From Zhongshania aliphaticivorans (GTDB lineage: Bacteria; Pseudomonadota; Gammaproteobacteria; Pseudomonadales; Spongiibacteraceae): a DNA stretch of 64,000 bases. A program made the translations under genes and the position numbers. The DNA lies in the NCBI RefSeq assembly GCF_902705855.1, contig NZ_CACSIJ010000014.1, positions 81,519 to 145,518 of the forward strand. Direction: 5' to 3'. Of the stretch, positions 1 through 64,000 are shown one piece after another (the stretch's first letter is position 1; each line of letters begins with the position of its first letter). Under the pieces are notes generated by a model. The model worked only from the letters and a program-made list of their open reading frames with translations. It was not told the DNA's origin and did not search any database.

Positions 1-156
1 CCCACTGGCACTGCCGAGCATAAATTGCCGAGACAGTGAAAAATCGGATCGCGAATTTTAGTGGACATTAGACCTAATAGCAATGATTTGCAGGTTTTAG
101 TTAGATGTTTCCATTCGTATAACTAACGCACCGCTAAATCACAGTTTACCCATAAC

Positions 157-165
157 TTATCCACA
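157..165 (+). promoter_or_regulatory. DnaA box (TTATCCACA)
   Basis: An exact match to the high-affinity DnaA 9-mer TTATCCACA, about 250 bases upstream of dnaA. It would bind the DnaA domain IV encoded just downstream, either for initiation or for autoregulation of dnaA. Confidence 0.8.
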
Positions 166-294
166 GGTTTTTATTGGTGTTATCAAGGTGTGCGTTACTT
201 GAGAGTAACTTGTGGCGTCTTATTTTTATAATCTTATAGTGTTGAATATAAAGGAATTTTTTGAATAAGCTTGATATAAATTGTTTTTGAATTT

Positions 295-303
295 TGTGGA
301 TAA
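295..303 (-). promoter_or_regulatory. DnaA box, reverse orientation (TGTGGATAA)
   Basis: The exact reverse complement of the consensus DnaA box, at the edge of the AT-rich block and about 110 bases before dnaA. Opposed to the box at 157-165, it supports an origin or an autoregulated dnaA promoter. Confidence 0.78.
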
Positions 304-413
304 GTGTTCTGTTGGCGAGTAGAATAAGTCGCCTACTACAATAATACTTGCGGGTCCCTTCTTAGTGAGTACTCCGCCAGTTATGTCTTAATATTTACCA
401 AATATGGAGAATA

Positions 414-1910
414 GTGTTGTCGGACGCCACGTGGCAGAAATGTATTGCGCATTTGCAGGACGAATTGCCCACTCAACAGTTTAATACTTGGATTAGGCCG
501 CTTCGGGTTGAACTTGTAGATGATTTAATTCGTCTGTGTGCGCCAAACCGTTTTGTTCGTGATTGGGTAAGTGATCGCTTCTATTCACGCATTGTTGAGC
601 TGGTTGCAGAATTATCTCCACCTGGCGTTAAGGTGCATGTTGAGCTTGGTATTTCGGAGCGTCAGGCCGGTGGCGGCGGTGCAAGTGGCGGCGTGCAACC
701 TCAGTCTAGAGTTTTAAACACCAGCACGCAGACATCTAGTTTAGCTACTGGTAGTACTAGAATTATTACACCGAACAATACGGGACACAGCCATCGCGTT
801 GCGCAGGAGCCCCCGGTTGCGTCATCGTCAATTGGCTCGCAGTTTATCTCTGGTCATCGTCAAGTTGAAGTAGAGGGAGGCATTCGGCATCAAAGCTCCT
901 TAATGGAATCTTATACCTTTGATACGTTTGTTGAAGGTAAGTCTAACCAGTTAGCGCGTGCAGCGGCGAGCCAGGTCGCAAGTAATCCTGGTCGGGGATA
1001 CAACCCATTATTTCTTTACGGTGGTGTTGGCCTTGGTAAAACCCATTTAATGCATGCGGTAGGCAATGCACTGATGCAGCAAAATCCTAATGCAAAAGTA
1101 GTTTATTTGCATTCTGAACGCTTTGTTGCCGATATGGTAAAGGCATTGCAGTTAAATGCGATTAACGAGTTTAAACGGTATTACCGCTCGGTTGATGCGC
1201 TGTTAATTGACGATATTCAGTTTTTCTCCGGTAAAGATCGTTCTCAAGAAGAGTTTTTCCATACATTTAACGCCCTTCTTGAGGGGGGGCAACAAATGAT
1301 CCTTACCTGCGATAGATATCCTAAAGAAATCAAGGGCTTAGAGGAGCGGTTGAAGTCTAGATTTGGCTGGGGTTTGACGGTAGCGGTAGAACCGCCGGAG
1401 CTTGAAACGCGAGTAGCAATTTTGCTGAAAAAAGCAGAGCAAGAAAAAGCTACCCTTCCCTCTGATGCGGCGTTTTTTATCGCGCAGCGTGTACGCTCAA
1501 ATGTCCGAGAGTTAGAGGGTGTATTAAAGAGAGTAATTGCCAGTTCGCGTTTTATGGCAAAGCCTATTGATATTCCATTGATTAAGGAATCCTTAAAGGA
1601 TTTGCTGGCCTTACAAGATAAGCAGGTAAGTTTGGATAATATTCAGCGTACTGTGGCTGAATACTACAAGATTAAAATCGCTGATCTTATGTCTAAGCGC
1701 CGCAGTCGATCCGTGGCGCGTCCGCGTCAAGTTGCCATGGCATTGTCGAAAGAGTTGACCAATCATAGTTTGCCCGAAATTGGCGAAGGCTTTGGTGGTC
1801 GAGATCACACTACCGTGCTTCATGCTTGTCGAAAAATCAAAGAATTACGCGAAAGTGACGGTGATATACGAGAAGATTACCAAAATTTGATCAGACTACT
1901 GACAAGCTGA
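414..1910 (+). CDS. dnaA: Chromosomal replication initiator protein DnaA
   Basis: DnaA binds the origin boxes, melts the origin and loads the helicase. All four domains are visible: N-terminal domain I (about 1-85, with the Pseudomonas-like run [10 protein letters not shown]), a low-complexity Gly/Ser/Thr linker (about 85-165), an AAA+ domain with Walker A GGVGLGKT at 203-210 and Walker B LLIDD at 263-267, and the C-terminal DNA-binding domain with the signature [15 protein letters not shown]. The start is GTG at 414, with GGAG at 406-409; the TTG directly after it (417) is a possible alternative with better spacing. The length of 498 residues is normal for gammaproteobacteria. It is followed by dnaN, probably in one operon. 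Confidence 0.98.
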
Positions 1911-1993
1911 TGTTTTAGTCGTGCTTTATATAATAAAGTAAGCCTTACCACTACCCAATTGAATTGATACTTAAAAGAACAGGAACCGGAAGC

Positions 1994-3106
1994 ATGAAAT
2001 TTTCGATTTCGCGGGAAGCGTTAATTAAGCCCTTGAACCTTGTAGCGGGTGTTGTTGAAAGAAGACAAACCCTGCCGATACTGGCGAATGTGCAGCTTGT
2101 TTTAAATGAGCAGGAATTGGCGCTGACAGGAACGGATTTAGAGGTAGAGCTAATAGGTCGGGTTCATTTAGATGATGAATCTGGCGTGTCCGGAGAGATA
2201 ACAATTCCTGCGCGGAAGTTGGTTGATATTTGTAAGGCTTTACCAGAAGGCTCAAATATTAATTTTCAGCTAGATGATCAAAAATTGATTCTTAAATCTG
2301 GCCGTAGCCGTTTTCAGCTATCTACTCTTCCGGCGAATGATTTTCCAAGCGTAGAGCAAGCGAAAGGCGGACAGTCATTTATTTTAAAACAAGGTGATTT
2401 GAAGCGGCTGATCGAGCGAACTAGCTTTGCCATGGCGCAACAAGATGTGCGTTACTACCTTAATGGCATGTTATTTGAAGTGACCAATGGCCAATTGCGG
2501 GTCGTGGCTACAGATGGACACAGGCTTGCGATGGCAACCTTTCAGGGTGACATCCAGGTTGATCAGGTAGCGCAGGTTATTGTGCCCAGAAAGGGTGTTG
2601 TTGAGCTTGCGCGCTTATTGATGAATGAAGATCAAGATGCAGAGGTTATTGTTGGCGGCAACCACATTCGGGTTGTGACTGCTGACTTTACGTTCACCTC
2701 CAAGCTTATTGACGGTAAATTCCCAGATTACGAGCGCGTATTGCCGCGTAATAGTACAAAAGTCGTTCTCGGTTCCCGGGCAGATCTTAAGCAAGCATTT
2801 GCTCGCACAGCAATATTATCGAACGAAAAGTATCGCGGGATTCGTATGCTTTTGACTAGCGGGGAGTTGCGTATTGTGGCCAATAACCCTGAACAGGAAG
2901 AGGCAGAGGAAACTGTTGCGGTAGAGTATCAGGGTGATAGTCTCGAAATCGGTTTTAATGTTAGCTATTTGCTGGATGTGCTTTCTGCTATCAACGGCGA
3001 GTCTGCTAAATTTTCTCTTTCTGATTCGAATAGTTCAGCATTGATTGAGGAGGCTGAGGCGGATGGTGGTAATTGCCAATACGTCGTCATGCCGATGCGC
3101 CTGTAG
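1994..3106 (+). CDS. dnaN: DNA polymerase III beta sliding clamp DnaN
   Basis: The beta subunit forms the ring that tethers DNA polymerase III to DNA. The protein starts MKFSISREAL, as in other gammaproteobacterial clamps, and ends with the usual YVVMPMRL. From the ATG at 1994 it is 370 residues, close to the 366-367 of Pseudomonas and E. coli. An in-frame upstream start at 1964 would add ten residues not found in the family, and AGGA at 1981-1984 fits the 1994 start, so the shorter form is preferred. It lies 83 bases after dnaA. Confidence 0.98.
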   Translation: MKFSISREALIKPLNLVAGVVERRQTLPILANVQLVLNEQELALTGTDLEVELIGRVHLDDESGVSGEITIPARKLVDICKALPEGSNINFQLDDQKLILKSGRSRFQLSTLPANDFPSVEQAKGGQSFILKQGDLKRLIERTSFAMAQQDVRYYLNGMLFEVTNGQLRVVATDGHRLAMATFQGDIQVDQVAQVIVPRKGVVELARLLMNEDQDAEVIVGGNHIRVVTADFTFTSKLIDGKFPDYERVLPRNSTKVVLGSRADLKQAFARTAILSNEKYRGIRMLLTSGELRIVANNPEQEEAEETVAVEYQGDSLEIGFNVSYLLDVLSAINGESAKFSLSDSNSSALIEEAEADGGNCQYVVMPMRL

Positions 3107-3186
3107 ATTTGATCGCGCGGTTGACTGCCAAGGTTGCTGATCGCGCGTTACTGCCCTCTCCTCTCCTAGTCATTATTTCCCGTATG

Positions 3187-3192
3187 TATAAT
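3187..3192 (+). promoter_or_regulatory. Candidate -10 element for recF
   Basis: A perfect TATAAT, preceded directly by TG, lies in the 157-base dnaN-recF gap, about 75 bases before the recF start. No good -35 hexamer is seen at 16-18 bases upstream, so this is only a candidate secondary promoter within the dnaA-dnaN-recF-gyrB series. Confidence 0.3.
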
Positions 3193-3263
3193 ACACCCTC
3201 CTTCTTACTCCGCATCATTTACCAAGAAAATGTATCGCCTCGCTTTACAGATTTTCGGAGGCT

Positions 3264-4394
3264 GTGTTGCAACTAGAAAAAATCAGCATATATAACTTTA
3301 GAAATTTGCGGCATGTTTCTTTAGAGGGTTTGAGTGGGTTTAACTTTATCCATGGAATTAACGGGAGTGGAAAAACCAGCATCCTCGAAGCGATCCACAC
3401 CTTAGCCCTTACCCGGTCGTTCCGATCGCGTAAAGTTGATGGCGTTATATCCTATGGATGTGATGACCTAACGGTTAGGGGGGAGCTGGTTTCATCGGAT
3501 ATGAAAAGCAATCCGAGCTCGGTTATTGGTGTTCGGCGCCCGAAAAAAGGCCCCGTACTCGTTAAAGTTAATGGTGAAAAGTTGTTAACTGCTGGGCAGT
3601 TGGCAGGGGTCTTACCGGTTCAAGTTATTAATCCTGCTAGCTTCGAGCTTTTAGAAGGCTCCCCCAGTGTTCGGCGGCAGTATTTAGACTGGGGTGTGTT
3701 CCACGTGAAACATTCCGGTTTTTTTGAATATTGGCCTCGATATAGGAAGGCGCTTCAGCAGCGTAATTCCTTGCTCAGACGTGGTAATATAGATGCTACG
3801 GTACTTGCGCCGTGGGATCGAGAGTTGGCGGCCATGGGTGTGCTGATACACGAATCGCGACAAAAGCATTTCGACCTACTGTCTTCAGCATTTAACTTAA
3901 TATATGGTCGATTACTGTCCGCGCTTGATGTGGTTGATTCAACAGATGCTCCGCCACTTACGATGGCGATGACGGCGGGTTGGAGAGATGATGAGCTAAG
4001 TCTGGCGGATTCATTAAAGAAAAATTTGGCTAGCGACCTTCGCTCGGGCTTCACCAAGAGTGGCCCGCATCGAGCGGATATCGATTTGCGGGTTGGGCGA
4101 AACCCCGCAGGCGAAGTGCTTTCGCGAGGCCAGATTAAAACGGTTGTTTGTGCGCTTAAGTTGGCTCAATCAAAAGTATTGTTAGATCAGGGTGTCTCAA
4201 CAGTGTTTTTAATTGACGATTTGGCAGCGGAGTTAGACGAGCGTCGATGCGAAGTGGTTTTTAAGGAGCTGGTCGCATTGAATGTACAGGTTTTTGCTAG
4301 TTCCGTGCGACGTACGGACTTAAATGATGATTGGTGTTTGGGTAAAACACTTAAAAGGTTTCACGTGGAACATGGCTTAGTGAGTGAGTGCTAG
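3264..4394 (+). CDS. recF: DNA replication and repair protein RecF
   Basis: RecF is an SMC-like ATPase that, with RecO and RecR, loads RecA at single-strand gaps. The Walker A motif GINGSGKTS lies near residue 30, the ABC-type signature region LSRGQ near 283, and the Walker B-like FLIDDLAAELD near 315. The 376-residue length is normal. The ribosome site CGGAGG at 3256-3261 ends only two bases before the GTG at 3264, so the TTG at 3267 may be the true start; the two differ by one residue. It sits in the conserved dnaN-recF-gyrB order. Confidence 0.97.
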   Translation: MLQLEKISIYNFRNLRHVSLEGLSGFNFIHGINGSGKTSILEAIHTLALTRSFRSRKVDGVISYGCDDLTVRGELVSSDMKSNPSSVIGVRRPKKGPVLVKVNGEKLLTAGQLAGVLPVQVINPASFELLEGSPSVRRQYLDWGVFHVKHSGFFEYWPRYRKALQQRNSLLRRGNIDATVLAPWDRELAAMGVLIHESRQKHFDLLSSAFNLIYGRLLSALDVVDSTDAPPLTMAMTAGWRDDELSLADSLKKNLASDLRSGFTKSGPHRADIDLRVGRNPAGEVLSRGQIKTVVCALKLAQSKVLLDQGVSTVFLIDDLAAELDERRCEVVFKELVALNVQVFASSVRRTDLNDDWCLGKTLKRFHVEHGLVSEC

Positions 4395-4496
4395 GCTTGG
4401 TTAGGTTGTTGGGCTTCGGTGTAAAGCGTAGTAGAGAGTAGAGTCTGTGCCCATTTAGTATTGGGTAAGGGTTTAGGCAGTAATTGTGCTGCAAAA

Positions 4497-4502
4497 TATA
4501 AT
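4497..4502 (+). promoter_or_regulatory. Candidate -10 element for gyrB
   Basis: TATAAT in a locally AT-rich stretch 43 bases before the gyrB ATG. The sequence 16-19 bases upstream is a poor -35. gyrB promoters are often supercoiling-sensitive with weak elements, but here this is a candidate only. Confidence 0.35.
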
Positions 4503-4538
4503 ATAAGTCAGTTGCCCTTTTTGGGGCGTAGAGGTTAG

Positions 4539-6962
<2,424 letters not shown>

Positions 6963-6988
6963 ATCGTAATTGGGTCTTTCCTTCTATT

Positions 6989-7019
6989 TTGGAGCTATTG
7001 GCGACTCCCGTAGCTCCAA
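6989..7019. terminator. Inverted repeat between gyrB and plsC, possible bidirectional terminator
   Basis: A perfect 9-base stem (TTGGAGCTA at 6989-6997 with its complement at 7011-7019) around a 13-base loop, 27 bases after the gyrB stop and between convergent genes. There is no clear T-run, so it is at best a weak intrinsic terminator. A second, weaker 6-base stem lies at 7052-7075. Confidence 0.4.
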
Positions 7020-7090
7020 GCTTTACCAAAAGACTCGAACTGAGTTCACGCGTTCCTATAAAGTAGTAAAGGAACCCCCCGCCACTTCGT

Positions 7091-7816
7091 TTATTGGATT
7101 AGCTCACACTGGGCTTCGATCCAGTTTTCTACTTCTAGAGTTAGCTCTCGGCTTTCTCTACCTTCGGTTTGTATCGGTTCACCAATAACCAAGATTACGG
7201 TGCCTGGTTTAATATGGAGCCCTTTCGCGGGCCATAATTTTCCGCCATTGTGAGCAATGGGCAGCACAGCTACCCCTGCTTCAATCGCCATTCCAGAGCC
7301 ACTGCGGGCATACCTGCCGCGCTTTCCGACAGGTGTACGGGTTCCCTCTGGAAATATAAGCACGTTGTAGTTGTTTTTAAGTCGTGAAAGCCCCTGCTCC
7401 ATTGTTTGTCGCATGGCCGCTCGCGGATTACTACGATCAATTCCAATAGCGTTCATCATTCTTAGAGCCCAGCCGAAAAAGGGAATGTTAAATAGCTCCC
7501 GTTTTACCACCGTTGCAACAGGGAATAAAAACCACTGAAGATAAAAAGTTTCCCACTGACTTTGGTGCTTCGCCATCGCCACATAGGGGAGATCCGTAGG
7601 TAATGAGCCGCGAATCTCGGTTTTTACACCACAGCAAACACGCAGCAAGAAAATAATAGCTGCATTTCCAAGAACAAAATAGCGACCCCGAATATGGAAG
7701 GGCAAAAAAGACGTAAACAACAGCCCCGTGGTGCTTATAAACACGGTGATTAAAGCGTAGCCAGTGAAAAAAAGCATAGAGCGTATTGTTAAAATGCTAT
7801 TTGCCATCAGTTCCAT
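7091..7816 (-). CDS. plsC: 1-acyl-sn-glycerol-3-phosphate acyltransferase (PlsC/LptA family)
   Basis: Predicted to transfer an acyl chain to lysophosphatidic acid at the inner membrane, making phosphatidic acid for phospholipids. An N-terminal hydrophobic region (about 10-60) precedes the acyltransferase motifs: HQSQWE at 84-89, a variant of the usual HX4D with Glu in place of Asp, and FPEGTR at 155-160, followed by a VLPIAHN block. The gene sits between gyrB and glyS, where Pseudomonas has lptA, which supports the call. The start at 7816 has no clear ribosome site; the ATG at 7807 (MANSIL) is preceded by GGA and may be the true start. It is transcribed toward gyrB. Confidence 0.9.
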   Translation of the reverse strand: MELMANSILTIRSMLFFTGYALITVFISTTGLLFTSFLPFHIRGRYFVLGNAAIIFLLRVCCGVKTEIRGSLPTDLPYVAMAKHQSQWETFYLQWFLFPVATVVKRELFNIPFFGWALRMMNAIGIDRSNPRAAMRQTMEQGLSRLKNNYNVLIFPEGTRTPVGKRGRYARSGSGMAIEAGVAVLPIAHNGGKLWPAKGLHIKPGTVILVIGEPIQTEGRESRELTLEVENWIEAQCELIQ

Positions 7817-7838
7817 TTGGAGTCTCGTTTACTTCTTG

Positions 7839-7858
7839 CGCTAGCCTTGTGGCTAGCG
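7839..7858. other. Hairpin between glyS and plsC
   Basis: A perfect 8-base stem (CGCTAGCC / GGCTAGCG) with a four-base loop in the 97-base gap between glyS and plsC, both read on the minus strand. No T-run follows on the minus strand, so it may be a processing or attenuation hairpin rather than a full terminator. Confidence 0.4.
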
Positions 7859-7913
7859 AAGATTAGCCATTACATATCTTTACTTGCCGGATTAGGCGAA
7901 GGGATACCTAAAA

Positions 7914-10001
7914 TTACTTGCCTACAACTAACAAGGAAATATCCGCGACCTCTAAAAACAGTCCCTGCAATTGTTTGAGAAGGGATTGGCGATTACGTCG
8001 CAGCGCCTCATCGTCGGCATTGACCATGACTTGATCAAAAAAAGCATCAACGCTTGATTGCAAACGGGCGAGAGATTTTAAGCCGCCCTCATAATCAGCT
8101 TTGGCAAATAGCGGCGCGACCTTTTCTTGCTGTTCTACTAGCTGCGCAGCTAGTGCGACTTCGGCAGGCTCCTGCAATAAATCGGTATTGACTGTGTCTG
8201 CGATGCTTCCTTCTACCTTAGCTAGAATGTTTGATACGCGTTTATTTGCAGCTGCAAGCGCCGCCGCTTCCGGTAACTGGTTAAAGGCCTGCACGGCTTT
8301 AATGCGGTGATCTATATCCAGTGGCGCGCTAAGTTGTTTTGCGCTTACTGACAAGAATACCTCAGCAGAAATACCCTGATCTTCGTAGCCAGCACGCAGC
8401 CGGTCGATAATGTAATTAAGTACGGTGTTTTTGAGCTTGTTGTCGCTAGCGAATTGCTGGTGCTTGCTGATTGCTAGCGCGACTAATTCGCCAAGGTCTA
8501 GAGTTAATTGTTTTTCAACAATAATTCGCAATACACCAAGAGAGGCGCGGCGTAAGGCGAAGGGATCTTTTGATCCGGTAGGAATCTGGCCTATCCCGAA
8601 AATGCCGGTGATGGTATCTAAACGATCTGCCAGTGCGACGATGGTGCCGGTAAGCGATGTGGGTAAGCCATCGCCTGCAAAACGCGGCATATATTGCTCG
8701 TTCATGGCGAGGGCGACGCCGTTTGCTTCACCATCATTTTGTGCGTAGTAATACCCTGCTATACCCTGCATGTCGTCGAACTCTAATACCATCTCGGTAA
8801 CGAGGTCGCTTTTAGAAAGTTCGGCGGCGCGTTTTGCTTCGGAAGTATTCGCGTTAAGTAATTTTGCGATGTCTTCACTTAATTCAGCAACACGGCAGGT
8901 TTTATCATAGATGGTGCCGAGTTTGTCTTGAAAAACTATGGTGCGCAATTTCTCACGGCGCTGTTCAAGACTTGTTTTACAATCTGTTTCAAAAAAGAAA
9001 GCGGCGTCGCTAAGGCGAGGTCGAATAACGCGCTCGTTTCCATCGACAACCTTCTGCGGGTCGCGACTTTCAATATTAGACACCGTAATAAAATACGGCA
9101 TAAGTTTGTTGTTAGAATCCACAACATGAAAATACTTTTGATGTTCTTTCATTGACGAAATTAAGGCTTCTGCCGGCACTTTTAGAAAGCGCTCTTCAAA
9201 GCTACCGGCAAGAGCGACGGGCCACTCTACCAAAGAGCTAACCTCATTAAGTAGGTCGTTACTAATAACGGTTTGGCCGCCTAGTGTTTTCCCGATGTTA
9301 GTAATTTGTTCGCGAATAATATCTTGCCTAGTTTTATAATCGGCAATAACTTTTCCTTGGTCTTTTAGGACGGATTCGTAGCTGCTAGCAGACGCAATTT
9401 GTAATTCCTTATTGCAATGAAAGCGATGGCCACGAGTGACATTAGATGAGGTTAAGCCAAAGATATTTTCTTGGAAATTTTCGTCGCCAAAAATAATGGT
9501 GAGCCACTGTATAGGTCTAACGAACTCGGTACGAGATGCACCCCACCGCATTCTTTTTGCGATTGGTAATGCGTTCAATGCAATATCAATTATGCTGGCA
9601 ATAACATTTTTGGTTTCTGCGCCCTTTGCATTGCTGCGGTAACAGAGTTTTTCTTGCTTACCGTCGTTGGCAATATGCTGACTTAAATCGTCGGCATTAA
9701 TATTGTTCTTTTTCGCAAAAGCTAAAGCGGCGTTCGTTGCTTTACCAGCATCATCAAAGGCGACTTTAACTGGCGGCCCCCAATTTTCGAGCTCTTTGTC
9801 TGGTGCTGACTCCGCTAAGTCAGATACTAAAATAGCGAGTCGACGTGGCGTGGCAAAGCTTTTGGTCGTACTGAATTTTAAAGCTTGATCATTAAGCTGC
9901 GAGCTAATGCTAGCGCTGAAGGCTTCAGATAAGATCTTCAATGATTTTGGCGGTAGTTCTTCGGTGCCGATTTCGATGAGTAAATCGCGAGTGCTCGTCA
10001 T
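7914..10001 (-). CDS. glyS: Glycyl-tRNA synthetase beta subunit
   Basis: The beta chain of the bacterial alpha2-beta2 glycyl-tRNA synthetase, which binds and recognises tRNA-Gly while GlyQ forms the active site. The start (RDLLIEIGTEELPPKSL) and the run TRGHRFHC are typical, as is the central HD-like region (DDMQGIAGYYYA) and the C-terminal anticodon-binding part. The 695 residues fit the family. Its ATG shares one base with the glyQ stop (TAATG at 10001), which indicates coupled translation. Confidence 0.97.
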   Translation of the reverse strand: MTSTRDLLIEIGTEELPPKSLKILSEAFSASISSQLNDQALKFSTTKSFATPRRLAILVSDLAESAPDKELENWGPPVKVAFDDAGKATNAALAFAKKNNINADDLSQHIANDGKQEKLCYRSNAKGAETKNVIASIIDIALNALPIAKRMRWGASRTEFVRPIQWLTIIFGDENFQENIFGLTSSNVTRGHRFHCNKELQIASASSYESVLKDQGKVIADYKTRQDIIREQITNIGKTLGGQTVISNDLLNEVSSLVEWPVALAGSFEERFLKVPAEALISSMKEHQKYFHVVDSNNKLMPYFITVSNIESRDPQKVVDGNERVIRPRLSDAAFFFETDCKTSLEQRREKLRTIVFQDKLGTIYDKTCRVAELSEDIAKLLNANTSEAKRAAELSKSDLVTEMVLEFDDMQGIAGYYYAQNDGEANGVALAMNEQYMPRFAGDGLPTSLTGTIVALADRLDTITGIFGIGQIPTGSKDPFALRRASLGVLRIIVEKQLTLDLGELVALAISKHQQFASDNKLKNTVLNYIIDRLRAGYEDQGISAEVFLSVSAKQLSAPLDIDHRIKAVQAFNQLPEAAALAAANKRVSNILAKVEGSIADTVNTDLLQEPAEVALAAQLVEQQEKVAPLFAKADYEGGLKSLARLQSSVDAFFDQVMVNADDEALRRNRQSLLKQLQGLFLEVADISLLVVGK

Positions 10002-10939
10002 TATTTGCTCTCCTTTGCGGCAGCGAATTCTTTACGTAAACTTTCTGGTGCCATAGGAAAGCCCAGTGCTTCGCGGGCATCGAAATAAGCCTGCGCAACC
10101 GCGCGGGCCAAGCTTCTAACGCGCAAAATAAAACGCTGGCGCTCAGTAACCGAAATTGCGTGGCGTGCATCGAGTAAATTAAATGCGTGGGACGCCTTCA
10201 TAACCATTTCGTAGGCGGGCAGTGGCAGTCCCTTTGCTATGAGGCGTTCGCTTTCTGTTTCGCAGTGATCGAATTGCGCGAACAATTGGCTTACGTCGGC
10301 TTCTTCAAAATTAAAGTGAGACATTTCCACTTCATTTTGATGAAACACATCGCCGTAGGTAACCGCGCCCTGTGGGCCATTGGTCCAAACCAAGTCATAA
10401 ATACTGTCTACGCCCTGTAGATACATGGCGATGCGCTCTAAACCGTAGGTGATTTCGCCGCTAACGGGATAGCACTCAAGGCCACCAACTTGCTGGAAGT
10501 AAGTGAACTGCGTGACTTCCATGCCGTTCAGCCAGACTTCCCAGCCTAGTCCCCACGCACCTAAGGTTGGCGACTCCCAGTTGTCTTCAACAAAGCGTAT
10601 GTCATGTACTTCTGGGTCGATTCCAAGCATTTTCAAAGAATCTAAATACAGATCCTGAATATTGCTTGGCGATGGCTTCATGATTACTTGGAATTGATAG
10701 TAGTGCTGAAGACGATTTGGGTTGGTGCCGTAGCGACCGTCAGTGGGACGGCGGCATGGTTGCACGTAGGCAGCATTCCAAGTTTCTGGGCCGATGGCAC
10801 GTAAGAACGTGGCTGGGTGGAAGGTGCCCGCACCGACCTCCATGTCCAAGGGTTGCAGTAGCACACAACCTTGCTCTGCCCAGTATTGTTGTAATGCTAA
10901 GATTAGCCCCTGAAAGGTGCTGACGTCTGCCTTACTCAC
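10001..10939 (-). CDS. glyQ: Glycyl-tRNA synthetase alpha subunit
   Basis: The catalytic chain of the bacterial glycyl-tRNA synthetase (class II). It carries the highly conserved run [10 protein letters not shown], then [36 protein letters not shown], and the C-terminal [18 protein letters not shown] place the start at the GTG at 10939 (about 312 residues), because GGGGAAG lies at 10943-10949 just upstream and the result matches the N-terminus of other GlyQ proteins; an in-frame GTG at 10951 would add four residues. It is first in a glyQ-glyS pair. Confidence 0.96.
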
Positions 10940-11076
10940 GGTCTTCCCCACGAAATAAATAAAGAGGTGAATTATACAGATATGACAGCCAGTGCGTTAA
11001 GACTAAGGTGCTTTCTGGTCGTAGTAGTGCTGGACTTGTTATCATCGGCGTCCAGATCTTAAGGAGACAGGCCACA

Positions 11077-11862
11077 ATGGCGAAAATAATTGGTGCGATA
11101 TTGGGGTTTTTAGTGGGCGGCCCACTATTGGCACTGCTGGGTTTTGCCGTAGGCACCTTTTTTGATCGAGGGCTGGGGCAGGCGATGCGCTTTAATTACG
11201 GTGCTGAGCGTGAACGTATTCAAGGTATCTTTTTTGACACCGTGTTCCGCGTTATGGGGCATATAGCCAAGGCTGACGGCCGTGTATGTGAATCTGAGGT
11301 CGCACAAACTGAGGCTATCATTGCTCAGTTGGGCCTAACCGGTGCCCGCCGCCAGGACGCGATTGCCAAATTTAAACAAGGTAGCGATAGTGGTTTTGAG
11401 CTAGAGCCGCAAATGTCTGATTTTATGGGGGTGGCGAAAAGCCAGCCCCTCCTTAGGCAAATGCTTTTAGAAGCGCTTTTGGCAATGGCGCTGGCCGACG
11501 GTGATATGGCCGATGCTGAACGGGATATTGTGACGCGGGTGGCGGGCTATTTAGGCGTGTCGGGCCAAGAATTTCAGCGTTTGTTGGACATGGTTATGGC
11601 ACAAAGCCAGTTCCATGGTGGCGGCTCGGGCGGCCAGGCAGCCAGTAGTTCAGATTTAAAGAAGGCCTATCAGGCGCTAGGCGTAGATGAGTCGATTAGT
11701 GATGCAGAGTTAAAGCGCGCTTACCGCAAGCTAATGAGTCAACACCACCCTGATAAGCTTATTGCCAAGGGCGTGCCAGAAGATATGATGAAAATTGCGA
11801 CGGAGAAAGCGCAGGAGATCCAGGTAGCCTACGATCTAATTAAGAAAAATCGCGGCACCTGA
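11077..11862 (+). CDS. djlA: Membrane-anchored DnaJ-like co-chaperone DjlA
   Basis: DjlA is an inner-membrane co-chaperone that stimulates DnaK through a C-terminal J domain and is linked to envelope stress signalling. An N-terminal Gly-rich membrane segment (about 3-27) is followed by a TerB-like helical domain (about 45-165), a Gly-rich linker, and a J domain with the HPD motif in QHHPDKL near the end. The start is the ATG at 11077, preceded by AAGGAG at 11061-11066, giving 261 residues; a longer reading from 11008 has no such site. It converges on yebG. Confidence 0.93.
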   Translation: MAKIIGAILGFLVGGPLLALLGFAVGTFFDRGLGQAMRFNYGAERERIQGIFFDTVFRVMGHIAKADGRVCESEVAQTEAIIAQLGLTGARRQDAIAKFKQGSDSGFELEPQMSDFMGVAKSQPLLRQMLLEALLAMALADGDMADAERDIVTRVAGYLGVSGQEFQRLLDMVMAQSQFHGGGSGGQAASSSDLKKAYQALGVDESISDAELKRAYRKLMSQHHPDKLIAKGVPEDMMKIATEKAQEIQVAYDLIKKNRGT

Positions 11863-11896
11863 ATTAAAGAATATATTCTTTCAGTCCGGCCAGAGA

Positions 11897-12184
11897 TTAA
11901 CGGGCTTGGGCTGACAGAGGGCGCACATTGTCAACGGCTTGAGAGTCTATTTCCTCTAGGGCCTCTACCCTGCCCTTACAGGCTTGCATAACTGCCTCTT
12001 TGTTTTTGGCTAAGAAAATACCAAATTCTTCAGCTTTGGTTTCATCAACATCGGGAATATGTTGTTGGAGCAACGCACTAAAACCTTCCGCTAACTCCAA
12101 CATTTTGTCGTAGGCATCGGCATCTTTTTTGTTGTCAAACATACTATTGTCCCTGTCGCACATCCACTTGGCTACTACCGCCAT
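11897..12184 (-). CDS. yebG: YebG family DNA-damage-inducible protein
   Basis: YebG is a small SOS-induced protein of unclear biochemical role. The N-terminus (MAVVAKWMCDRD), the block KKDADAYDKMLELAE and the acidic helical remainder match E. coli YebG in order and length (95 residues against about 96). A near-consensus LexA box lies 46 bases upstream, so damage-induced expression is very likely. A 16-base AT-rich palindrome at 11866-11881 lies between it and the convergent djlA. Confidence 0.9.
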   Translation of the reverse strand: MAVVAKWMCDRDNSMFDNKKDADAYDKMLELAEGFSALLQQHIPDVDETKAEEFGIFLAKNKEAVMQACKGRVEALEEIDSQAVDNVRPLSAQAR

Positions 12185-12229
12185 GTTTCACCTCGATTGA
12201 TTGTTGAACGATACTAATATTTAACAGAA

Positions 12230-12245
12230 CTGTATATAAATACAG
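12230..12245. promoter_or_regulatory. LexA (SOS) box upstream of yebG
   Basis: CTGTATATAAATACAG matches the SOS box core CTG-N10-CAG with the expected alternating AT spacer, differing by one base from the E. coli consensus. It lies 46-61 bases upstream of yebG, a known LexA target in E. coli. The divergent lipoprotein gene starts 109 bases away on the other side and could share the operator, though this is less likely. Confidence 0.88.
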
Positions 12246-12353
12246 CCTTTTGTGCAAGGTCTAATTGCTGTACTAGAAAGGGCTAGCGGCCCTTCATCGT
12301 TTTGTCACGAGGTTCTAGTAGCCTCGCTACAAATTGTAGGAAGCCCTTGTGAC

Positions 12354-15134
12354 ATGAGCATGAACCCGTCTTTCAACGTTGCTGGAATTTTACTGCTTAG
12401 TGGATTACTCGCCGCCTGTGGTGGTGATAGTGTGAGCGCTACTCAGCCAGCAACGCATTCGCCTGATACTGAAAAGCCGCCAGCCCCAGTGCTGGAAATA
12501 GTGGGTAATAGCGAAGTTGCCTCAGGGTCAGCACATACCCTGCGCGCTCTAACAGAAGATAATGGCTTAGCGAGTTCATGGAGCTGGCAGTTTGACCGCA
12601 GCTTATTGAGCGAGGAGAGCGTAGAGGTCGACGGCGATCGCCTTAGCTATACCGCTCCAGACGTAAATAATCCTACAGCGATTAACTTTGCGGTACAGCG
12701 CAGTGTGAGTGGTCAACGTCCGCAGAATGCGAGCCTTGCCGTAATGGTCTTCGCCTCAGATGACGCCACTAAGCGGCCGACCCTTGAACTGAGTGAGGAC
12801 TTATCCGCCGACGAAGGCACAGATGTGCTGTTGTCGGTAAGTGCTGCTGCGCGGCAGGGTCGCAGTATTCGGTCTATTGCATGGCAGCAACTATCAGGGT
12901 CAGCGGCTCAGCTTCTCGATGCAAATGACCAAGATACGTTTTCTATTCGTCTACCCCAAGTCGACACGGAGCAAACCTTGAGGTTTGCAGTTCAGGCGCA
13001 GGACAGCGGCGGATTTAGCGCGAACGCTGAGGTGGCGGTGCGAGTATTGAATGTTTTCGAGAATACATTGCCAGTAGTCAGTGCGGGAGCAGATCAGGAG
13101 TCTGCTGCGAATAGCACAGTTAATTTACATGGCAGTGCGACAGATGCCGGCGGAGAAATTGTGTCGGTGCTTTGGGAGGCGCTAGGCCAAGATAGCAGCA
13201 TCACTATTAATCAAGCCGATAGCCTCAATGCCAGTTTTATGGCGCCAAACGTATCGGAAGATCGCGATGTAGTAATACGCTTAACCGCAACTGACAACGA
13301 CGGTGCTAGCGGCAGTGACACCACCGTAGTTCGAATTATCGCCACGCCAAATGAATCCCCTGAAATTAGCAGTGCCTATGTCGATCCTGGGGTTGCCTAT
13401 AGTGGTGAGACAGTGCAGTTGATCGCGACGGGACAAGATCCAGACGGCAATGCACTAAGTTTTAACTGGCAGCAAATTCCGGCTCAAGACCAAGCATTGC
13501 TTACTATTGAGCAAGATGAGAGCGGAAATATTAGTGCGAGCTTGCCGACACTGAGTAAAAACGAAAACTTTGTTTTAGTTTTGTCGGTGAGTGACGGTAT
13601 AAGCACAGTAAGCCGAGAGGTGGGCTTTCAGGGAGTCGCCAACTTTGCACCTGTGCCGAATCCTCTGAGCTGTCTGTCGCAACCTTTGCAAGCGGGCTGC
13701 CCTCTGGCCGCGCTTGCGCCGATATTAGATCCCAATTCCTTTAGTGCCTGCGCGACTGATCCCGCTAGCAGCGAGTGCATTTTTACTCAGCTTGCCGGCC
13801 CGGCCGTGCTCGCCTGTATAGATAATCCTGGGCCAGAAACCTGCGCCACAGCATTAACGAGCATTGCTGATCCGAGTTATGTTTTAGAACAGCTGGGAGA
13901 GGAAGATTCTGCAGGAATATGTAATCCCGCATATGATGACAATAGTTACGAACATTATGTGGGCGCGCTGCACGAGCATACCGCTTATTCTGACGGCACC
14001 TATTTAACTCGGCCAGCCGATGTTTTTCAGCGTGTAAAAACTGCTGGTCTAGATTTCGCCGGTAGCTCAGATCATTCAGACAATATGGCCCTCCCCCTTT
14101 CACTTGGTCGCGGCGATTGTTCACCTGAGCAATTTTTGGATTGCTATCTCTTTGTCGACCCCGACAATCGCAGCGATGCATTTGTGAAGTGGAAAGCCAC
14201 ACAAGAACAAGCGCTGGCTGCCAGCGATAATAACTTCACTGCCTTTCGTGGCTTTGAATGGACCTCAGATCGATTTGGTCACGCCAATATATTTTTCTCA
14301 AGAAATATTATAAATGCGAAAACTGGGCCGGGTTATGCGGTGAGTATGGTTCGGTTTTGGCAGTGGTTTGGTTACCCAGCCCAATTCGGCGGTGGCTCGG
14401 ATGGCTTATTAAGTTTTAATCATCCTGGTAGAGAAGATGCTATAGAAAGTATTGTCGAGAGTCTTGGCGGAGACCCTGGGTTTACCTTTAATGATTTTCG
14501 TTATGTTGCTGCCGCTGACTACCGTACTGTAGGTATAGAGGTATTTGGTAAGGGCAGTGAATACGACAGTGATGGGCCGAACGGTAGTTGGCTAAGTTAT
14601 GCTTTAGATAAAGGCTGGTATTTGGCACCGGTTGGATCAGAAGATCATCATGATACCCGTTGGGGGGATGATGATTTACCAAAAACGGTGTTAATCGCAC
14701 GTTCCCGCAGTCGCGATGATTTACGTGAGGCGATGTTGGCGCGTCGATTTTACGCCGTAGCGCAAAATTACAATGGTATTCGACTGGATTATCGCATAGA
14801 TGATGATCCTATGGGTTCACGGCTGCGCAAACAAATTGGTGATAAATTAAATATCAGTATAAATTTAAGCACGAATAGTGTTGTAGTGGATGCACCACGT
14901 TTTGAATTAGTTGGCCCAAATAACACAGTCATCGAATATTCTAACGGCACAAATATGCAGAAAAATATTATTTTTAATAAAGGCTTAAAATATGTTTTTG
15001 TTAGAGTATTTGATGGCGAAAGGCCTATTGCGTTTTCAGCGCCGATTTGGATTTCGGAGGGTAGCGAGCCACTGCCGCAATGCCTAGTTCCACAGATTTG
15101 GAAAGACGAGGCAGCACTGCTGCCATCGATTTAA
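12354..15134 (+). CDS. Lipoprotein with Ig/PKD-like repeats and a C-terminal PHP (CehA/McbA-like) metal-hydrolase domain
   Basis: From the ATG at 12354 (or 12360) the protein has about 926 residues. It begins with a lipoprotein signal with lipobox LLAAC. Residues about 45-430 look like several beta-sandwich (PKD/cadherin-like) repeats, with typical runs such as LPVVSAGADQ and TATDNDGASGS. A short Cys-rich linker follows (about 435-520). The C-terminal part from about 535 has PHP motifs: LHEHTAYSDG, AGSSDHSD, LSFNHPG and GSEDHHDTRWG, which would bind metals for phosphoester or amide/ester hydrolysis. It therefore looks like a surface or periplasmic metallohydrolase held on an Ig-like stalk. 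The substrate is unknown. It stands alone, divergent from yebG and convergent with a GGDEF-EAL gene. Confidence 0.8.
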   Translation: MSMNPSFNVAGILLLSGLLAACGGDSVSATQPATHSPDTEKPPAPVLEIVGNSEVASGSAHTLRALTEDNGLASSWSWQFDRSLLSEESVEVDGDRLSYTAPDVNNPTAINFAVQRSVSGQRPQNASLAVMVFASDDATKRPTLELSEDLSADEGTDVLLSVSAAARQGRSIRSIAWQQLSGSAAQLLDANDQDTFSIRLPQVDTEQTLRFAVQAQDSGGFSANAEVAVRVLNVFENTLPVVSAGADQESAANSTVNLHGSATDAGGEIVSVLWEALGQDSSITINQADSLNASFMAPNVSEDRDVVIRLTATDNDGASGSDTTVVRIIATPNESPEISSAYVDPGVAYSGETVQLIATGQDPDGNALSFNWQQIPAQDQALLTIEQDESGNISASLPTLSKNENFVLVLSVSDGISTVSREVGFQGVANFAPVPNPLSCLSQPLQAGCPLAALAPILDPNSFSACATDPASSECIFTQLAGPAVLACIDNPGPETCATALTSIADPSYVLEQLGEEDSAGICNPAYDDNSYEHYVGALHEHTAYSDGTYLTRPADVFQRVKTAGLDFAGSSDHSDNMALPLSLGRGDCSPEQFLDCYLFVDPDNRSDAFVKWKATQEQALAASDNNFTAFRGFEWTSDRFGHANIFFSRNIINAKTGPGYAVSMVRFWQWFGYPAQFGGGSDGLLSFNHPGREDAIESIVESLGGDPGFTFNDFRYVAAADYRTVGIEVFGKGSEYDSDGPNGSWLSYALDKGWYLAPVGSEDHHDTRWGDDDLPKTVLIARSRSRDDLREAMLARRFYAVAQNYNGIRLDYRIDDDPMGSRLRKQIGDKLNISINLSTNSVVVDAPRFELVGPNNTVIEYSNGTNMQKNIIFNKGLKYVFVRVFDGERPIAFSAPIWISEGSEPLPQCLVPQIWKDEAALLPSI

Positions 15135-15136
15135 TA

Positions 15137-17017
15137 TTAGACGTGCTGGCTGGTTTGCATTTCGGCGTAGCGCTTTGCCCACGCAACAAATTGCTCAGCG
15201 GGAATGGGAGGCGAATAAAGAAAGCCTTGCACCATGTCGCAGTGGTGTTCTCTTAAAATGCGTCGCTGATTTAGATTCTCTACACCTTCGGCAATAACCT
15301 TCATATTGAAGCTATGCCCCATTGCGATAATGGCGTTGGTTAGCGTCACACTGTCGCCGCAGCTGTCGATATCACTCACAAAACTTTTGTCGATTTTTAA
15401 GCTGTCAAAGGGGTAGCGTTTTAAATAACTAAGTGATGCGTAGCCGGTGCCGAAATCGTCCAGCGATAAATGTATTCCCAAGGTTTTGAGTTGTTTAAAT
15501 GTGTCGCGAATTTCTGGCGTGTCGTTAATTAGTAAGCCTTCGGTAATTTCTAGTTCCAGCTGCGCTGCGGGTAAACCACTTTGCTGCAGAGCGTAGCGCA
15601 CGTTTTCAACAATATCGCCATCGGTAAATTGTTTGGCAGAAATATTCACCGCTACACTTAATGCTGGCAAGCCTGAGCGCGTCCATGCCATTACCTGTTG
15701 GCAGGCATGCTCTAATACCCACTTCCCGATACCGATGATTAAACCACTTTGTTCCGCAACAGGAATAAAGCGGTCGGGTGTTGGATTGCCCAAAACATTA
15801 TTATGCCAACGTAGTAGTACCTCTACACCGCGCAATTTATTATCTTCAAGATTAATGACGGGTTGGTAGTGAAGCTTAAATTCGTCGCGTTCAATCGCGT
15901 GGCGTAAATGCTGCTCCATTTCTAGTCTGAGCTCAGTTTCGCTACTCATGCCCTCTTCATAAAAGCTGAAGCGATCGCCACCTTTTTCCTTGGCACTGAA
16001 CATCGCGGCCTCGGCGCGGCGCATTAGCACGGTGCTGTCGTCACCGTCTTCGGGGTATTTGCATAAACCAAGGCTGGCAGAAATATTCACTTCATGGTGA
16101 TTGACGTAAAATGGTTCGCGACATTTGTCGAGTATGGTTTCGGCGAGAATTCCAGCTTCGTCAATGCAATTGCCGACACTTAAAACAATTAGGAATTCGT
16201 CGGCGCCTAGGTGTGCAAGAATTTGGTCGTCGCGAACGCTGCGCCGTAATCTTTCGGTGGTTTCAACAAAGATTTTGTCAACGACCTGATGCCCTAGCGA
16301 GTCGTTGATATACCGTATTCGGTCGAGGTCGATATGGATAAGAATAAAGCCACTATTCGAGCTATCGCCATCATTGATGGTCGACTGGATCGCCCGTAAA
16401 GCAAATTGCCGATTTGGCAAACCCGTTAGCACATTATAGTGTTCGCGAATAAACAGCCGGTCTGCAATGGCCTTGTGTTCAGAAATATCTTCAGCACATA
16501 CAACCACGTGTGCGAGTTCACCACTGTCATTGAGAATTGGTGTGACGGTGGCGGCGAGGTATCGGTATTTTTTTTTGTCTCCAACGCGTAATTCACCGCG
16601 CCACTCTCGTTTTTCGTCTACGGCTTTGTGTACTTGCTGACGGGTTTCTTCTGAGACATTCTCGGTCCAAATATCCAGCAGCGAATCATCATTTGAGTAG
16701 TTAGCTTTAATAACGCCAAGTGACGAATGGTTGGTATTAATAAATTCTACGTTCAGATATTTATCTAATAGCATCAAAGCAGAGGAGTTATGCGCTAGCA
16801 GTAAGCCTTGTTGCTCATTAGTTTGTTCAAGCTGTTTGCGTAGTAGTCGGTGGCGCTCTAATACACCGCTCAGGCAGAAGGCGGTCAGGCTTATACAGGC
16901 CGCTAGGGTGGCTAGCATGAGTAATGCGGGGTCGTAGGGTGTTATTAAAACGAAGTAAGCCACCGCCGACAGTACGGCAGATAGGGCGAACGCTATGGCT
17001 AGAAAAAGGTATGCCAT
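15137..17017 (-). CDS. PAS-GGDEF-EAL cyclic-di-GMP signalling protein
   Basis: A 626-residue membrane protein with two N-terminal transmembrane helices (about 1-50), a coiled stretch, a PAS domain (about 65-180), a GGDEF domain and an EAL domain. The GGDEF motif reads GADEF (about 270), so cyclase activity is uncertain. The EAL motif reads EVL in GVEVLLRW (about 398), while the rest of the phosphodiesterase site looks intact (DDFGTGYASLSYLKR, IDKSFV, AEGVEN, QGFLYSPP). The likely activity is c-di-GMP hydrolysis, possibly with GTP sensing by the GGDEF part. It ends only two bases from the stop of the convergent lipoprotein gene. Confidence 0.93.
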   Translation of the reverse strand: MAYLFLAIAFALSAVLSAVAYFVLITPYDPALLMLATLAACISLTAFCLSGVLERHRLLRKQLEQTNEQQGLLLAHNSSALMLLDKYLNVEFINTNHSSLGVIKANYSNDDSLLDIWTENVSEETRQQVHKAVDEKREWRGELRVGDKKKYRYLAATVTPILNDSGELAHVVVCAEDISEHKAIADRLFIREHYNVLTGLPNRQFALRAIQSTINDGDSSNSGFILIHIDLDRIRYINDSLGHQVVDKIFVETTERLRRSVRDDQILAHLGADEFLIVLSVGNCIDEAGILAETILDKCREPFYVNHHEVNISASLGLCKYPEDGDDSTVLMRRAEAAMFSAKEKGGDRFSFYEEGMSSETELRLEMEQHLRHAIERDEFKLHYQPVINLEDNKLRGVEVLLRWHNNVLGNPTPDRFIPVAEQSGLIIGIGKWVLEHACQQVMAWTRSGLPALSVAVNISAKQFTDGDIVENVRYALQQSGLPAAQLELEITEGLLINDTPEIRDTFKQLKTLGIHLSLDDFGTGYASLSYLKRYPFDSLKIDKSFVSDIDSCGDSVTLTNAIIAMGHSFNMKVIAEGVENLNQRRILREHHCDMVQGFLYSPPIPAEQFVAWAKRYAEMQTSQHV

Positions 17018-17068
17018 TGATAACTCATATAAATATTACGTTCAGGTATGTAAGCACATTTGTGCGGT

Positions 17069-17677
17069 TTAGTCAGTGGCAGCGCTAGCTAATTTACTGG
17101 CTACTAGCATCGCAATAGGCGCTTTGTCCCCAATCGGATCGAGGGGCGTTTCGTTATAATAGTGTATTTTTAGGTTTTGGAAGGCGACGCATAGCTCGTT
17201 TTGTTTTAGGCAGAAGCGTGTATTTACTGGTTTGCTATTAGTACGATGCTCGGTCTGTGCCTGCACAAAGGTTTGATAGAACAGTAATCCACCGGGTTTG
17301 AGTGCTTTTTGAATAGCCTCAAATAGCGGTCTATACAGAAAGTAGCTCACGACAATAACGTCGTACTGTTTGCTAGCCAAACCATTTTTCTCAATGTCTG
17401 CGCAGACGGTGTTTATCTTTAAATTTTGTTCATCGGCAAAGTTTTTTAAACGAGCCAACGCCACATCAGAAACATCTATAGCGTCGCACTCCAAGCCCTG
17501 CTGGGCTAAAAATATCGCGTTTCTGCCCAAGCCGCAGGCCAAATCTAAAGCATTGCCCTGCTTGGGTAGCATGGCGGCGTGTTGCTGTAAGACCTCACTG
17601 GCGGGGGTAGCAAGCTCTCGTTCGGCATGGCGTAGATTCCACTTTGTGCGGCTATCGTCGTGATTGGATTTGGGCAT
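17069..17677 (-). CDS. Class I SAM-dependent methyltransferase (TehB-like)
   Basis: A 202-residue protein with the methyltransferase fold: SAM-binding motif I LDLACGLGRNAIFLA (about 44-58), an acidic residue after strand 2 (CDAIDVSDVAL), motif at CADIEKNG, and LKPGGLLFYQTF after strand 5. It resembles TehB-type small-molecule methyltransferases; the substrate cannot be read from the sequence. It starts three bases after the trkH stop on the same strand, so it is probably co-transcribed with trkAH. Confidence 0.8.
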   Translation of the reverse strand: MPKSNHDDSRTKWNLRHAERELATPASEVLQQHAAMLPKQGNALDLACGLGRNAIFLAQQGLECDAIDVSDVALARLKNFADEQNLKINTVCADIEKNGLASKQYDVIVVSYFLYRPLFEAIQKALKPGGLLFYQTFVQAQTEHRTNSKPVNTRFCLKQNELCVAFQNLKIHYYNETPLDPIGDKAPIAMLVASKLASAATD

Positions 17678-17680
17678 GAT

Positions 17681-19129
17681 TTAACGTCGCCAAAATGATG
17701 GCATTAGCAGCACCAGCAAGGTGAAAATTTCTAAACGGCCTAGCAGCATCGCATAGCACAAAATCCATTTTCCAGCGTCGCTCACCCCACGATAACTGGC
17801 AGCAACTTCACCGAGCCCTGGCCCCATATTATTTATTGAGGCCGCAGTCGCGGAAAACGCGCTTAGCGAGTCGAGCCCGCAGGCCATCATTGCTAAGGTA
17901 ATGAGAATGAAGGAGATCATGTAAACGCCGACAAAGCTCCACACTGCGCTAACAATTTTTGCTTCTACACGGTGGCTACCAATTTTGAGGGGGATAACGG
18001 CGTTGGGGTGAATCAGCTGCTTCATTTCTCGAATGCCTTGTTTTGCAACGAGCATGACTCGAACCGCTTTCATGCCGCCCCCAGTAGACCCTGCGCAGCC
18101 GCCGATGAAGGACAGCATGATTACCGCTACAGGCAGGAAGCTAGGCCAGATAGAGAAATCTTCGGCGCCAAAACCGGAGGTGGTGGTAACAGAGATAGTG
18201 TGGAAAATGCCGTGAATAAAGCTGTCTTCTAATGAATATGTGCCACTGAAATAGAGATATACAGAGATAGTCAGGGTGGCGATGGCAATAACAGAGAGAT
18301 AGAAGCCGGTTTCAGCATCTCTTAGATAATGGCGTATAGAGCGAGATCGCCAAGCGTGAAAATGAATGGTAAAGCTCAGCGCCGCGAACAGCATAAACCC
18401 ACTGCAGATCATCAGTATTAAGGGACTCTCGAAGTAGCCCATACTGGCGTCGTGGGTAGAGAAGCCACCGATGGCGACTGTGGAAAATGAGTGACAAAGG
18501 GCATCGAAAAAGCTCATTCCGGCAAGCCAATATGCCAAGGTGCACACCAAGGTCAGTGACACATACATAAGGAATAAGACTTTCGCGGTGCCGGTAATGC
18601 GTGGGGTTAGTTTATTGTCTTTTACGGGGCCTGGTGTTTCGGCACGGTATAGCTGCATACCCCCAATGCCGAGTATCGGCAGAATGGCGACAGCAATAAC
18701 GATGATACCAATCCCGCCTAGCCACTGCAGGAACTGACGGTAAAATAATATGGAAATCGGCAGTTCATCCAAGCCGGTGATAACTGTAGCGCCGGTGGTG
18801 GTAAGGCCGGATATTGACTCAAATACGGCATCGCTCACCGATAGGCCGGGGTTGTCGGCCAGATAAAACGGCAGAGCACCGAATAAACCGAGTACGGTCC
18901 AAAACAGCGAAACCACTAGAAAGCCATCTCGGATACTGAGTTCGTGTTGTTGTTTTAGATTGCTTAGCCACAGCGCGAGCCCGCTGCCGAAAGTTAGGAC
19001 GAAAGCGGTAGAAAAGGCATTGAGTGCGCCATCGTTTTGCCACATAGACAGAATGGCGGGTAGAGCCATAGTTAAACTGAATATCATCAGTAACATGCCG
19101 ATGATTCGGCCGATGATTCTCAGGTGCAT
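17681..19129 (-). CDS. trkH: Trk potassium uptake protein TrkH
   Basis: The membrane channel of the Trk K+ uptake system, regulated by TrkA. The 482 residues hold the four pore-loop repeats of the SKT family with their selectivity Gly residues: TTTGATVITG, FSTVAIGGFSTHD, SVTTTSGFGAED and SINNMGPGLG, between paired transmembrane helices. It lies 37 bases after trkA on the minus strand, giving a trkA-trkH unit. Confidence 0.97.
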   Translation of the reverse strand: MHLRIIGRIIGMLLMIFSLTMALPAILSMWQNDGALNAFSTAFVLTFGSGLALWLSNLKQQHELSIRDGFLVVSLFWTVLGLFGALPFYLADNPGLSVSDAVFESISGLTTTGATVITGLDELPISILFYRQFLQWLGGIGIIVIAVAILPILGIGGMQLYRAETPGPVKDNKLTPRITGTAKVLFLMYVSLTLVCTLAYWLAGMSFFDALCHSFSTVAIGGFSTHDASMGYFESPLILMICSGFMLFAALSFTIHFHAWRSRSIRHYLRDAETGFYLSVIAIATLTISVYLYFSGTYSLEDSFIHGIFHTISVTTTSGFGAEDFSIWPSFLPVAVIMLSFIGGCAGSTGGGMKAVRVMLVAKQGIREMKQLIHPNAVIPLKIGSHRVEAKIVSAVWSFVGVYMISFILITLAMMACGLDSLSAFSATAASINNMGPGLGEVAASYRGVSDAGKWILCYAMLLGRLEIFTLLVLLMPSFWRR

Positions 19130-19166
19130 AAATGCGCACCTTTCATTGCGATAGGCTGGCTTGTCA

Positions 19167-20540
19167 TCAGAAGAAGGTAAACCCGACCTGAAATAATTTC
19201 TCGACCATTTTGATCTTGCTCTTATCGACGAGGAATAAAATCAAATGGTCTTCAGACTCAACTAGCAAATGGCTGTGGGCGATCATGACCTCCTCACCCC
19301 TGACTAGTGCGCCAATGCTGACACCTTCGGGTAAGACGATTTCGTCTAGGCGGCGACCAACGACTTTGGATGAGCGGTTGTCGCCGTGGGCAATAATTTC
19401 CAGCGCCTCGGCCGCGCCGCGCCGCAGCGAGTGGACATTGTAAATATCGCCGCGACGAACATGAGTGAGCAAGCTGCCAATGGTGATTTGCTGGGGTGAA
19501 ATGGCAATGTCGATATCACCGCCCTGTACTAAATCGACATAGGCGGGATTGGTAATTAAGGTAATCACTTTCTTGGCGCCCATTCGCTTGGCTAGCAAAG
19601 ACGACATGATGTTTGCTTCGTCGTCATTGGTGAGCGCGAGAAACACGTCGGTTTCTTCAATATTTTCCTGCGCGAGCAAATCGTGGTCAGAGGCGCTGCC
19701 ATGTAACACGATGGCTTTAGATAATTGCTCTGACAAGGCGCGACAGCGGTCATAGCTGCGCTCAATAATTTTTACGTGATAACGGCTTTCCACCGCCCTC
19801 GCAAGGCGTTCGCCGATATTGCCGCCGCCAGCAATGACTAGGCGTTTGTAGGGTGTGTCTAAGCGACGCAACTCACTCATTACCGGCATAACGTTCTTTT
19901 TGGCCGCAATGAAAAATACTTCATCGCCGGCTTCAACCACGGTGTCGCCGCTGGGCAAAATAGCCGTTCCACGTCGGAAAATAGCTGCTACACGGGTGTC
20001 TACGGTGGGCATGTGGTCGCGGATAGCCGCCAGTTCATTGCCCACCATTGGCCCGCCGTAATACGCTTTTACGCCAACTAACTGAACCTTGCCGTCGGCA
20101 AAATCCAGTACTTGCAGTGAGCCGGGGTACTGTAATAGGCGCTTAATGTAGCGAGTTACCAGCTCTTCAGGGCTAATAAAAACATCAATGGGTATGGCGT
20201 CATTACCGAATAGCTTTTCTACATTGGTGTAAGCATTGGAGCGAATACGAGAGATTTTGGTCGGTGTGCGGAACAGTGTGTAGGCCACTTGGCAGGCGAC
20301 CATATTAATCTCGTCGCTATTGGTTACCGCGATTAATAAATCCGCATCTGCCGCCCCTGCTCGGGCTAGCACGTCGGGGTGCGAGGCTTGTCCGGTTACT
20401 GTGCCAATGTCGAGGCGATCCTGCAGCTCCCTGAGTCGATCAGGGTCTTTATCTACAATAGTAATGTCATTGTGTTCACTGGCGAGGTTGGCGGCCAATG
20501 TGCCACCCACCTGCCCTGCGCCGAGAATAATGATTTTCAT
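19167..20540 (-). CDS. trkA: Trk system potassium uptake protein TrkA
   Basis: The cytoplasmic regulatory subunit that gates TrkH. It has two tandem RCK units: each has a nucleotide-binding Rossmann fold ([16 protein letters not shown] at the N-terminus and [18 protein letters not shown] at about 235) followed by a TrkA-C domain. The length of 457 residues matches the E. coli protein (458). It lies directly upstream of trkH and downstream of rsmB, the gene order found in Pseudomonas and Enterobacteria. Confidence 0.97.
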
Positions 20541-20686
20541 TGTTCGAAGTCGCCTGCGCTGCCTGTTATCGATTGGTGCCTGATACTGTTACCACAGCGA
20601 GATGACACGTGCTGGGGTGAGAAAAAAATAGTTACGATCAAGCCCGTCATTGTGCGGCGACGAGGTGCGCCACTCAATAGCCGTGA

Positions 20687-21982
20687 TCAGAGTATTTTAC
20701 GAATTTTCGCGTAGAAGAAACCGTCGTGCCCGTCAATGTGTGGGAAAAGCTGCCGGCAACCATCGCGGCCTATCCCCCAATTGGCGGCTATTGGTATTAA
20801 CTCGGCATCTGAATGATCAGTTAAAAATGCTGCCACTTGCTGTTCATTCTCAGCAGGTAATAACGAGCAGGTAGCGTAAACAAAAATGCCGCCGGGTTTT
20901 AAACTCTGCCAGAGCTTGGTGAGTAGGCTAGCTTGTAGTTCTACCAGTGGGCCTATATCTGTGGCGAGTCGGTTGAGCTTAATGTCGGGGTTGCGACGAA
21001 TAACGCCGGTGGCGGAACACGGCGCATCTAGCAAAATACGATCAAATTGGACGCCGTCCCACCATGTGTCAGTATCGGCGGCATCGGCACTGACGAGAGT
21101 CGCGTTCAGTTGCAGGCGATCTAAGTTGTCTTGAATGCGGATAAGGCGTTGCTCGTCGATATCTAGGGCGACAACTTCAGCTAAGTGCGGCTCGCACTCC
21201 AATATCGCGCCGGTTTTGCCCCCGGGTGCAGCGCAGGCGTCTAGCACTCGCAAGCCCGCGGATAGATCCAACAATTGGGTGCATAGCTGCGCGGCTTCGT
21301 CCTGCACGCTGACATGGCCGTCGTGAAAGCCGGGCAATTTGTCGACGCTACAAGCTTGTTCAAGGCGTAGGCCTGAGCTGGCGAAGTCACAGGCTTGTGC
21401 GGCGATATCGGCTTTGGCAAGAATGTCTAAATAGTCTTCTCGGCTTTGATGTAGGGCGTTTACGCGTAAACAAAACGGCGGATGTGCATTGCTGGCGGCG
21501 AGAATATCGTCTAGTTGGTCTGGCCATGCCTGTTTAAGAGAGTCAAAAAGCCATGCGGGGAACGCGGCATTAGCATCGGCGCTGAGATTGGTGAATATGC
21601 TGTCTTGTTCGCGTTGGCAGCGGCGTAAAATCGCATTTGCCATGCCCGATGCCCATTTCTTACCGAGGCTTCGGCAGCCTTCGACGCTGCTGTTAATGGC
21701 CGCGTGGGGGGGGATTCGGGTATAAAAAAGTTGATACGCACCAAGGTAAATCAGCATTTTTACATCGCTGTCTTTGGCTTTTAAGGCTTTGCTAAAAAAG
21801 GGCTTTAGGGCGGCATCTAACTTCCAGTAATACCGCAGGCTACCGTAGCAAAGTTCGCGGTAAAGCGAGCGTTGAGAGGGCTCAACATCTTGTTCGTAAC
21901 GGGCTAAGACGCGCGAGAGCGAGCTGCCCTCTTGCTCAATATTTGCAAGGCAGCGCGCGGCGGCGACCCGGGGACATTTCAT
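20687..21982 (-). CDS. rsmB: 16S rRNA (cytosine-967-C5) methyltransferase RsmB
   Basis: RsmB methylates C967 of 16S rRNA. The protein has an N-terminal NusB-like RNA-binding domain (about 1-140) and a C-terminal methyltransferase domain with SAM motif DACAAPGGKTGAILE, catalytic motif IV DAPCSATGVIRRNPDIK and motif VI YATCSLLPAENE; the two Cys are the nucleophile and the release base. Its ATG overlaps the fmt stop by four bases (ATGA at 21979-21982). Length 431 residues, as in the family. Confidence 0.97.
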   Translation of the reverse strand: MKCPRVAAARCLANIEQEGSSLSRVLARYEQDVEPSQRSLYRELCYGSLRYYWKLDAALKPFFSKALKAKDSDVKMLIYLGAYQLFYTRIPPHAAINSSVEGCRSLGKKWASGMANAILRRCQREQDSIFTNLSADANAAFPAWLFDSLKQAWPDQLDDILAASNAHPPFCLRVNALHQSREDYLDILAKADIAAQACDFASSGLRLEQACSVDKLPGFHDGHVSVQDEAAQLCTQLLDLSAGLRVLDACAAPGGKTGAILECEPHLAEVVALDIDEQRLIRIQDNLDRLQLNATLVSADAADTDTWWDGVQFDRILLDAPCSATGVIRRNPDIKLNRLATDIGPLVELQASLLTKLWQSLKPGGIFVYATCSLLPAENEQQVAAFLTDHSDAELIPIAANWGIGRDGCRQLFPHIDGHDGFFYAKIRKIL

Positions 21983-22965
21983 AGTGTGCCTGATGGCGAA
22001 GCCATTAATGTGCCGGGGCTAAACTGTTCAGCGCGGGCGTTGAGAATATCGCGAGCAGCCAGCACTTTGCCGCCGGGCATTTGTAAATCGAGAATGCGCA
22101 AGGCGCCGTGGCCACAGGCGACGGTAATACCAGACTTGTCTGCGCTGAGGATTTCTCCTGCAACTGCGCTATGGTCAGCTGCGGAGATTGGTTCTGCACG
22201 CCAGATTTTAATTCGCTCGTCACGGCTGTTCGCCGCAAATTGGGTATAGCAAATGGGGAATGGGTTAAAGGCACGGACTTTTCTATGTAGCGTGATCGCG
22301 TCTTCCTGCCAGTTAATAAAGGCTTCGTCCTTGGTGATTTTTTTGGCGTAATTACTGAGAGTATCGTCTTGGACTTCTTTTTGCGCTGTGCCTTGGGCTA
22401 GCGCGGACACGGCCTGCAATAGCGCTGGGCCACCAATCTCTGCTAGTCGTTCAAACAGATCGGCGGCGGAGTCAGTGTCGTGAATGTTGCATTCGACTTT
22501 GCTGAGCATGGCGCCGGTGTCTAGGCCGGCATCCATTTGCATAATGGTAACGCCGGTCTTCAGATCACCTGCTTCAATGGCGCGCTGAATCGGTGCTGCG
22601 CCACGCCAACGCGGCAGCAGTGAACCATGAACATTTATACAACCAAGGCGCGGAATATCTAAGACACTTTGCGGCAGCAGTAGACCGTAGGCGACCACGA
22701 TCATTAAGTCTGCTTGGTGACTGGCGAGAAGTTCGCGGTCGGTAGCGTCTTTGAAGTTGTGGGGCTGGTATACCGGCAAGCCTGCTGCCTCTGCACATTG
22801 TTTCACGGCGCTGGGCAGGGTCTTTTTGCCGCGACCTGCTGGACGGTCGGGTTGGCTGTAGACGGCGACGATGTGATGGCTGCCGTCGTCTATAAGTGCC
22901 TGTAAGTGCTGGGCGGCAAAATCAGGCGTGCCAGCAAATATTAGCCGTAAAGGTGCTGTGCTCAT
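21979..22965 (-). CDS. fmt: Methionyl-tRNA formyltransferase
   Basis: Fmt formylates initiator Met-tRNA using 10-formyl-tetrahydrofolate. It starts with [16 protein letters not shown] and contains the folate-binding, catalytic block [18 protein letters not shown] and [13 protein letters not shown], followed by the OB-like C-terminal tRNA-binding domain. The 328 residues are close to the usual 314. It overlaps def by four bases upstream and rsmB by four bases downstream, so the three form a translationally coupled operon. Confidence 0.97.
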
Positions 22966-23471
22966 GAGGGTTGTTGCTTATGGAGTTTTTCCATTTTACT
23001 GCGAATACGATTGCGCTTAAGCGGCGAAATATAATCGACAAATAGTTTGCCTAAGAGGTGGTCATTCTCATGTTGAATACACACCGCCAGCAAGCCTTCT
23101 GGTTCCATTTCAAAGGGTTCGCCGTTGCGGTCTAAGGCTTTTACGCGGATATGCTGTGGCCGCACCACCGTTTCGTAAAAACCGGGTACCGACAGGCAGC
23201 CCTCGTCATATTCAAAGGTTTCTTGATCGATGACGGTGATTTCAGGGTTTATAAACACCAGCGGTTCACTGCGGTCGTCGCTGACATCAATCACCACAAT
23301 TTGTTCGTGAACATTGATTTGGCTCGCAGCTAGGCCTATGCCTGGCGCTTCGTACATTGTTTCGAACATGTCGTCGATTAATTGACGGACGCGATCATCA
23401 ACGTCTTTAACGGGTTTTGCCACCGTTCGCAGTCTTGAATCGGGAAACTCAAGGATTTCAAGTACAGCCAT
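22962..23471 (-). CDS. def: Peptide deformylase
   Basis: Removes the N-formyl group from nascent proteins, the partner activity to Fmt next to it. The three family motifs are present: GIGLAASQ (about 45), EGCLSVPG (about 90) and QHENDHLLG (about 132), which supply the metal ligands Cys, His, His and the catalytic Glu. The length of 169 residues is normal. It is the first gene of the def-fmt-rsmB series and is divergent from the LysM gene across 187 bases. Confidence 0.97.
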
Positions 23472-23658
23472 AGTAGTTCGTGACCATTTATCGTGTAAGT
23501 TGTGTAACTATTGCTAAGATAATGATTGAGTAGACACTTTGGTCTACAAAATATTCGCCTGTTGCAGCGCATCCTCTATATTATACAGGGAGCGTATAAG
23601 AAATGCCTGATTCTTGCCATGTACTGGCGGCCAGTTTAAAGAGTAATAGGATTTAATT

Positions 23659-24684
23659 ATGAAGAACACAGTATTGGGGCTTTGTCTGGGGCTAGTGATG
23701 GCGTTGGCCCAGGCGGGTGATGTGCTTTCTTTAAAAGCGGGTCACCCGCAAAGCTATGTGGTCAAAAAAGGCGATACGCTCTGGGCTATTTCGGGCATGT
23801 TTTTGGATGACCCGTGGTTCTGGCCTGAGTTGTGGCATTACAACCCACAGGTAAAAAATCCGCATTTGATTTATCCCGGTGATGTATTAAAACTCATGTG
23901 GGTAGATGGCAAGCCGGTATTGGTGAGACATTCTGCGCCTGATAATAGTGTTGTAAAACTAACCCCAGAAATGCGTATTTCAGAGATTACCGATGCTATT
24001 CCGGCGATCCCACTAGACGTGATCGCCCCCTTTTTAACCCGCAGCCGCGTTGTTAGCGACGCTGATTTGGAACAGGCTCCTTACGTACTGGCGGGCAAGC
24101 GCGGCAATATTGTTGCTGGCGCAGGGGATCAAATATTAGGTCGGGGTGATTTTAGTAAAGATGAAACCTACGGCGTTTACCGTCGCGGTCAGGTTTACAA
24201 GGATCCCGTTACCCGCGAGGTATTAGGTGTAGAAGCCACCGATATTGGCACCGCCAATCTACTCGCCACTGAAAAAGATGTTGCTACGCTGACCCTAAAT
24301 CGCAGTACCCAAGAAATCCGTCGTGCCGACCGGCTTTTGCCTATGGAAGTTCGCCATATCCATGCGCGCTTTGAGCCAAAGGCGCCGGTGGAAAACAGTA
24401 ATGGTTATATTATTGCGGTCGAGGGTGGTGTGACTCAGGTTGGTAGCCTTGATGTGGTCACACTAAATTTAGGTGAGCGAAACAAGCTAGAACCCGGCGA
24501 TGTCATGGCAATTTATTCTGCAGGCGGGATAGTGACCGACCCCGTTACCAATGAACGAGTAAAGGTTCCTGATGTGCGCGCTGGATTATTAATGGTTTTT
24601 CGCAGCTTTGAGCGTGTTAGCTACGCCTTGGTATTAAAGGCAGAGCAGCCGCTTAAAGTAGGCGATATCGTTAAAAACCCATAG
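23659..24684 (+). CDS. LysM-domain exported protein
   Basis: A 341-residue protein with an N-terminal signal peptide (about 1-19, cleaved near AQA) and one LysM domain (about 32-82; YVVKKGDTLWAISGMFL ... NPHLIYPGDVLKL). LysM binds peptidoglycan. The rest (about 100-341) has no motif I recognise, but proteins of the same build lie between def and dprA in Pseudomonas (PA0020 family), so it is a conserved member of this cluster, likely an envelope protein. A ribosome site is not strong. Confidence 0.88.
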   Translation: MKNTVLGLCLGLVMALAQAGDVLSLKAGHPQSYVVKKGDTLWAISGMFLDDPWFWPELWHYNPQVKNPHLIYPGDVLKLMWVDGKPVLVRHSAPDNSVVKLTPEMRISEITDAIPAIPLDVIAPFLTRSRVVSDADLEQAPYVLAGKRGNIVAGAGDQILGRGDFSKDETYGVYRRGQVYKDPVTREVLGVEATDIGTANLLATEKDVATLTLNRSTQEIRRADRLLPMEVRHIHARFEPKAPVENSNGYIIAVEGGVTQVGSLDVVTLNLGERNKLEPGDVMAIYSAGGIVTDPVTNERVKVPDVRAGLLMVFRSFERVSYALVLKAEQPLKVGDIVKNP

Positions 24685-24701
24685 TAAAATTATAAATACG
24701 C

Positions 24702-24720
24702 GGGTCGTTAACCACGACCC
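24702..24720. terminator. Hairpin after the LysM gene, weak terminator candidate
   Basis: A 7-base perfect stem (GGGTCGT / ACGACCC) with a five-base loop, 17 bases after the LysM stop and 25 before dprA. No T-run follows, so read-through into dprA is likely. Confidence 0.4.
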
Positions 24721-24745
24721 TGCCACAACACGCAAGGATGCGAAT

Positions 24746-25825
24746 GTGGAAATACTTGCCCGCCGCTGGCTACAGACTCAGCAAATTTTAAGGCTATCGC
24801 CAGCGAATTTTCGTAGGTTGATGAGCGCGTTTAACACTCCCCATGCATTACTTGAACGGCCTGCTTCTGAATTAATACAGTTTGGCGTCGGTGCTACACA
24901 GCTGCAGGCACTTGCTACAGAGCTCGGGCGCTCAGATCACGGCGCCGTCGATGACGTTCTCAAAAATGCCAATGCAGAGCTTGTGTGTTGGCACGATGAT
25001 GACTACCCCGCCCTGCTTAAAGAAATTCACGACGCTCCACCCCTGATGTATTACCGAGGACGCCGTGAGCTGCTGAATCAGTTGTTGTTTTCGGTGGTGG
25101 GCAGTCGTCGTCCGAGCCGTATGGGTCATAGTGATGCAAAGGCTTTTGCCAGTGCGCTGGGGCAAGCTGGGTTCACCGTGGTTAGCGGAATGGCGCTTGG
25201 TGTCGATGCGGCCGCCCATATTGGGGCAATATCGACACCCGCCTCTACGATTGCCGTATTAGGAACGGGGGTGGATTGTTGTTATCCAAGGACTAACACG
25301 GCGCTCTATCAGCAAATTGGTGTTGAGGGGCTGCTGCTGAGCGAATTTCCCTTGGGTAGTCCACCGCTGCGGCACCAATTTCCGCGCCGCAATCGCATAA
25401 TCAGCGGCATGAGTTTAGGTGTGTTAGTGGTTGAGGCGGCAATACATAGCGGCTCATTAATTACCGCTAAACAGGCTTTGGAGCAAAATCGTGAAGTATT
25501 CGCCATTCCTGGATCTATTCATAATCCCGCTAGCCGAGGTTGTAATGCCCTTATTAAACAAGGTGCAAAACTGGTCGAAACGCTGGCCGACATAGTTGAA
25601 GAATTTTCCGGGTGGACGAGCAGCGAATTGCCATCTGCACCAACAGGCACGGAAAGCAGCGTTGTCTCCAAAGTATATGACGCGCTTGGTTACGAGCCAC
25701 AATCTCTTGATGAACTCGTACAGTACTGCGGCTTGGGCGTGACGGCTACTCTAGCTGAACTAAGTGAACTAGAAGTTGAAGGCTGGGTAGAGCAGCAGCG
25801 CGGCGGCTGGCAGCGTTGCCGATAA
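24746..25825 (+). CDS. dprA: DNA processing protein DprA
   Basis: DprA protects incoming single-stranded DNA and loads RecA during natural transformation. An N-terminal helical (SAM-like) part is followed by the Rossmann-like DprA core: SVVGSRRPSRMG, VVSGMALGVDAAAH, NRIISGMSLGVLVVEA, and SGSLITAKQALEQ. The C-terminal 60 residues form a small winged-helix (DML1-like) domain. The 359 residues are typical. No other competence genes are visible in this window, so competence cannot be inferred from this alone. Confidence 0.95.
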   Translation: MEILARRWLQTQQILRLSPANFRRLMSAFNTPHALLERPASELIQFGVGATQLQALATELGRSDHGAVDDVLKNANAELVCWHDDDYPALLKEIHDAPPLMYYRGRRELLNQLLFSVVGSRRPSRMGHSDAKAFASALGQAGFTVVSGMALGVDAAAHIGAISTPASTIAVLGTGVDCCYPRTNTALYQQIGVEGLLLSEFPLGSPPLRHQFPRRNRIISGMSLGVLVVEAAIHSGSLITAKQALEQNREVFAIPGSIHNPASRGCNALIKQGAKLVETLADIVEEFSGWTSSELPSAPTGTESSVVSKVYDALGYEPQSLDELVQYCGLGVTATLAELSELEVEGWVEQQRGGWQRCR

Positions 25826-25942
25826 TTCCCCTAAGTTTCGTGGTGGCAACATAAGCGCGAGCAAATGCTAGTTTCCTGTAGGACTCAATAGAAGTTCAGT
25901 ACCCATTCATGAATTTACGGCTCATCACCGTGTAAAAACGGG

Positions 25943-25948
25943 TATACT
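25943..25948 (+). promoter_or_regulatory. Candidate -10 element for tsaC
   Basis: TATACT (GGGTATACTTTGG) in the 134-base gap after dprA, about 50 bases before the tsaC start at 25996. No convincing -35 is present. Confidence 0.3.
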
Positions 25949-25995
25949 TTGGCCGCATTTTGTCGCTTTCGCTAACCACTATGCGGATCCATTTT

Positions 25996-26562
25996 ATGGC
26001 CTTGTCAAATTCTTATCGTCTGCGCCGCGCCGCTGCGTTGTTACGAGCGGGTGCAGTTGTGAGCCACCCCACAGAAGCGGTATGGGGCTTGGCCTGTGTG
26101 CCGTGGGATCGCACTGCGGTGGAGCGTATTTTGAGTATGAAAAATCGCGACCCCGCTAAGGGCCTGGTCTTGGTCGCTGATTGCGTAGCCCGTTTCGATG
26201 ACATATTGCCGAATTTACCCGAGACTATTCGCCGCACTGTAGAGGCAAGCTGGCCTGGGCCGCATACCTGGGTTGTACCTGATTACGCTTGGGCGCCGTT
26301 GTGGATTCGCGGAAGCCACCAGAGTGTGGCGATCAGGGTTAGTGATCACCCACTTACGGCGGCGCTTTGTCGTGCTGCCAACACCTGTTTAGTGTCAACC
26401 TCGGCCAATCCTGCGGGGTGTGAGCCAGCCAGAGCTCAGTCTGAAGCACAGCGGTATTTTGGTCCGCAAATTGATTATTACCTACCAGGTCGAACTGGAG
26501 CGCGCGCGCAACCTACGGATATTCGCGACGCCTTGAGCGGCGAATATTTACGTGGTGCCTGA
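25996..26562 (+). CDS. tsaC: Threonylcarbamoyl-AMP synthase TsaC (Sua5/YrdC family)
   Basis: Makes threonylcarbamoyl-AMP from Thr, bicarbonate and ATP for the t6A modification of ANN-decoding tRNAs. The family blocks are clear: HPTEAVWGLACVP, SMKNRDPAKGLVLVAD, SWPGPHTWVVP, AIRVSDHPLTAALC, LVSTSANPAG. I place the start at the ATG at 25996 (188 residues, like the 185-190 of relatives), with GGA nine bases upstream; in-frame starts at 25960 and 25981 have no ribosome site. It is followed by hemF and aroE, as in Pseudomonas. Confidence 0.95.
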   Translation: MALSNSYRLRRAAALLRAGAVVSHPTEAVWGLACVPWDRTAVERILSMKNRDPAKGLVLVADCVARFDDILPNLPETIRRTVEASWPGPHTWVVPDYAWAPLWIRGSHQSVAIRVSDHPLTAALCRAANTCLVSTSANPAGCEPARAQSEAQRYFGPQIDYYLPGRTGARAQPTDIRDALSGEYLRGA

Positions 26563-26572
26563 GTAGTATTAA

Positions 26573-27505
<933 letters not shown>

Positions 27506-27526
27506 TACAGGCAGTATTTTTTGCTT

Positions 27527-28360
27527 ATGGAAAGTAAAGATCAGTATGCAGTGTACGGAAACCCCGTTAAACACAGCAAATCTCCCCAAATACACGCGGC
27601 CTTTGCTGAGCAAACTGGTCAGCAATTGCATTATCGCGCCCACAAAGTTGAGCTGGAACGTTTTGCTGAGACCGCGGGCCAGTTCTTCAGCCATGGTGGC
27701 AAGGGTTTAAATATCACGGTGCCGTTTAAATTGGACGCCTTTGAATTTGCCGACCAACTCAGTGGCCGCGCTCGTCGTGCTGGTGCGGTAAACACCCTCG
27801 CCTTACAAGAAGATGGCAGCATTTACGGCGACAATACCGACGGAGTTGGCTTGGTTCGCGACATTCACGACAACCTCGGTTGGGAGCTGAGTGGGCGTCG
27901 GGTGTTAGTTTTGGGTGCTGGCGGTGCGGTGCGGGGTATTCTTGGGCCTTTATTAAAGCAGGGCCCCGCTCATGTTTTGGTGGCGAACCGTACCGTGGAC
28001 AAGGCGCAAAGTTTGGCTGCGCACTTTGATTCACTGGGCAATATTGCGGGCTGCAGTTATGACGGCTTAGCCGGCGGTCAATTTGATCTCATTATTAATG
28101 GCACTAGCGCAAGTATGAGCGGCGATTTGCCGCCTCTGCCCCACCATATATTGAGTAATGATGGCTGCGCTTACGATATGATGTACGGCGCCGAGCCAAC
28201 ACCATTTATGCGTTGGGCTGCAGGTGAAACCGCGTGGGCAGTCTCTGATGGCTTGGGGATGCTGGTTGAGCAAGCGGCTGAATCATTCTGCATTTGGCGC
28301 GGGGTGCGTCCAGATACCAAGCCGGTTATAGAATTAGTTCGTCAATCTTTGTCGGCATAA
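27527..28360 (+). CDS. aroE: Shikimate dehydrogenase AroE
   Basis: Reduces 3-dehydroshikimate to shikimate with NADPH in aromatic amino-acid synthesis. The substrate-binding block YGNPVKHSKSPQIHAAFA, the catalytic NITVPFK, the NTDGVGLVRD motif and the NADP-binding GAGGAVRGI are all present. The ATG at 27527 gives 277 residues; a TTG two codons upstream (27521) is possible. It begins 21 bases after hemF, likely in the same operon. A palindrome covers its stop codon. Confidence 0.97.
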   Translation: MESKDQYAVYGNPVKHSKSPQIHAAFAEQTGQQLHYRAHKVELERFAETAGQFFSHGGKGLNITVPFKLDAFEFADQLSGRARRAGAVNTLALQEDGSIYGDNTDGVGLVRDIHDNLGWELSGRRVLVLGAGGAVRGILGPLLKQGPAHVLVANRTVDKAQSLAAHFDSLGNIAGCSYDGLAGGQFDLIINGTSASMSGDLPPLPHHILSNDGCAYDMMYGAEPTPFMRWAAGETAWAVSDGLGMLVEQAAESFCIWRGVRPDTKPVIELVRQSLSA

Positions 28361-28372
28361 ATTTATGCCGAC
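28351..28372. terminator. Perfect 22-base palindrome spanning the aroE stop codon
   Basis: A fully self-complementary 22-base sequence with arms GTCGGCATA and TATGCCGAC around AATT, with the aroE TAA (28358-28360) inside it. It would form a strong hairpin in the mRNA, but no T-run follows. It could limit read-through into the antiporter gene 22 bases downstream or protect the mRNA 3' end. Confidence 0.45.
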
Positions 28373-28393
28373 GGTCTAGTTGGAAATTATTGT

Positions 28394-29362
28394 ATGTTAT
28401 TAACCGTTGTCGCCTTGATAGTGGGCTTGGTTTTACTCGTGTGGAGCGCAGACCGTTTTGTCATTGGTGCGTCGGCTACCGCATCAATCCTAGGTGTTTC
28501 GCCTTTGGTGGTAGGTATTTTGGTGGTGGGTATCGGCACCTCGGCGCCAGAAATGTTGGTGTCTGCCATTGCCGCAGTAGACGGTCAGCCAGGCTTGGCT
28601 GTCGGTAATGCTCTGGGTTCCAATATCACCAATATCGCCTTGATTTTGGGTTTTACCGCTCTGCTAATCCCCCTTAATGTGCAATCTAAGCTGATTACCC
28701 GCGAAATCCCCCTGCTGATTTTGGTGATGTTGGTGGGTTTTATCCTGTTGATGGATGGGCATTTGGGTGTGATGGACGGCAGTATCTTATTAGTTGGCTT
28801 TTTGCTAGTGGTACTTAGACAAATGTGGGAGGCCAAGCACAGCAGAGGCGATAGTATCGAGGCTGAATTTGAAGCCGAAATTCCCCGCGATATGTCTTTA
28901 GGGGTTGCGCTAGGTTGGTTGCTATTTGGCTTTTTACTGCTAATCGCATCGGCGCGGGTTTTGGTGTGGTCAGCCGTCGAGATTGCGCAATTCTTTGGCT
29001 TGAGTGACTTGGTTATTGGTTTGACGGTTGTGGCGGTAGGTACTAGCTTGCCGGAGTTAGCGGCGTCACTGGCGGCTGCTCGCAAGAATGAACACGATAT
29101 CGCCATCGGTAATGTAGTGGGTTCAAACCTATTTAATCTATTGGGGGTTATGGCCCTACCCGGGGTGATTGCCCCAGGCGTGATAGATGAAAAGGTACTG
29201 AGTCGAGACTACCCAGTGATGCTGTTGCTCACCGGGCTGTTCTTTTTGGTGGCCTGCGGACCTCGCAAAGCGCGGCGTATCTCTCGAGTAGAGGGCGGCG
29301 GTTTACTATTAATTTATATTGCCTATATCGTTTATCTTTTACACGATGCGGGTGTTTACTAA
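28394..29362 (+). CDS. Calcium/sodium antiporter (CaCA family, YrbG-like)
   Basis: An inner-membrane cation/Ca2+ exchanger of 322 residues with about ten transmembrane helices in two inverted repeats. The alpha-1 repeat reads VGIGTSAPEMLVSAIAA with GNALGSNITNIALILG, and the alpha-2 repeat reads VAVGTSLPELAASLAAA with GNVVGSNLFNLLGV; both carry the conserved acidic residue and GxxxGSNxxN that bind the ions. The central loop (about 145-170) is acidic. The start has GGAAA upstream. It follows aroE closely. Confidence 0.93.
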   Translation: MLLTVVALIVGLVLLVWSADRFVIGASATASILGVSPLVVGILVVGIGTSAPEMLVSAIAAVDGQPGLAVGNALGSNITNIALILGFTALLIPLNVQSKLITREIPLLILVMLVGFILLMDGHLGVMDGSILLVGFLLVVLRQMWEAKHSRGDSIEAEFEAEIPRDMSLGVALGWLLFGFLLLIASARVLVWSAVEIAQFFGLSDLVIGLTVVAVGTSLPELAASLAAARKNEHDIAIGNVVGSNLFNLLGVMALPGVIAPGVIDEKVLSRDYPVMLLLTGLFFLVACGPRKARRISRVEGGGLLLIYIAYIVYLLHDAGVY

Positions 29363-29365
29363 AGT

Positions 29366-29923
29366 TTAAATGGACAGCGCTGCAATATGCCGATCTTTCA
29401 ATTTGGCGTAATTTGCGGCGCTGTAGCTAAAGTATTTGTACTCCCCTTCACTGAGCTCCCGAACGGGTTTTGCCGGGCTGCCTACATATAGCCAGCCGCT
29501 GGCTAGCTTTTTGCCGGGTGGCACTAGCGAGTTTGCACCGACGACCACTTCGTCTTCAATCACTGCGCCGTCCATCACGATGCTACCCATGCCAATGAGT
29601 ACCCGGTTACCAATGGTACAGCCGTGTAGCGTAACGCTGTGGGCAACGGTGACTTCGTCGCCAATGGTAAGAGGATAGCCTTCAGGGTTGTACGGGCCGG
29701 CATGGGTGATGTGCAAAATACTATTATCTTGAATACTGCTGCGGGCGCCAATTCGAATACGATGCATGTCGCCGCGCACAGTCGTGTTTGGCCAAATCGA
29801 ACTGTCGTCACCAATATTCACATCACCAATAACCACGGCGCTGGGGTCAATAAAAACGCGCTCACCTAAGTGTGGAGTGTGTTCTTCAAAAGTCCTGATA
29901 AATTGTTGGGGCTGGTAGCTCAT
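29366..29923 (-). CDS. Gamma-carbonic anhydrase family protein (YrdA-like)
   Basis: A left-handed beta-helix trimer-forming protein of 185 residues, built from hexapeptide repeats (about 25-140: DPSAVVIGDVNIGDDSSIWPNTTVRGD onward in blocks). The metal-ligand His residues appear in ILHITHAG and TVAHSVTLHG. E. coli YrdA and Pseudomonas relatives bind zinc but often lack measured carbonic anhydrase activity, so the function is open. The ATG at 29923 has GGAG eight bases upstream and matches the family N-terminus; a reading from 30064 would add 47 residues unlike any relative and would abut prlC. Confidence 0.92.
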   Translation of the reverse strand: MSYQPQQFIRTFEEHTPHLGERVFIDPSAVVIGDVNIGDDSSIWPNTTVRGDMHRIRIGARSSIQDNSILHITHAGPYNPEGYPLTIGDEVTVAHSVTLHGCTIGNRVLIGMGSIVMDGAVIEDEVVVGANSLVPPGKKLASGWLYVGSPAKPVRELSEGEYKYFSYSAANYAKLKDRHIAALSI

Positions 29924-30062
29924 TACTTTTCTCCGGTACTGGCGTGACGTTTTTACTATTCGGGGCTGTGCTTGCAAAAAGCATGTTAACAGGATTCGGC
30001 AGGGCGGTAGATTTGATACACTGGGCACATTCTCGCTTTCCAGTTTATAGGTCTTTTTCATC

Positions 30063-32096
30063 ATGACGGCTAATAGTTTACCAATTTTCTCTACCCTTGA
30101 TCCTCAGGCTATGGCTAAAGAGTGTGAGGATTTATTAGCGGAGTCGCGGCGGCAGGTGGCGGTCGTCGTTGCCGATGAGCGCAGTCCAAAGTGGTCAAAT
30201 TTAATGGCGCCGCTGGAAGAAATCGATGACAAAATTGGCCGCTTCTGGGCGCCGATGAGTCATTTACACAGCGTGCTCAGTGGTGATGCATGGCGTGAAG
30301 CCTACAGCGCATGCTTGCCGATGTTGACAGCCTACAACAGTGAAATGGGTCAGAACCGCCCCTTATTTGAGCGAGTTCAAGCCTTTGCTGACGGTGGTGA
30401 ATTTAGTCGTTTAAGCGGCCCTCGCCAGCAAGCAGTACGAAATATGTTGCGGGATTTTACCTTGTCTGGGGTAGCCTTGGAGGGCGATAAAGCCAGCCGA
30501 TTTGCGGAGATTCAGCAGCGACTAAGCGAGCTTTCTACAGCGTTTTCAAATAATGTGCTAGACGCCACCGACGGCTGGGAAAAGATAATTGACGATGCCA
30601 GCGACTTAGCTGGTGTACCCGCTACTGTGCTCGATAATCTGCGTGAGTCGGCCCAAGCCAAAGGTCTTGATGGCTATCGTCTCAGTTTAGATATCCCCAC
30701 TTACCTTCCGATTATGCAATATGCCGACAATCGCGAATTGCGAGAGGAAGTGTACACGGCATATGTAACACGGGGCTCGGCGCAAGGGCCACAGGCTGGT
30801 AAATGGGATAACGGCCCCTTGATGGTGGAGATTTCACAACTGCGCCAAGAGATGGCGCAGCTATTGGGCTTTGAGCATTATTCGGATTACTCCCTCGCTA
30901 GCAAAATGGCTGAGTCTAGCCAACAAGTTATCAACTTCTTGGAAGAACTAGCTCACGCCAGTAAGCCGGTGGCGACTCAAGATTTTGCAGAGCTAAGCGC
31001 CTTTGCTGCTGAGCATGGGGTGGCTGAGTTGAATGCGTGGGACGTGCCCTACTTTAGCGAGAAGCTTAAAGAAGCGTCATTTACGCTTTCGCAAGAGGCT
31101 TTGCGGCCCTACTTTCCTGTTGAGAAAGTGATGAGTGGTTTGTTCAAAATCACGGGGCAATTATTTGATATTGAGATCAGCGCGCACGATGACGCTGATT
31201 TTTGGCATAAAGATGCACAGTGCTACCGCATATCCCGCAATGGCAATGTTCTCGCACACTTCTATTTAGATTTATATGCCCGCAACAATAAGCGCGGCGG
31301 CGCGTGGATGGCAAATGCTCGCGGGCGACGCGTGCTAGAAGATGGCGGCGTTCAGCAGCCGGTCGCATTTTTGGTGTGTAACTTTTCGCCGCCAACCAGT
31401 GAGCGTCCTTCTTTGCTGACACATAATGAAGTGACGACCTTATTTCATGAGTTTGGTCATGGCCTTCACCATATGTTGACGCAAATTGATTGCCTGAGTG
31501 TGGCGGGCATAAGTGGTGTTGCTTGGGATGCTGTAGAGCTACCCAGCCAATTTTTGGAAAATTGGTGTTGGGAAAAATCGGTGATTCCTGATATTTCAGC
31601 ACACTACCAAAGCGGCGAGCCATTACCCGTAGATATGCTAGACAAAATGTTAGCGGCGAAGAACTTTCAGTCTGGTATGCAGATGCTGCGGCAAATAGAG
31701 TTTTCCTTATTCGATTTTAAATTGCATATGCAACCTGGCATTAGTGATGAAGCGGGCATTGATTCCGTCATTAACGCCGTTCGAGATCAAGTCGCGGTAT
31801 TTCAGCCACCGGCATTTAACCGCTTTCAAAATAGCTTCTCGCATATCTTTGCTGGCGGTTACGCAGCGGGCTATTACAGCTATAAATGGGCTGAGGTATT
31901 GTCAGCTGATGCATTCTCTTTGTTTGAAGAACAAGGCGTGATGAATGTTGAGGTCGGTAAAAAATTCCGCACCGAAATTTTAGAACGTGGTGGCTCCGAG
32001 GATGCGGACGTATTGTTTAAAAATTTCCGTGGTCGGGCACCAGCGAATGACGCCCTATTGCGTCATTCAGGCATCGCTATCGTGAAGGGAGCGTAA
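30063..32096 (+). CDS. prlC: Oligopeptidase A (M3 family)
   Basis: A cytosolic zinc metallopeptidase that degrades short peptides, including cleaved signal peptides. The HEXXH zinc site reads HEFGHGLHHML at about 462, with the third-ligand Glu in the following helix (AVELPSQFLENW). The full M3 fold is present over 677 residues, as in E. coli (680). It is divergent from the gamma-carbonic-anhydrase-like gene across about 140 bases and is followed two bases after its stop by yheV. Confidence 0.97.
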   Translation: MTANSLPIFSTLDPQAMAKECEDLLAESRRQVAVVVADERSPKWSNLMAPLEEIDDKIGRFWAPMSHLHSVLSGDAWREAYSACLPMLTAYNSEMGQNRPLFERVQAFADGGEFSRLSGPRQQAVRNMLRDFTLSGVALEGDKASRFAEIQQRLSELSTAFSNNVLDATDGWEKIIDDASDLAGVPATVLDNLRESAQAKGLDGYRLSLDIPTYLPIMQYADNRELREEVYTAYVTRGSAQGPQAGKWDNGPLMVEISQLRQEMAQLLGFEHYSDYSLASKMAESSQQVINFLEELAHASKPVATQDFAELSAFAAEHGVAELNAWDVPYFSEKLKEASFTLSQEALRPYFPVEKVMSGLFKITGQLFDIEISAHDDADFWHKDAQCYRISRNGNVLAHFYLDLYARNNKRGGAWMANARGRRVLEDGGVQQPVAFLVCNFSPPTSERPSLLTHNEVTTLFHEFGHGLHHMLTQIDCLSVAGISGVAWDAVELPSQFLENWCWEKSVIPDISAHYQSGEPLPVDMLDKMLAAKNFQSGMQMLRQIEFSLFDFKLHMQPGISDEAGIDSVINAVRDQVAVFQPPAFNRFQNSFSHIFAGGYAAGYYSYKWAEVLSADAFSLFEEQGVMNVEVGKKFRTEILERGGSEDADVLFKNFRGRAPANDALLRHSGIAIVKGA

Positions 32097-32098
32097 AC

Positions 32099-32386
32099 GT
32101 GGCTACCGTATTTAATCAACGCCGTTTTATAGCTGGCGCGGTCTGCCCTAAGTGTGCAGAAATGGATAAAACCGTTATGTACCGAATTTCTGATGTAGAG
32201 CAAATTCGGGAGTGCGTACGCTGCGGGTTTAAAGAATCTATTCGTGACGACACCGGAAAAATCGAAGAACCATCAACACGTGTTAATCAGCCGCGGCCGG
32301 GCGAAGAAGTGCTTGCCCATGAGGATGAAATTCATATTGTGTCCTTGATAGATCCTCGCGATGGTCGAAATCGCAGTGATCATTGA
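32099..32386 (+). CDS. YheV family putative zinc-ribbon protein
   Basis: A 95-residue protein with two CxxC pairs (CPKCAE at about 16 and CVRCGF at about 40) forming a zinc ribbon. It resembles E. coli YheV (RFIAGAKCP, ECVKCG) and lies directly after prlC as in Pseudomonas. The function is unknown. It begins with GTG at 32099, two bases after the prlC stop, with a GGGAG ribosome site inside the prlC end, so translation is probably coupled. Confidence 0.87.
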   Translation: MATVFNQRRFIAGAVCPKCAEMDKTVMYRISDVEQIRECVRCGFKESIRDDTGKIEEPSTRVNQPRPGEEVLAHEDEIHIVSLIDPRDGRNRSDH

Positions 32387-32418
32387 GGAATAATACCTAT
32401 TTTCTGATTATAGGGAAC

Positions 32419-32461
32419 GCAAATGCCTTGATCTTGCCTATACTTTTTACAAAGCATTTGC
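32419..32461. promoter_or_regulatory. Inverted repeat ahead of the SpoIIAA-like gene
   Basis: GCAAATGC (32419-32426) and its complement GCATTTGC (32454-32461) flank a 27-base segment with a -10-like TATACT (32439-32444). The right arm abuts the GGAGG ribosome site (32463-32467). It could be an operator around the promoter or a hairpin in the leader. No regulator can be named. Confidence 0.35.
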
Positions 32462-32473
32462 GGAGGAAATTCT

Positions 32474-32854
32474 ATGCTGGAATTGTTAGCCCTTCCATTC
32501 CCCCACGTTGTAGGTGTTAGGGTTTCTGGCAAGATTAATCACACGGATATTGAAGTTATTTTAAAGGAAGTTGAACGCAAACTGATCGATGAAGATAATT
32601 TAAATATCTTTATTGAGCTCGATCATTTTGATGGTTTTACGGTGCGCGGCTGGTTAAAAGAAATGCAGTTTTTAGCCAAGTATATAAACCGTTTTACACG
32701 TACAGCTATTCTCGGCGAGCCACGTTGGTTTAATCGCGGCTCAGCGCTCATTACGCGCGCGTTTCCTAATATCGAAATTGATCACTTCATTCCCTTACAA
32801 AAAGATGAAGCATTAATTTGGGTTAGCGAGCGAGATGTTGGGGCGCTTGGTTAA
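32474..32854 (+). CDS. SpoIIAA-like (STAS-fold) protein
   Basis: A 126-residue cytosolic protein resembling the SpoIIAA-like family (DUF3478), which adopts a STAS-type fold. It has the family pattern of an early VRVSGKINHTDIE strand-helix, an IFIELDHFDGFT core strand, and AILGEPRWF. Members are often near membrane transporters or stress genes, and no biochemical role is agreed. A GGAGG ribosome site precedes the ATG. It appears to be a single-gene unit. Confidence 0.82.
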   Translation: MLELLALPFPHVVGVRVSGKINHTDIEVILKEVERKLIDEDNLNIFIELDHFDGFTVRGWLKEMQFLAKYINRFTRTAILGEPRWFNRGSALITRAFPNIEIDHFIPLQKDEALIWVSERDVGALG

Positions 32855-32928
32855 GTTATGATCTTTATGCTGAGTACGGGCGCTAGGTAATTCGTATGCC
32901 GGTAGTACTCAGCATTTCCTTATTGGTA

Positions 32929-34146
32929 TTATTTAATAAGGCTAAAGGTCAGTCCAGAGTACGCTTTTAAACGCTCGATTAGGGTGTTACCAAAGCAACT
33001 AGCAGGCGTTAGCAAGCCACCTGCCACTTGAGTTTTATCAATATCACGAGCAAGGCAAATACTGGCTTGGCCGAGCATTTTTGCTGTTGAGCCGTAGCCG
33101 GGGTCTTTGTCGCCGGTGACACGGCACTGTAGTTTTTTACCCGATGCTGTTTTGCCATAAAAGTACAAATCGTAAAAGCCGATTTCTTGTTCTTGTGGGC
33201 TTGGGCCTTGGCCTGGCGACGGTAGCAAGCGGGACAGAACCCAGCGGCCAGGTTTGAGACTGGCAGTTAACATAAAGCCAGCGAGCCCTCCGCCAATCGC
33301 ACCGGCTCGTAGGCGACCGCCGAATCCTGTTCCAAGCATCATTGCTTCGTCGTAAAAGAAAGGCTTTGAATAAGCTGCTTTTAATAAGGAGTTTGAGCGT
33401 TGTACTACTCGGGTATTAATTGCGGCCATGATGAAGGGCGCTGTCCAGCTCCCTGAAATCTTGTCGAATTGCGCTAGGCCGGGATTAGTTTGACGTGCTT
33501 TTGTATCTTCGTCGGGACATAAAGAATAGGGATCAGCCATTTCCTTACGTAAGGCGGGGTTGGTAGATGCCTCTTTCATTAGGTTAAGCACGCTGGCAAA
33601 GGTGCCACCAGATAAGCCACCTTTAGCGGCTTTTACACGCATGCTAATGGTGTTGCAATTTTCGCCAAAGAGTTCTTTGCTTTGTTGTTGGGTGTAGTAC
33701 ACGCCGAGATCTGACGGGATGGAGTCGAATCCACAGCAATTTACGATGCGGGCACCGGATGCCTTAGCGGTGGCATCGTAGCGCTCGATCATTTTTCTAA
33801 TCCACTGATTTTCACCAGTAAGGTCACAGTAGTCGGTGCCTGTTTCGGCGCAAATTTTTAATATGGTTTCGCCATATAGTGCGTAGGGGCCAACGGTCGT
33901 GGTAACGACACGGGTTTGCGCACAAAGTGCCCGCAATGCCTGCTCATCAGAGGCATCTGCAATAATGATATCTAAATCAGGCTTGCCGAGTTTGGCTTTG
34001 ACCGCCTCTAATTTTGCGCTAGAGCGCCCCGCAATCGCCCAGCGTACGGCAGGCTCCTCGCGATTTTTACTTAGGTACTGGCACAGGATTTCGCCGACAA
34101 AGCTGCTGGCGCCGAAAACCACGATATCGTATTTATGCTCTGCCAT
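32929..34146 (-). CDS. Saccharopine dehydrogenase / trans-acting enoyl reductase family protein
   Basis: A 405-residue protein with an N-terminal NAD(P)-binding Rossmann fold (DIVVFGASSFVGEILCQYL, about 7-25; GRSSAKLEAV; TTVGPYALYGE) and the family block YCDLTGENQWIR and NCCGFDSIPSDLGVYY. It matches the saccharopine-dehydrogenase-like family that includes the mycobacterial trans-acting enoyl reductase of phenolic glycolipid synthesis. It is unlikely to act in lysine metabolism; a lipid or polyketide reductase role is possible, but no partner synthase is in the window. A GGGGAAA ribosome site precedes the ATG. Confidence 0.82.
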   Translation of the reverse strand: MAEHKYDIVVFGASSFVGEILCQYLSKNREEPAVRWAIAGRSSAKLEAVKAKLGKPDLDIIIADASDEQALRALCAQTRVVTTTVGPYALYGETILKICAETGTDYCDLTGENQWIRKMIERYDATAKASGARIVNCCGFDSIPSDLGVYYTQQQSKELFGENCNTISMRVKAAKGGLSGGTFASVLNLMKEASTNPALRKEMADPYSLCPDEDTKARQTNPGLAQFDKISGSWTAPFIMAAINTRVVQRSNSLLKAAYSKPFFYDEAMMLGTGFGGRLRAGAIGGGLAGFMLTASLKPGRWVLSRLLPSPGQGPSPQEQEIGFYDLYFYGKTASGKKLQCRVTGDKDPGYGSTAKMLGQASICLARDIDKTQVAGGLLTPASCFGNTLIERLKAYSGLTFSLIK

Positions 34147-34330
34147 TACTTTCCCCTTCTAGTCTGAGCGCATTGCGCTAAGAATTGAATTAGCGACATT
34201 CAGATGAATAGTGACTTCTTGTGGCAGGAGCTTAGCACTATTTGTTCACTGTAAACATTGTTCTTGAAAATGCCGAATATCATTCAAAGCTATAGGGTGG
34301 CGCTTCGGCGGATAAGCGTCATCTTGTAGC

Positions 34331-34489
34331 TTATTTATAATATGGAGTGTTGGTTTTACAGTTGCCGCGATCAGCGTCATCGAGAATTTTCTCGCATTCT
34401 TGTAGGCGCCATTCTCGTGATTGATCATAGGAGGATATTCCGCACGCACTGAGTAGGCTGATGAAAATAAGTAGCAGCAGAAACCGCAT
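34331..34489 (-). CDS. Small predicted lipoprotein, 52 residues
   Basis: From the ATG at 34489 the protein is MRFLLLLIFISLLSACG followed by about 35 polar residues containing two Cys. LSAC is a clear lipobox, so the mature lipid-anchored peptide is about 36 residues. A longer in-frame reading from 34606 would overlap the ZIP gene and add an unrelated hydrophobic stretch, so it is rejected. Function unknown. It lies 71 bases downstream of the ZIP transporter on the same strand. Confidence 0.65.
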   Translation of the reverse strand: MRFLLLLIFISLLSACGISSYDQSREWRLQECEKILDDADRGNCKTNTPYYK

Positions 34490-34559
34490 AAATTGAGACC
34501 TGTGTATAAATGAGGGTAAAGATTGTAACCGACCGTGAGCGACCAGAGTATGTATGAGG

Positions 34560-35276
34560 TTAATATTGGCTAAGCACAGTACCAAGCATAGCAATGGCAA
34601 AGCCAATGACGGCCCCTAGCGGTGGGCCGCGGTGTTTGCGGATGGGTATTTGTGGGGCAATATCTTGGAATATTAAATACAAAATTCCACCGCTGGCGAT
34701 CAACATAATACTGCCTAGAATTTCATCTTGGCCGCCGAGAAAAGTGTAACCTGCTAAGCCAAATAGCGGGCCGAGTGGCACTAGAGCGAGCATCATCATT
34801 AATACTTTATTCGAGCTGCGGCCGGTGTCGGTAAGCTCTTTGAAGGCGTTGAAGCCTTCTGGCAAATTTTGTAAGCCAATGAGTACTGCAAGCAGCAATG
34901 TGGTATCGGCACCGCTTGCGGCAATGCCACCGAGTGCTAATGACTCAGGTATATAATCTAGCAACATGCCGGTCAATTGTGGAGCAGATCGACGGTGAAT
35001 ATCTAAATACTTTTCCAAGCAATAAAAAATGCCACCGCCAATTAGTAGTAGCGCGATAGCCCAGGGTGAATGGTGCAGGTGATCTAGCGCATCGGGCACT
35101 AATACCATGGCGACAGCACCGAGTAAGATTCCTGCGCCTAACGAGATAATAGAGTGGCGAAGCTCTTCATCTAACCAGTGCTGTTGAATTCGAGTTCGGC
35201 TGGCAATAAAACCGCCGATAGGAATACACACGCCGGCTGCAGCGGTTAACAGAATAATATTGAGTATGCCGTGCAT
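34560..35276 (-). CDS. ZIP family metal transporter
   Basis: A 238-residue membrane protein with about eight helices. The two ZIP metal-binding helices are visible: DYIPESLALGG (helix 4) and GLQNLPEGFNAF (helix 5), which hold the His/Asn/Pro/Glu ligand pattern, here with Asp-Tyr-Ile-Pro-Glu and Asn-Leu-Pro-Glu. A His-bearing loop (DALDHLHHSP) is near residue 65. It probably imports zinc or another divalent cation, but the substrate is not certain. It lies 15 bases after the esterase gene, in the same operon. Confidence 0.85.
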   Translation of the reverse strand: MHGILNIILLTAAAGVCIPIGGFIASRTRIQQHWLDEELRHSIISLGAGILLGAVAMVLVPDALDHLHHSPWAIALLLIGGGIFYCLEKYLDIHRRSAPQLTGMLLDYIPESLALGGIAASGADTTLLLAVLIGLQNLPEGFNAFKELTDTGRSSNKVLMMMLALVPLGPLFGLAGYTFLGGQDEILGSIMLIASGGILYLIFQDIAPQIPIRKHRGPPLGAVIGFAIAMLGTVLSQY

Positions 35277-35291
35277 AAAGATTTCTATTTA

Positions 35292-36137
35292 TTAAGTTGT
35301 GGGTGGCAGAAATACGCTAAAGCGCGGATCTAGGCTGCGAATAAAGTGTTCTATATTTTTGGTGTAAAGTGAATCGTCACCTAGATTTGAATTTATTTGG
35401 GTGTGGGACAAATCCACACCTAATTGTTGTGCCTTCACTCCAAGTGTTTGTGCTTTTGTAACGAAGGAATGTGCCTGCGCGCAGCTATCATCGCGCTGAG
35501 TAGAGCACACTGCTAGCATCGGTTTCACATTGCTGTGGAGATGCTCAATGGCAGAGGTTTTACGCCAATAGACGGGATCTTTACCAAAGGCCCGATCATA
35601 GAGACGAGAATGTTTTCCACTCATAATTTTAGTGATGTCTAGGGCCGCGCTGTCGAGGAGAATACCACCTTGTAATTGCTTCATCGCCTCGGCGTCATAG
35701 AGGGCGGTATCAGTTAATAATAACGATACAAGATGCGCGCCGGCGGAATGACCCATTACGATAATTTTGCTTGAGTCTGCGTTCCATTCAGCACTGTGTG
35801 CCTGTACATAAGCAAGGGCTTTGGCGACGTCGCCGGCCTGTTGATACGGATCAGTATTCGGCAGCATGCGGTAATTTATTGAAACGAATACCCAGCCCTG
35901 TTTCACCCAGCGTTCAACTTTGGCTTTTACAACGCTGCGATTTTGTTTGTCGCCGATACGCCAGGCGCCGCCGTGAACCATAAATAACACGGGGTTATTC
36001 AGGGATTTTGCGGGTATGTAGATATCAAGTTTTTGCTCTTTGGCCGTGCCGTAAGGAATATCTACTAGAATTTCAGCTTGGCTGTGGGCGGCGAGAAAAA
36101 GAATAACAAAACAGCTGAAAAGAGTGACAAGTTTCAT
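35292..36137 (-). CDS. Exported alpha/beta-hydrolase (esterase/BD-FAE-like)
   Basis: A 281-residue protein with a signal peptide (about 1-21, cleaved after SQA) and an alpha/beta-hydrolase fold. The oxyanion block reads VHGGAWRIGDK and the nucleophile elbow GHSAG, near residue 129; a C-terminal His is in DLSHTQIN. It resembles feruloyl-esterase/carboxylesterase-type proteins (BD-FAE). Being exported, it would act in the periplasm or outside. It is the first gene of a set with the ZIP transporter and the small lipoprotein. Confidence 0.85.
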   Translation of the reverse strand: MKLVTLFSCFVILFLAAHSQAEILVDIPYGTAKEQKLDIYIPAKSLNNPVLFMVHGGAWRIGDKQNRSVVKAKVERWVKQGWVFVSINYRMLPNTDPYQQAGDVAKALAYVQAHSAEWNADSSKIIVMGHSAGAHLVSLLLTDTALYDAEAMKQLQGGILLDSAALDITKIMSGKHSRLYDRAFGKDPVYWRKTSAIEHLHSNVKPMLAVCSTQRDDSCAQAHSFVTKAQTLGVKAQQLGVDLSHTQINSNLGDDSLYTKNIEHFIRSLDPRFSVFLPPTT

Positions 36138-36211
36138 CAGAGTACTCCTTTAAGCTGTGTTGTTTAAAGGACGCCGCTGCGGAATGTAGTAGCGGCGATG
36201 TAATTGGCGTT

Positions 36212-36637
36212 TTACTGTTTTTCGTTGGGTAGGTCGCAAGTGGCTCTATTGGCCCAAAGCGATTCTAAAATAGCGCTGCGGGTAACTAGGCCGATTAATT
36301 TACCCTCTTCAATCACGGGGTAAGATTTAGGTTTGTTCTTACCCATTTTCTGCGCGAGGTCGATAATAGATGAATCGGCTTCAACTGCTAATACCTCCCT
36401 ACTCATTACATCGTCGACAACGGGCGAGCCTTCGCAGTGATAGCTGCTGACTAATACCGCGTGTATGCAGTCTTGCTCAGAAACAAAGCCGACTAGCTCG
36501 TTGTTGTCGTTAATAACGGGCAGGCCAAAAACACCGTGTTTAAGTAGAGTTTGGACGACTTCACCGAGATCACAGCCTTGGTTTACCAGTGGTGACGGTG
36601 AGGTCATTACGTCGCGGACGAGTATTGACGTTGTCAT
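36212..36637 (-). CDS. Tandem CBS-domain protein
   Basis: A 141-residue cytosolic protein made of two CBS domains (about 5-60 and 72-130): VRDVMTSPSPLVN with GLPVINDNNELVGFVSEQD, and VDDVMSREVLAVE with SYPVIEEGKLIGLVTRSAI. CBS pairs bind adenosine nucleotides. It is free-standing, with no attached enzyme domain, so it is likely a small energy-state sensor. A good ribosome site (AGGAG) precedes the start. Confidence 0.9.
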   Translation of the reverse strand: MTTSILVRDVMTSPSPLVNQGCDLGEVVQTLLKHGVFGLPVINDNNELVGFVSEQDCIHAVLVSSYHCEGSPVVDDVMSREVLAVEADSSIIDLAQKMGKNKPKSYPVIEEGKLIGLVTRSAILESLWANRATCDLPNEKQ

Positions 36638-36805
36638 AAGATACTCCTGTAGAGCTGAGCCCTAATATATCCCGCGTGAATTAATAGCGTAAATACAATG
36701 TTTTGATTAAAACAAACGCTTTTAGCTATTAATTGGCGAGAATTGACGAATGTGCCCATTTCTAAGTGTATTTGATGCTTGTCGATTCCGCTAGGTTCTT
36801 AGGTT

Positions 36806-37669
36806 TTAGGCGATGGCAAGTACGCCGTCTCGATAGTCTTTGAGTGCCTGTTCAATTTCATCTTTGCTGTTCATCACAAAGGGGCCGTATTGAACAATGG
36901 GTTCGCCAATTGGCCGCGCTGCTAATATCAGTAGCCGAGCGCTACTTTTGGCTTTTACGATTAATGTGTCGCCGCTGCTGAGTATGGCGCTGGTATTGAG
37001 GTCGAGATGTTGGTCGCCGATTGTTACGTCACCTTCGTAAACGTATACCAAGGCATTATGGTCTATCGGCAATTTGAAACTTGCGCTTTCTGCGGCGCCA
37101 AGTCGCAGGTCGATATAAATCGGGTCGGTGCTCCGCGACCGACTGTCGCTGCCATTGATATAGCCGACGGCGTCGCTGTCATTAATATTGCTGCGGCCGG
37201 CAATAAGCACGGCTTCGCTGTGCTCGCTTAATTTTAAATGCGGAATGTTGTCAGCCGAAATATCTTGGTAACTTGCGGGCTGCATTTTTTCCGCTGCGGG
37301 TAGATTGATCCACAGCTGAAAACCACGCATGCGACCGGCCTCTTGCTGAGGCATTTCTGAATGAATTACCCCTCGCCCAGCGGTCATCCATTGTACGCCA
37401 CCGTCGCGTAGATGACCTTTGTTGCCGAGATGATCCTCGTGGAGCATATGCCCCTCCAACATATAGGTCACCGTTTCAAAGCCGCGGTGTGGATGTGAGG
37501 GAAAGCCAGCCAGATAGTCAGCGGGTTCATCGGAAAAGAATTCGTCCAGCATTAAGAACGGGTCATGACGAGTGGCGTTCGACTGGCCTAAGCTGCGCTT
37601 TAGTTTCACACCGGCACCGTCAGACGTTGCCTGTGCAGGAATAATGCGGGTTACGGTGCGAGTCGTCAT
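36806..37669 (-). CDS. Pirin family protein
   Basis: A 287-residue bicupin. The N-terminal cupin carries the metal-site motif FPSHPHRGFETVTYMLEG and the second part of the site VIHSEMPQ, as in pirins that bind iron and may have quercetinase activity. The ATG at 37669 has GGAG eight bases upstream; a reading from 37744 would run into azoR. It lies 34 bases after azoR on the same strand, a pairing common for quinone/flavonoid stress responses, under a divergent LysR regulator. Confidence 0.93.
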   Translation of the reverse strand: MTTRTVTRIIPAQATSDGAGVKLKRSLGQSNATRHDPFLMLDEFFSDEPADYLAGFPSHPHRGFETVTYMLEGHMLHEDHLGNKGHLRDGGVQWMTAGRGVIHSEMPQQEAGRMRGFQLWINLPAAEKMQPASYQDISADNIPHLKLSEHSEAVLIAGRSNINDSDAVGYINGSDSRSRSTDPIYIDLRLGAAESASFKLPIDHNALVYVYEGDVTIGDQHLDLNTSAILSSGDTLIVKAKSSARLLILAARPIGEPIVQYGPFVMNSKDEIEQALKDYRDGVLAIA

Positions 37670-37703
37670 GATTGTTCTCCAGGATGATTTGGCTAACGAA
37701 TGT

Positions 37704-38306
37704 TTAAGCGGCTTTTTCAAGCAATTGCTTGCGGGCGTCTGCAAGTGCTTTGTCAGCGACCTCTGGCCCCATGTTTAGGCCTTCTGCATAGACGAACTCA
37801 ATATCGCTGATCCCCATCAAACCTAGAATATGGCGCAAATACGGTGTTTGCGTATCCAACGGGGTGTCTTTGTATTGGCCGCCACGGGCTGCAAAGACGT
37901 AGACTTTTTTGTTGCTTAACAAGCCCTCTGGGCCATTAGCGGTATAGCGAAAGGTTTCGCCGGCGCGAGCGACGTGGTCAATATAGGCTTTAAAGGTAGA
38001 CGGTATACCGAGATTGTAGAGCGGTATGCCAAGGACGATGATATCGGCATCGCGTAGTTCATTTATCAGCACATCTGATTCGGCCACGACGCCTTTCTGG
38101 GCGTCGTTTCTATCATCGGCTGGCGTAACGAATGCAAAAAAGCGTTCGCCATCTAAGTGCGGAAGTGGATTGGCATGTAGATCGCGGGACACCAGTGCAG
38201 AGCTATCTAACTTGCTGCGCAGAGCTTGAATAAATTCATTCGCCATTTGGCTAGATTTGCCACCTTCACCAAATAAGCTGCTATTTATATGAAGAATATT
38301 AGTCAT
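37704..38306 (-). CDS. azoR: FMN-dependent NADH-azoreductase
   Basis: A flavodoxin-fold oxidoreductase of 200 residues that reduces quinones and azo compounds with NADH. The FMN-binding start ILHINSSLFGEGGKSSQMANEF, the IIVLGIPLYNLGIPSTFKAYIDHVARAGETF block and FAARGGQY are characteristic. The ATG at 38306 has GGAGC just upstream; the ATG at 38318 would add four residues. First of an azoR-pirin pair, divergent from a LysR gene across 115 bases. Confidence 0.95.
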   Translation of the reverse strand: MTNILHINSSLFGEGGKSSQMANEFIQALRSKLDSSALVSRDLHANPLPHLDGERFFAFVTPADDRNDAQKGVVAESDVLINELRDADIIVLGIPLYNLGIPSTFKAYIDHVARAGETFRYTANGPEGLLSNKKVYVFAARGGQYKDTPLDTQTPYLRHILGLMGISDIEFVYAEGLNMGPEVADKALADARKQLLEKAA

Positions 38307-38421
38307 GATTTGCTCCAAAACGGGTATTTACGGTTAGTATTCGATGACTTCATTAAACTATTGATAAAGTTGTTTAAAAAGCGCAATTTATTGACATTAA
38401 TGATCAGAAAAGTTGATTTAT

Positions 38422-39318
38422 ATGTCTGGGCCTAGAACAAATCTTGAGCAGTGGCATTGCTTTTTGGCAGTTGTTGATGAGGGTAGCTATGCCCGCGCAG
38501 CGGAGGTTTTACATAAAAGTCAGTCGGCGGTGACCTATACCATTCAGAAGATGGAGGAGCAGCTTGGGGTAAAGGTGTTTGAAATCCGTGGGCGGAAGTC
38601 TGAGCTAACGGAGGTGGGGCAAATGCTGTATCGCCGTGGCAAGGCGTTGATTGATGAGGCGCTGCGCTTAGAAAAGTCAGCTAAGTCCGCCGCCCTTGGC
38701 TGGGAGCCGCAGTTGCGAATAGTGTGCGATACCCTGTTTCCCAGTCATGCAATGCTAGATTGTCTAGCAGATCTTAGCGAAAGCTGCCCAGATACTCGCA
38801 TCGAGTGTGTTGAAAGTGTGTTAAGTGGAGCTGAAGAGGCTTTGCTTGAGCGGCGTTGCGATGTTGCGATAACAGGTATTGTGCCACCGGGGTTTTTAGG
38901 CGATCACTTATTACGGGTTAAGTTCGTTGCGGTTGCACACCGAGATCATGCGCTACATAAACTGGATCGCATGCTAGATTATCGAGATTTAAGGCCGTTT
39001 CGGCAGGTTGTGGTAAGGGATTCGGGGGTGCGGCGTCAGCGTGACTCGGGCTGGTTAGAGGCGTCTCAGCGCTTGACCGTTAGTCGCATGGAGGTGTCGA
39101 TAAATGCCGTGGCGCGGGGCTTGGGTTTTGCGTGGCTTCCCGAGTTGGTTATGCGAGCAGAATTAGACCGTGGCGAAATTGTCCCACTTCCGATGATGGA
39201 GGGCGGTGAGCGTTTTGCCGACTTGTTTTTGATTTTGCCGAACCGAGATCTTGCGGGGGCGGCGGCGTTGCGTTGTGAACAATTATTGAAGGCCTCTGCG
39301 GCAAGTTTGTCGTGTTGA
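38422..39318 (+). CDS. LysR family transcriptional regulator
   Basis: A 298-residue regulator with an N-terminal winged helix-turn-helix (LEQWHCFLAVVDEGSYARAAEVLHKSQSAVTYTIQKMEEQLG, about 7-48) and a periplasmic-binding-like effector domain (about 90-295). I favour the ATG at 38422; a start at 38413 would add three residues. Divergent from azoR-pirin, it most likely regulates that pair in response to a quinone-like or electrophilic compound. The shared 115-base gap is AT-rich, but I could not fix a clear T-N11-A site. Confidence 0.92.
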   Translation: MSGPRTNLEQWHCFLAVVDEGSYARAAEVLHKSQSAVTYTIQKMEEQLGVKVFEIRGRKSELTEVGQMLYRRGKALIDEALRLEKSAKSAALGWEPQLRIVCDTLFPSHAMLDCLADLSESCPDTRIECVESVLSGAEEALLERRCDVAITGIVPPGFLGDHLLRVKFVAVAHRDHALHKLDRMLDYRDLRPFRQVVVRDSGVRRQRDSGWLEASQRLTVSRMEVSINAVARGLGFAWLPELVMRAELDRGEIVPLPMMEGGERFADLFLILPNRDLAGAAALRCEQLLKASAASLSC

Positions 39319-39363
39319 AATTGGGTGGCTTTGGCCATGTGTTGGACTAGTGGGGTTTGAGAA

Positions 39364-39930
39364 ATGGGGCGTCAGCAACAATATGTTTTGATGGGCCGTT
39401 ATAACCGCGATATGAATCAGCGTCTTTATGCGGCGGCACAGTCCTTAAGTGAGGCGCAGCTGGCAAGCAATGTGGGGGCGTTTTTCCAATCTATATTGGG
39501 GACGCTAAATCATCTTCTGGTGGCAGACATTATGTGGCTACAGCGCTTCGCACAGCGACCCTTTGCGGCGGCTTCGGCACTGACTGGGATTGCAGCGATG
39601 GCCGCGCCATCTGCCTTGAATGAGGTTTTACACGAGGAATTTGATGCTTTATTTGGTGCTCGCCGGCTGATTGATGCTCAGATTTGCCGTTGGACCGAGG
39701 CTTTAACAGAAGACAGTTTTGATCATCCCTTAGATTATAAAAACAGTAAGGGCCACGATTTCAGTAAGCCATTTGGTTTGGTGTTGCAGCACTTCTTTAA
39801 CCACCAGACTCATCACCGAGGGCAAGTCACTACCCTGCTAAGTCAGCAGGGTGTGGATGTGGGGGTTACCGACTTATTGCTGTGGATCGACGAGTTGCCG
39901 AATGGTGACGACGGTGCTCGTAGCAAATAG
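39364..39930 (+). CDS. DinB family protein
   Basis: A 188-residue four-helix-bundle protein of the DinB/YfiT-like superfamily. The metal-ligand His residues are in LGTLNHLLVADIMWLQRF and in FNHQTHHRGQVTTLLSQQG, the latter typical of the family. Some members are thiol-dependent transferases; the role here is unknown. It is unrelated to DNA polymerase IV (also named DinB). It ends one base before the stop of the convergent gene at 39932. Confidence 0.88.
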   Translation: MGRQQQYVLMGRYNRDMNQRLYAAAQSLSEAQLASNVGAFFQSILGTLNHLLVADIMWLQRFAQRPFAAASALTGIAAMAAPSALNEVLHEEFDALFGARRLIDAQICRWTEALTEDSFDHPLDYKNSKGHDFSKPFGLVLQHFFNHQTHHRGQVTTLLSQQGVDVGVTDLLLWIDELPNGDDGARSK

Positions 39931-39931
39931 A

Positions 39932-40264
39932 TTAATTTGAGGCGACGTTATTTGATGCAACGGTCGCGCGGTTGTAAAACTCTGCGATTTCGTTGTATGC
40001 CTTGGCGACTCTTTCCATACGACCTAGGGCAATATTGTGGGCGAATGGTGAAGCTTTGCGGCCGCATTCCTGCAGTCTTTGGTCGGCGTCTTCTATATAA
40101 AATTTGACTTCTTTTTCAAGCTGAATGGCCTGCTCAAAGCTTGTTTCATTTAATTCTGGGATTTCTGGGGCGCGGTAAACGGCGCGGGAGGCACATTCGG
40201 CGAATACGCTGGTACTGATTAAGCACAACAGCAAGCTGCCGAGTAAATACGTGGCTTTTTTCAT
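39932..40264 (-). CDS. Exported protein of unknown function, 110 residues
   Basis: A signal peptide (about 1-22: MKKATYLLGSLLLCLISTSVFA, split here only for description) is followed by a mostly helical 88-residue mature protein with two Cys (in AECASR and LQECGRK) that could form one disulfide. I recognise no family. A 209-base gap lies upstream, so it has its own promoter. The clean signal peptide and start support a real gene. Confidence 0.7.
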   Translation of the reverse strand: MKKATYLLGSLLLCLISTSVFAECASRAVYRAPEIPELNETSFEQAIQLEKEVKFYIEDADQRLQECGRKASPFAHNIALGRMERVAKAYNEIAEFYNRATVASNNVASN

Positions 40265-40473
40265 TGGTCATACCTCTTAAAAAAATGACACTGAAAGACA
40301 GTAAGGAGATGTAAGCGAGGGTGTTGATACCTATATACACAAATATTGTTACCGAAATTCGCGGAACAATCAATCGCTATTAGATTTAGATTGATAATTG
40401 ATGCCCTGTTCTGCGTCGATGCGGGATATCAACTAGCTTTAAATTACAAAGAAGTGTTACTAGTGGTAGCGAG

Positions 40474-41796
40474 TTAGGCTAGGGTGACTTTTAGCTTTTG
40501 TAGAACGCTGCGTTTAAACATTAGGGCTAGGCTCAGCCCGCGGGCTAGATTAAAGGCGGAGAAGGCAAGCCATAGGCCGTTATTGCCCCAGTGCAGGGTT
40601 GCACGCCACAGCGGTAAAAACACAAGGCAGACGCAGAACAACATGCACCATTGCATGGCTTTGGTTTTGAGCGTGCCAATATAAATACCGTCTAATAGAT
40701 AGCTTGGGGCGCACAATAACGGCAGCCATATAAGCCAGCTGTAGTATTCGCTTACTAATTCTTGAACGACAGCTAAATCCGTCATCACGACGACAATAGG
40801 CGATTTGAGTAGAAATAGTACTGCGCTCATGATGGCGGCCGTCATTACGCAGTATGTAGCACAGGCCCGGCAGGTGCTGAGTAGCATGTGGGCGTCTTGG
40901 CGTTTATAGGCCTCTCCGACTAGCGCTTCCGCGGCGTGGGCAAAGCCATCTAAGCCGTAGGCGCTAATCATCATAAGTTGTAGCAATATGGCGTTGGCTG
41001 CGAGTTGGTTTTGTCCCAATGCGGCACTTTGGGCGGTAAAAAATGCAAAGCTGAATAGAAGTGCTGCGGTGCGGATAAAAAGCTGAAAATTACTGCTAAG
41101 CAATTGCTTTATTTGGGGGCCGTAACGCCAAACCTGCTTGATACCAAATGAGGCCATGTGCCTTAAACTGTGGCGTACAGCCCAAAGCGCGAGGCCTAAA
41201 CCGCCATATTCACTAATGGCGCTGGCAATCGCAGCGCCGTCGCTGTGAAGGTTTAGTTTGATAATAAAAAAATAATCTAGCGCAATGTTGAGAATGTTTG
41301 TGCTGATGGCGATGATTAAAGGCCATCGTGTGTTTTGTTGTCCAATAAGCCAGCCAATAACGACGTAAGTAGCTAACACTGCGGGAGCGCTGTATAGGCG
41401 GATATGTAGGTAGCTTTTTGCCAGCGGCAGCAATGTGTCGTCGGCATTCATAAGGCTGAGGCCAAGATAACTGAGTTTGTGGCCGGCCAGCAGTATAAAT
41501 AGTGATATCAGTAAGCTTATGAGCAGTGCCTTTAATAGTAGGCCTGCACCTTCTTGTTTGTTGGCGGCCTGTGCGCTGGCGCCGGTGGTTCCCATGCGTA
41601 AAAAACCAAAACCCCAATACAGGAAGGCAAGTAGGCTGGTGCTGATGGCAACCGCGCTCAGGTAGCGGCTATCACCAAGGTGGCCGAGGATGGCGGTGTC
41701 CACGATACCGAGAAGTGGAACTGACAAATTGGCAAGAATCATGGGCCATGCGAGCGCTTTGATGCGGCGGTGAATCTGGTGGTCGCGTGGGGGCAT
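40474..41796 (-). CDS. MATE family efflux transporter (DinF-like)
   Basis: A 440-residue protein with about twelve transmembrane helices. The N-terminal block LAWPMILANLSVPLLGIVDTAILGHLG and the GFLRMGTTG segment are typical of the DinF branch of the MATE family, which exports organic cations or protects against oxidative stress using H+ or Na+ gradients. No LexA box is evident upstream, so, unlike E. coli dinF, SOS control is not supported. It stands alone. Confidence 0.92.
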   Translation of the reverse strand: MPPRDHQIHRRIKALAWPMILANLSVPLLGIVDTAILGHLGDSRYLSAVAISTSLLAFLYWGFGFLRMGTTGASAQAANKQEGAGLLLKALLISLLISLFILLAGHKLSYLGLSLMNADDTLLPLAKSYLHIRLYSAPAVLATYVVIGWLIGQQNTRWPLIIAISTNILNIALDYFFIIKLNLHSDGAAIASAISEYGGLGLALWAVRHSLRHMASFGIKQVWRYGPQIKQLLSSNFQLFIRTAALLFSFAFFTAQSAALGQNQLAANAILLQLMMISAYGLDGFAHAAEALVGEAYKRQDAHMLLSTCRACATYCVMTAAIMSAVLFLLKSPIVVVMTDLAVVQELVSEYYSWLIWLPLLCAPSYLLDGIYIGTLKTKAMQWCMLFCVCLVFLPLWRATLHWGNNGLWLAFSAFNLARGLSLALMFKRSVLQKLKVTLA

Positions 41797-42251
41797 GATC
41801 AGTTCTTAGTGCTTGCAGCCGATGTTGGGGTGAATTGCACAGAAATAGGGCGGATAGAAATTGATCTCAAGATCAAAAGCAAAATAGATTTTACCCCATA
41901 TCTAGTGGTTCTGCTTGAAGAATAACCCTTTAATTGGTGGGGATAAGGCAAAAGAGCGGGTGTTACTTAGAAACTCTCGTGGTATTCCTGTGCAGTGGAG
42001 TAGCGCTGGTGCATTTAACGGGTTTATAATTGCGGCGTTTTGTCGCACCCAAAGCAGTGTTAACGGGTAATGTGATGCACAAATTACGAATGAATCTCAA
42101 TACGGATTTTACAAAATTCGCACTGGGATTTGTTTGTGTCTGCTTAAGAGTTCAATTTAACGATTGTGTTCCCCCCGCAGATCAAAAACGTGTGCATCGC
42201 TTGTCCTAGCCGGCTAAGGGGTCTTTATTAACTGTACATGGAGACACGGGA
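41797..42251. other. 455-base intergenic region upstream of the cox operon
   Basis: No gene is supported here. It holds the upstream region of the MATE gene on one side and the cox leader on the other. A TATAAT at 42025-42030 is a candidate -10 for the cox operon without a convincing -35, and a nine-base direct repeat TTAACGGGT occurs at 42015-42023 and 42060-42068. The ribosome site GGAGA lies shortly before coxB. Regulation is otherwise not readable. Confidence 0.5.
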
Positions 42252-43409
42252 ATGTATTTACAAGCGAAACGGCTTTTCAAGCTGGCGCTTAGTCCTGTGC
42301 TAATGCTGCTAAGTCTGTTTAGTACCGGCGCGTGGGCCGAACAGGCCGAGCGTTGGCAAACCAATATGGCCCCCGGTATTACCGAGGTAGGTCATCAAAT
42401 TTACGATTTGCATATGTGGGTTTTCTACATTTGCGTTGTAACAGGCATAGTGGTTTTTGGCGTGATGTTTTACTCGGTTTTTGCTTACCGCAAAGAACGT
42501 CATCAGGAGCCGGCAACTTTTCACGAAAATACCCGCGTGGAAATTGCTTGGACAATAGTTCCATTTCTAGTTTTGCTGTTTATGGCTGTTCCAGCCACAA
42601 AAACACTCATCGAAATCTACGACACCGATGACGCTGATCTTGATATTTTGATCACCGGCTACCAGTGGAAGTGGAAATACGAATACATCAACCCGAATGG
42701 CGACAACATCAGTTTCTTTTCTAATTTGTTAACCGATGGCGCAGAAATTGCGAACACCGAAGACAAAGGTTCTAACTATTTGTTAGAAGTTGATGAGCCC
42801 GTAGTTATTCCAGTTAACAAGAAAGTACGTTTCTTGGTTACTGCAAACGACGTATTACACGCTTGGTGGGTACCTGCACTGGCTGTGAAACGCGATGCAA
42901 TTCCTGGGTTTATCAATGAAGCATGGACTAAAGCTACTGAAACCGGTGTTTTCCGTGGTCAGTGTGCTGAGCTATGCGGACGTAACCACGGCTTTATGCC
43001 GATTGTGGTTAATGTTGTTGAAGAGCCTCAATACGAAGCGTGGTTGGGCGAGAAGCAAGCCGCCGCCGCTGAAATTAAAGAATTGATGGCGAAAGACTTT
43101 TCTTTGGAAGAGCTGGTTGAGCGCGGCAAATCAGTTTACACCAGCAGCTGTGCAGCGTGTCACGGAGCAAACGGTGAAGGCGGCGTCGGTAAAGCGATTG
43201 CTGGCAGCCCAATTGCGACGGGTGCAATGAAAGAGCACACAGCGCGTGTTGTAGACGGTGTGCCCGGCACAGCTATGCCGGCATTTGGTAGTCAGCTAAA
43301 TGAGGTGGATCTTGCTGCTGTAATTACATATCAGCGCAACGCCTTTGGTAACAACATGGGTGACATGTTGCAGCCAGTTGATATTTACAAATTCAAGAAA
43401 GGTCAGTAG
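42252..43409 (+). CDS. coxB: Cytochrome c oxidase subunit II with fused cytochrome c domain (caa3-like)
   Basis: Subunit II receives electrons from cytochrome c at the CuA centre. The protein has a signal peptide (about 1-29, ending AWA), two transmembrane helices (about 55-115), the aromatic strip YQWKWKYEY, and the CuA site GQCAELCGRNHGFM at about 235-248. An extra C-terminal cytochrome c domain has the heme site CAACH at about 299 and a Met ligand in GTAMPAFG. This fusion makes the enzyme caa3-like. The length of 385 residues fits such forms. It is first in the cox operon. Confidence 0.97.
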   Translation: MYLQAKRLFKLALSPVLMLLSLFSTGAWAEQAERWQTNMAPGITEVGHQIYDLHMWVFYICVVTGIVVFGVMFYSVFAYRKERHQEPATFHENTRVEIAWTIVPFLVLLFMAVPATKTLIEIYDTDDADLDILITGYQWKWKYEYINPNGDNISFFSNLLTDGAEIANTEDKGSNYLLEVDEPVVIPVNKKVRFLVTANDVLHAWWVPALAVKRDAIPGFINEAWTKATETGVFRGQCAELCGRNHGFMPIVVNVVEEPQYEAWLGEKQAAAAEIKELMAKDFSLEELVERGKSVYTSSCAACHGANGEGGVGKAIAGSPIATGAMKEHTARVVDGVPGTAMPAFGSQLNEVDLAAVITYQRNAFGNNMGDMLQPVDIYKFKKGQ

Positions 43410-43421
43410 GGGGATTACACC

Positions 43422-44981
43422 ATGGGTGCTCATCACGGACCTGCTAAAGGTTTAACGCGGTGGTTATTTACCACCAACCACAAAGACATCGGTACGATGT
43501 ATTTGTGGTTTAGCTTTGCGATGTTCTTACTTGGCGGCTCGTTCGCCATGATTATTCGCGCCGAGCTATTTCAGCCAGGCTTACAAATAGTACAGCCTGA
43601 GTTTTTCAACCAAATGACGACCATGCATGGTCTCGTTATGGTTTTCGGTGCCATTATGCCGGCCTTTGTTGGGCTGGCTAACTGGATGATTCCGATGATG
43701 ATCGGTGCGCCAGATATGGCTCTGCCACGGATGAATAACTGGTCGTTCTGGATCCTGCCGCCAACATTCTTGTTGCTGGCATCTACCCTCCTAATGGAAG
43801 GTGGTGGTCCTAACTTTGGTTGGACGTTCTACGCGCCATTGTCTACAACTTATGCGCCTCCAAGCGTGACCTTCTTTATATTCGCGGTTCACGCCATGGG
43901 TATATCGTCGATCATGGGTTCTATTAACATCATTGCAACTGTAGTGAACATGCGCGCGCCTGGCATGACCTATATGAAAATGCCAATGTTTGTATGGACT
44001 TGGTTGATCACTGCGTTCTTGTTAGTTGCTGTTATGCCAGTATTGGCGGGTGCAGTAACCATGATGTTGATGGATATTCACTTTGGCACCAGCTTCTTCA
44101 GCGCTGCCGGTGGTGGTGACCCAGTATTGTTCCAGCACGTGTTCTGGTTCTTTGGTCACCCAGAAGTTTACATCATCATTCTGCCTGCATTCGGTGTGGT
44201 GTCAGAGGTTATCCCAACCTTCTCTCGCAAGCCTTTGTTTGGTTACGACTCAATGGTTTACGCAACTTCATCAATCGCATTCTTGTCGTTCATCGTATGG
44301 GCTCACCATATGTACACGGTAGGTATGCCGATTGCTGGCGAACTGTTCTTTATGTACGCCACGATGTTAATTGCGGTGCCAACAGCGGCTAAGGTGTTCA
44401 ACTGGATCACCACTATGTTCAAGGGTTCTATTACCCTTGAAACGCCAATGTTGTTTGCGATTGCCAAGGTGTTCTTGTTCACCGTTGGTGGTTTCTCTGG
44501 TCTGATGCTGGCTATTGCGCCCGCTGACTTCCAGTACCACGATAGCTACTTTGTTGTTGCTCACTTCCACTACACCATGGTTGCTGGTGCGATCTTCGCC
44601 CTGTCTTCTGCTGTGTACTATTGGATTCCAAAGTGGACCGGCAAAATGTACAACGAGTCTATGGGTAAAGCCCATTTCTGGATCTCGTTCATTGGTTTCA
44701 ACCTGACCTTCTTCCCGCAGCACTTTGTGGGTCTGGCGGGTATGCCGCGTCGTATTCCTGACTACAACCTGATGTTTGCTGACTTCAATATGATGTCATC
44801 CATCGGTGCGTTTATTTACGGCGCTAGCCAACTGTTGTTCTTGTTCAATATCGTTAGAACAATTACTCACGGCAAGCCGGTCAGCGATCCGAAAGTATGG
44901 GAAGGTGGCACAACTCTGGAATGGACAGTGCCTACGCCTGCGCCATACCACACCTTTACGACTCCACCGGAACTGAAGTAA
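43422..44981 (+). CDS. coxA: Cytochrome c oxidase subunit I
   Basis: The catalytic heme-copper subunit that reduces O2 to water and pumps protons. The 519 residues hold twelve helices with the expected motifs: TTNHKDIGTMYL at the start, TMHGLVMVFGA (low-spin heme ligand), GHPEVYIIILPAFGV (CuB His and cross-linked Tyr), WAHHMYTVGMP (CuB His pair), and VVAHFHYTMVAG (heme ligands). The GHPEVY Glu marks an A1-type K/D-channel oxidase. It follows coxB by 12 bases. Confidence 0.98.
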   Translation: MGAHHGPAKGLTRWLFTTNHKDIGTMYLWFSFAMFLLGGSFAMIIRAELFQPGLQIVQPEFFNQMTTMHGLVMVFGAIMPAFVGLANWMIPMMIGAPDMALPRMNNWSFWILPPTFLLLASTLLMEGGGPNFGWTFYAPLSTTYAPPSVTFFIFAVHAMGISSIMGSINIIATVVNMRAPGMTYMKMPMFVWTWLITAFLLVAVMPVLAGAVTMMLMDIHFGTSFFSAAGGGDPVLFQHVFWFFGHPEVYIIILPAFGVVSEVIPTFSRKPLFGYDSMVYATSSIAFLSFIVWAHHMYTVGMPIAGELFFMYATMLIAVPTAAKVFNWITTMFKGSITLETPMLFAIAKVFLFTVGGFSGLMLAIAPADFQYHDSYFVVAHFHYTMVAGAIFALSSAVYYWIPKWTGKMYNESMGKAHFWISFIGFNLTFFPQHFVGLAGMPRRIPDYNLMFADFNMMSSIGAFIYGASQLLFLFNIVRTITHGKPVSDPKVWEGGTTLEWTVPTPAPYHTFTTPPELK

Positions 44982-44996
44982 GGACTGGATGTAATT

Positions 44997-45566
44997 ATGG
45001 CGACTCAGGCAGACAAAAATATCAAAAAGCTTAGCATTAAGCTGCTGGGCTTGGTGTTTATTATGTTTGCCTTCGCCATGTGGGTAATGCCCCCGCTTTA
45101 CGATGCTTTGTGTGAAGCGTTAGGTATTAACGGTAAGACCGGTCGACAGTACACAGCTGTAGAGAGTCAGGTTGATACAGATCGTATTGTGAAAGTGCAA
45201 TTTGTTGCGCAAAACAATGAAATGATGCCGTGGGAATTTGCACCAAACACCAGTCAGGTTGAGGTTCACCCCGGTGAATCTAGCCAGGTCACCTACTATG
45301 CAAAGAACACGCAAGATAGGTATATGGTGTCGCAGGCGATTCCCAGCATTGTTCCGTCCCGCGCTGCTGAGTACTTTCATAAAACAGAGTGTTTTTGTTT
45401 TAATCAGCAGCCCTTAGCGGCAGGCAAAGACGCTGATTTGGCGCTACAGTTTATTATTGATCGTGATTTACCCAAAGATATCCACGTAATTACCTTGTCA
45501 TATACAATTTTTGACGTAACCGAGATGGCGGCGAAGCAGGATTCTGTTGCGGCGTCATCGAAATAG
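44997..45566 (+). CDS. ctaG: Cytochrome c oxidase assembly protein CtaG (Cox11)
   Basis: A membrane-anchored copper chaperone that delivers copper to CuB of subunit I. A single N-terminal helix (about 12-35) is followed by a periplasmic immunoglobulin-like domain with the copper-binding CFCF motif in TECFCFNQQPL (about 131). The length of 189 residues is normal. It lies between coxA and coxC, as in Pseudomonas. Confidence 0.96.
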   Translation: MATQADKNIKKLSIKLLGLVFIMFAFAMWVMPPLYDALCEALGINGKTGRQYTAVESQVDTDRIVKVQFVAQNNEMMPWEFAPNTSQVEVHPGESSQVTYYAKNTQDRYMVSQAIPSIVPSRAAEYFHKTECFCFNQQPLAAGKDADLALQFIIDRDLPKDIHVITLSYTIFDVTEMAAKQDSVAASSK

Positions 45567-45606
45567 AAAAGAGATTTTTCTCCCCCGAGAAAATGGAGAT
45601 TTAACA

Positions 45607-46587
45607 ATGGCGGGTCAAAGCAATACAGGGCACGAAACCTACTACGTGCCCGACAGTAGTAAGCTTGCTATCAGCGCATCGATTGGCATGACAACCATCG
45701 TTTATGGCGCTGCCAGTGTCATTAATGATAATAGTTACCGTGCAGGCGAAGAAACCAACTCCGGCTTTATTTTATGGGCTGGTTTATTTTGGCTTGCTGC
45801 TACTTTGTTTGTTTGGTTTAGCACGACGATTCGTGAAAACCGTGCAGGCATGAACAGTGCGCAGCTTAAGCAATCCTACGTGATTGGTATGCAGTGGTTT
45901 ATTTTTTCTGAAGTGATGTTCTTCGGCGCTTTCTTCGGTGCCCTCTTTTACATCCGCAACCTTTCAGCGCCTTGGTTGGCGGGTGAAGGTGCAGGCACAA
46001 TGAATACCCTGTTGTGGCCTGGCTTTGAATATTCCTGGCCATTGCTGGAAACACCGCAGGACGCAATTGGTGGTGTGCAAGCACAAGCGGCAGCGGGACA
46101 TTTGGCAAATAACGGCGAGTTCGTTGGTGCTGAGCACAGCTTGTCGTTCCCAGGTTTTGCAAATATTGCTCACTGGTTACCGCTCTACAACACAGTAATT
46201 CTGTTGGCATCGAGCTTTACCTGCCACATTGCCCATATGGGCATTAAACAGAATGACCGTAAAAAGTTTAATTTGTGGTTGTTTATAACCGTAGCTCTAG
46301 GTTGTATTTTCTTGTACTTGCAGTACATGGAATACCACGAAGCACTTTTTGAATACGGTATTCGTCTGAATAGTGGCGTTTACGGTACCACCTTCTTCAT
46401 GTTGACTGGTTTCCACGGTTTCCACGTGGCGATGGGTACCTTCATGTTGTTGGTGCAGTGGTTACGTTCTAAAACCAAAGGTCACTTCTCTGCAGAAGAC
46501 CAATTTGGTTTTGAAGCATCCTCTTGGTACTGGCATTTTGTAGACGTGGTATGGGTATTCTTGTTCTTGTTCGTTTACATTCTGTAA
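45607..46587 (+). CDS. coxC: Cytochrome c oxidase subunit III
   Basis: A seven-helix subunit that stabilises the oxidase core. From the ATG at 45607 (GGAG upstream) it is 326 residues, somewhat longer than many bacterial forms because of a loop of about 45 residues (about 125-175). Conserved parts include FIFSEVMFFGAFFGALFY, LLASSFTCHIAHMGIK, GTTFFMLTGFHGFHVAMGTFML and SSWYWHFVDVVWVFLFLFVY. A reading from 45547 would overlap the end of ctaG and is not favoured. Confidence 0.97.
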   Translation: MAGQSNTGHETYYVPDSSKLAISASIGMTTIVYGAASVINDNSYRAGEETNSGFILWAGLFWLAATLFVWFSTTIRENRAGMNSAQLKQSYVIGMQWFIFSEVMFFGAFFGALFYIRNLSAPWLAGEGAGTMNTLLWPGFEYSWPLLETPQDAIGGVQAQAAAGHLANNGEFVGAEHSLSFPGFANIAHWLPLYNTVILLASSFTCHIAHMGIKQNDRKKFNLWLFITVALGCIFLYLQYMEYHEALFEYGIRLNSGVYGTTFFMLTGFHGFHVAMGTFMLLVQWLRSKTKGHFSAEDQFGFEASSWYWHFVDVVWVFLFLFVYIL

Positions 46588-46614
46588 GCGCGCACTACTA
46601 GCAGCTCAATAAAT

Positions 46615-46661
46615 TTGGCCGGTACATCTGTTTACTTTGGTAAACAGGTGATACCGGCCAA
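46615..46661. terminator. Long inverted repeat between coxC and the convergent DUF2909 gene
   Basis: An almost perfect stem of about 21 base pairs with a TTTG loop and a single bulged A: left arm 46615-46635, right arm 46640-46661. It starts 27 bases after the coxC stop. There is no T-run, but its strength and position between convergent genes suit a bidirectional terminator or 3'-end protection of the cox mRNA. Confidence 0.6.
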
Positions 46662-46677
46662 GTTCCCTATTAAGTGT

Positions 46678-46929
46678 CTATGGTGTTTGTAGGACGGCTT
46701 TACCTGAATCTAAATAGCGTTGATCCCAGGGCGCGTTAGAGCCTAATTTTCCGGTGAAAACACCATAAAACAGGAAGCCCATCAGCAATGCGGCAATTAT
46801 CAAGCGAACCTTTAGCGACTGCCAGGTTCGCATAGTTGTACCGCGGTCTTGTATTAAAAAGATCAGCCCGCTAAATAGGCTGATGACGAGTGCGATAAAC
46901 AGCACGACTATGACAATCTTTAACCACAT
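46678..46929 (-). CDS. DUF2909 family twin-helix membrane protein
   Basis: An 83-residue protein with two transmembrane helices (about 3-26 and 42-62) separated by a basic loop. It resembles the DUF2909 family found between coxC and the SURF1 gene in Pseudomonas, always on the opposite strand to its neighbours. Its position implies a link to oxidase biogenesis, but no function is known. A strong ribosome site (GAGGAGG) precedes the ATG, and it is divergent from the SURF1 gene. Confidence 0.85.
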   Translation of the reverse strand: MWLKIVIVVLFIALVISLFSGLIFLIQDRGTTMRTWQSLKVRLIIAALLMGFLFYGVFTGKLGSNAPWDQRYLDSGKAVLQTP

Positions 46930-46982
46930 ACCGGTAAGCCTCCTCTATTGTTTGCCGCAGTATACACAATAGGATTTCATAA

Positions 46983-47729
46983 ATGGCCAGCCAGCGGACC
47001 AAGTTTCAATGGCAGCTCGATTGGAAGTCAGTGCTGGCAATCATTTTAATATTGCCGGTGTTGGTGAGTCTCGGGTGCTGGCAATTGCGCCGCGCGGATG
47101 AAAAACAAGCCTTGTTGGCTAATTTTGAAGAGCGTCGTTTACTACCAGCAGTGAATGTTACTGGGCTAGATGATTTTCTCAATTACCGCCCCGCTTACGC
47201 TGAGGGCAAGTTTGATTCTGAAAAATACTGGTTGTTAGATAATCGAATTTCTCACGGCCGATTCGGATATGAGATAATGGCGGTTTTTATCCTGAACGAT
47301 GGAAAAGAGCTGTTAGTTGATCGTGGTTGGATTGCGGGTGATGCTTCTCGCCGCACATTGCCGGTGGTGTCCATACCCGAAGGCCTTGTGAGGATTAGTG
47401 GCGAATTGTATCGCAGCGACGAGAAGAATTTTAGCTTGGGTAGTGAAATTCAGACTGTGTGGCCGCGTCGTCAGCAGTGGTTAGATATAAATACAGCAAA
47501 GCAGGAATTTGAAAACATGCTTCCGACTAGTCTGCGACTAGATGGTAGCAGTGTTGGGGCATTGCAAACTGAGCGATTGATTGTGAATGTCTCGCCGGCA
47601 AAGCATACCGGTTATGCCGTGCAGTGGTTTGGGATGGCTATCGCCTTAGGCATTATTTTTATTTTTCTTAACACAAATCTGGCGGTGCTACTTAAGCGCG
47701 GCAAAGATGAAGAGAACAAAGAGTTATGA
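46983..47729 (+). CDS. SURF1 family cytochrome oxidase biogenesis protein
   Basis: SURF1 aids insertion of heme A into subunit I. The 248-residue protein has one helix at each end (about 15-37 and 213-235) around a periplasmic domain, with the conserved LGCWQLRRADEKQ near the start, YWLLDNRISHGRFGYE, LLVDRGWIAGD and HTGYAVQWFGMA near the end. Its stop overlaps the start of the next gene by four bases (ATGA), showing coupling. Confidence 0.95.
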   Translation: MASQRTKFQWQLDWKSVLAIILILPVLVSLGCWQLRRADEKQALLANFEERRLLPAVNVTGLDDFLNYRPAYAEGKFDSEKYWLLDNRISHGRFGYEIMAVFILNDGKELLVDRGWIAGDASRRTLPVVSIPEGLVRISGELYRSDEKNFSLGSEIQTVWPRRQQWLDINTAKQEFENMLPTSLRLDGSSVGALQTERLIVNVSPAKHTGYAVQWFGMAIALGIIFIFLNTNLAVLLKRGKDEENKEL

Positions 47730-48346
47730 CAACAGCAGCAGATCCAAAGCGTGGCAAGCGTCTTCTTAGTTTGATATTAGGTATCCCTATCGTCGTCATT
47801 TTATTGTCCAGCGCTGTTTATTATTTGGCGAAGGAAAATATTATTAATTTTCGCACTGTCAATCGCGGCACCTTGATTGATCCACCTGTGCAGCTTGGCG
47901 AATTACATCCCCAGCGTAGCGACGGTGGTGAGTTCTTATTTAACCGAGCAGAATCGCGTTGGGTATATATGGTGGTTGGTGGTCAGGATTGTGTTGATGC
48001 CTGTGAGCGTATGCTTTATCTAACGCGACAAACTCATACTGCGCTGGGTAAAAAAATGGATCGTGTCGAGCGTATTTATCTCGCTGTTGACGGGCCATTG
48101 TCGCCAAAGTTACGCGACTTCATCGAAGCGGAACATAGCGATATTAATGTTTTATATGCGGATGGCACGCCGTTTTTAAGTAAGTTAAAGAATCTAGAAA
48201 TTAATCCTTTTGATTCGCGGGCCTTCTATGTTGTTGATCCGATGGGCTGGGTAATGATGTATTACCGCGCAGGAGATACTGAGCAGCAAACACTGACTAC
48301 ACTAGGCAAGGACGTCCTCAAAGACATGGGGCGCCTGATTAAGTAA
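47726..48346 (+). CDS. Membrane-anchored SCO-like protein of the cox cluster
   Basis: A 206-residue protein with one N-terminal helix (about 14-35) and a periplasmic domain. It has a CX3C pair in GGQDCVDACERM, the arrangement used by SCO proteins to hold copper, and the downstream RIYLAVDG resembles the core of a thioredoxin-like fold. The His that SCO proteins use as third ligand is not evident. Proteins in this position exist in Pseudomonas (PA0111) without assigned function. A redox or copper-handling role in oxidase assembly is inferred. Confidence 0.8.
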   Translation: MTTAADPKRGKRLLSLILGIPIVVILLSSAVYYLAKENIINFRTVNRGTLIDPPVQLGELHPQRSDGGEFLFNRAESRWVYMVVGGQDCVDACERMLYLTRQTHTALGKKMDRVERIYLAVDGPLSPKLRDFIEAEHSDINVLYADGTPFLSKLKNLEINPFDSRAFYVVDPMGWVMMYYRAGDTEQQTLTTLGKDVLKDMGRLIK

Positions 48347-48382
48347 TCGGCGCGGAAAGAATAGCGAATACGGAATTTATCA

Positions 48383-49432
48383 ATGGCTCTTTTTAATACG
48401 CCGGCGCAGCGCAAAGCAGGTTTTCGTCTGACATTTATTGCCTGTCTTGTCGCCGTTATTGTGCTGGGAATGGGCGTTTTTACTCGTTTAGCTGACGCCG
48501 GATTGGGGTGCCCTGACTGGCCAACCTGCTATGGCCATGTGTTGTGGCCTAGCGAAGATCATGAAGTTGCACGTGCTAATGAGGCATTTCCAGAAACACC
48601 CGTTGAGCATGATAAGACTTGGCCAGAGATGATTCATCGTTATTTGGCATCAAGTTTGGGTTTGTTCACTATTGGGATTTTGGTGTTTTCTCTACGTAGT
48701 CGTGAGCCTAAGCAGCCTGTGAAACTGCCCATGTTTCTGTTGGCTTTTATTATATTACAGGGCATGTTTGGCATGTGGACCGTAACCTTAAAGTTATGGC
48801 CACAGGTGGTTACCGCTCATCTTCTTGGTGGATTCACAACGCTTAGTTTACTGTGGCTACTTACTCTCCGGCTCAATAATTTTCATTGGCAAATTCCAGC
48901 TATTGCTGAAGATAAATTAAATTCGATTCGACCATTGGCCGTCATTGGTTTGTTGGTTGTTGTAGCGCAGATTGCTTTGGGTGGCTGGACGACGTCGAAC
49001 TATGCCGATATCGCTTGCCCCGATTTTCCAACCTGTCAGGGTGCGTGGTTGCCGCCAATGAATTTTGCGGAAGGCTTTAATATAACCCAACATATTGGCC
49101 CTAACTACTTGGGCGGCACGATGGACAATGCTGCGCGGGTGGCCATTCATTTTAGCCACCGAGTAGGCGCGATTGTGACAGCAGCGTATTTACTGTTTTT
49201 AGCAATAAAACTCTGCGGCTTGGGTTTGGCGGCGGCGAAAAAACTTGCTGTTGTAATTGTAGTTGTGCTGATGGCGCAGATCAGTTTGGGTATTAGCAAT
49301 GTGGTGTTTAATTTTCCGATTGACGTTGCCGTCGCACATAATTTAGTAGGTGCCCTACTGCTCCTTACTCAGGTTACGACCACTTATCTTGTTTATACAG
49401 CGGCGGTAAACCGCGGGGGAATTCGAGTATGA
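48383..49432 (+). CDS. ctaA: Heme A synthase (COX15/CtaA)
   Basis: Oxidises the C8 methyl of heme O to make heme A. The 349-residue membrane protein has eight helices in two similar halves, each with paired heme-ligand His: [10 protein letters not shown] and TAHLLGGF in the first, [10 protein letters not shown] and [10 protein letters not shown] in the second. The run [16 protein letters not shown] is repeated in degenerate form as [15 protein letters not shown]. It overlaps ctaB by four bases. Confidence 0.97.
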
Positions 49433-50340
49433 CGCAGCCAAAGGCCGAGTCAGCAAACTGGCGAGATTATTACGAACTGTGTAAACCCAACGTTGTACTC
49501 TTGATGTTGCTAACCTCGGTAATCGGCATGTTTATGTCGGTACCGGGTATGGTGCCTTGGGAGGCTTTGGTTTACGGCAATCTCGGTATTGCGCTGTGTG
49601 CTGGTGCGGCGGCGGCGGTAAACCATTTAGTCGACAGCCGTATCGATTTGGTGATGGCCCGTACCCACAACCGCCCTATTGCGCAGGGGCGGGTGAAAAC
49701 CCGTGACGCTGCAATTTTTGCGGCGGTGATCGGCGGTTTAGGTATGGCGGTTTTACTTATTAAAGTGAATGCCTTAACTGCGTGGCTGACTTTAGCGTCG
49801 CTACTCGGATATGCCGTTGTATATACCCTCTTTCTTAAGCGCGCGACACCGCAGAACATTGTGATTGGCGGCATTGCTGGTGCAGCGCCACCGCTATTGG
49901 GCTGGACGGCGGTAACTAATCAGGTAGACGGTCATGCATTGTTGCTGGTGCTGATTATTTTTATTTGGACGCCGCCGCATTTTTGGGCCCTGGCTATTCA
50001 TCGTCGCGATGATTATGCCAAGGTCGAGATTCCGATGTTGCCAGTCACCCACGGGATTGGTTATACCAAATTACACACCCTGCTTTATACAATACTCTTA
50101 TGTGTTGTTACGCTGCTGCCGTTTGCAACGGGCATGAGTGGATCTTTGTATTTACTCGGTGCAGTGTGTTTGGGAGCTGGATTTCTATACTGGGCGATTG
50201 TGTTGATGCGCGGTAATGATCCGAAGGCACCGATGGCAACGTTTAAGTATTCCATTATCTATTTGATGGCATTGTTTATGATCATGTTATTGGATCACTA
50301 TCTATTGCCGGCGATGACTATTTTTGAGGTTGAATACTGA
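49429..50340 (+). CDS. ctaB: Protoheme IX farnesyltransferase (heme O synthase)
   Basis: Adds a farnesyl group to heme B, giving heme O, the substrate of CtaA. The 303 residues form a UbiA-type nine-helix fold. The prenyl-diphosphate binding motif is [19 protein letters not shown] at about 66, with the second motif [19 protein letters not shown] at about 190. It is coupled to ctaA by a four-base overlap and to the SCO gene by a one-base overlap. Confidence 0.97.
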
Positions 50341-51008
50341 TGACTGAAGAGAAGCAGCTTAGTTCGACTGCGAAGCGTGATCGCGGTATACGTTTAACGG
50401 TGTTGGCTATCGTTTCAATCGCTATTATTTTGGTGGGTGGATTCTTTTATGCCTTTACCCGCGCGCGGGTAATGACGACGGAAGAACTTAAATCCCAAGG
50501 CGCGTATTTGTACGAAAATCCGCGGTTATTACCTAATTTTACCTTAGAAAATGATCGCAGCGAGCGCGTTACGCCCACGACTTTTCAGGGACAGTGGGGC
50601 TTAGTGTTTTTTGGTTTTACTTATTGCCCAGATGTTTGTCCAACAACCTTGGCGCAATTAAAGGCGTTTTACCAAGAGTTGGATCCTGAGGTGCAGGCCG
50701 ACACGCAAATTTGGCTCGCGAGTGTAGATCCTGCCCGTGATACGCCGGAACAATTGCACAGTTATTTGGATTTCTTCCATCCTGCGTTTCGCGGTATTAC
50801 TGGTGATTTCTTAGAGATCCACCGTTTTGCAACCTCACTGAATATTCCATTCACTAAGGTGCCGGGTGGCGGTAGCAATTATTTGGTTGAGCACAGCGCC
50901 AATGTTGCCTTGATTAATCCCAAGGGACATTCTGTTGGCTTTTTTAAAGCGCCCTTAGAAATTAGTAAACTGAAGCGTGCCTATCTATCTATTCGGGAAT
51001 ATTATTGA
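50340..51008 (+). CDS. SCO1/SenC family copper chaperone
   Basis: Delivers copper to the CuA centre of subunit II. One N-terminal helix (about 20-41) anchors a thioredoxin-like domain with the copper-binding CPDVCP (about 98-103) in FFGFTYCPDVCPTTL and the third-ligand His in VEHSANVALI. The length of 222 residues is typical. It is the last gene of the cox operon, starting in the ctaB stop (TGATG). Confidence 0.96.
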   Translation: MTEEKQLSSTAKRDRGIRLTVLAIVSIAIILVGGFFYAFTRARVMTTEELKSQGAYLYENPRLLPNFTLENDRSERVTPTTFQGQWGLVFFGFTYCPDVCPTTLAQLKAFYQELDPEVQADTQIWLASVDPARDTPEQLHSYLDFFHPAFRGITGDFLEIHRFATSLNIPFTKVPGGGSNYLVEHSANVALINPKGHSVGFFKAPLEISKLKRAYLSIREYY

Positions 51009-51056
51009 GGCCTTTGCGCGGATTTATTTTGCCAGAGAATAAAATATTAAAGGCCT
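51008..51056. terminator. Inverted repeat between the SCO gene and znuB
   Basis: AGGCCTTT (51008-51015, starting on the SCO stop codon) pairs with AAAGGCCT (51049-51056), enclosing an AT-rich loop. It lies between convergent genes and may act as a weak bidirectional terminator. Confidence 0.4.
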
Positions 51057-51070
51057 TTATTATCTCCAAT

Positions 51071-51865
51071 TTAGTTACGGCGTCGGTAGCTTGGCGCCAA
51101 TTGTCCTAGTACAAATAAACTCCCAGCCCCAAGTACAATACTTGGGCCTGCGGGGGTATCCCAGTACCAAGCTCCAGCTAAACCACAAACTACGGCAATT
51201 GCACCGCAAATAATGGCGAGTACCGCAGCTTGTTCTGGGCTGCGGGCAAAGCGACCTGCTGCAGATGCCGGAATAATTAGCATCGCGGTAATAAGCAAAA
51301 CCCCCACTATCTTCATAGCGACCGCGACGGTAGCGGCAACCATCAACATTAGCAACAAGCGCAGACGTTTTACCGGCAGGCCTTCTATTTCCGCCAGCTC
51401 CGCGTGGGCGGTAATGGCAACAAGAGCAGGCCAGTAGCGTAGTAGTAGTGCAATGACCAAAACACAAATGATGCTTAGGCTGATTAAGTCTTCGCGCACA
51501 ATGGCTAACAAATCTCCGAATAAAAAGGCATTTAAATCCAATTGTTGGCCGTCTAAAAACGACAGGCAGACCAAACCGAGGGCAAGGCTGCTGTGGGATA
51601 AAATGCCGAGCAGGCTATCTAGCGCAATATCTCGCCACCACTGCAGGGCAAACAATAGGCTGGCAATTAGCAAGCAGGTGATTAACACGCTGTACTGTAA
51701 ATTTACTTGCAGTGCTAAGCCTAGTGCTAGGCCCAGCAGCGCAGAGTGAGCGAGCGTGTCGCCGTAATACGCCATGCGTTGCCAGGTTACCAGTGCGCCG
51801 AGTGGGCCGCACAAGACAGCTACCAGCAAGCCTGCGAATAAGGCGTTTAATAGTATGTCAGTCAT
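51071..51865 (-). CDS. znuB: Zinc ABC transporter permease ZnuB
   Basis: The membrane permease of the high-affinity zinc importer. From the ATG at 51865 it is 264 residues with about eight helices; conserved parts include CGPLGALVTWQRMAYYGDTLAHSALLG and MKIVGVLLITAMLIIPASAA. The longer reading from 51961 lies inside znuC and is not used. It overlaps the end of znuC by eight bases, indicating coupling. Confidence 0.95.
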   Translation of the reverse strand: MTDILLNALFAGLLVAVLCGPLGALVTWQRMAYYGDTLAHSALLGLALGLALQVNLQYSVLITCLLIASLLFALQWWRDIALDSLLGILSHSSLALGLVCLSFLDGQQLDLNAFLFGDLLAIVREDLISLSIICVLVIALLLRYWPALVAITAHAELAEIEGLPVKRLRLLLMLMVAATVAVAMKIVGVLLITAMLIIPASAAGRFARSPEQAAVLAIICGAIAVVCGLAGAWYWDTPAGPSIVLGAGSLFVLGQLAPSYRRRN

Positions 51866-52607
51866 GGTGATGGTGCTCGCACACAACATCGCCGTGGATG
51901 TCGTGCTGATGATCATGGTCGTGTTGATAGAGCGCGACTGCCTCGGCGTGGCGGCGGCCAAACAGCGATAAATAGGCGGGATCGTTGCTCACATGTTCTG
52001 GGTGACCGTGACAGCAAATATGCTGATTTAGACAAATAACGGTGTCGGTTTGCGCCATCACCCAGTGAAGATCGTGTGACACCATCAGTACCGCGCAACC
52101 TAGTGAGTCGCGCAATTGGTTTATCAATTCATAGAGCTCAGTTTGGCCGTTGATATCGACTCCTTGGGCGGGTTCATCCAGCACTAATAAATCTGGCTCA
52201 CTCAGCAAGGCGCGGCTCAATAGTACGCGCTGGGTTTCACCGCCAGATATGTCGTGTAGCGGGCGCTTGCGTAAATGGCTAATGCCTGTGCGCTCAAGTG
52301 CGGTATCGATATTGCGGGTATTCGCCATTGCTAAAAACCGCTCCACGCTTAGGGGCATGAGGGGGTTGAGTGAAAGGCGTTGTGGCATATAGCCGATCCG
52401 TAGATTCGGCTGCTTGAGTACGGTGCCGCTGTCTGGTTCGATTAGACCCAGGGCTATTTTGACTAAGGTGCTTTTTCCTGCGCCATTGGGGCCGATAATG
52501 GTCATGATTTGGCGTGGCGAGAGGCTAAGGCTAACGTCGTCGAGCAGGCTTTGTTGGTGATGCTTTAGCGATATGTGGCTGAGTTCCAGTAGTGGCGGAT
52601 TATTCAT
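51858..52607 (-). CDS. znuC: Zinc ABC transporter ATP-binding protein ZnuC, with His-rich tail
   Basis: The ATPase that powers zinc import. Walker A is GPNGAGKST (about 38), the signature SGGETQRVLLSRAL (about 118), and Walker B DLLVLDEPAQGVD. The C-terminal 25-30 residues are very rich in His (about 11 of the last 25, in HDHDHQHD and EHHHHD, with one Cys), a likely zinc-binding tail on the cytoplasmic side. It overlaps zur by eight bases upstream and znuB by eight downstream. Confidence 0.96.
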   Translation of the reverse strand: MNNPPLLELSHISLKHHQQSLLDDVSLSLSPRQIMTIIGPNGAGKSTLVKIALGLIEPDSGTVLKQPNLRIGYMPQRLSLNPLMPLSVERFLAMANTRNIDTALERTGISHLRKRPLHDISGGETQRVLLSRALLSEPDLLVLDEPAQGVDINGQTELYELINQLRDSLGCAVLMVSHDLHWVMAQTDTVICLNQHICCHGHPEHVSNDPAYLSLFGRRHAEAVALYQHDHDHQHDIHGDVVCEHHHHD

Positions 52608-53085
52608 TGTCGCTTAACTCCCGGCAGCCCGCGCAACAACCGACGACTTCAACGCAGGGTGTTTCGACCACAAAGCCATATTGGGTGGCTGCGGTGCTAA
52701 TTGCGCTATTAATGATATCGGCATCCAGCTCTATTACATTTCGACATTGCCGGCATATTAAAAAGTGGCCCTGATGGTGATGGCTAGGATCCTTGCAGCC
52801 AACAAAGGCATTTAACGAGGCAATGCGGTGTACAAGGCCATTGTCGAGTAAGAAGTCGAGGGCGCGGTATACGGTGGGTGGCGCGGGGCGACGATCGCTC
52901 TCTTTCGCAATTTCTTCGAGAATGGTATAAGCCCCTACCGGCTGATGGTTTGCCCACACGCAGGCCAAAACTTGCTCGCGAATGCGGGTAAATTTTACTT
53001 GGCGGCGCAGGCATAACTCCCGTGCGCGGGCCATGGCGTCATCAATACAATGCTGATGATCGTGCGGTTGGGGCATATTGTGCAT
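52600..53085 (-). CDS. zur: Zinc uptake regulator Zur (Fur family)
   Basis: A zinc-responsive repressor of 161 residues. The winged-helix DNA-binding part (LTRIREQVLACVWANHQPVGAYTI is degenerate in wording; see RIREQVLACVW and PPTVYRALDFLL) is followed by a dimer domain with the structural zinc Cys pairs CRQC and CAGC near the end. The N-terminus is His-rich (PHDHQHC). It is the first gene of zur-znuC-znuB, next to a Zur operator, so it likely represses its own operon and znuA when zinc is plentiful. Confidence 0.94.
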   Translation of the reverse strand: MHNMPQPHDHQHCIDDAMARARELCLRRQVKFTRIREQVLACVWANHQPVGAYTILEEIAKESDRRPAPPTVYRALDFLLDNGLVHRIASLNAFVGCKDPSHHHQGHFLICRQCRNVIELDADIINSAISTAATQYGFVVETPCVEVVGCCAGCRELSDNE

Positions 53086-53110
53086 CGAGTTCTAATTCGC
53101 GCCGAAATAA

Positions 53111-53129
53111 AATGTTATAATATTGCATT
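53111..53129. promoter_or_regulatory. Zur operator between zur and znuA
   Basis: AATGTTATAATATTGCATT is an imperfect palindrome (seven of nine positions pair around a central A) that matches the gammaproteobacterial Zur box, which in E. coli znu begins GAAATGTTATAATAT. It sits 26 bases before the zur start and about 30 before znuA, so one site can serve both divergent promoters. Confidence 0.85.
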
Positions 53130-53159
53130 AGCGTGGTAATAAACAATGGGGAAGATCAG

Positions 53160-54008
53160 TTGAAAGCAGTAGTTTGGGGTGTATTAACAGCTTGGATGCT
53201 CAGTAATATCGCGTGGGCAGACAGCAACAAGCCCGTTGTGCTGTCCAGTATTATGCCGCTGCAATTAATTGTTCAAGATGTTGGTGGTGACGCCATTAGC
53301 GCGGAGCTTCTCGCGCCGGCGACGGTGTCGCCCCATGACTTCCAGCTGCGTCCCTCAGATGCTCAGCGCGTGCATTCTGCAGACTTAGTGATATGGATTG
53401 GGCCTGTTCTGGAGACTTACCTAGATAAGCTGCTGCGTAAACAAGAGAATGCCGTCGCCCTTTACCCTGATCTAAAGCATGATGAAGATCCTCATTTGTG
53501 GATGGATGCTGAGGAAGTGCAAAGTATAGCGCGGCGTGTTGCGCGTTTGTTATCAGATCGCCTTCCGTCTCGCGGTGCGTATTTTCACGCCAATGCGGCG
53601 CGGTTTAGCTCGGAATTTCGACAATATGATAAACAGCTGCGGGAGGAAATAGGCCGTCGCGAAAGACGTCCTTACTTGCTGTTACATGATGGTTTTAGTC
53701 GTTTTGAAAACCACTACGGTTTGCCCGCTGGAGAGATGGTTATATCTGGCTCAGATCGTCTGCCAGGAGCAAGGCATATTGTTGAATTGCGCAAACGTTT
53801 GCAGGCTGAAGAGTTTGCCTGTGTGTTTCGCGAGCCGCAATACGCACCGGCGATGCTTAAAGCATTGACCGTAGGCCTTGAGATACCTGTGATTGAAATA
53901 GACCCCTTGGGTGCGAGAAGCGTCGCTGGGGCAAAGGAAGGTGCTGACGGGTTTCTGGAGTTATACCGTCAGCTCGGGCAGGCATTTCTGACCTGTTTTG
54001 ATCATTAG
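53160..54008 (+). CDS. znuA: Zinc ABC transporter substrate-binding protein ZnuA
   Basis: The periplasmic zinc-binding protein of the Znu importer. From the TTG at 53160 (GGGGA at 53148-53152) it has a standard signal peptide ending in IAWA and about 282 residues; the GTG at 53133 would put a polar run before the signal. The zinc ligands appear as His in SPHDFQLRPSD, His in DPHLWMD, His in LLLHDGFSRFENHYG and Asp in EIDPLGA. The acidic His-rich loop seen before the second ligand in many ZnuA proteins is nearly absent (only KHDEDPH). Confidence 0.93.
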   Translation: MKAVVWGVLTAWMLSNIAWADSNKPVVLSSIMPLQLIVQDVGGDAISAELLAPATVSPHDFQLRPSDAQRVHSADLVIWIGPVLETYLDKLLRKQENAVALYPDLKHDEDPHLWMDAEEVQSIARRVARLLSDRLPSRGAYFHANAARFSSEFRQYDKQLREEIGRRERRPYLLLHDGFSRFENHYGLPAGEMVISGSDRLPGARHIVELRKRLQAEEFACVFREPQYAPAMLKALTVGLEIPVIEIDPLGARSVAGAKEGADGFLELYRQLGQAFLTCFDH

Positions 54009-54042
54009 CAGCCAGTAAAGACGCGTCATAAGCGGTTAGCGC

Positions 54043-54309
54043 TTAGTCGTCTATACGTGGTGTCATCACACTGCTGATTTTGTCATCTAGCTCTAAATTT
54101 AAGCTGGCGGCAACAACATCCAAGTTTTTCTCAAGAAAGCGCGCTGCTGAGTTTTCGCTAGTGTACTCGACGGCGGGTTCTAGTGGCTTGCTGCCGTTAG
54201 TCTGGTTGTAGGCTAAGACCATCGGCTCAGTAACTGCGACATTGGGTTCTGCGGCAATTGCTGTGGCACTGGCAACCAAGATAAGGACTGCGCTGATAGT
54301 TTTGTTCAT
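54043..54309 (-). CDS. Small exported protein of unknown function, 88 residues
   Basis: From the ATG at 54309, preceded by GAGGAG, the protein has a signal peptide (about 1-21, ending AIAA) and a mature part of about 67 acidic residues with no Cys and no family I recognise. The longer reading from 54447 lacks a ribosome site. It stands alone between znuA and polA on the opposite strand. The six-base stem at 54029-54045 overlaps its stop. Confidence 0.7.
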   Translation of the reverse strand: MNKTISAVLILVASATAIAAEPNVAVTEPMVLAYNQTNGSKPLEPAVEYTSENSAARFLEKNLDVVAASLNLELDDKISSVMTPRIDD

Positions 54310-54510
54310 GTGAGTTACTCCTCTCAATATGGGCATGTTTGGCCCTGCACAAGATAAAAGGTTACCTTGTGTTACGTAAGGTAACACAACAGAAAAAGAA
54401 GTCTGCTTAATTTTTGTTAATTTCCCGTTAATGTGGCAAATTGCCAAGTTTTAGTGACTGTGGGGTTGAGAAAATCAGTAACACATCTCCGATTTAGATT
54501 GGTTAATGAT

Positions 54511-54528
54511 GCTGGTGCTGGTGCTGGT
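54511..54528. repeat. Hexamer tandem repeat (GCTGGT x3) upstream of polA
   Basis: Three exact copies of GCTGGT in a row, extended on both sides by partial copies (GAT and GCG), end about 12 bases before a -10-like TACACT (54540-54545) and 54 bases before the polA start. Slippage here would alter promoter spacing. Confidence 0.6.
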
Positions 54529-54581
54529 GCGGGTCGTGGTACACTGCCGACTCCCAATTATCGACGTGCCAATTCGCTCCC

Positions 54582-57356
54582 ATGACAGCAATAAAGCCCC
54601 TTGTTTTAGTAGATGGTTCCTCTTATTTGTACCGTGCTTTCCATGCCCTGCCGCCGCTAAATAACTCAACGGGGCAGCCTACCGGTGCAATTAAGGGCGT
54701 CATCAATATGCTGCGCCGTTTAAAAAAGGACTATCCCGGCAGTCCGATTGCAGTGATATTCGACGCCAAGGGCAAAACCTTCCGTGACGATATGTACCCG
54801 CAATACAAAGCGCAACGCCCGCCCATGCCTGATGATTTACGCAGCCAGATTCAGCCGATTAACGACATTGTTGACGCAATGGGCTTGCCGCGATTGGTTA
54901 TTGAAGGTGTTGAGGCCGATGACGTGATTGGGACTTTGGCGGCTCAGGCGGGAAAGGAGCGCCCGGTATTGGTATCTACCGGTGACAAGGATATGGCTCA
55001 GCTGGTAAATGAGCATGTAACCCTAGTCAACACCATGACCGATACCGTGATGGATATCGCGGGTGTGAATGAGAAGTTCGGAATTCCACCAGAGTTAATT
55101 ATCGACTTTTTGGCGCTAATGGGCGACAAAGTCGACAATATCCCCGGTGTTGCTGGCGTGGGGGAGAAAACTGCACTGGCCTTGTTACAGGCATTGGGCG
55201 GCTTAGATGATATCTATAAAAATCTCGACAAGGTGCCGGATTTACCGATACGCGGCGCCAAAGGGATTGCGAAAAAACTAACGGATAACCACGAGCAAGC
55301 CATGCTGTCTTATGCTTTGGCGACGATCAAATGTGATGTGCCCTTAGAGGTGTCGGTAGCAGATTTATTGCCTACGGAGCCTGATAATGCGCGTTTATTA
55401 AGCCTGTTTACGGAGCTTGAGTTTAAAGGTTGGGTTGACGAAATAAGTCGGGCTGATCGTGCGGAGTCTTTGGTTCAGGCGGTGCCGCTGGCGCAAGATG
55501 ACGACGCGCCTAGCGACAATGAAAGCGCAGCGCCGTTGTTTTCTGGCGAGGCGGACTATCAGCTGATCCTCTCTCAGGCACAGTTGGATGAGTGGTTAAA
55601 AAAGTTGCAAGCCGCCCCGCTTTTCGCCTTCGACACCGAAACTACCAGCTTAAATTATATGCAGGCGCGGGTTGTTGGAGTGTCTTTTGCCGTGGAGGCG
55701 GGTCAAGCCGCCTATTTACCTTTCGGGCACGATTATTTAGATGCGCCTGATCAGCTCGATGAGTCAGCCGTATTGGCTGCCCTCAAACCGATTCTTGAAG
55801 ACACCAACAAGCGCAAGCTGGGGCAAAATTTAAAATACGATGCCAATGTACTTGCGAATCACGGCATTACACTGCGCGGCATTGCTGAAGACACCATGTT
55901 GGAGTCCTATGTGTTGGACTCCGTGGGCAGTCGCCACGATATGGATTCTTTGGCCTTAAAATATTTAGATCACACCACGATCCACTTTGAAGATATTGCC
56001 GGTAAAGGCGCAAAGCAAATAACGTTTAATCAGATTGCTTTGGAGCAGGCTGGGCCCTATGCCGCCGAAGATGCTGATATTACCTTGCGGCTACATCAAG
56101 CCATGTCACCACAACTTGAAGCAAGTTCGGCGCTGATGTCGGTTTATCGCGACATTGAGCTGCCATTGGTGCCAGTCTTGTCTCGTATTGAGCGCAATGG
56201 CGCGCTGGTGAGTCGCGACTTATTGAGAGTTCAGAGTCACGAGCTGGGTTTGAAAATGCAGGCTCTAGAAAGCGAGGCCTATGAGTTGGCGGGGGGCGAG
56301 TTTAATTTGGCGTCGCCAAAGCAGTTGGGCGAAATCCTGTTTGAGCGTTTGCAAATCCCTGTTATTAAAAAGACCCCGAAGGGTGCGCCCTCCACTGCGG
56401 AAGAAGTGTTGGCTGAGCTTGCGCATGACTACCCCCTTCCCAAGGTCATTCTTGAGCATCGTGGCATGGCAAAGCTCAAATCCACCTACACCGACAAATT
56501 GCCGCTGCTGATTGCCCCCGCTACAGGTCGCATACACACTTCATATCATCAGGCCGTAGCGGCTACCGGACGTTTGTCGTCCTCTGATCCAAATTTACAG
56601 AATATTCCAATTCGCAGTGCTGAGGGGCGAAGGATTCGTCAGGCTTTTATTGCGCCAGAGGGCTATATCATTCTAGCGGCAGATTACTCTCAAATTGAGT
56701 TGCGTATTATGGCGCATTTGTCGGGAGATCGCGGTTTAATCGACGCATTTGCCGCAGGTGAGGATATTCACAAGGCCACCGCCGCAGAGGTGTTTGGGGT
56801 TGCCCTAGATCAAGTGAGCGATGATCAGCGCCGTAACGCCAAAGCCATTAATTTCGGCTTAATTTATGGTATGTCTGCCTTTGGCCTTGCGCGGCAGCTA
56901 CATATTGGTCGTAAAGAGGCGCAGGAATACATCGATCTGTATTTTGAGCGCTACCCTGGGGTGCTGCGCTATATGGACGAAACGCGTATGTTGGCGTCGG
57001 AAAAGGGCTATGTAGAAACCCTGTTCGGCCGACGTTTATACCTGCCCGAAATTAATGCCAGCAACGGTATGCGCCGTCAGGCAGCGGAGCGAACTGCGAT
57101 TAACGCGCCAATGCAGGGCAGCGCGGCGGATATTATTAAGCGTGCGATGATTTCAGTAGACCGCTACCTTAGCGACAGTGGGGTTGACGCAAAAATGATT
57201 ATGCAGGTGCATGACGAATTGGTCTTAGAGGTATCCCCTGCGGCATTAGACACAGTGAAGAAAGACGTTGTGGCGCTAATGATGGCGGCTGCGGATTTAT
57301 CGGTGCCATTAGAGGTGGGGGTAGGCACTGGCGCGAATTGGGATGAGGCACACTGA
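54582..57356 (+). CDS. polA: DNA polymerase I
   Basis: Fills gaps and removes RNA primers in replication and repair. All three activities are encoded in 924 residues: a 5'-3' exonuclease (about 1-290; [46 protein letters not shown]), a 3'-5' proofreading domain with the DxE motif DTET at about 350, and the polymerase with motif [18 protein letters not shown], motif [15 protein letters not shown] and motif C HDELVLE near 880. The proofreading residues look intact. The ribosome site is weak. Confidence 0.98.
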
Positions 57357-57414
57357 TTTGCATAATCGCAAATCTGCGTCTACTTTTAATAGGCTGTTGC
57401 TCTTAAATGTATGT

Positions 57415-57498
57415 AACAGCCCCGCGTTAGGAGACTTGTCTCCCCCTGACTCCTGAGGAGTAGGATTGCCCGGTGAGTTCAGCGCGCCGGGCCTTTTT
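57415..57498 (+). ncRNA. Candidate small RNA between polA and engB (Spot 42/ErsA position)
   Basis: The 155-base gap between the convergent polA and engB holds, on the plus strand, a hairpin GGAGA-CTTG-TCTCC (57430-57443), a second hairpin ACTCC-TGA-GGAGT (57449-57461), and a Rho-independent terminator (57468-57498). In E. coli Spot 42 RNA (spf) and in Pseudomonas ErsA lie in this same place and direction. No clear promoter can be fixed, so the 5' end is an estimate. The alternative is a complex polA 3' end. Confidence 0.55.
57468..57498 (+). terminator. Rho-independent terminator after polA / candidate sRNA
   Basis: GCCCGG (57468-57473) pairs with CCGGGC (57487-57492) around a 13-base loop and is followed by CTTTTT (57493-57498). 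The T-run is on the plus strand only, so it serves transcripts read in the polA direction, not engB. Confidence 0.82.
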
Positions 57499-57511
57499 GC
57501 GTCACTTCTTT

Positions 57512-58186
57512 TTAAGTTTCACCATTGCTTTCCAATCCATCGGTATCAGCGCTTATCACTTCATCAAATGCTCGTGTGTCTAGCCACTGATCTAGTTGGT
57601 TGCGCAGATCTTGCAAGCCGTCGCCGTTGTGGGCAGAAAATAATTGCACACTAATTAAATCTCCATATTCCACTAGATCTTTACGCACTGACAGCAAGGT
57701 TGCCTGCGCTGGCCCGCGTTTGAGCTTGTCAGATTTAGTGAGCAAGATGTGCATGGGCATGGCGCTTTTGGTGGCCCAGCCCACCATTTGGCGGTCGAAT
57801 TCTGTGAGCGGATGGCGAATGTCCATCATCAGTACCATGCCACGCAGCGACTCGCGCTTTTGCAGATAGGCTTCAAGATTACGTTGCCACTCGTTTTTTA
57901 CCGCCAAGGGGACTTTGGCAAAGCCATAGCCCGGTAGGTCGACGAGTCGTTGCCGGCCGGTTTCATCTAAGACGAAAAAATTTAATAATTGCGTTCGCCC
58001 AGGTGTTTTACTGGTTTTGGCTAGTTTTTTGTTCTCGGTCAAGCGATTGATTGCGCTGGATTTTCCCGCATTTGAACGGCCGGCAAAGGCAACCTCAGCC
58101 CCAGAGTCATCTGGGCAGTGCATGAGGCCGGGTGAGCTTTTTAAATAGCTGGCGCGACGGTAGTTAAGCGTGGGCGAAGAATCCAT
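57512..58186 (-). CDS. engB: Ribosome biogenesis GTPase EngB (YihA)
   Basis: A small essential GTPase needed for large-subunit assembly and cell division. The G motifs are G1 GRSNAGKSS (about 36), G2/T in [12 protein letters not shown]3 [11 protein letters not shown]4 TKSD and G5 near SAHNGDG. The 224 residues are typical. It converges on polA across the candidate sRNA and is divergent from the cytochrome c5 gene, as in E. coli and Pseudomonas. Confidence 0.97.
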
Positions 58187-58358
58187 AATATGTCCGAGAA
58201 AATTGCTAATGCAGGGGCATATTAGGGCAATAATTGGCCCCCATGCCGACTAGTTGTGTATAATGCCGCAGTTTTTGTGCGGGGTCACTTTAGCTACTAA
58301 ATAGCCCCCTGCTTTCTGAAAAGCGGTGTTTGCTTACTGAAATTTGGAGACGTAGATC

Positions 58359-58661
58359 ATGTGTAAATGGTTAGTAGCGGCACTGTTTTTGGTATCTAGT
58401 GTATTCGCAGTTGCCGCCGAGCAGGCGATTGTAGATCGTTATCAGGCATCCTGCTATGCCTGCCACGGATTTGGTGCGAACGGTGCGCCAAAAACGGGTG
58501 TTGCGGCAGATTGGGCGCCGCGCATGGAAAAAGGTATGGAAACCCTAGTGAAACATGCTGATGAAGGTTTTAATACAATGCCGCCAAAGGGCTTGTGCTT
58601 CAGCTGCAGCGCTGACGAATTTAAAGCATTGATTGAGTATATGGCGACGCCAAAATCTTAA
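58359..58661 (+). CDS. Cytochrome c5 family protein
   Basis: A 100-residue exported monoheme cytochrome. A signal peptide (about 1-20, ending VAA) precedes the heme site CYACHGFG (about 31-36), the axial Met lies in TMPPKG, and an extra Cys pair (LCFSC) near the end is the disulfide that marks the c5 group. It probably carries electrons to the cytochrome oxidase. A GGAG ribosome site precedes it. It is followed by the c4 gene 42 bases later. Confidence 0.93.
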   Translation: MCKWLVAALFLVSSVFAVAAEQAIVDRYQASCYACHGFGANGAPKTGVAADWAPRMEKGMETLVKHADEGFNTMPPKGLCFSCSADEFKALIEYMATPKS

Positions 58662-58703
58662 GCTGTGCATGACAGAATTATCTTGATTAAAGAGTGTGTG
58701 ACA

Positions 58704-59330
58704 ATGAATAAACCACTACTAGTAATGATTGCCTCATTAATGTTTGCCGGTTCTGCTATGGCATTAGAGGGTAATGCCTCAGCCGGTAAAGCAAAGGCAG
58801 CACCTTGTGCAGCTTGCCATGGTGCTGACGGCAATAGCGCAGCACCAACCTTCCCCAAACTAGCGGGGCAAGGCGAACGCTATTTGGCCAAGCAAATTCA
58901 TGACATTAAATCTGGTGAGCGTCCTGTGCCAATGATGGCTGGACAGACCGACAATTTGTCAGACCAAGACATTGCCGATATTGCCGCGTTTTACGCGAGT
59001 AAAGCCGGCAGCACTGGCCAGACCGATCCTGCATTGCTAGAAAAAGGCGCGGCTATTTACCGCGGTGGTATTGCTGACCGTAGCGTGCCAGCTTGTGCAG
59101 CGTGTCACTCACCTACTGGACGTGGTATGGCGGCGGCTGGTTTCCCTGCGTTGACTGGTCAGCATGCGGATTACACGATTGCTCAGTTGAAAGCTTTCCG
59201 TGCTGCGGCCGATGGCCGTGAAGGACGTGAAAATGATGGTGATACCCAAATTATGCGTTCAATTGCCTTTAAAATGAGCGATTCTGAAATTGAAGCGGTA
59301 GCAAGCTTCATTCAAGGTTTGCATCAATAA
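58704..59330 (+). CDS. Diheme cytochrome c4
   Basis: A 208-residue exported protein with two cytochrome c domains. The signal peptide ends near AMA; the heme sites are CAACHGADGN (first domain) and CAACHSPTGR (second), with axial Met residues in VPMMAG and IMRSIAFKM. Cytochrome c4 donates electrons to terminal oxidases. The ATG at 58704 begins the signal peptide; the GTG at 58665 adds a polar run and is not used. A terminator follows. Confidence 0.95.
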   Translation: MNKPLLVMIASLMFAGSAMALEGNASAGKAKAAPCAACHGADGNSAAPTFPKLAGQGERYLAKQIHDIKSGERPVPMMAGQTDNLSDQDIADIAAFYASKAGSTGQTDPALLEKGAAIYRGGIADRSVPACAACHSPTGRGMAAAGFPALTGQHADYTIAQLKAFRAAADGREGRENDGDTQIMRSIAFKMSDSEIEAVASFIQGLHQ

Positions 59331-59342
59331 GAGCAAACAGAT

Positions 59343-59371
59343 AAAAAAAGGCGGCTTAGGCCGCTTTTTTT
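59343..59371 (+). terminator. Terminator after cytochrome c4
   Basis: A GC-rich stem (GCGGC-TTAG-GCCGC, 59351-59364) flanked by seven A on the left and seven T on the right, starting 13 bases after the c4 stop. A typical strong intrinsic terminator; the A-tract makes it usable in both directions. Confidence 0.9.
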
Positions 59372-59506
59372 ATTGCTGTAAGATGGTGGCATGTCGGAAT
59401 CATTGGGTTTTAATATGGTCTCAGACAACTTATAACAATTTTATTAATATTTCTTTGCCATTCTCCAGAGTGTGACTGGTAAGACGTTTTTAAATGAGGG
59501 GGCTTC

Positions 59507-60214
59507 ATGTTTAAGAAAATGTTCTCACTGGCGACGGTATTCAGCTTTTTGTTATTGGTGTCTGCCTGCAGCGACGGCGCAGAGCCTGCGGCTGCCAAGG
59601 TCGTGCCGCCAGCGGCAAGCGCCGCCCAAACCCAAGCTCAGCCGACGGATGCTGGTGACAAAGGCGAGCGCTTTATTCGTATTGCCCAGCCGGTAAGAAC
59701 AAGCAATCCAGATAAAATAGAAGTGGTAGAAGTGTTTTGGTACGGCTGCAGCCACTGTTTTCATTTTGACCCCATGTTAGAAGCGTGGAATAAGCAGCTG
59801 CCTGCAGATGTTGATTTTCATCGCTCCCCTGCCATGTGGAATGACTTGATGGTGGTGCATGCCAAGGCCTACTACGCGGCGTTGACCTTAGGTGTGTTAG
59901 ATAAGGTGCACGAGCCTATTTTTAATGCCATCAATGTTGATCGCAATATGTTGAAGGACGCAGATGCGCTGGCGAAATTATTTACCGAGCATGCGGGGAT
60001 TGATGCGGATACTTTCCGTAAAACCTTCGATTCTTTCGGTGTGAATAGCCAAGTGAAGCAGGCTGATGCGCGGGCTCGTTCTTACGGCATTGCCGGCACA
60101 CCAGAATTGATCATTAACGGTAAGTATCGAGTAACGGGTCGCTCAGCGGGTGGTCGTGCGGAAATGCTAGAAGTTGCCGAAGAGTTGATCGCTAAAGAGC
60201 GTGCAGCAAAATAA
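59507..60214 (+). CDS. dsbA: DsbA-like thiol:disulfide oxidoreductase with lipoprotein signal
   Basis: A 235-residue thioredoxin-fold protein that introduces disulfides into exported proteins. Its active site is CSHC (81-84, in FWYGCSHCFHFDPM), in place of the more usual CPHC, and the cis-Pro loop is GIAGTPELIINGKYR. The N-terminus has a lipobox (LVSAC, Cys21) followed by a 35-residue Ala/Pro/Gln linker, so it is probably membrane-anchored, unlike the soluble DsbA of E. coli. GAGGGGG gives a strong ribosome site. It follows the c5-c4 genes, as in Pseudomonas. Confidence 0.92.
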   Translation: MFKKMFSLATVFSFLLLVSACSDGAEPAAAKVVPPAASAAQTQAQPTDAGDKGERFIRIAQPVRTSNPDKIEVVEVFWYGCSHCFHFDPMLEAWNKQLPADVDFHRSPAMWNDLMVVHAKAYYAALTLGVLDKVHEPIFNAINVDRNMLKDADALAKLFTEHAGIDADTFRKTFDSFGVNSQVKQADARARSYGIAGTPELIINGKYRVTGRSAGGRAEMLEVAEELIAKERAAK

Positions 60215-60303
60215 GTTCTGGGCGATCTGAATTCGGTCGCCTTCGCTCTTAGATTATTATTCTGCCTTGGTTTTTATCTTCGCGCAGAATATGAGCCAGA
60301 CAT

Positions 60304-60342
60304 AAAAAGGCCGCTTAGCACATCGCGCTAAGCGGCCTTTTT
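60304..60342. terminator. Bidirectional terminator between dsbA and the ATP-grasp gene
   Basis: A perfect 16-base stem (60304-60319 with 60327-60342) with a seven-base loop, with A5 on the left and T5 on the right. It lies 90 bases after dsbA and 11 bases beyond the stop of the convergent ATP-grasp gene, so it can end both transcripts. Confidence 0.9.
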
Positions 60343-60353
60343 CGTTTGAAAAA

Positions 60354-61412
60354 CTATGGATTACTCGGGGGGGAGTCCATAGCCTCATTACTTATGCTGG
60401 ACAACACCTCAGTCGCTAAGGGTTCGTTACGAGTGATTAATGATGGTTGCGCAAATTCACGCTGGCAGAAAGCTAAGCGCTTTGCTGGTGAGGGTTTGTG
60501 TATACCCTTGGCCGCAAGACGATCAATTTCTTTTTCTACGGTGCGGCAGCGTGCGGCTAGCCCTGCGTCGTTGGCGATCTGAATATTGAGACCGGGACGG
60601 GCATTTAACTCTAGCATGAGTGGGCCGCGGTCCTTATCTAGCACCATATCTACACCCAAGTAACCCAAGCCTGTAAGCTCATAGCAACGGGTGGCTAGCG
60701 ACATAAATTCGTCCCAGAACGGCAGTTGTACGCCGCGTACCGGATTGGTGGTGTCTGGGTGGCTGTTAATGAATTTGTTCAGCCACGTGCCGTCTAGGGT
60801 GATGCCTGTAGCCAAATCAACACCAACACCGATTGCGCCTTGGTGAAGGTTGGCCTTGCCGCCGGACTGCCGCGTAGGTAGGCGCAGCATCGCGAGTAAG
60901 GGGTAGCCTTTCAAAACGATAATACGAATATCCGGCACGCCTTCGTAGCTGATGGCGCTAAAGATGGGGTCGGGGGTAACCCTAAATTCAATTAGTGCGC
61001 GGTCGCGGTGACCGCCCAGCGAGTAGATACCAGATAAAATGCCAGACAGGTGAAACTCAAGGTCATCGCGGCTTAGTAAGCGACCAGACGTTGTGCGGTA
61101 ATAACCTTCGAACTGATCGGCAATCACAACAATACCGTCCCCACCCGCACCTTGAGCGGGCTTAATCACAAAGTCGCGGTGGTCTTTTACAATCTCAGAG
61201 AGTTTGCTGATTTGCTTGTCGGAGTCTATAACCCCATACATGGGTGGTACATGAATACCGGCTTGCACCGCGCGCTCTTTGGTTTTAATTTTGTCATCGA
61301 CCAGCGGGTATAAATGGCGTTGGTTATAGCGCAACACAAAATCTGCATTGCGCTGGTTAATACCCATCACCCCTTTTTTACGTAGGTCTTTCCACGTGCT
61401 GAATAAGGACAT
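60354..61412 (-). CDS. ATP-grasp ligase, alpha-L-glutamate ligase-like
   Basis: A 352-residue cytosolic enzyme of the ATP-grasp fold (sugar-transfer/alpha-L-glutamate-ligase-like group). Nucleotide contacts are in FVIKPAQGAGGDGIVV (81-96) and the metal/phosphate site in LGVDMVLDKDRGPLMLELNARPGL (given as LGVDMVL and LELNARPGL, about 262-285). Such enzymes join a carboxylate to an amine through an acylphosphate. The last 55 residues look disordered. It is the third gene of an operon, one base after the 7TM gene. The substrate is unknown; amino-acid addition to an envelope or peptide acceptor is possible. Confidence 0.88.
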   Translation of the reverse strand: MSLFSTWKDLRKKGVMGINQRNADFVLRYNQRHLYPLVDDKIKTKERAVQAGIHVPPMYGVIDSDKQISKLSEIVKDHRDFVIKPAQGAGGDGIVVIADQFEGYYRTTSGRLLSRDDLEFHLSGILSGIYSLGGHRDRALIEFRVTPDPIFSAISYEGVPDIRIIVLKGYPLLAMLRLPTRQSGGKANLHQGAIGVGVDLATGITLDGTWLNKFINSHPDTTNPVRGVQLPFWDEFMSLATRCYELTGLGYLGVDMVLDKDRGPLMLELNARPGLNIQIANDAGLAARCRTVEKEIDRLAAKGIHKPSPAKRLAFCQREFAQPSLITRNEPLATEVLSSISNEAMDSPPSNP

Positions 61413-61413
61413 G

Positions 61414-62946
61414 TTATTTGCCTTTAATCATGGCGTTAAAGCGGAATAGTTCGGTTAGGCGATAGCCTCGGTAGTGGCCTAGTGCCAGCATCAGCGACAT
61501 AAACACCAGTAACATGCCTGGGAAGGTGAACACGAAATAGGCCCAGGGCTCGTAGGTCATCATTAAGTGCGACAGCGTCGCAGCGATAAGGGTGCCGATG
61601 CCCACTTTGCCGGCATGAACGCCACCGCGCTCCTCCCAAACAATCGACATACGCTCAATCGACATGGTCAAAATAACCATTGGGAATAAGGCGATAGAGA
61701 GGCCGCGATCTAGTCCTAAACGGTGACCAAGTACGCTGATCAGTGCCATGATAATGACCACGAAGGTCAGCACCACAGACAGTCGTGACAGCAATTGTAA
61801 GTGCAGATGTTCGAGGTAGGATCGCAGCGACAAGCCGAGCGCGGTAATGAATGTAAATAGAATGACACCCCAGAAAACCTGGGTTTCCCTAAATGCGAGA
61901 CCAATCAAAACCGGCGTAAAAGTGCCCAGTGTTTCTAAACCGATGACATTGCGCAGCAGCAAAATAAGCATAACGCCAATGGGAATCATAAGAATGATTT
62001 CAAAGGTTTGTTGCGATTGAAGTGGCAAATCATACAGCGACAATGCCCACAGTTTATTCTCTTTGCGCTCGGCAATAGACTGCGCGAGCATAATGGAATT
62101 CATGGTTCTTTGATTAGCGGTGACTTCAATTTTAAGATTGCGTCCGCCCTCAACAGAGGCCATTGGCTCGTCACCGGTCCACCACACAACGCGATCATTG
62201 GGGAGGCCTTGGGTGCCGGTTTCTGGATTGAAATACAACCAGCGTTTGCCGTTGTAGCTGCGCATCCATAATTCCGACACCTGCGCTACGCTGCTAACTA
62301 ACCGTAGGGTATGAACCCGTTCAACGGGAATATGTGCAGACGACAGTAGCAGTTCAAGAACGCGGGATTTATTGTCCTGTGTGTAGTCATTACCCAGCAG
62401 CAAGCGGGAATTGTCGTTGCTGGGTTCGTTAATAAGTTTAATGGCTTCGCGAATAAATGTTTCGATATCGGCAGATTGTTCACGAATAGGCTTGAGAAGT
62501 GCTTCTACCGCGACTTTCTCAACACCGATAAGCTCAGGGCTTTCGCTGAATTGTGGCCCAGGCTCAGACTCTGAGAAGCGTGAATTACTGCGCTTGGTGA
62601 GCATTAATCGGTAAAACAGTTGTTGGTTGCCGTCAGCGCGTCGAGCAGACCAGACCGCTTGACGATTATCGCCAACAACATCGGTATTCACGCCGTAACT
62701 TTTAGAAATAAAACTTTCGTTCAGGGTGATGAATTTGCTCCACACCGGCGGCAGGTACATTTGTACCTTTACGGGGCTATTGTCGCGGGCATTAAAGCTG
62801 AGCTTGGCGTCGATCACCCATACCGGTTCGGTGGTTTCTGAGGATACTGGAATATTGAGAACAAAAATCTGCCATGCGGTGCTGGCGACACCAATAAATA
62901 ATAGTGCCAGCGCCAGTACCCTGACATGCAGTTTTACGCCCTTCAT
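61414..62946 (-). CDS. Inactive transglutaminase-like protein fused to seven transmembrane helices
   Basis: A 510-residue inner-membrane protein: one N-terminal helix (about 9-30), a large periplasmic domain (about 31-310), then about seven helices (about 320-505). The periplasmic part matches the transglutaminase-like domain that lacks the catalytic Cys of active enzymes (at the expected site it reads NKSRVLELLL), and the membrane part matches the 7TM domain found with it. It probably binds a peptide or protein ligand rather than processing it. It overlaps the upstream gene by four bases. Confidence 0.88.
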   Translation of the reverse strand: MKGVKLHVRVLALALLFIGVASTAWQIFVLNIPVSSETTEPVWVIDAKLSFNARDNSPVKVQMYLPPVWSKFITLNESFISKSYGVNTDVVGDNRQAVWSARRADGNQQLFYRLMLTKRSNSRFSESEPGPQFSESPELIGVEKVAVEALLKPIREQSADIETFIREAIKLINEPSNDNSRLLLGNDYTQDNKSRVLELLLSSAHIPVERVHTLRLVSSVAQVSELWMRSYNGKRWLYFNPETGTQGLPNDRVVWWTGDEPMASVEGGRNLKIEVTANQRTMNSIMLAQSIAERKENKLWALSLYDLPLQSQQTFEIILMIPIGVMLILLLRNVIGLETLGTFTPVLIGLAFRETQVFWGVILFTFITALGLSLRSYLEHLHLQLLSRLSVVLTFVVIIMALISVLGHRLGLDRGLSIALFPMVILTMSIERMSIVWEERGGVHAGKVGIGTLIAATLSHLMMTYEPWAYFVFTFPGMLLVFMSLMLALGHYRGYRLTELFRFNAMIKGK

Positions 62947-63500
62947 TCTTTTTGCTCCTCGGATTTATCTTGTTTGGCGCAGAGCGTTTTGTCCTGCAGA
63001 TATTTTTTACTGGGGTCGACTAAGGCATTAAACGCAGATAGCGGCTCCGAGCCAACCAGCATGGGCTTGGAAAACTGTCTGCGGTCGGCCAAATTCACTT
63101 CTACTTTATGGGATTCACCGCCAACACAAAGGGTGAGCTCTAGCACGGGACGGCGGCTGTAGTCCTTTTCGTCTTCATCGTAATCAGATGCGCGGCGCTT
63201 TATACGAATATGTTTGCTAAGCGGCAGGCTCACCGATTTAAGGGTGTCGTCGGGCAATACTAAATCGAAGTGCACAATGTCATCAGCACCGTCTTTGCCC
63301 TTTTCTACCTGTGAGTTTATCGCATTGATAGAGGCACTTTCTGCGCCGGTATCAATTTTCGCCTTGTAGCGAACACCTAGTTCTTCGATATAAACGTATT
63401 CGCTTAAGCCAAATATTTTATGAGAGCCTTCATCGGCGTAACTAGCTGTGGTGAATAAAAGGGTGTTGGTCAGTAGTAGCGTAAAGAAAACAAATCGCAC
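62943..63500 (-). CDS. Exported retropepsin-like aspartic protease (RimB/Zn_protease family)
   Basis: A 185-residue protein with a signal peptide (about 1-22, ending SYA) and a retropepsin-like fold. The catalytic DTGA is at 50-53 (KIDTGAESASI), matching the family annotated as ATP-dependent zinc protease/RimB, which is paired with ATP-grasp ligases. The C-terminus is highly charged. It starts with GTG at 63500 after AAGGAG and is the first gene of the operon. An exported location sets it apart from the cytosolic RimB that trims ribosomal protein tails, so a periplasmic substrate is likely. Confidence 0.87.
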   Translation of the reverse strand: MRFVFFTLLLTNTLLFTTASYADEGSHKIFGLSEYVYIEELGVRYKAKIDTGAESASINAINSQVEKGKDGADDIVHFDLVLPDDTLKSVSLPLSKHIRIKRRASDYDEDEKDYSRRPVLELTLCVGGESHKVEVNLADRRQFSKPMLVGSEPLSAFNALVDPSKKYLQDKTLCAKQDKSEEQKE

Positions 63501-63555
63501 GGTCTCTCCTTTTCATCTTATTGTGCCCCCAAGTGCCTATATAGAATAGATCAGG

Positions 63556-63573
63556 CTGGCTAGTGTTAGCCAG
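63556..63573. terminator. Hairpin downstream of phrB
   Basis: A 7-base perfect stem (CTGGCTA / TAGCCAG) with a four-base loop, about 40 bases beyond the phrB stop on the minus strand and just upstream of the protease operon. No T-run follows, so it is a weak terminator candidate or part of the operon's promoter region. Confidence 0.35.
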
Positions 63574-63613
63574 TGCAGTATAGCTGCAGAGCATTAAATA
63601 TGTCTGAGTGGGC

Positions 63614-64000
63614 TTAGTCTCTTATTTGTTGAAAAAGTGCGAGGGTAATATTCCTACTTTCTTTATGATCGACAATCGGGGGTGGATAGCCCGCCGTGGC
63701 GGGTACTTGGTGTAGTTGCTTGCCCTGTAGGCCCTTTAACTCTGGTACAAAGCGCAATATGAATTGACCCTCGGGATCAAAACGTAGGCCTTGGGTGGTG
63801 GGATTGAAAATTCGAAAATACGGCGCTGCGTCGGTGCCGGTAGAGGCGGCCCACTGCCAGCCGCCGTTATTTGAGGCGAAATCGGCATCGATGAGGTGTT
63901 CTAGAAAGTGCCGCTCGCCCCAGCGCCAGTCGATGTGTAGATCTTTGCAGAGAAAAGATGCGGTGATCATTCGCAGTCGATTGTGCATCCAGCCGGTTTC
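63614..64000 (-). CDS. phrB: Deoxyribodipyrimidine photolyase, C-terminal part (cut by window end)
   Basis: The last 128 or so codons of a photolyase; the reading frame runs open to base 64000, so the start lies outside the window. The FAD-binding and DNA-contact motifs are plain: [50 protein letters not shown], and IFNPTTQG. These are shared by CPD class I photolyases, which repair pyrimidine dimers using light, so repair rather than signalling is likely. It lies upstream of the retropepsin operon on the same strand. Confidence 0.95.

Follow-up and report, generated by a model that had tools for sequence, protein, structure and literature searches.

A three-gene rloABC operon with a single secreted protease in Zhongshania aliphaticivorans

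Results

Three tightly coupled genes end at a bidirectional terminator

The whole stretch of DNA that was analysed (64,000 nucleotides, hereafter the window) carries three open reading frames in succession on the minus strand (Table 1). The first and second share 4 bases (62943-62946), and a single base separates the second from the third, exactly as given in a preliminary description of this DNA. That description had also placed a strong terminator at the end of the operon. A hairpin with a perfect stem of 16-18 bp is indeed present there; it was missed by a simple consensus terminator scan and was scored by direct folding, which gave -32.8 kcal/mol on the minus strand and -31.5 kcal/mol on the plus strand (z = -7.4 and -7.1 respectively, versus shuffled sequences). 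Because these values are strong on both strands, the hairpin can also serve the convergent dsbA-like gene. The weak promoter match upstream of the first gene is at chance level, since three promoter-like sites were found versus 4.3 expected in shuffled sequences.

The dsbA-like gene sits downstream of two cytochrome c genes, and a similar neighbourhood is observed in a near relative (L070). On the other side, a deoxyribodipyrimidine photolyase gene lies directly upstream of the operon, and L070 likewise has one upstream of its rloA.

Table 1. Location of the features discussed in the text. Positions refer to the window unless a contig (C) or locus (L) is named.
Feature	Position	Strand	Description	Family
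rloA	62943..63500	-	exported retropepsin-like aspartic protease, 185 aa, GTG start	PF05618
rloB	61414..62946	-	510 aa; N-terminal helix followed by periplasmic beta-sandwich plus degenerate transglutaminase domain, and lastly 7TM domain	
rloC	60354..61412	-	RimK-like ATP-grasp ligase, 352 aa, without signal peptide	
Hairpin terminator, bidirectional	~60303-60345	both	3' of rloC, shared with convergent dsbA-like gene	
Sigma-70-like promoter match, weak	63577..63606	-	upstream of rloA	
dsbA-like gene	59507-60214	+	DsbA-like protein, CSHC motif, convergent with rloC	
Photolyase gene	63614-64000	-	C-terminal part, clipped by window end	
rimK-rimB pair	C14:327755-329113		apart from rlo operon	
Triad-intact RloB relatives	L059 1976-4492; L060 2765-4390; L061 1725-3341; L062 1598-3145			
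Second far RloB branch	L057 2447-4072 with L155 8753-9256; L058 2139-3761			
Tandem-CapC proteins	L053 2487-5726; L054 686-3937; L055 748-3999; L056		~1080 aa, two CapC domains then large soluble region	

The three products are a secreted protease, a 7TM protein and an ATP-grasp ligase

The product of the first gene matched the Pfam profile PF05618 (2.1e-25). Its signal peptide, read by eye as MRFVFFTLLLTNTLLFTTASYA, is typical in form, the catalytic D50 lies within a KIDTGA motif, and C125 and C174 are conserved, paired disulfide cysteines. In the alignment, K48, D50, R117 and R140 are invariant and correspond to K46, D48, R114 and R137 of the Pseudomonas aeruginosa protein, where the basic residues of this set were tested as contacts to the substrate. 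The best matches in the PDB were 9g58 (2.6e-32) and 9g59 (7e-22), both titled putative ATP-dependent zinc protease domain proteins; these are presumably the two crystal structures of RloA from the P. aeruginosa study discussed below.

The second product matched PF14400 (7e-44) and PF14402 (2e-93). Over its full length it is 57-60% identical to its Pseudomonas homologues, and its identity to those of Spongiibacter and Neomelitea reaches 78-79%. It scored 754 bits against the NCBIfam RloB model NF052267 (cut-off 900), and the protease 146 bits against the corresponding Rlo-named model (cut-off 280); both models are of the type "exception", which covers less than the family, and we read these scores as limiting the use of the NCBI name and not the homology. 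The preliminary description had noted that the transglutaminase-like domain lacks its catalytic cysteine. Alignment with relatives that keep the triad confirmed this and showed that all three residues are lost (Cys to Gln, His to Ser or a gap, Asp to Asn), a loss that extends over the whole canonical RloB group. While a sequence search for RloB relatives of solved structure gave no convincing match, the periplasmic part resembles 3isr (Foldseek 3.6e-9). In the AlphaFold model, which was built on an alignment of close homologues only, pLDDT is mostly in the 80s for the periplasmic part and below 60 for the 7TM part. No RloB relative was found in the viral contigs searched.

A G-x-x-x-P helix-pair likeness, seen by eye, had made the 7TM domain a candidate relative of CapC/PgsC. 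The candidate was rejected, as hhalign gave a probability of about 1% with a shallow CapC set. A second genome search yielded no further CapC sequences, the CapC/PgsC-type profile PF14102 had no match in the organism's own genome, and a weak CapC match in another genome (G388) was judged by eye to be a heme A synthase-like open reading frame. Proteins with two tandem CapC domains (Table 1) were encountered in a single family from a class other than that of the window.

The third product is an ATP-grasp protein of the alpha-L-glutamate-ligase-like type, matching TIGR02291 at 513 bits (cut-off 314.2) and PF14397 at 310 bits. It has K84, D161, R163, the NLHxG motif (188-192), D255, E268 and N270 in common with the genome's own RimK. 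In vitro, RimK produces poly-alpha-glutamate with chain lengths up to 28 units (PMC11957791).

The operon corresponds to rloABC of P. aeruginosa

The three genes are almost certainly the rloABC operon. The suggestion that they represent an undescribed system does not hold, because Lormand and colleagues named rloABC in 2025 and tested it by deletion in P. aeruginosa PA14 (PA14_41690, _41710 and _41730, or PA1768-PA1767-PA1766; PMC12239564). The genes had come up in earlier screens: a suppressor screen had yielded insertions in PA1766-PA1768 (PMC7314104), and a Shewanella mutant in an rloB-like gene over-produces vesicles (PMC12096838). In P. aeruginosa, survival at low salt, cell shape, biofilm and beta-lactam sensitivity are all under the control of the operon. 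A mutant without all three of its secreted, mutually redundant RloA proteases does not grow without salt and dies in low-salt medium, forms less biofilm, is more sensitive to beta-lactams and has short, wide cells; when rloB or rloC is also deleted, growth without salt returns and the other phenotypes are partly reversed (PMC12239564). In vitro, RloA cleaves stretches of at least eight glutamates, and it is a secreted protein whose catalytic residue and polyglutamate contacts are required to complement the mutant (PMC12239564).

The two operons agree in their three families, gene order and tight coupling, in the signal peptide and DTGA motif of RloA, in the dead transglutaminase followed by a 7TM domain in RloB and in the RimK-related ATP-grasp fold of RloC. 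They differ in the number of secreted RloA proteases, one here versus three in P. aeruginosa. The operon also resembles RimB-RimK, where a retropepsin-like protease is paired with a RimK-family glutamate ligase, and both RimB and RloA cut polyglutamate; RimB, however, lies in the cytosol and lacks a membrane partner, whereas the window protease carries a signal peptide and is encoded with rloB. With CapB/CapC (PgsB/PgsC) there is a functional parallel only, namely a ligase, a multi-helix membrane protein and an extracellular hydrolase acting on a glutamate polymer, but sequence kinship between the 7TM domain and CapC is not supported.

The genome encodes one secreted protease of the family and no run of eight acidic residues

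Across the whole genome two PF05618 proteins were detected, the window RloA and a RimB encoded next to RimK, apart from the rlo operon; no second secreted protease of this family was found genome-wide. Runs of eight consecutive Asp/Glu codons were also sought over the whole genome in any frame, and their number was zero. No encoded protein can therefore be an eight-glutamate substrate, and a genome-encoded polyacidic protein was rejected as the RloA substrate in this organism. Since no polyacidic run is encoded here, as in P. aeruginosa, the substrate must arise post-translationally or be a non-ribosomal peptide, provided that the specificity of RloA is the same. The statement of the preliminary description that the natural substrate is unassigned still holds.

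The single secreted protease and the lack of an encoded run of eight acidic residues are new observations. As there is only one secreted protease, one deletion rather than three should expose the product, which makes this organism a simpler place to seek the substrate.

The three genes are inherited together

The preliminary description had stated that the three families co-occur and had called for a neighbourhood search. In a sample of 185 genomes drawn evenly over the class, canonical RloB was present in 33. An rloA-type gene lies directly upstream of it in 31 of these and rloC directly downstream in 32, with the full A-B-C order in 30; in one genome (G114) rloC is on a different contig from rloB. 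TIGR02291 was matched above its cut-off in 32 of the 33 genomes with canonical RloB and in none of the 152 others (Fisher p = 4e-35). When motifs were scanned in 80 closer relatives with names, the ligase was located beside rloB in all 80 and the protease upstream in at least 79, L140 being the single relative for which none was detected. These data confirm the co-occurrence and show that the arrangement is not due to chance. Of the 31 sampled genomes in which rloA adjoins rloB, 12 have no protein of this Pfam family other than the operon protease.

Two genomes, G167 (L066) and G120 (L065), keep rloBC, and their only PF05618 protease is of the RimB type, without signal peptide. The RloBC product is thus not always dependent on RloA; either another protease substitutes in these genomes or the product is tolerated.

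Discussion

A proposed division of labour among RloC, RloB and RloA

The preliminary description had proposed that a ligase, its membrane partner and a trimming protease in the periplasm act on one substrate. This outline agrees with the genetics and biochemistry published for P. aeruginosa (PMC12239564) and with the active sites conserved here, while the units joined by RloC, their transfer by RloB and the final site of the product are our inference. The explanation that we favour, at roughly even chances, is the following. RloC would join glutamates in the cytosol, probably through alpha linkages, into a chain that is either free or built on an acceptor. RloB would take this product across the inner membrane or mount it on the periplasmic side, with its dead transglutaminase domain acting as a binding and not a cutting module. 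RloA, as a dimeric aspartic protease, would trim chains of at least eight glutamates in the periplasm, and this trimming would keep the product from accumulating and disturbing the cell wall.

Polyglutamate cutting, the mutant phenotypes and their suppression by loss of rloB or rloC were established in P. aeruginosa (PMC12239564). The present analysis contributes the operon structure, the conservation of active sites, the co-inheritance of the genes, the single secreted protease and the lack of an encoded acidic substrate. The published genetics and biochemistry, the co-inheritance, the lack of an encoded acidic run, the conservation of the RloA and RloC residues, chain synthesis by RimK and the export-like context of the sister branch described below argue for the synthesis, transfer and trimming of a glutamate chain; the two genomes without RloA, the unsupported link to CapC and the low confidence of the 7TM model argue against it.

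Alternatively, RloC could extend a peptidoglycan precursor or a lipid with amino acids, with no free polyglutamate polymer being made, and RloB and RloA would control the incorporation and trimming of this altered wall component. The cell-wall-like phenotypes and the specific beta-lactam sensitivity of the P. aeruginosa mutant (PMC12239564), as well as the hypervesiculation of the Shewanella rloB-homologue mutant (PMC12096838), are consistent with this, and RloC belongs to the ATPgrasp_ST family, which takes its name from sugar-transfer contexts. The need of RloA for at least eight consecutive glutamates in vitro (PMC12239564) is, however, a poor fit with a short substitution on a wall peptide. 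We regard this alternative as possible but rather doubtful.

Many inactive enzyme domains serve as binding modules. RloB could accordingly be a sensor and not a transporter, its dead transglutaminase domain binding cell-wall peptides or RloA products and its 7TM domain signalling to RloC, which would modify a cytosolic protein while RloA tunes the signal. Loss of the Cys-His-Asp triad over the whole canonical group speaks for such a role, as do the cell shape and beta-lactam phenotypes (PMC12239564). Against it stand the secretion of RloA and its dependence on the catalytic residue and the polyglutamate contacts (PMC12239564), and a cytosolic product of RloC would be beyond the reach of a secreted protease, which leaves this alternative unlikely. 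Finally, that the three genes are chance or merely co-regulated neighbours with separate functions is hardly credible, since nothing except the two genomes with rloBC and no rloA speaks for it, whereas the order is kept in distant genomes (30 of 33), rloA and rloC motifs flank rloB in at least 79 of the 80 closer relatives, and the published finding that deletion of rloB or rloC suppresses the rloA triple mutant refutes it (PMC12239564).

A sister branch of RloB keeps the transglutaminase triad

Four RloB relatives (G181, G071, G101 and G033) keep the full Cys-His-Asp triad, in the motifs ASCNGKSRLF, TSHQWVE and WVPFDTINDH, and give Transglut_core matches of about 2e-17. In an unrooted tree with long branches, the four make up one side of a branch that has full support. 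Like the rlo operon, their loci (L059-L062) combine a PF14402 7TM protein with an adjoining or fused RloC-like ATP-grasp ligase; unlike it, they retain the triad, have TPR and barrel-like neighbours, and an RloA gene adjoins the relative in none of the four. The gene order is transglutaminase-7TM, RloC-like ligase and TPR protein, followed in three of the four by a beta-barrel-like protein, and in G181 the first two are fused into a single protein of 838 aa. The barrel candidates (392-401 aa) gave weak beta-barrel matches, one of which was to the polysaccharide-export protein EpsL at 5.9e-6, far below cut-off. This arrangement is reminiscent of polymer export, with the assignment of an outer-membrane barrel being a weak one.

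Such a branch, with an intact triad and a TPR protein and without RloA, is new, and it opens another way into the question of what the 7TM partner handles. Tentatively, and with more doubt than confidence, we suggest that in many Gammaproteobacteria RloB and RloC may make and export an unrecognised envelope component, an alpha-linked polyglutamate or a polyglutamate-tagged molecule, for which RloA would be the remodelling hydrolase. The sister branch might then cross-link this polymer, or release it, in the extracellular space by means of an active transglutaminase, the TPR protein and a putative outer-membrane barrel.

A second far branch comprises degenerate RloB relatives from two genomes (G132 and G055; Table 1) without an adjoining ligase. 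The degenerate RloB relative of G132 has a divergently oriented gene for an RloA3-like protease beside it.
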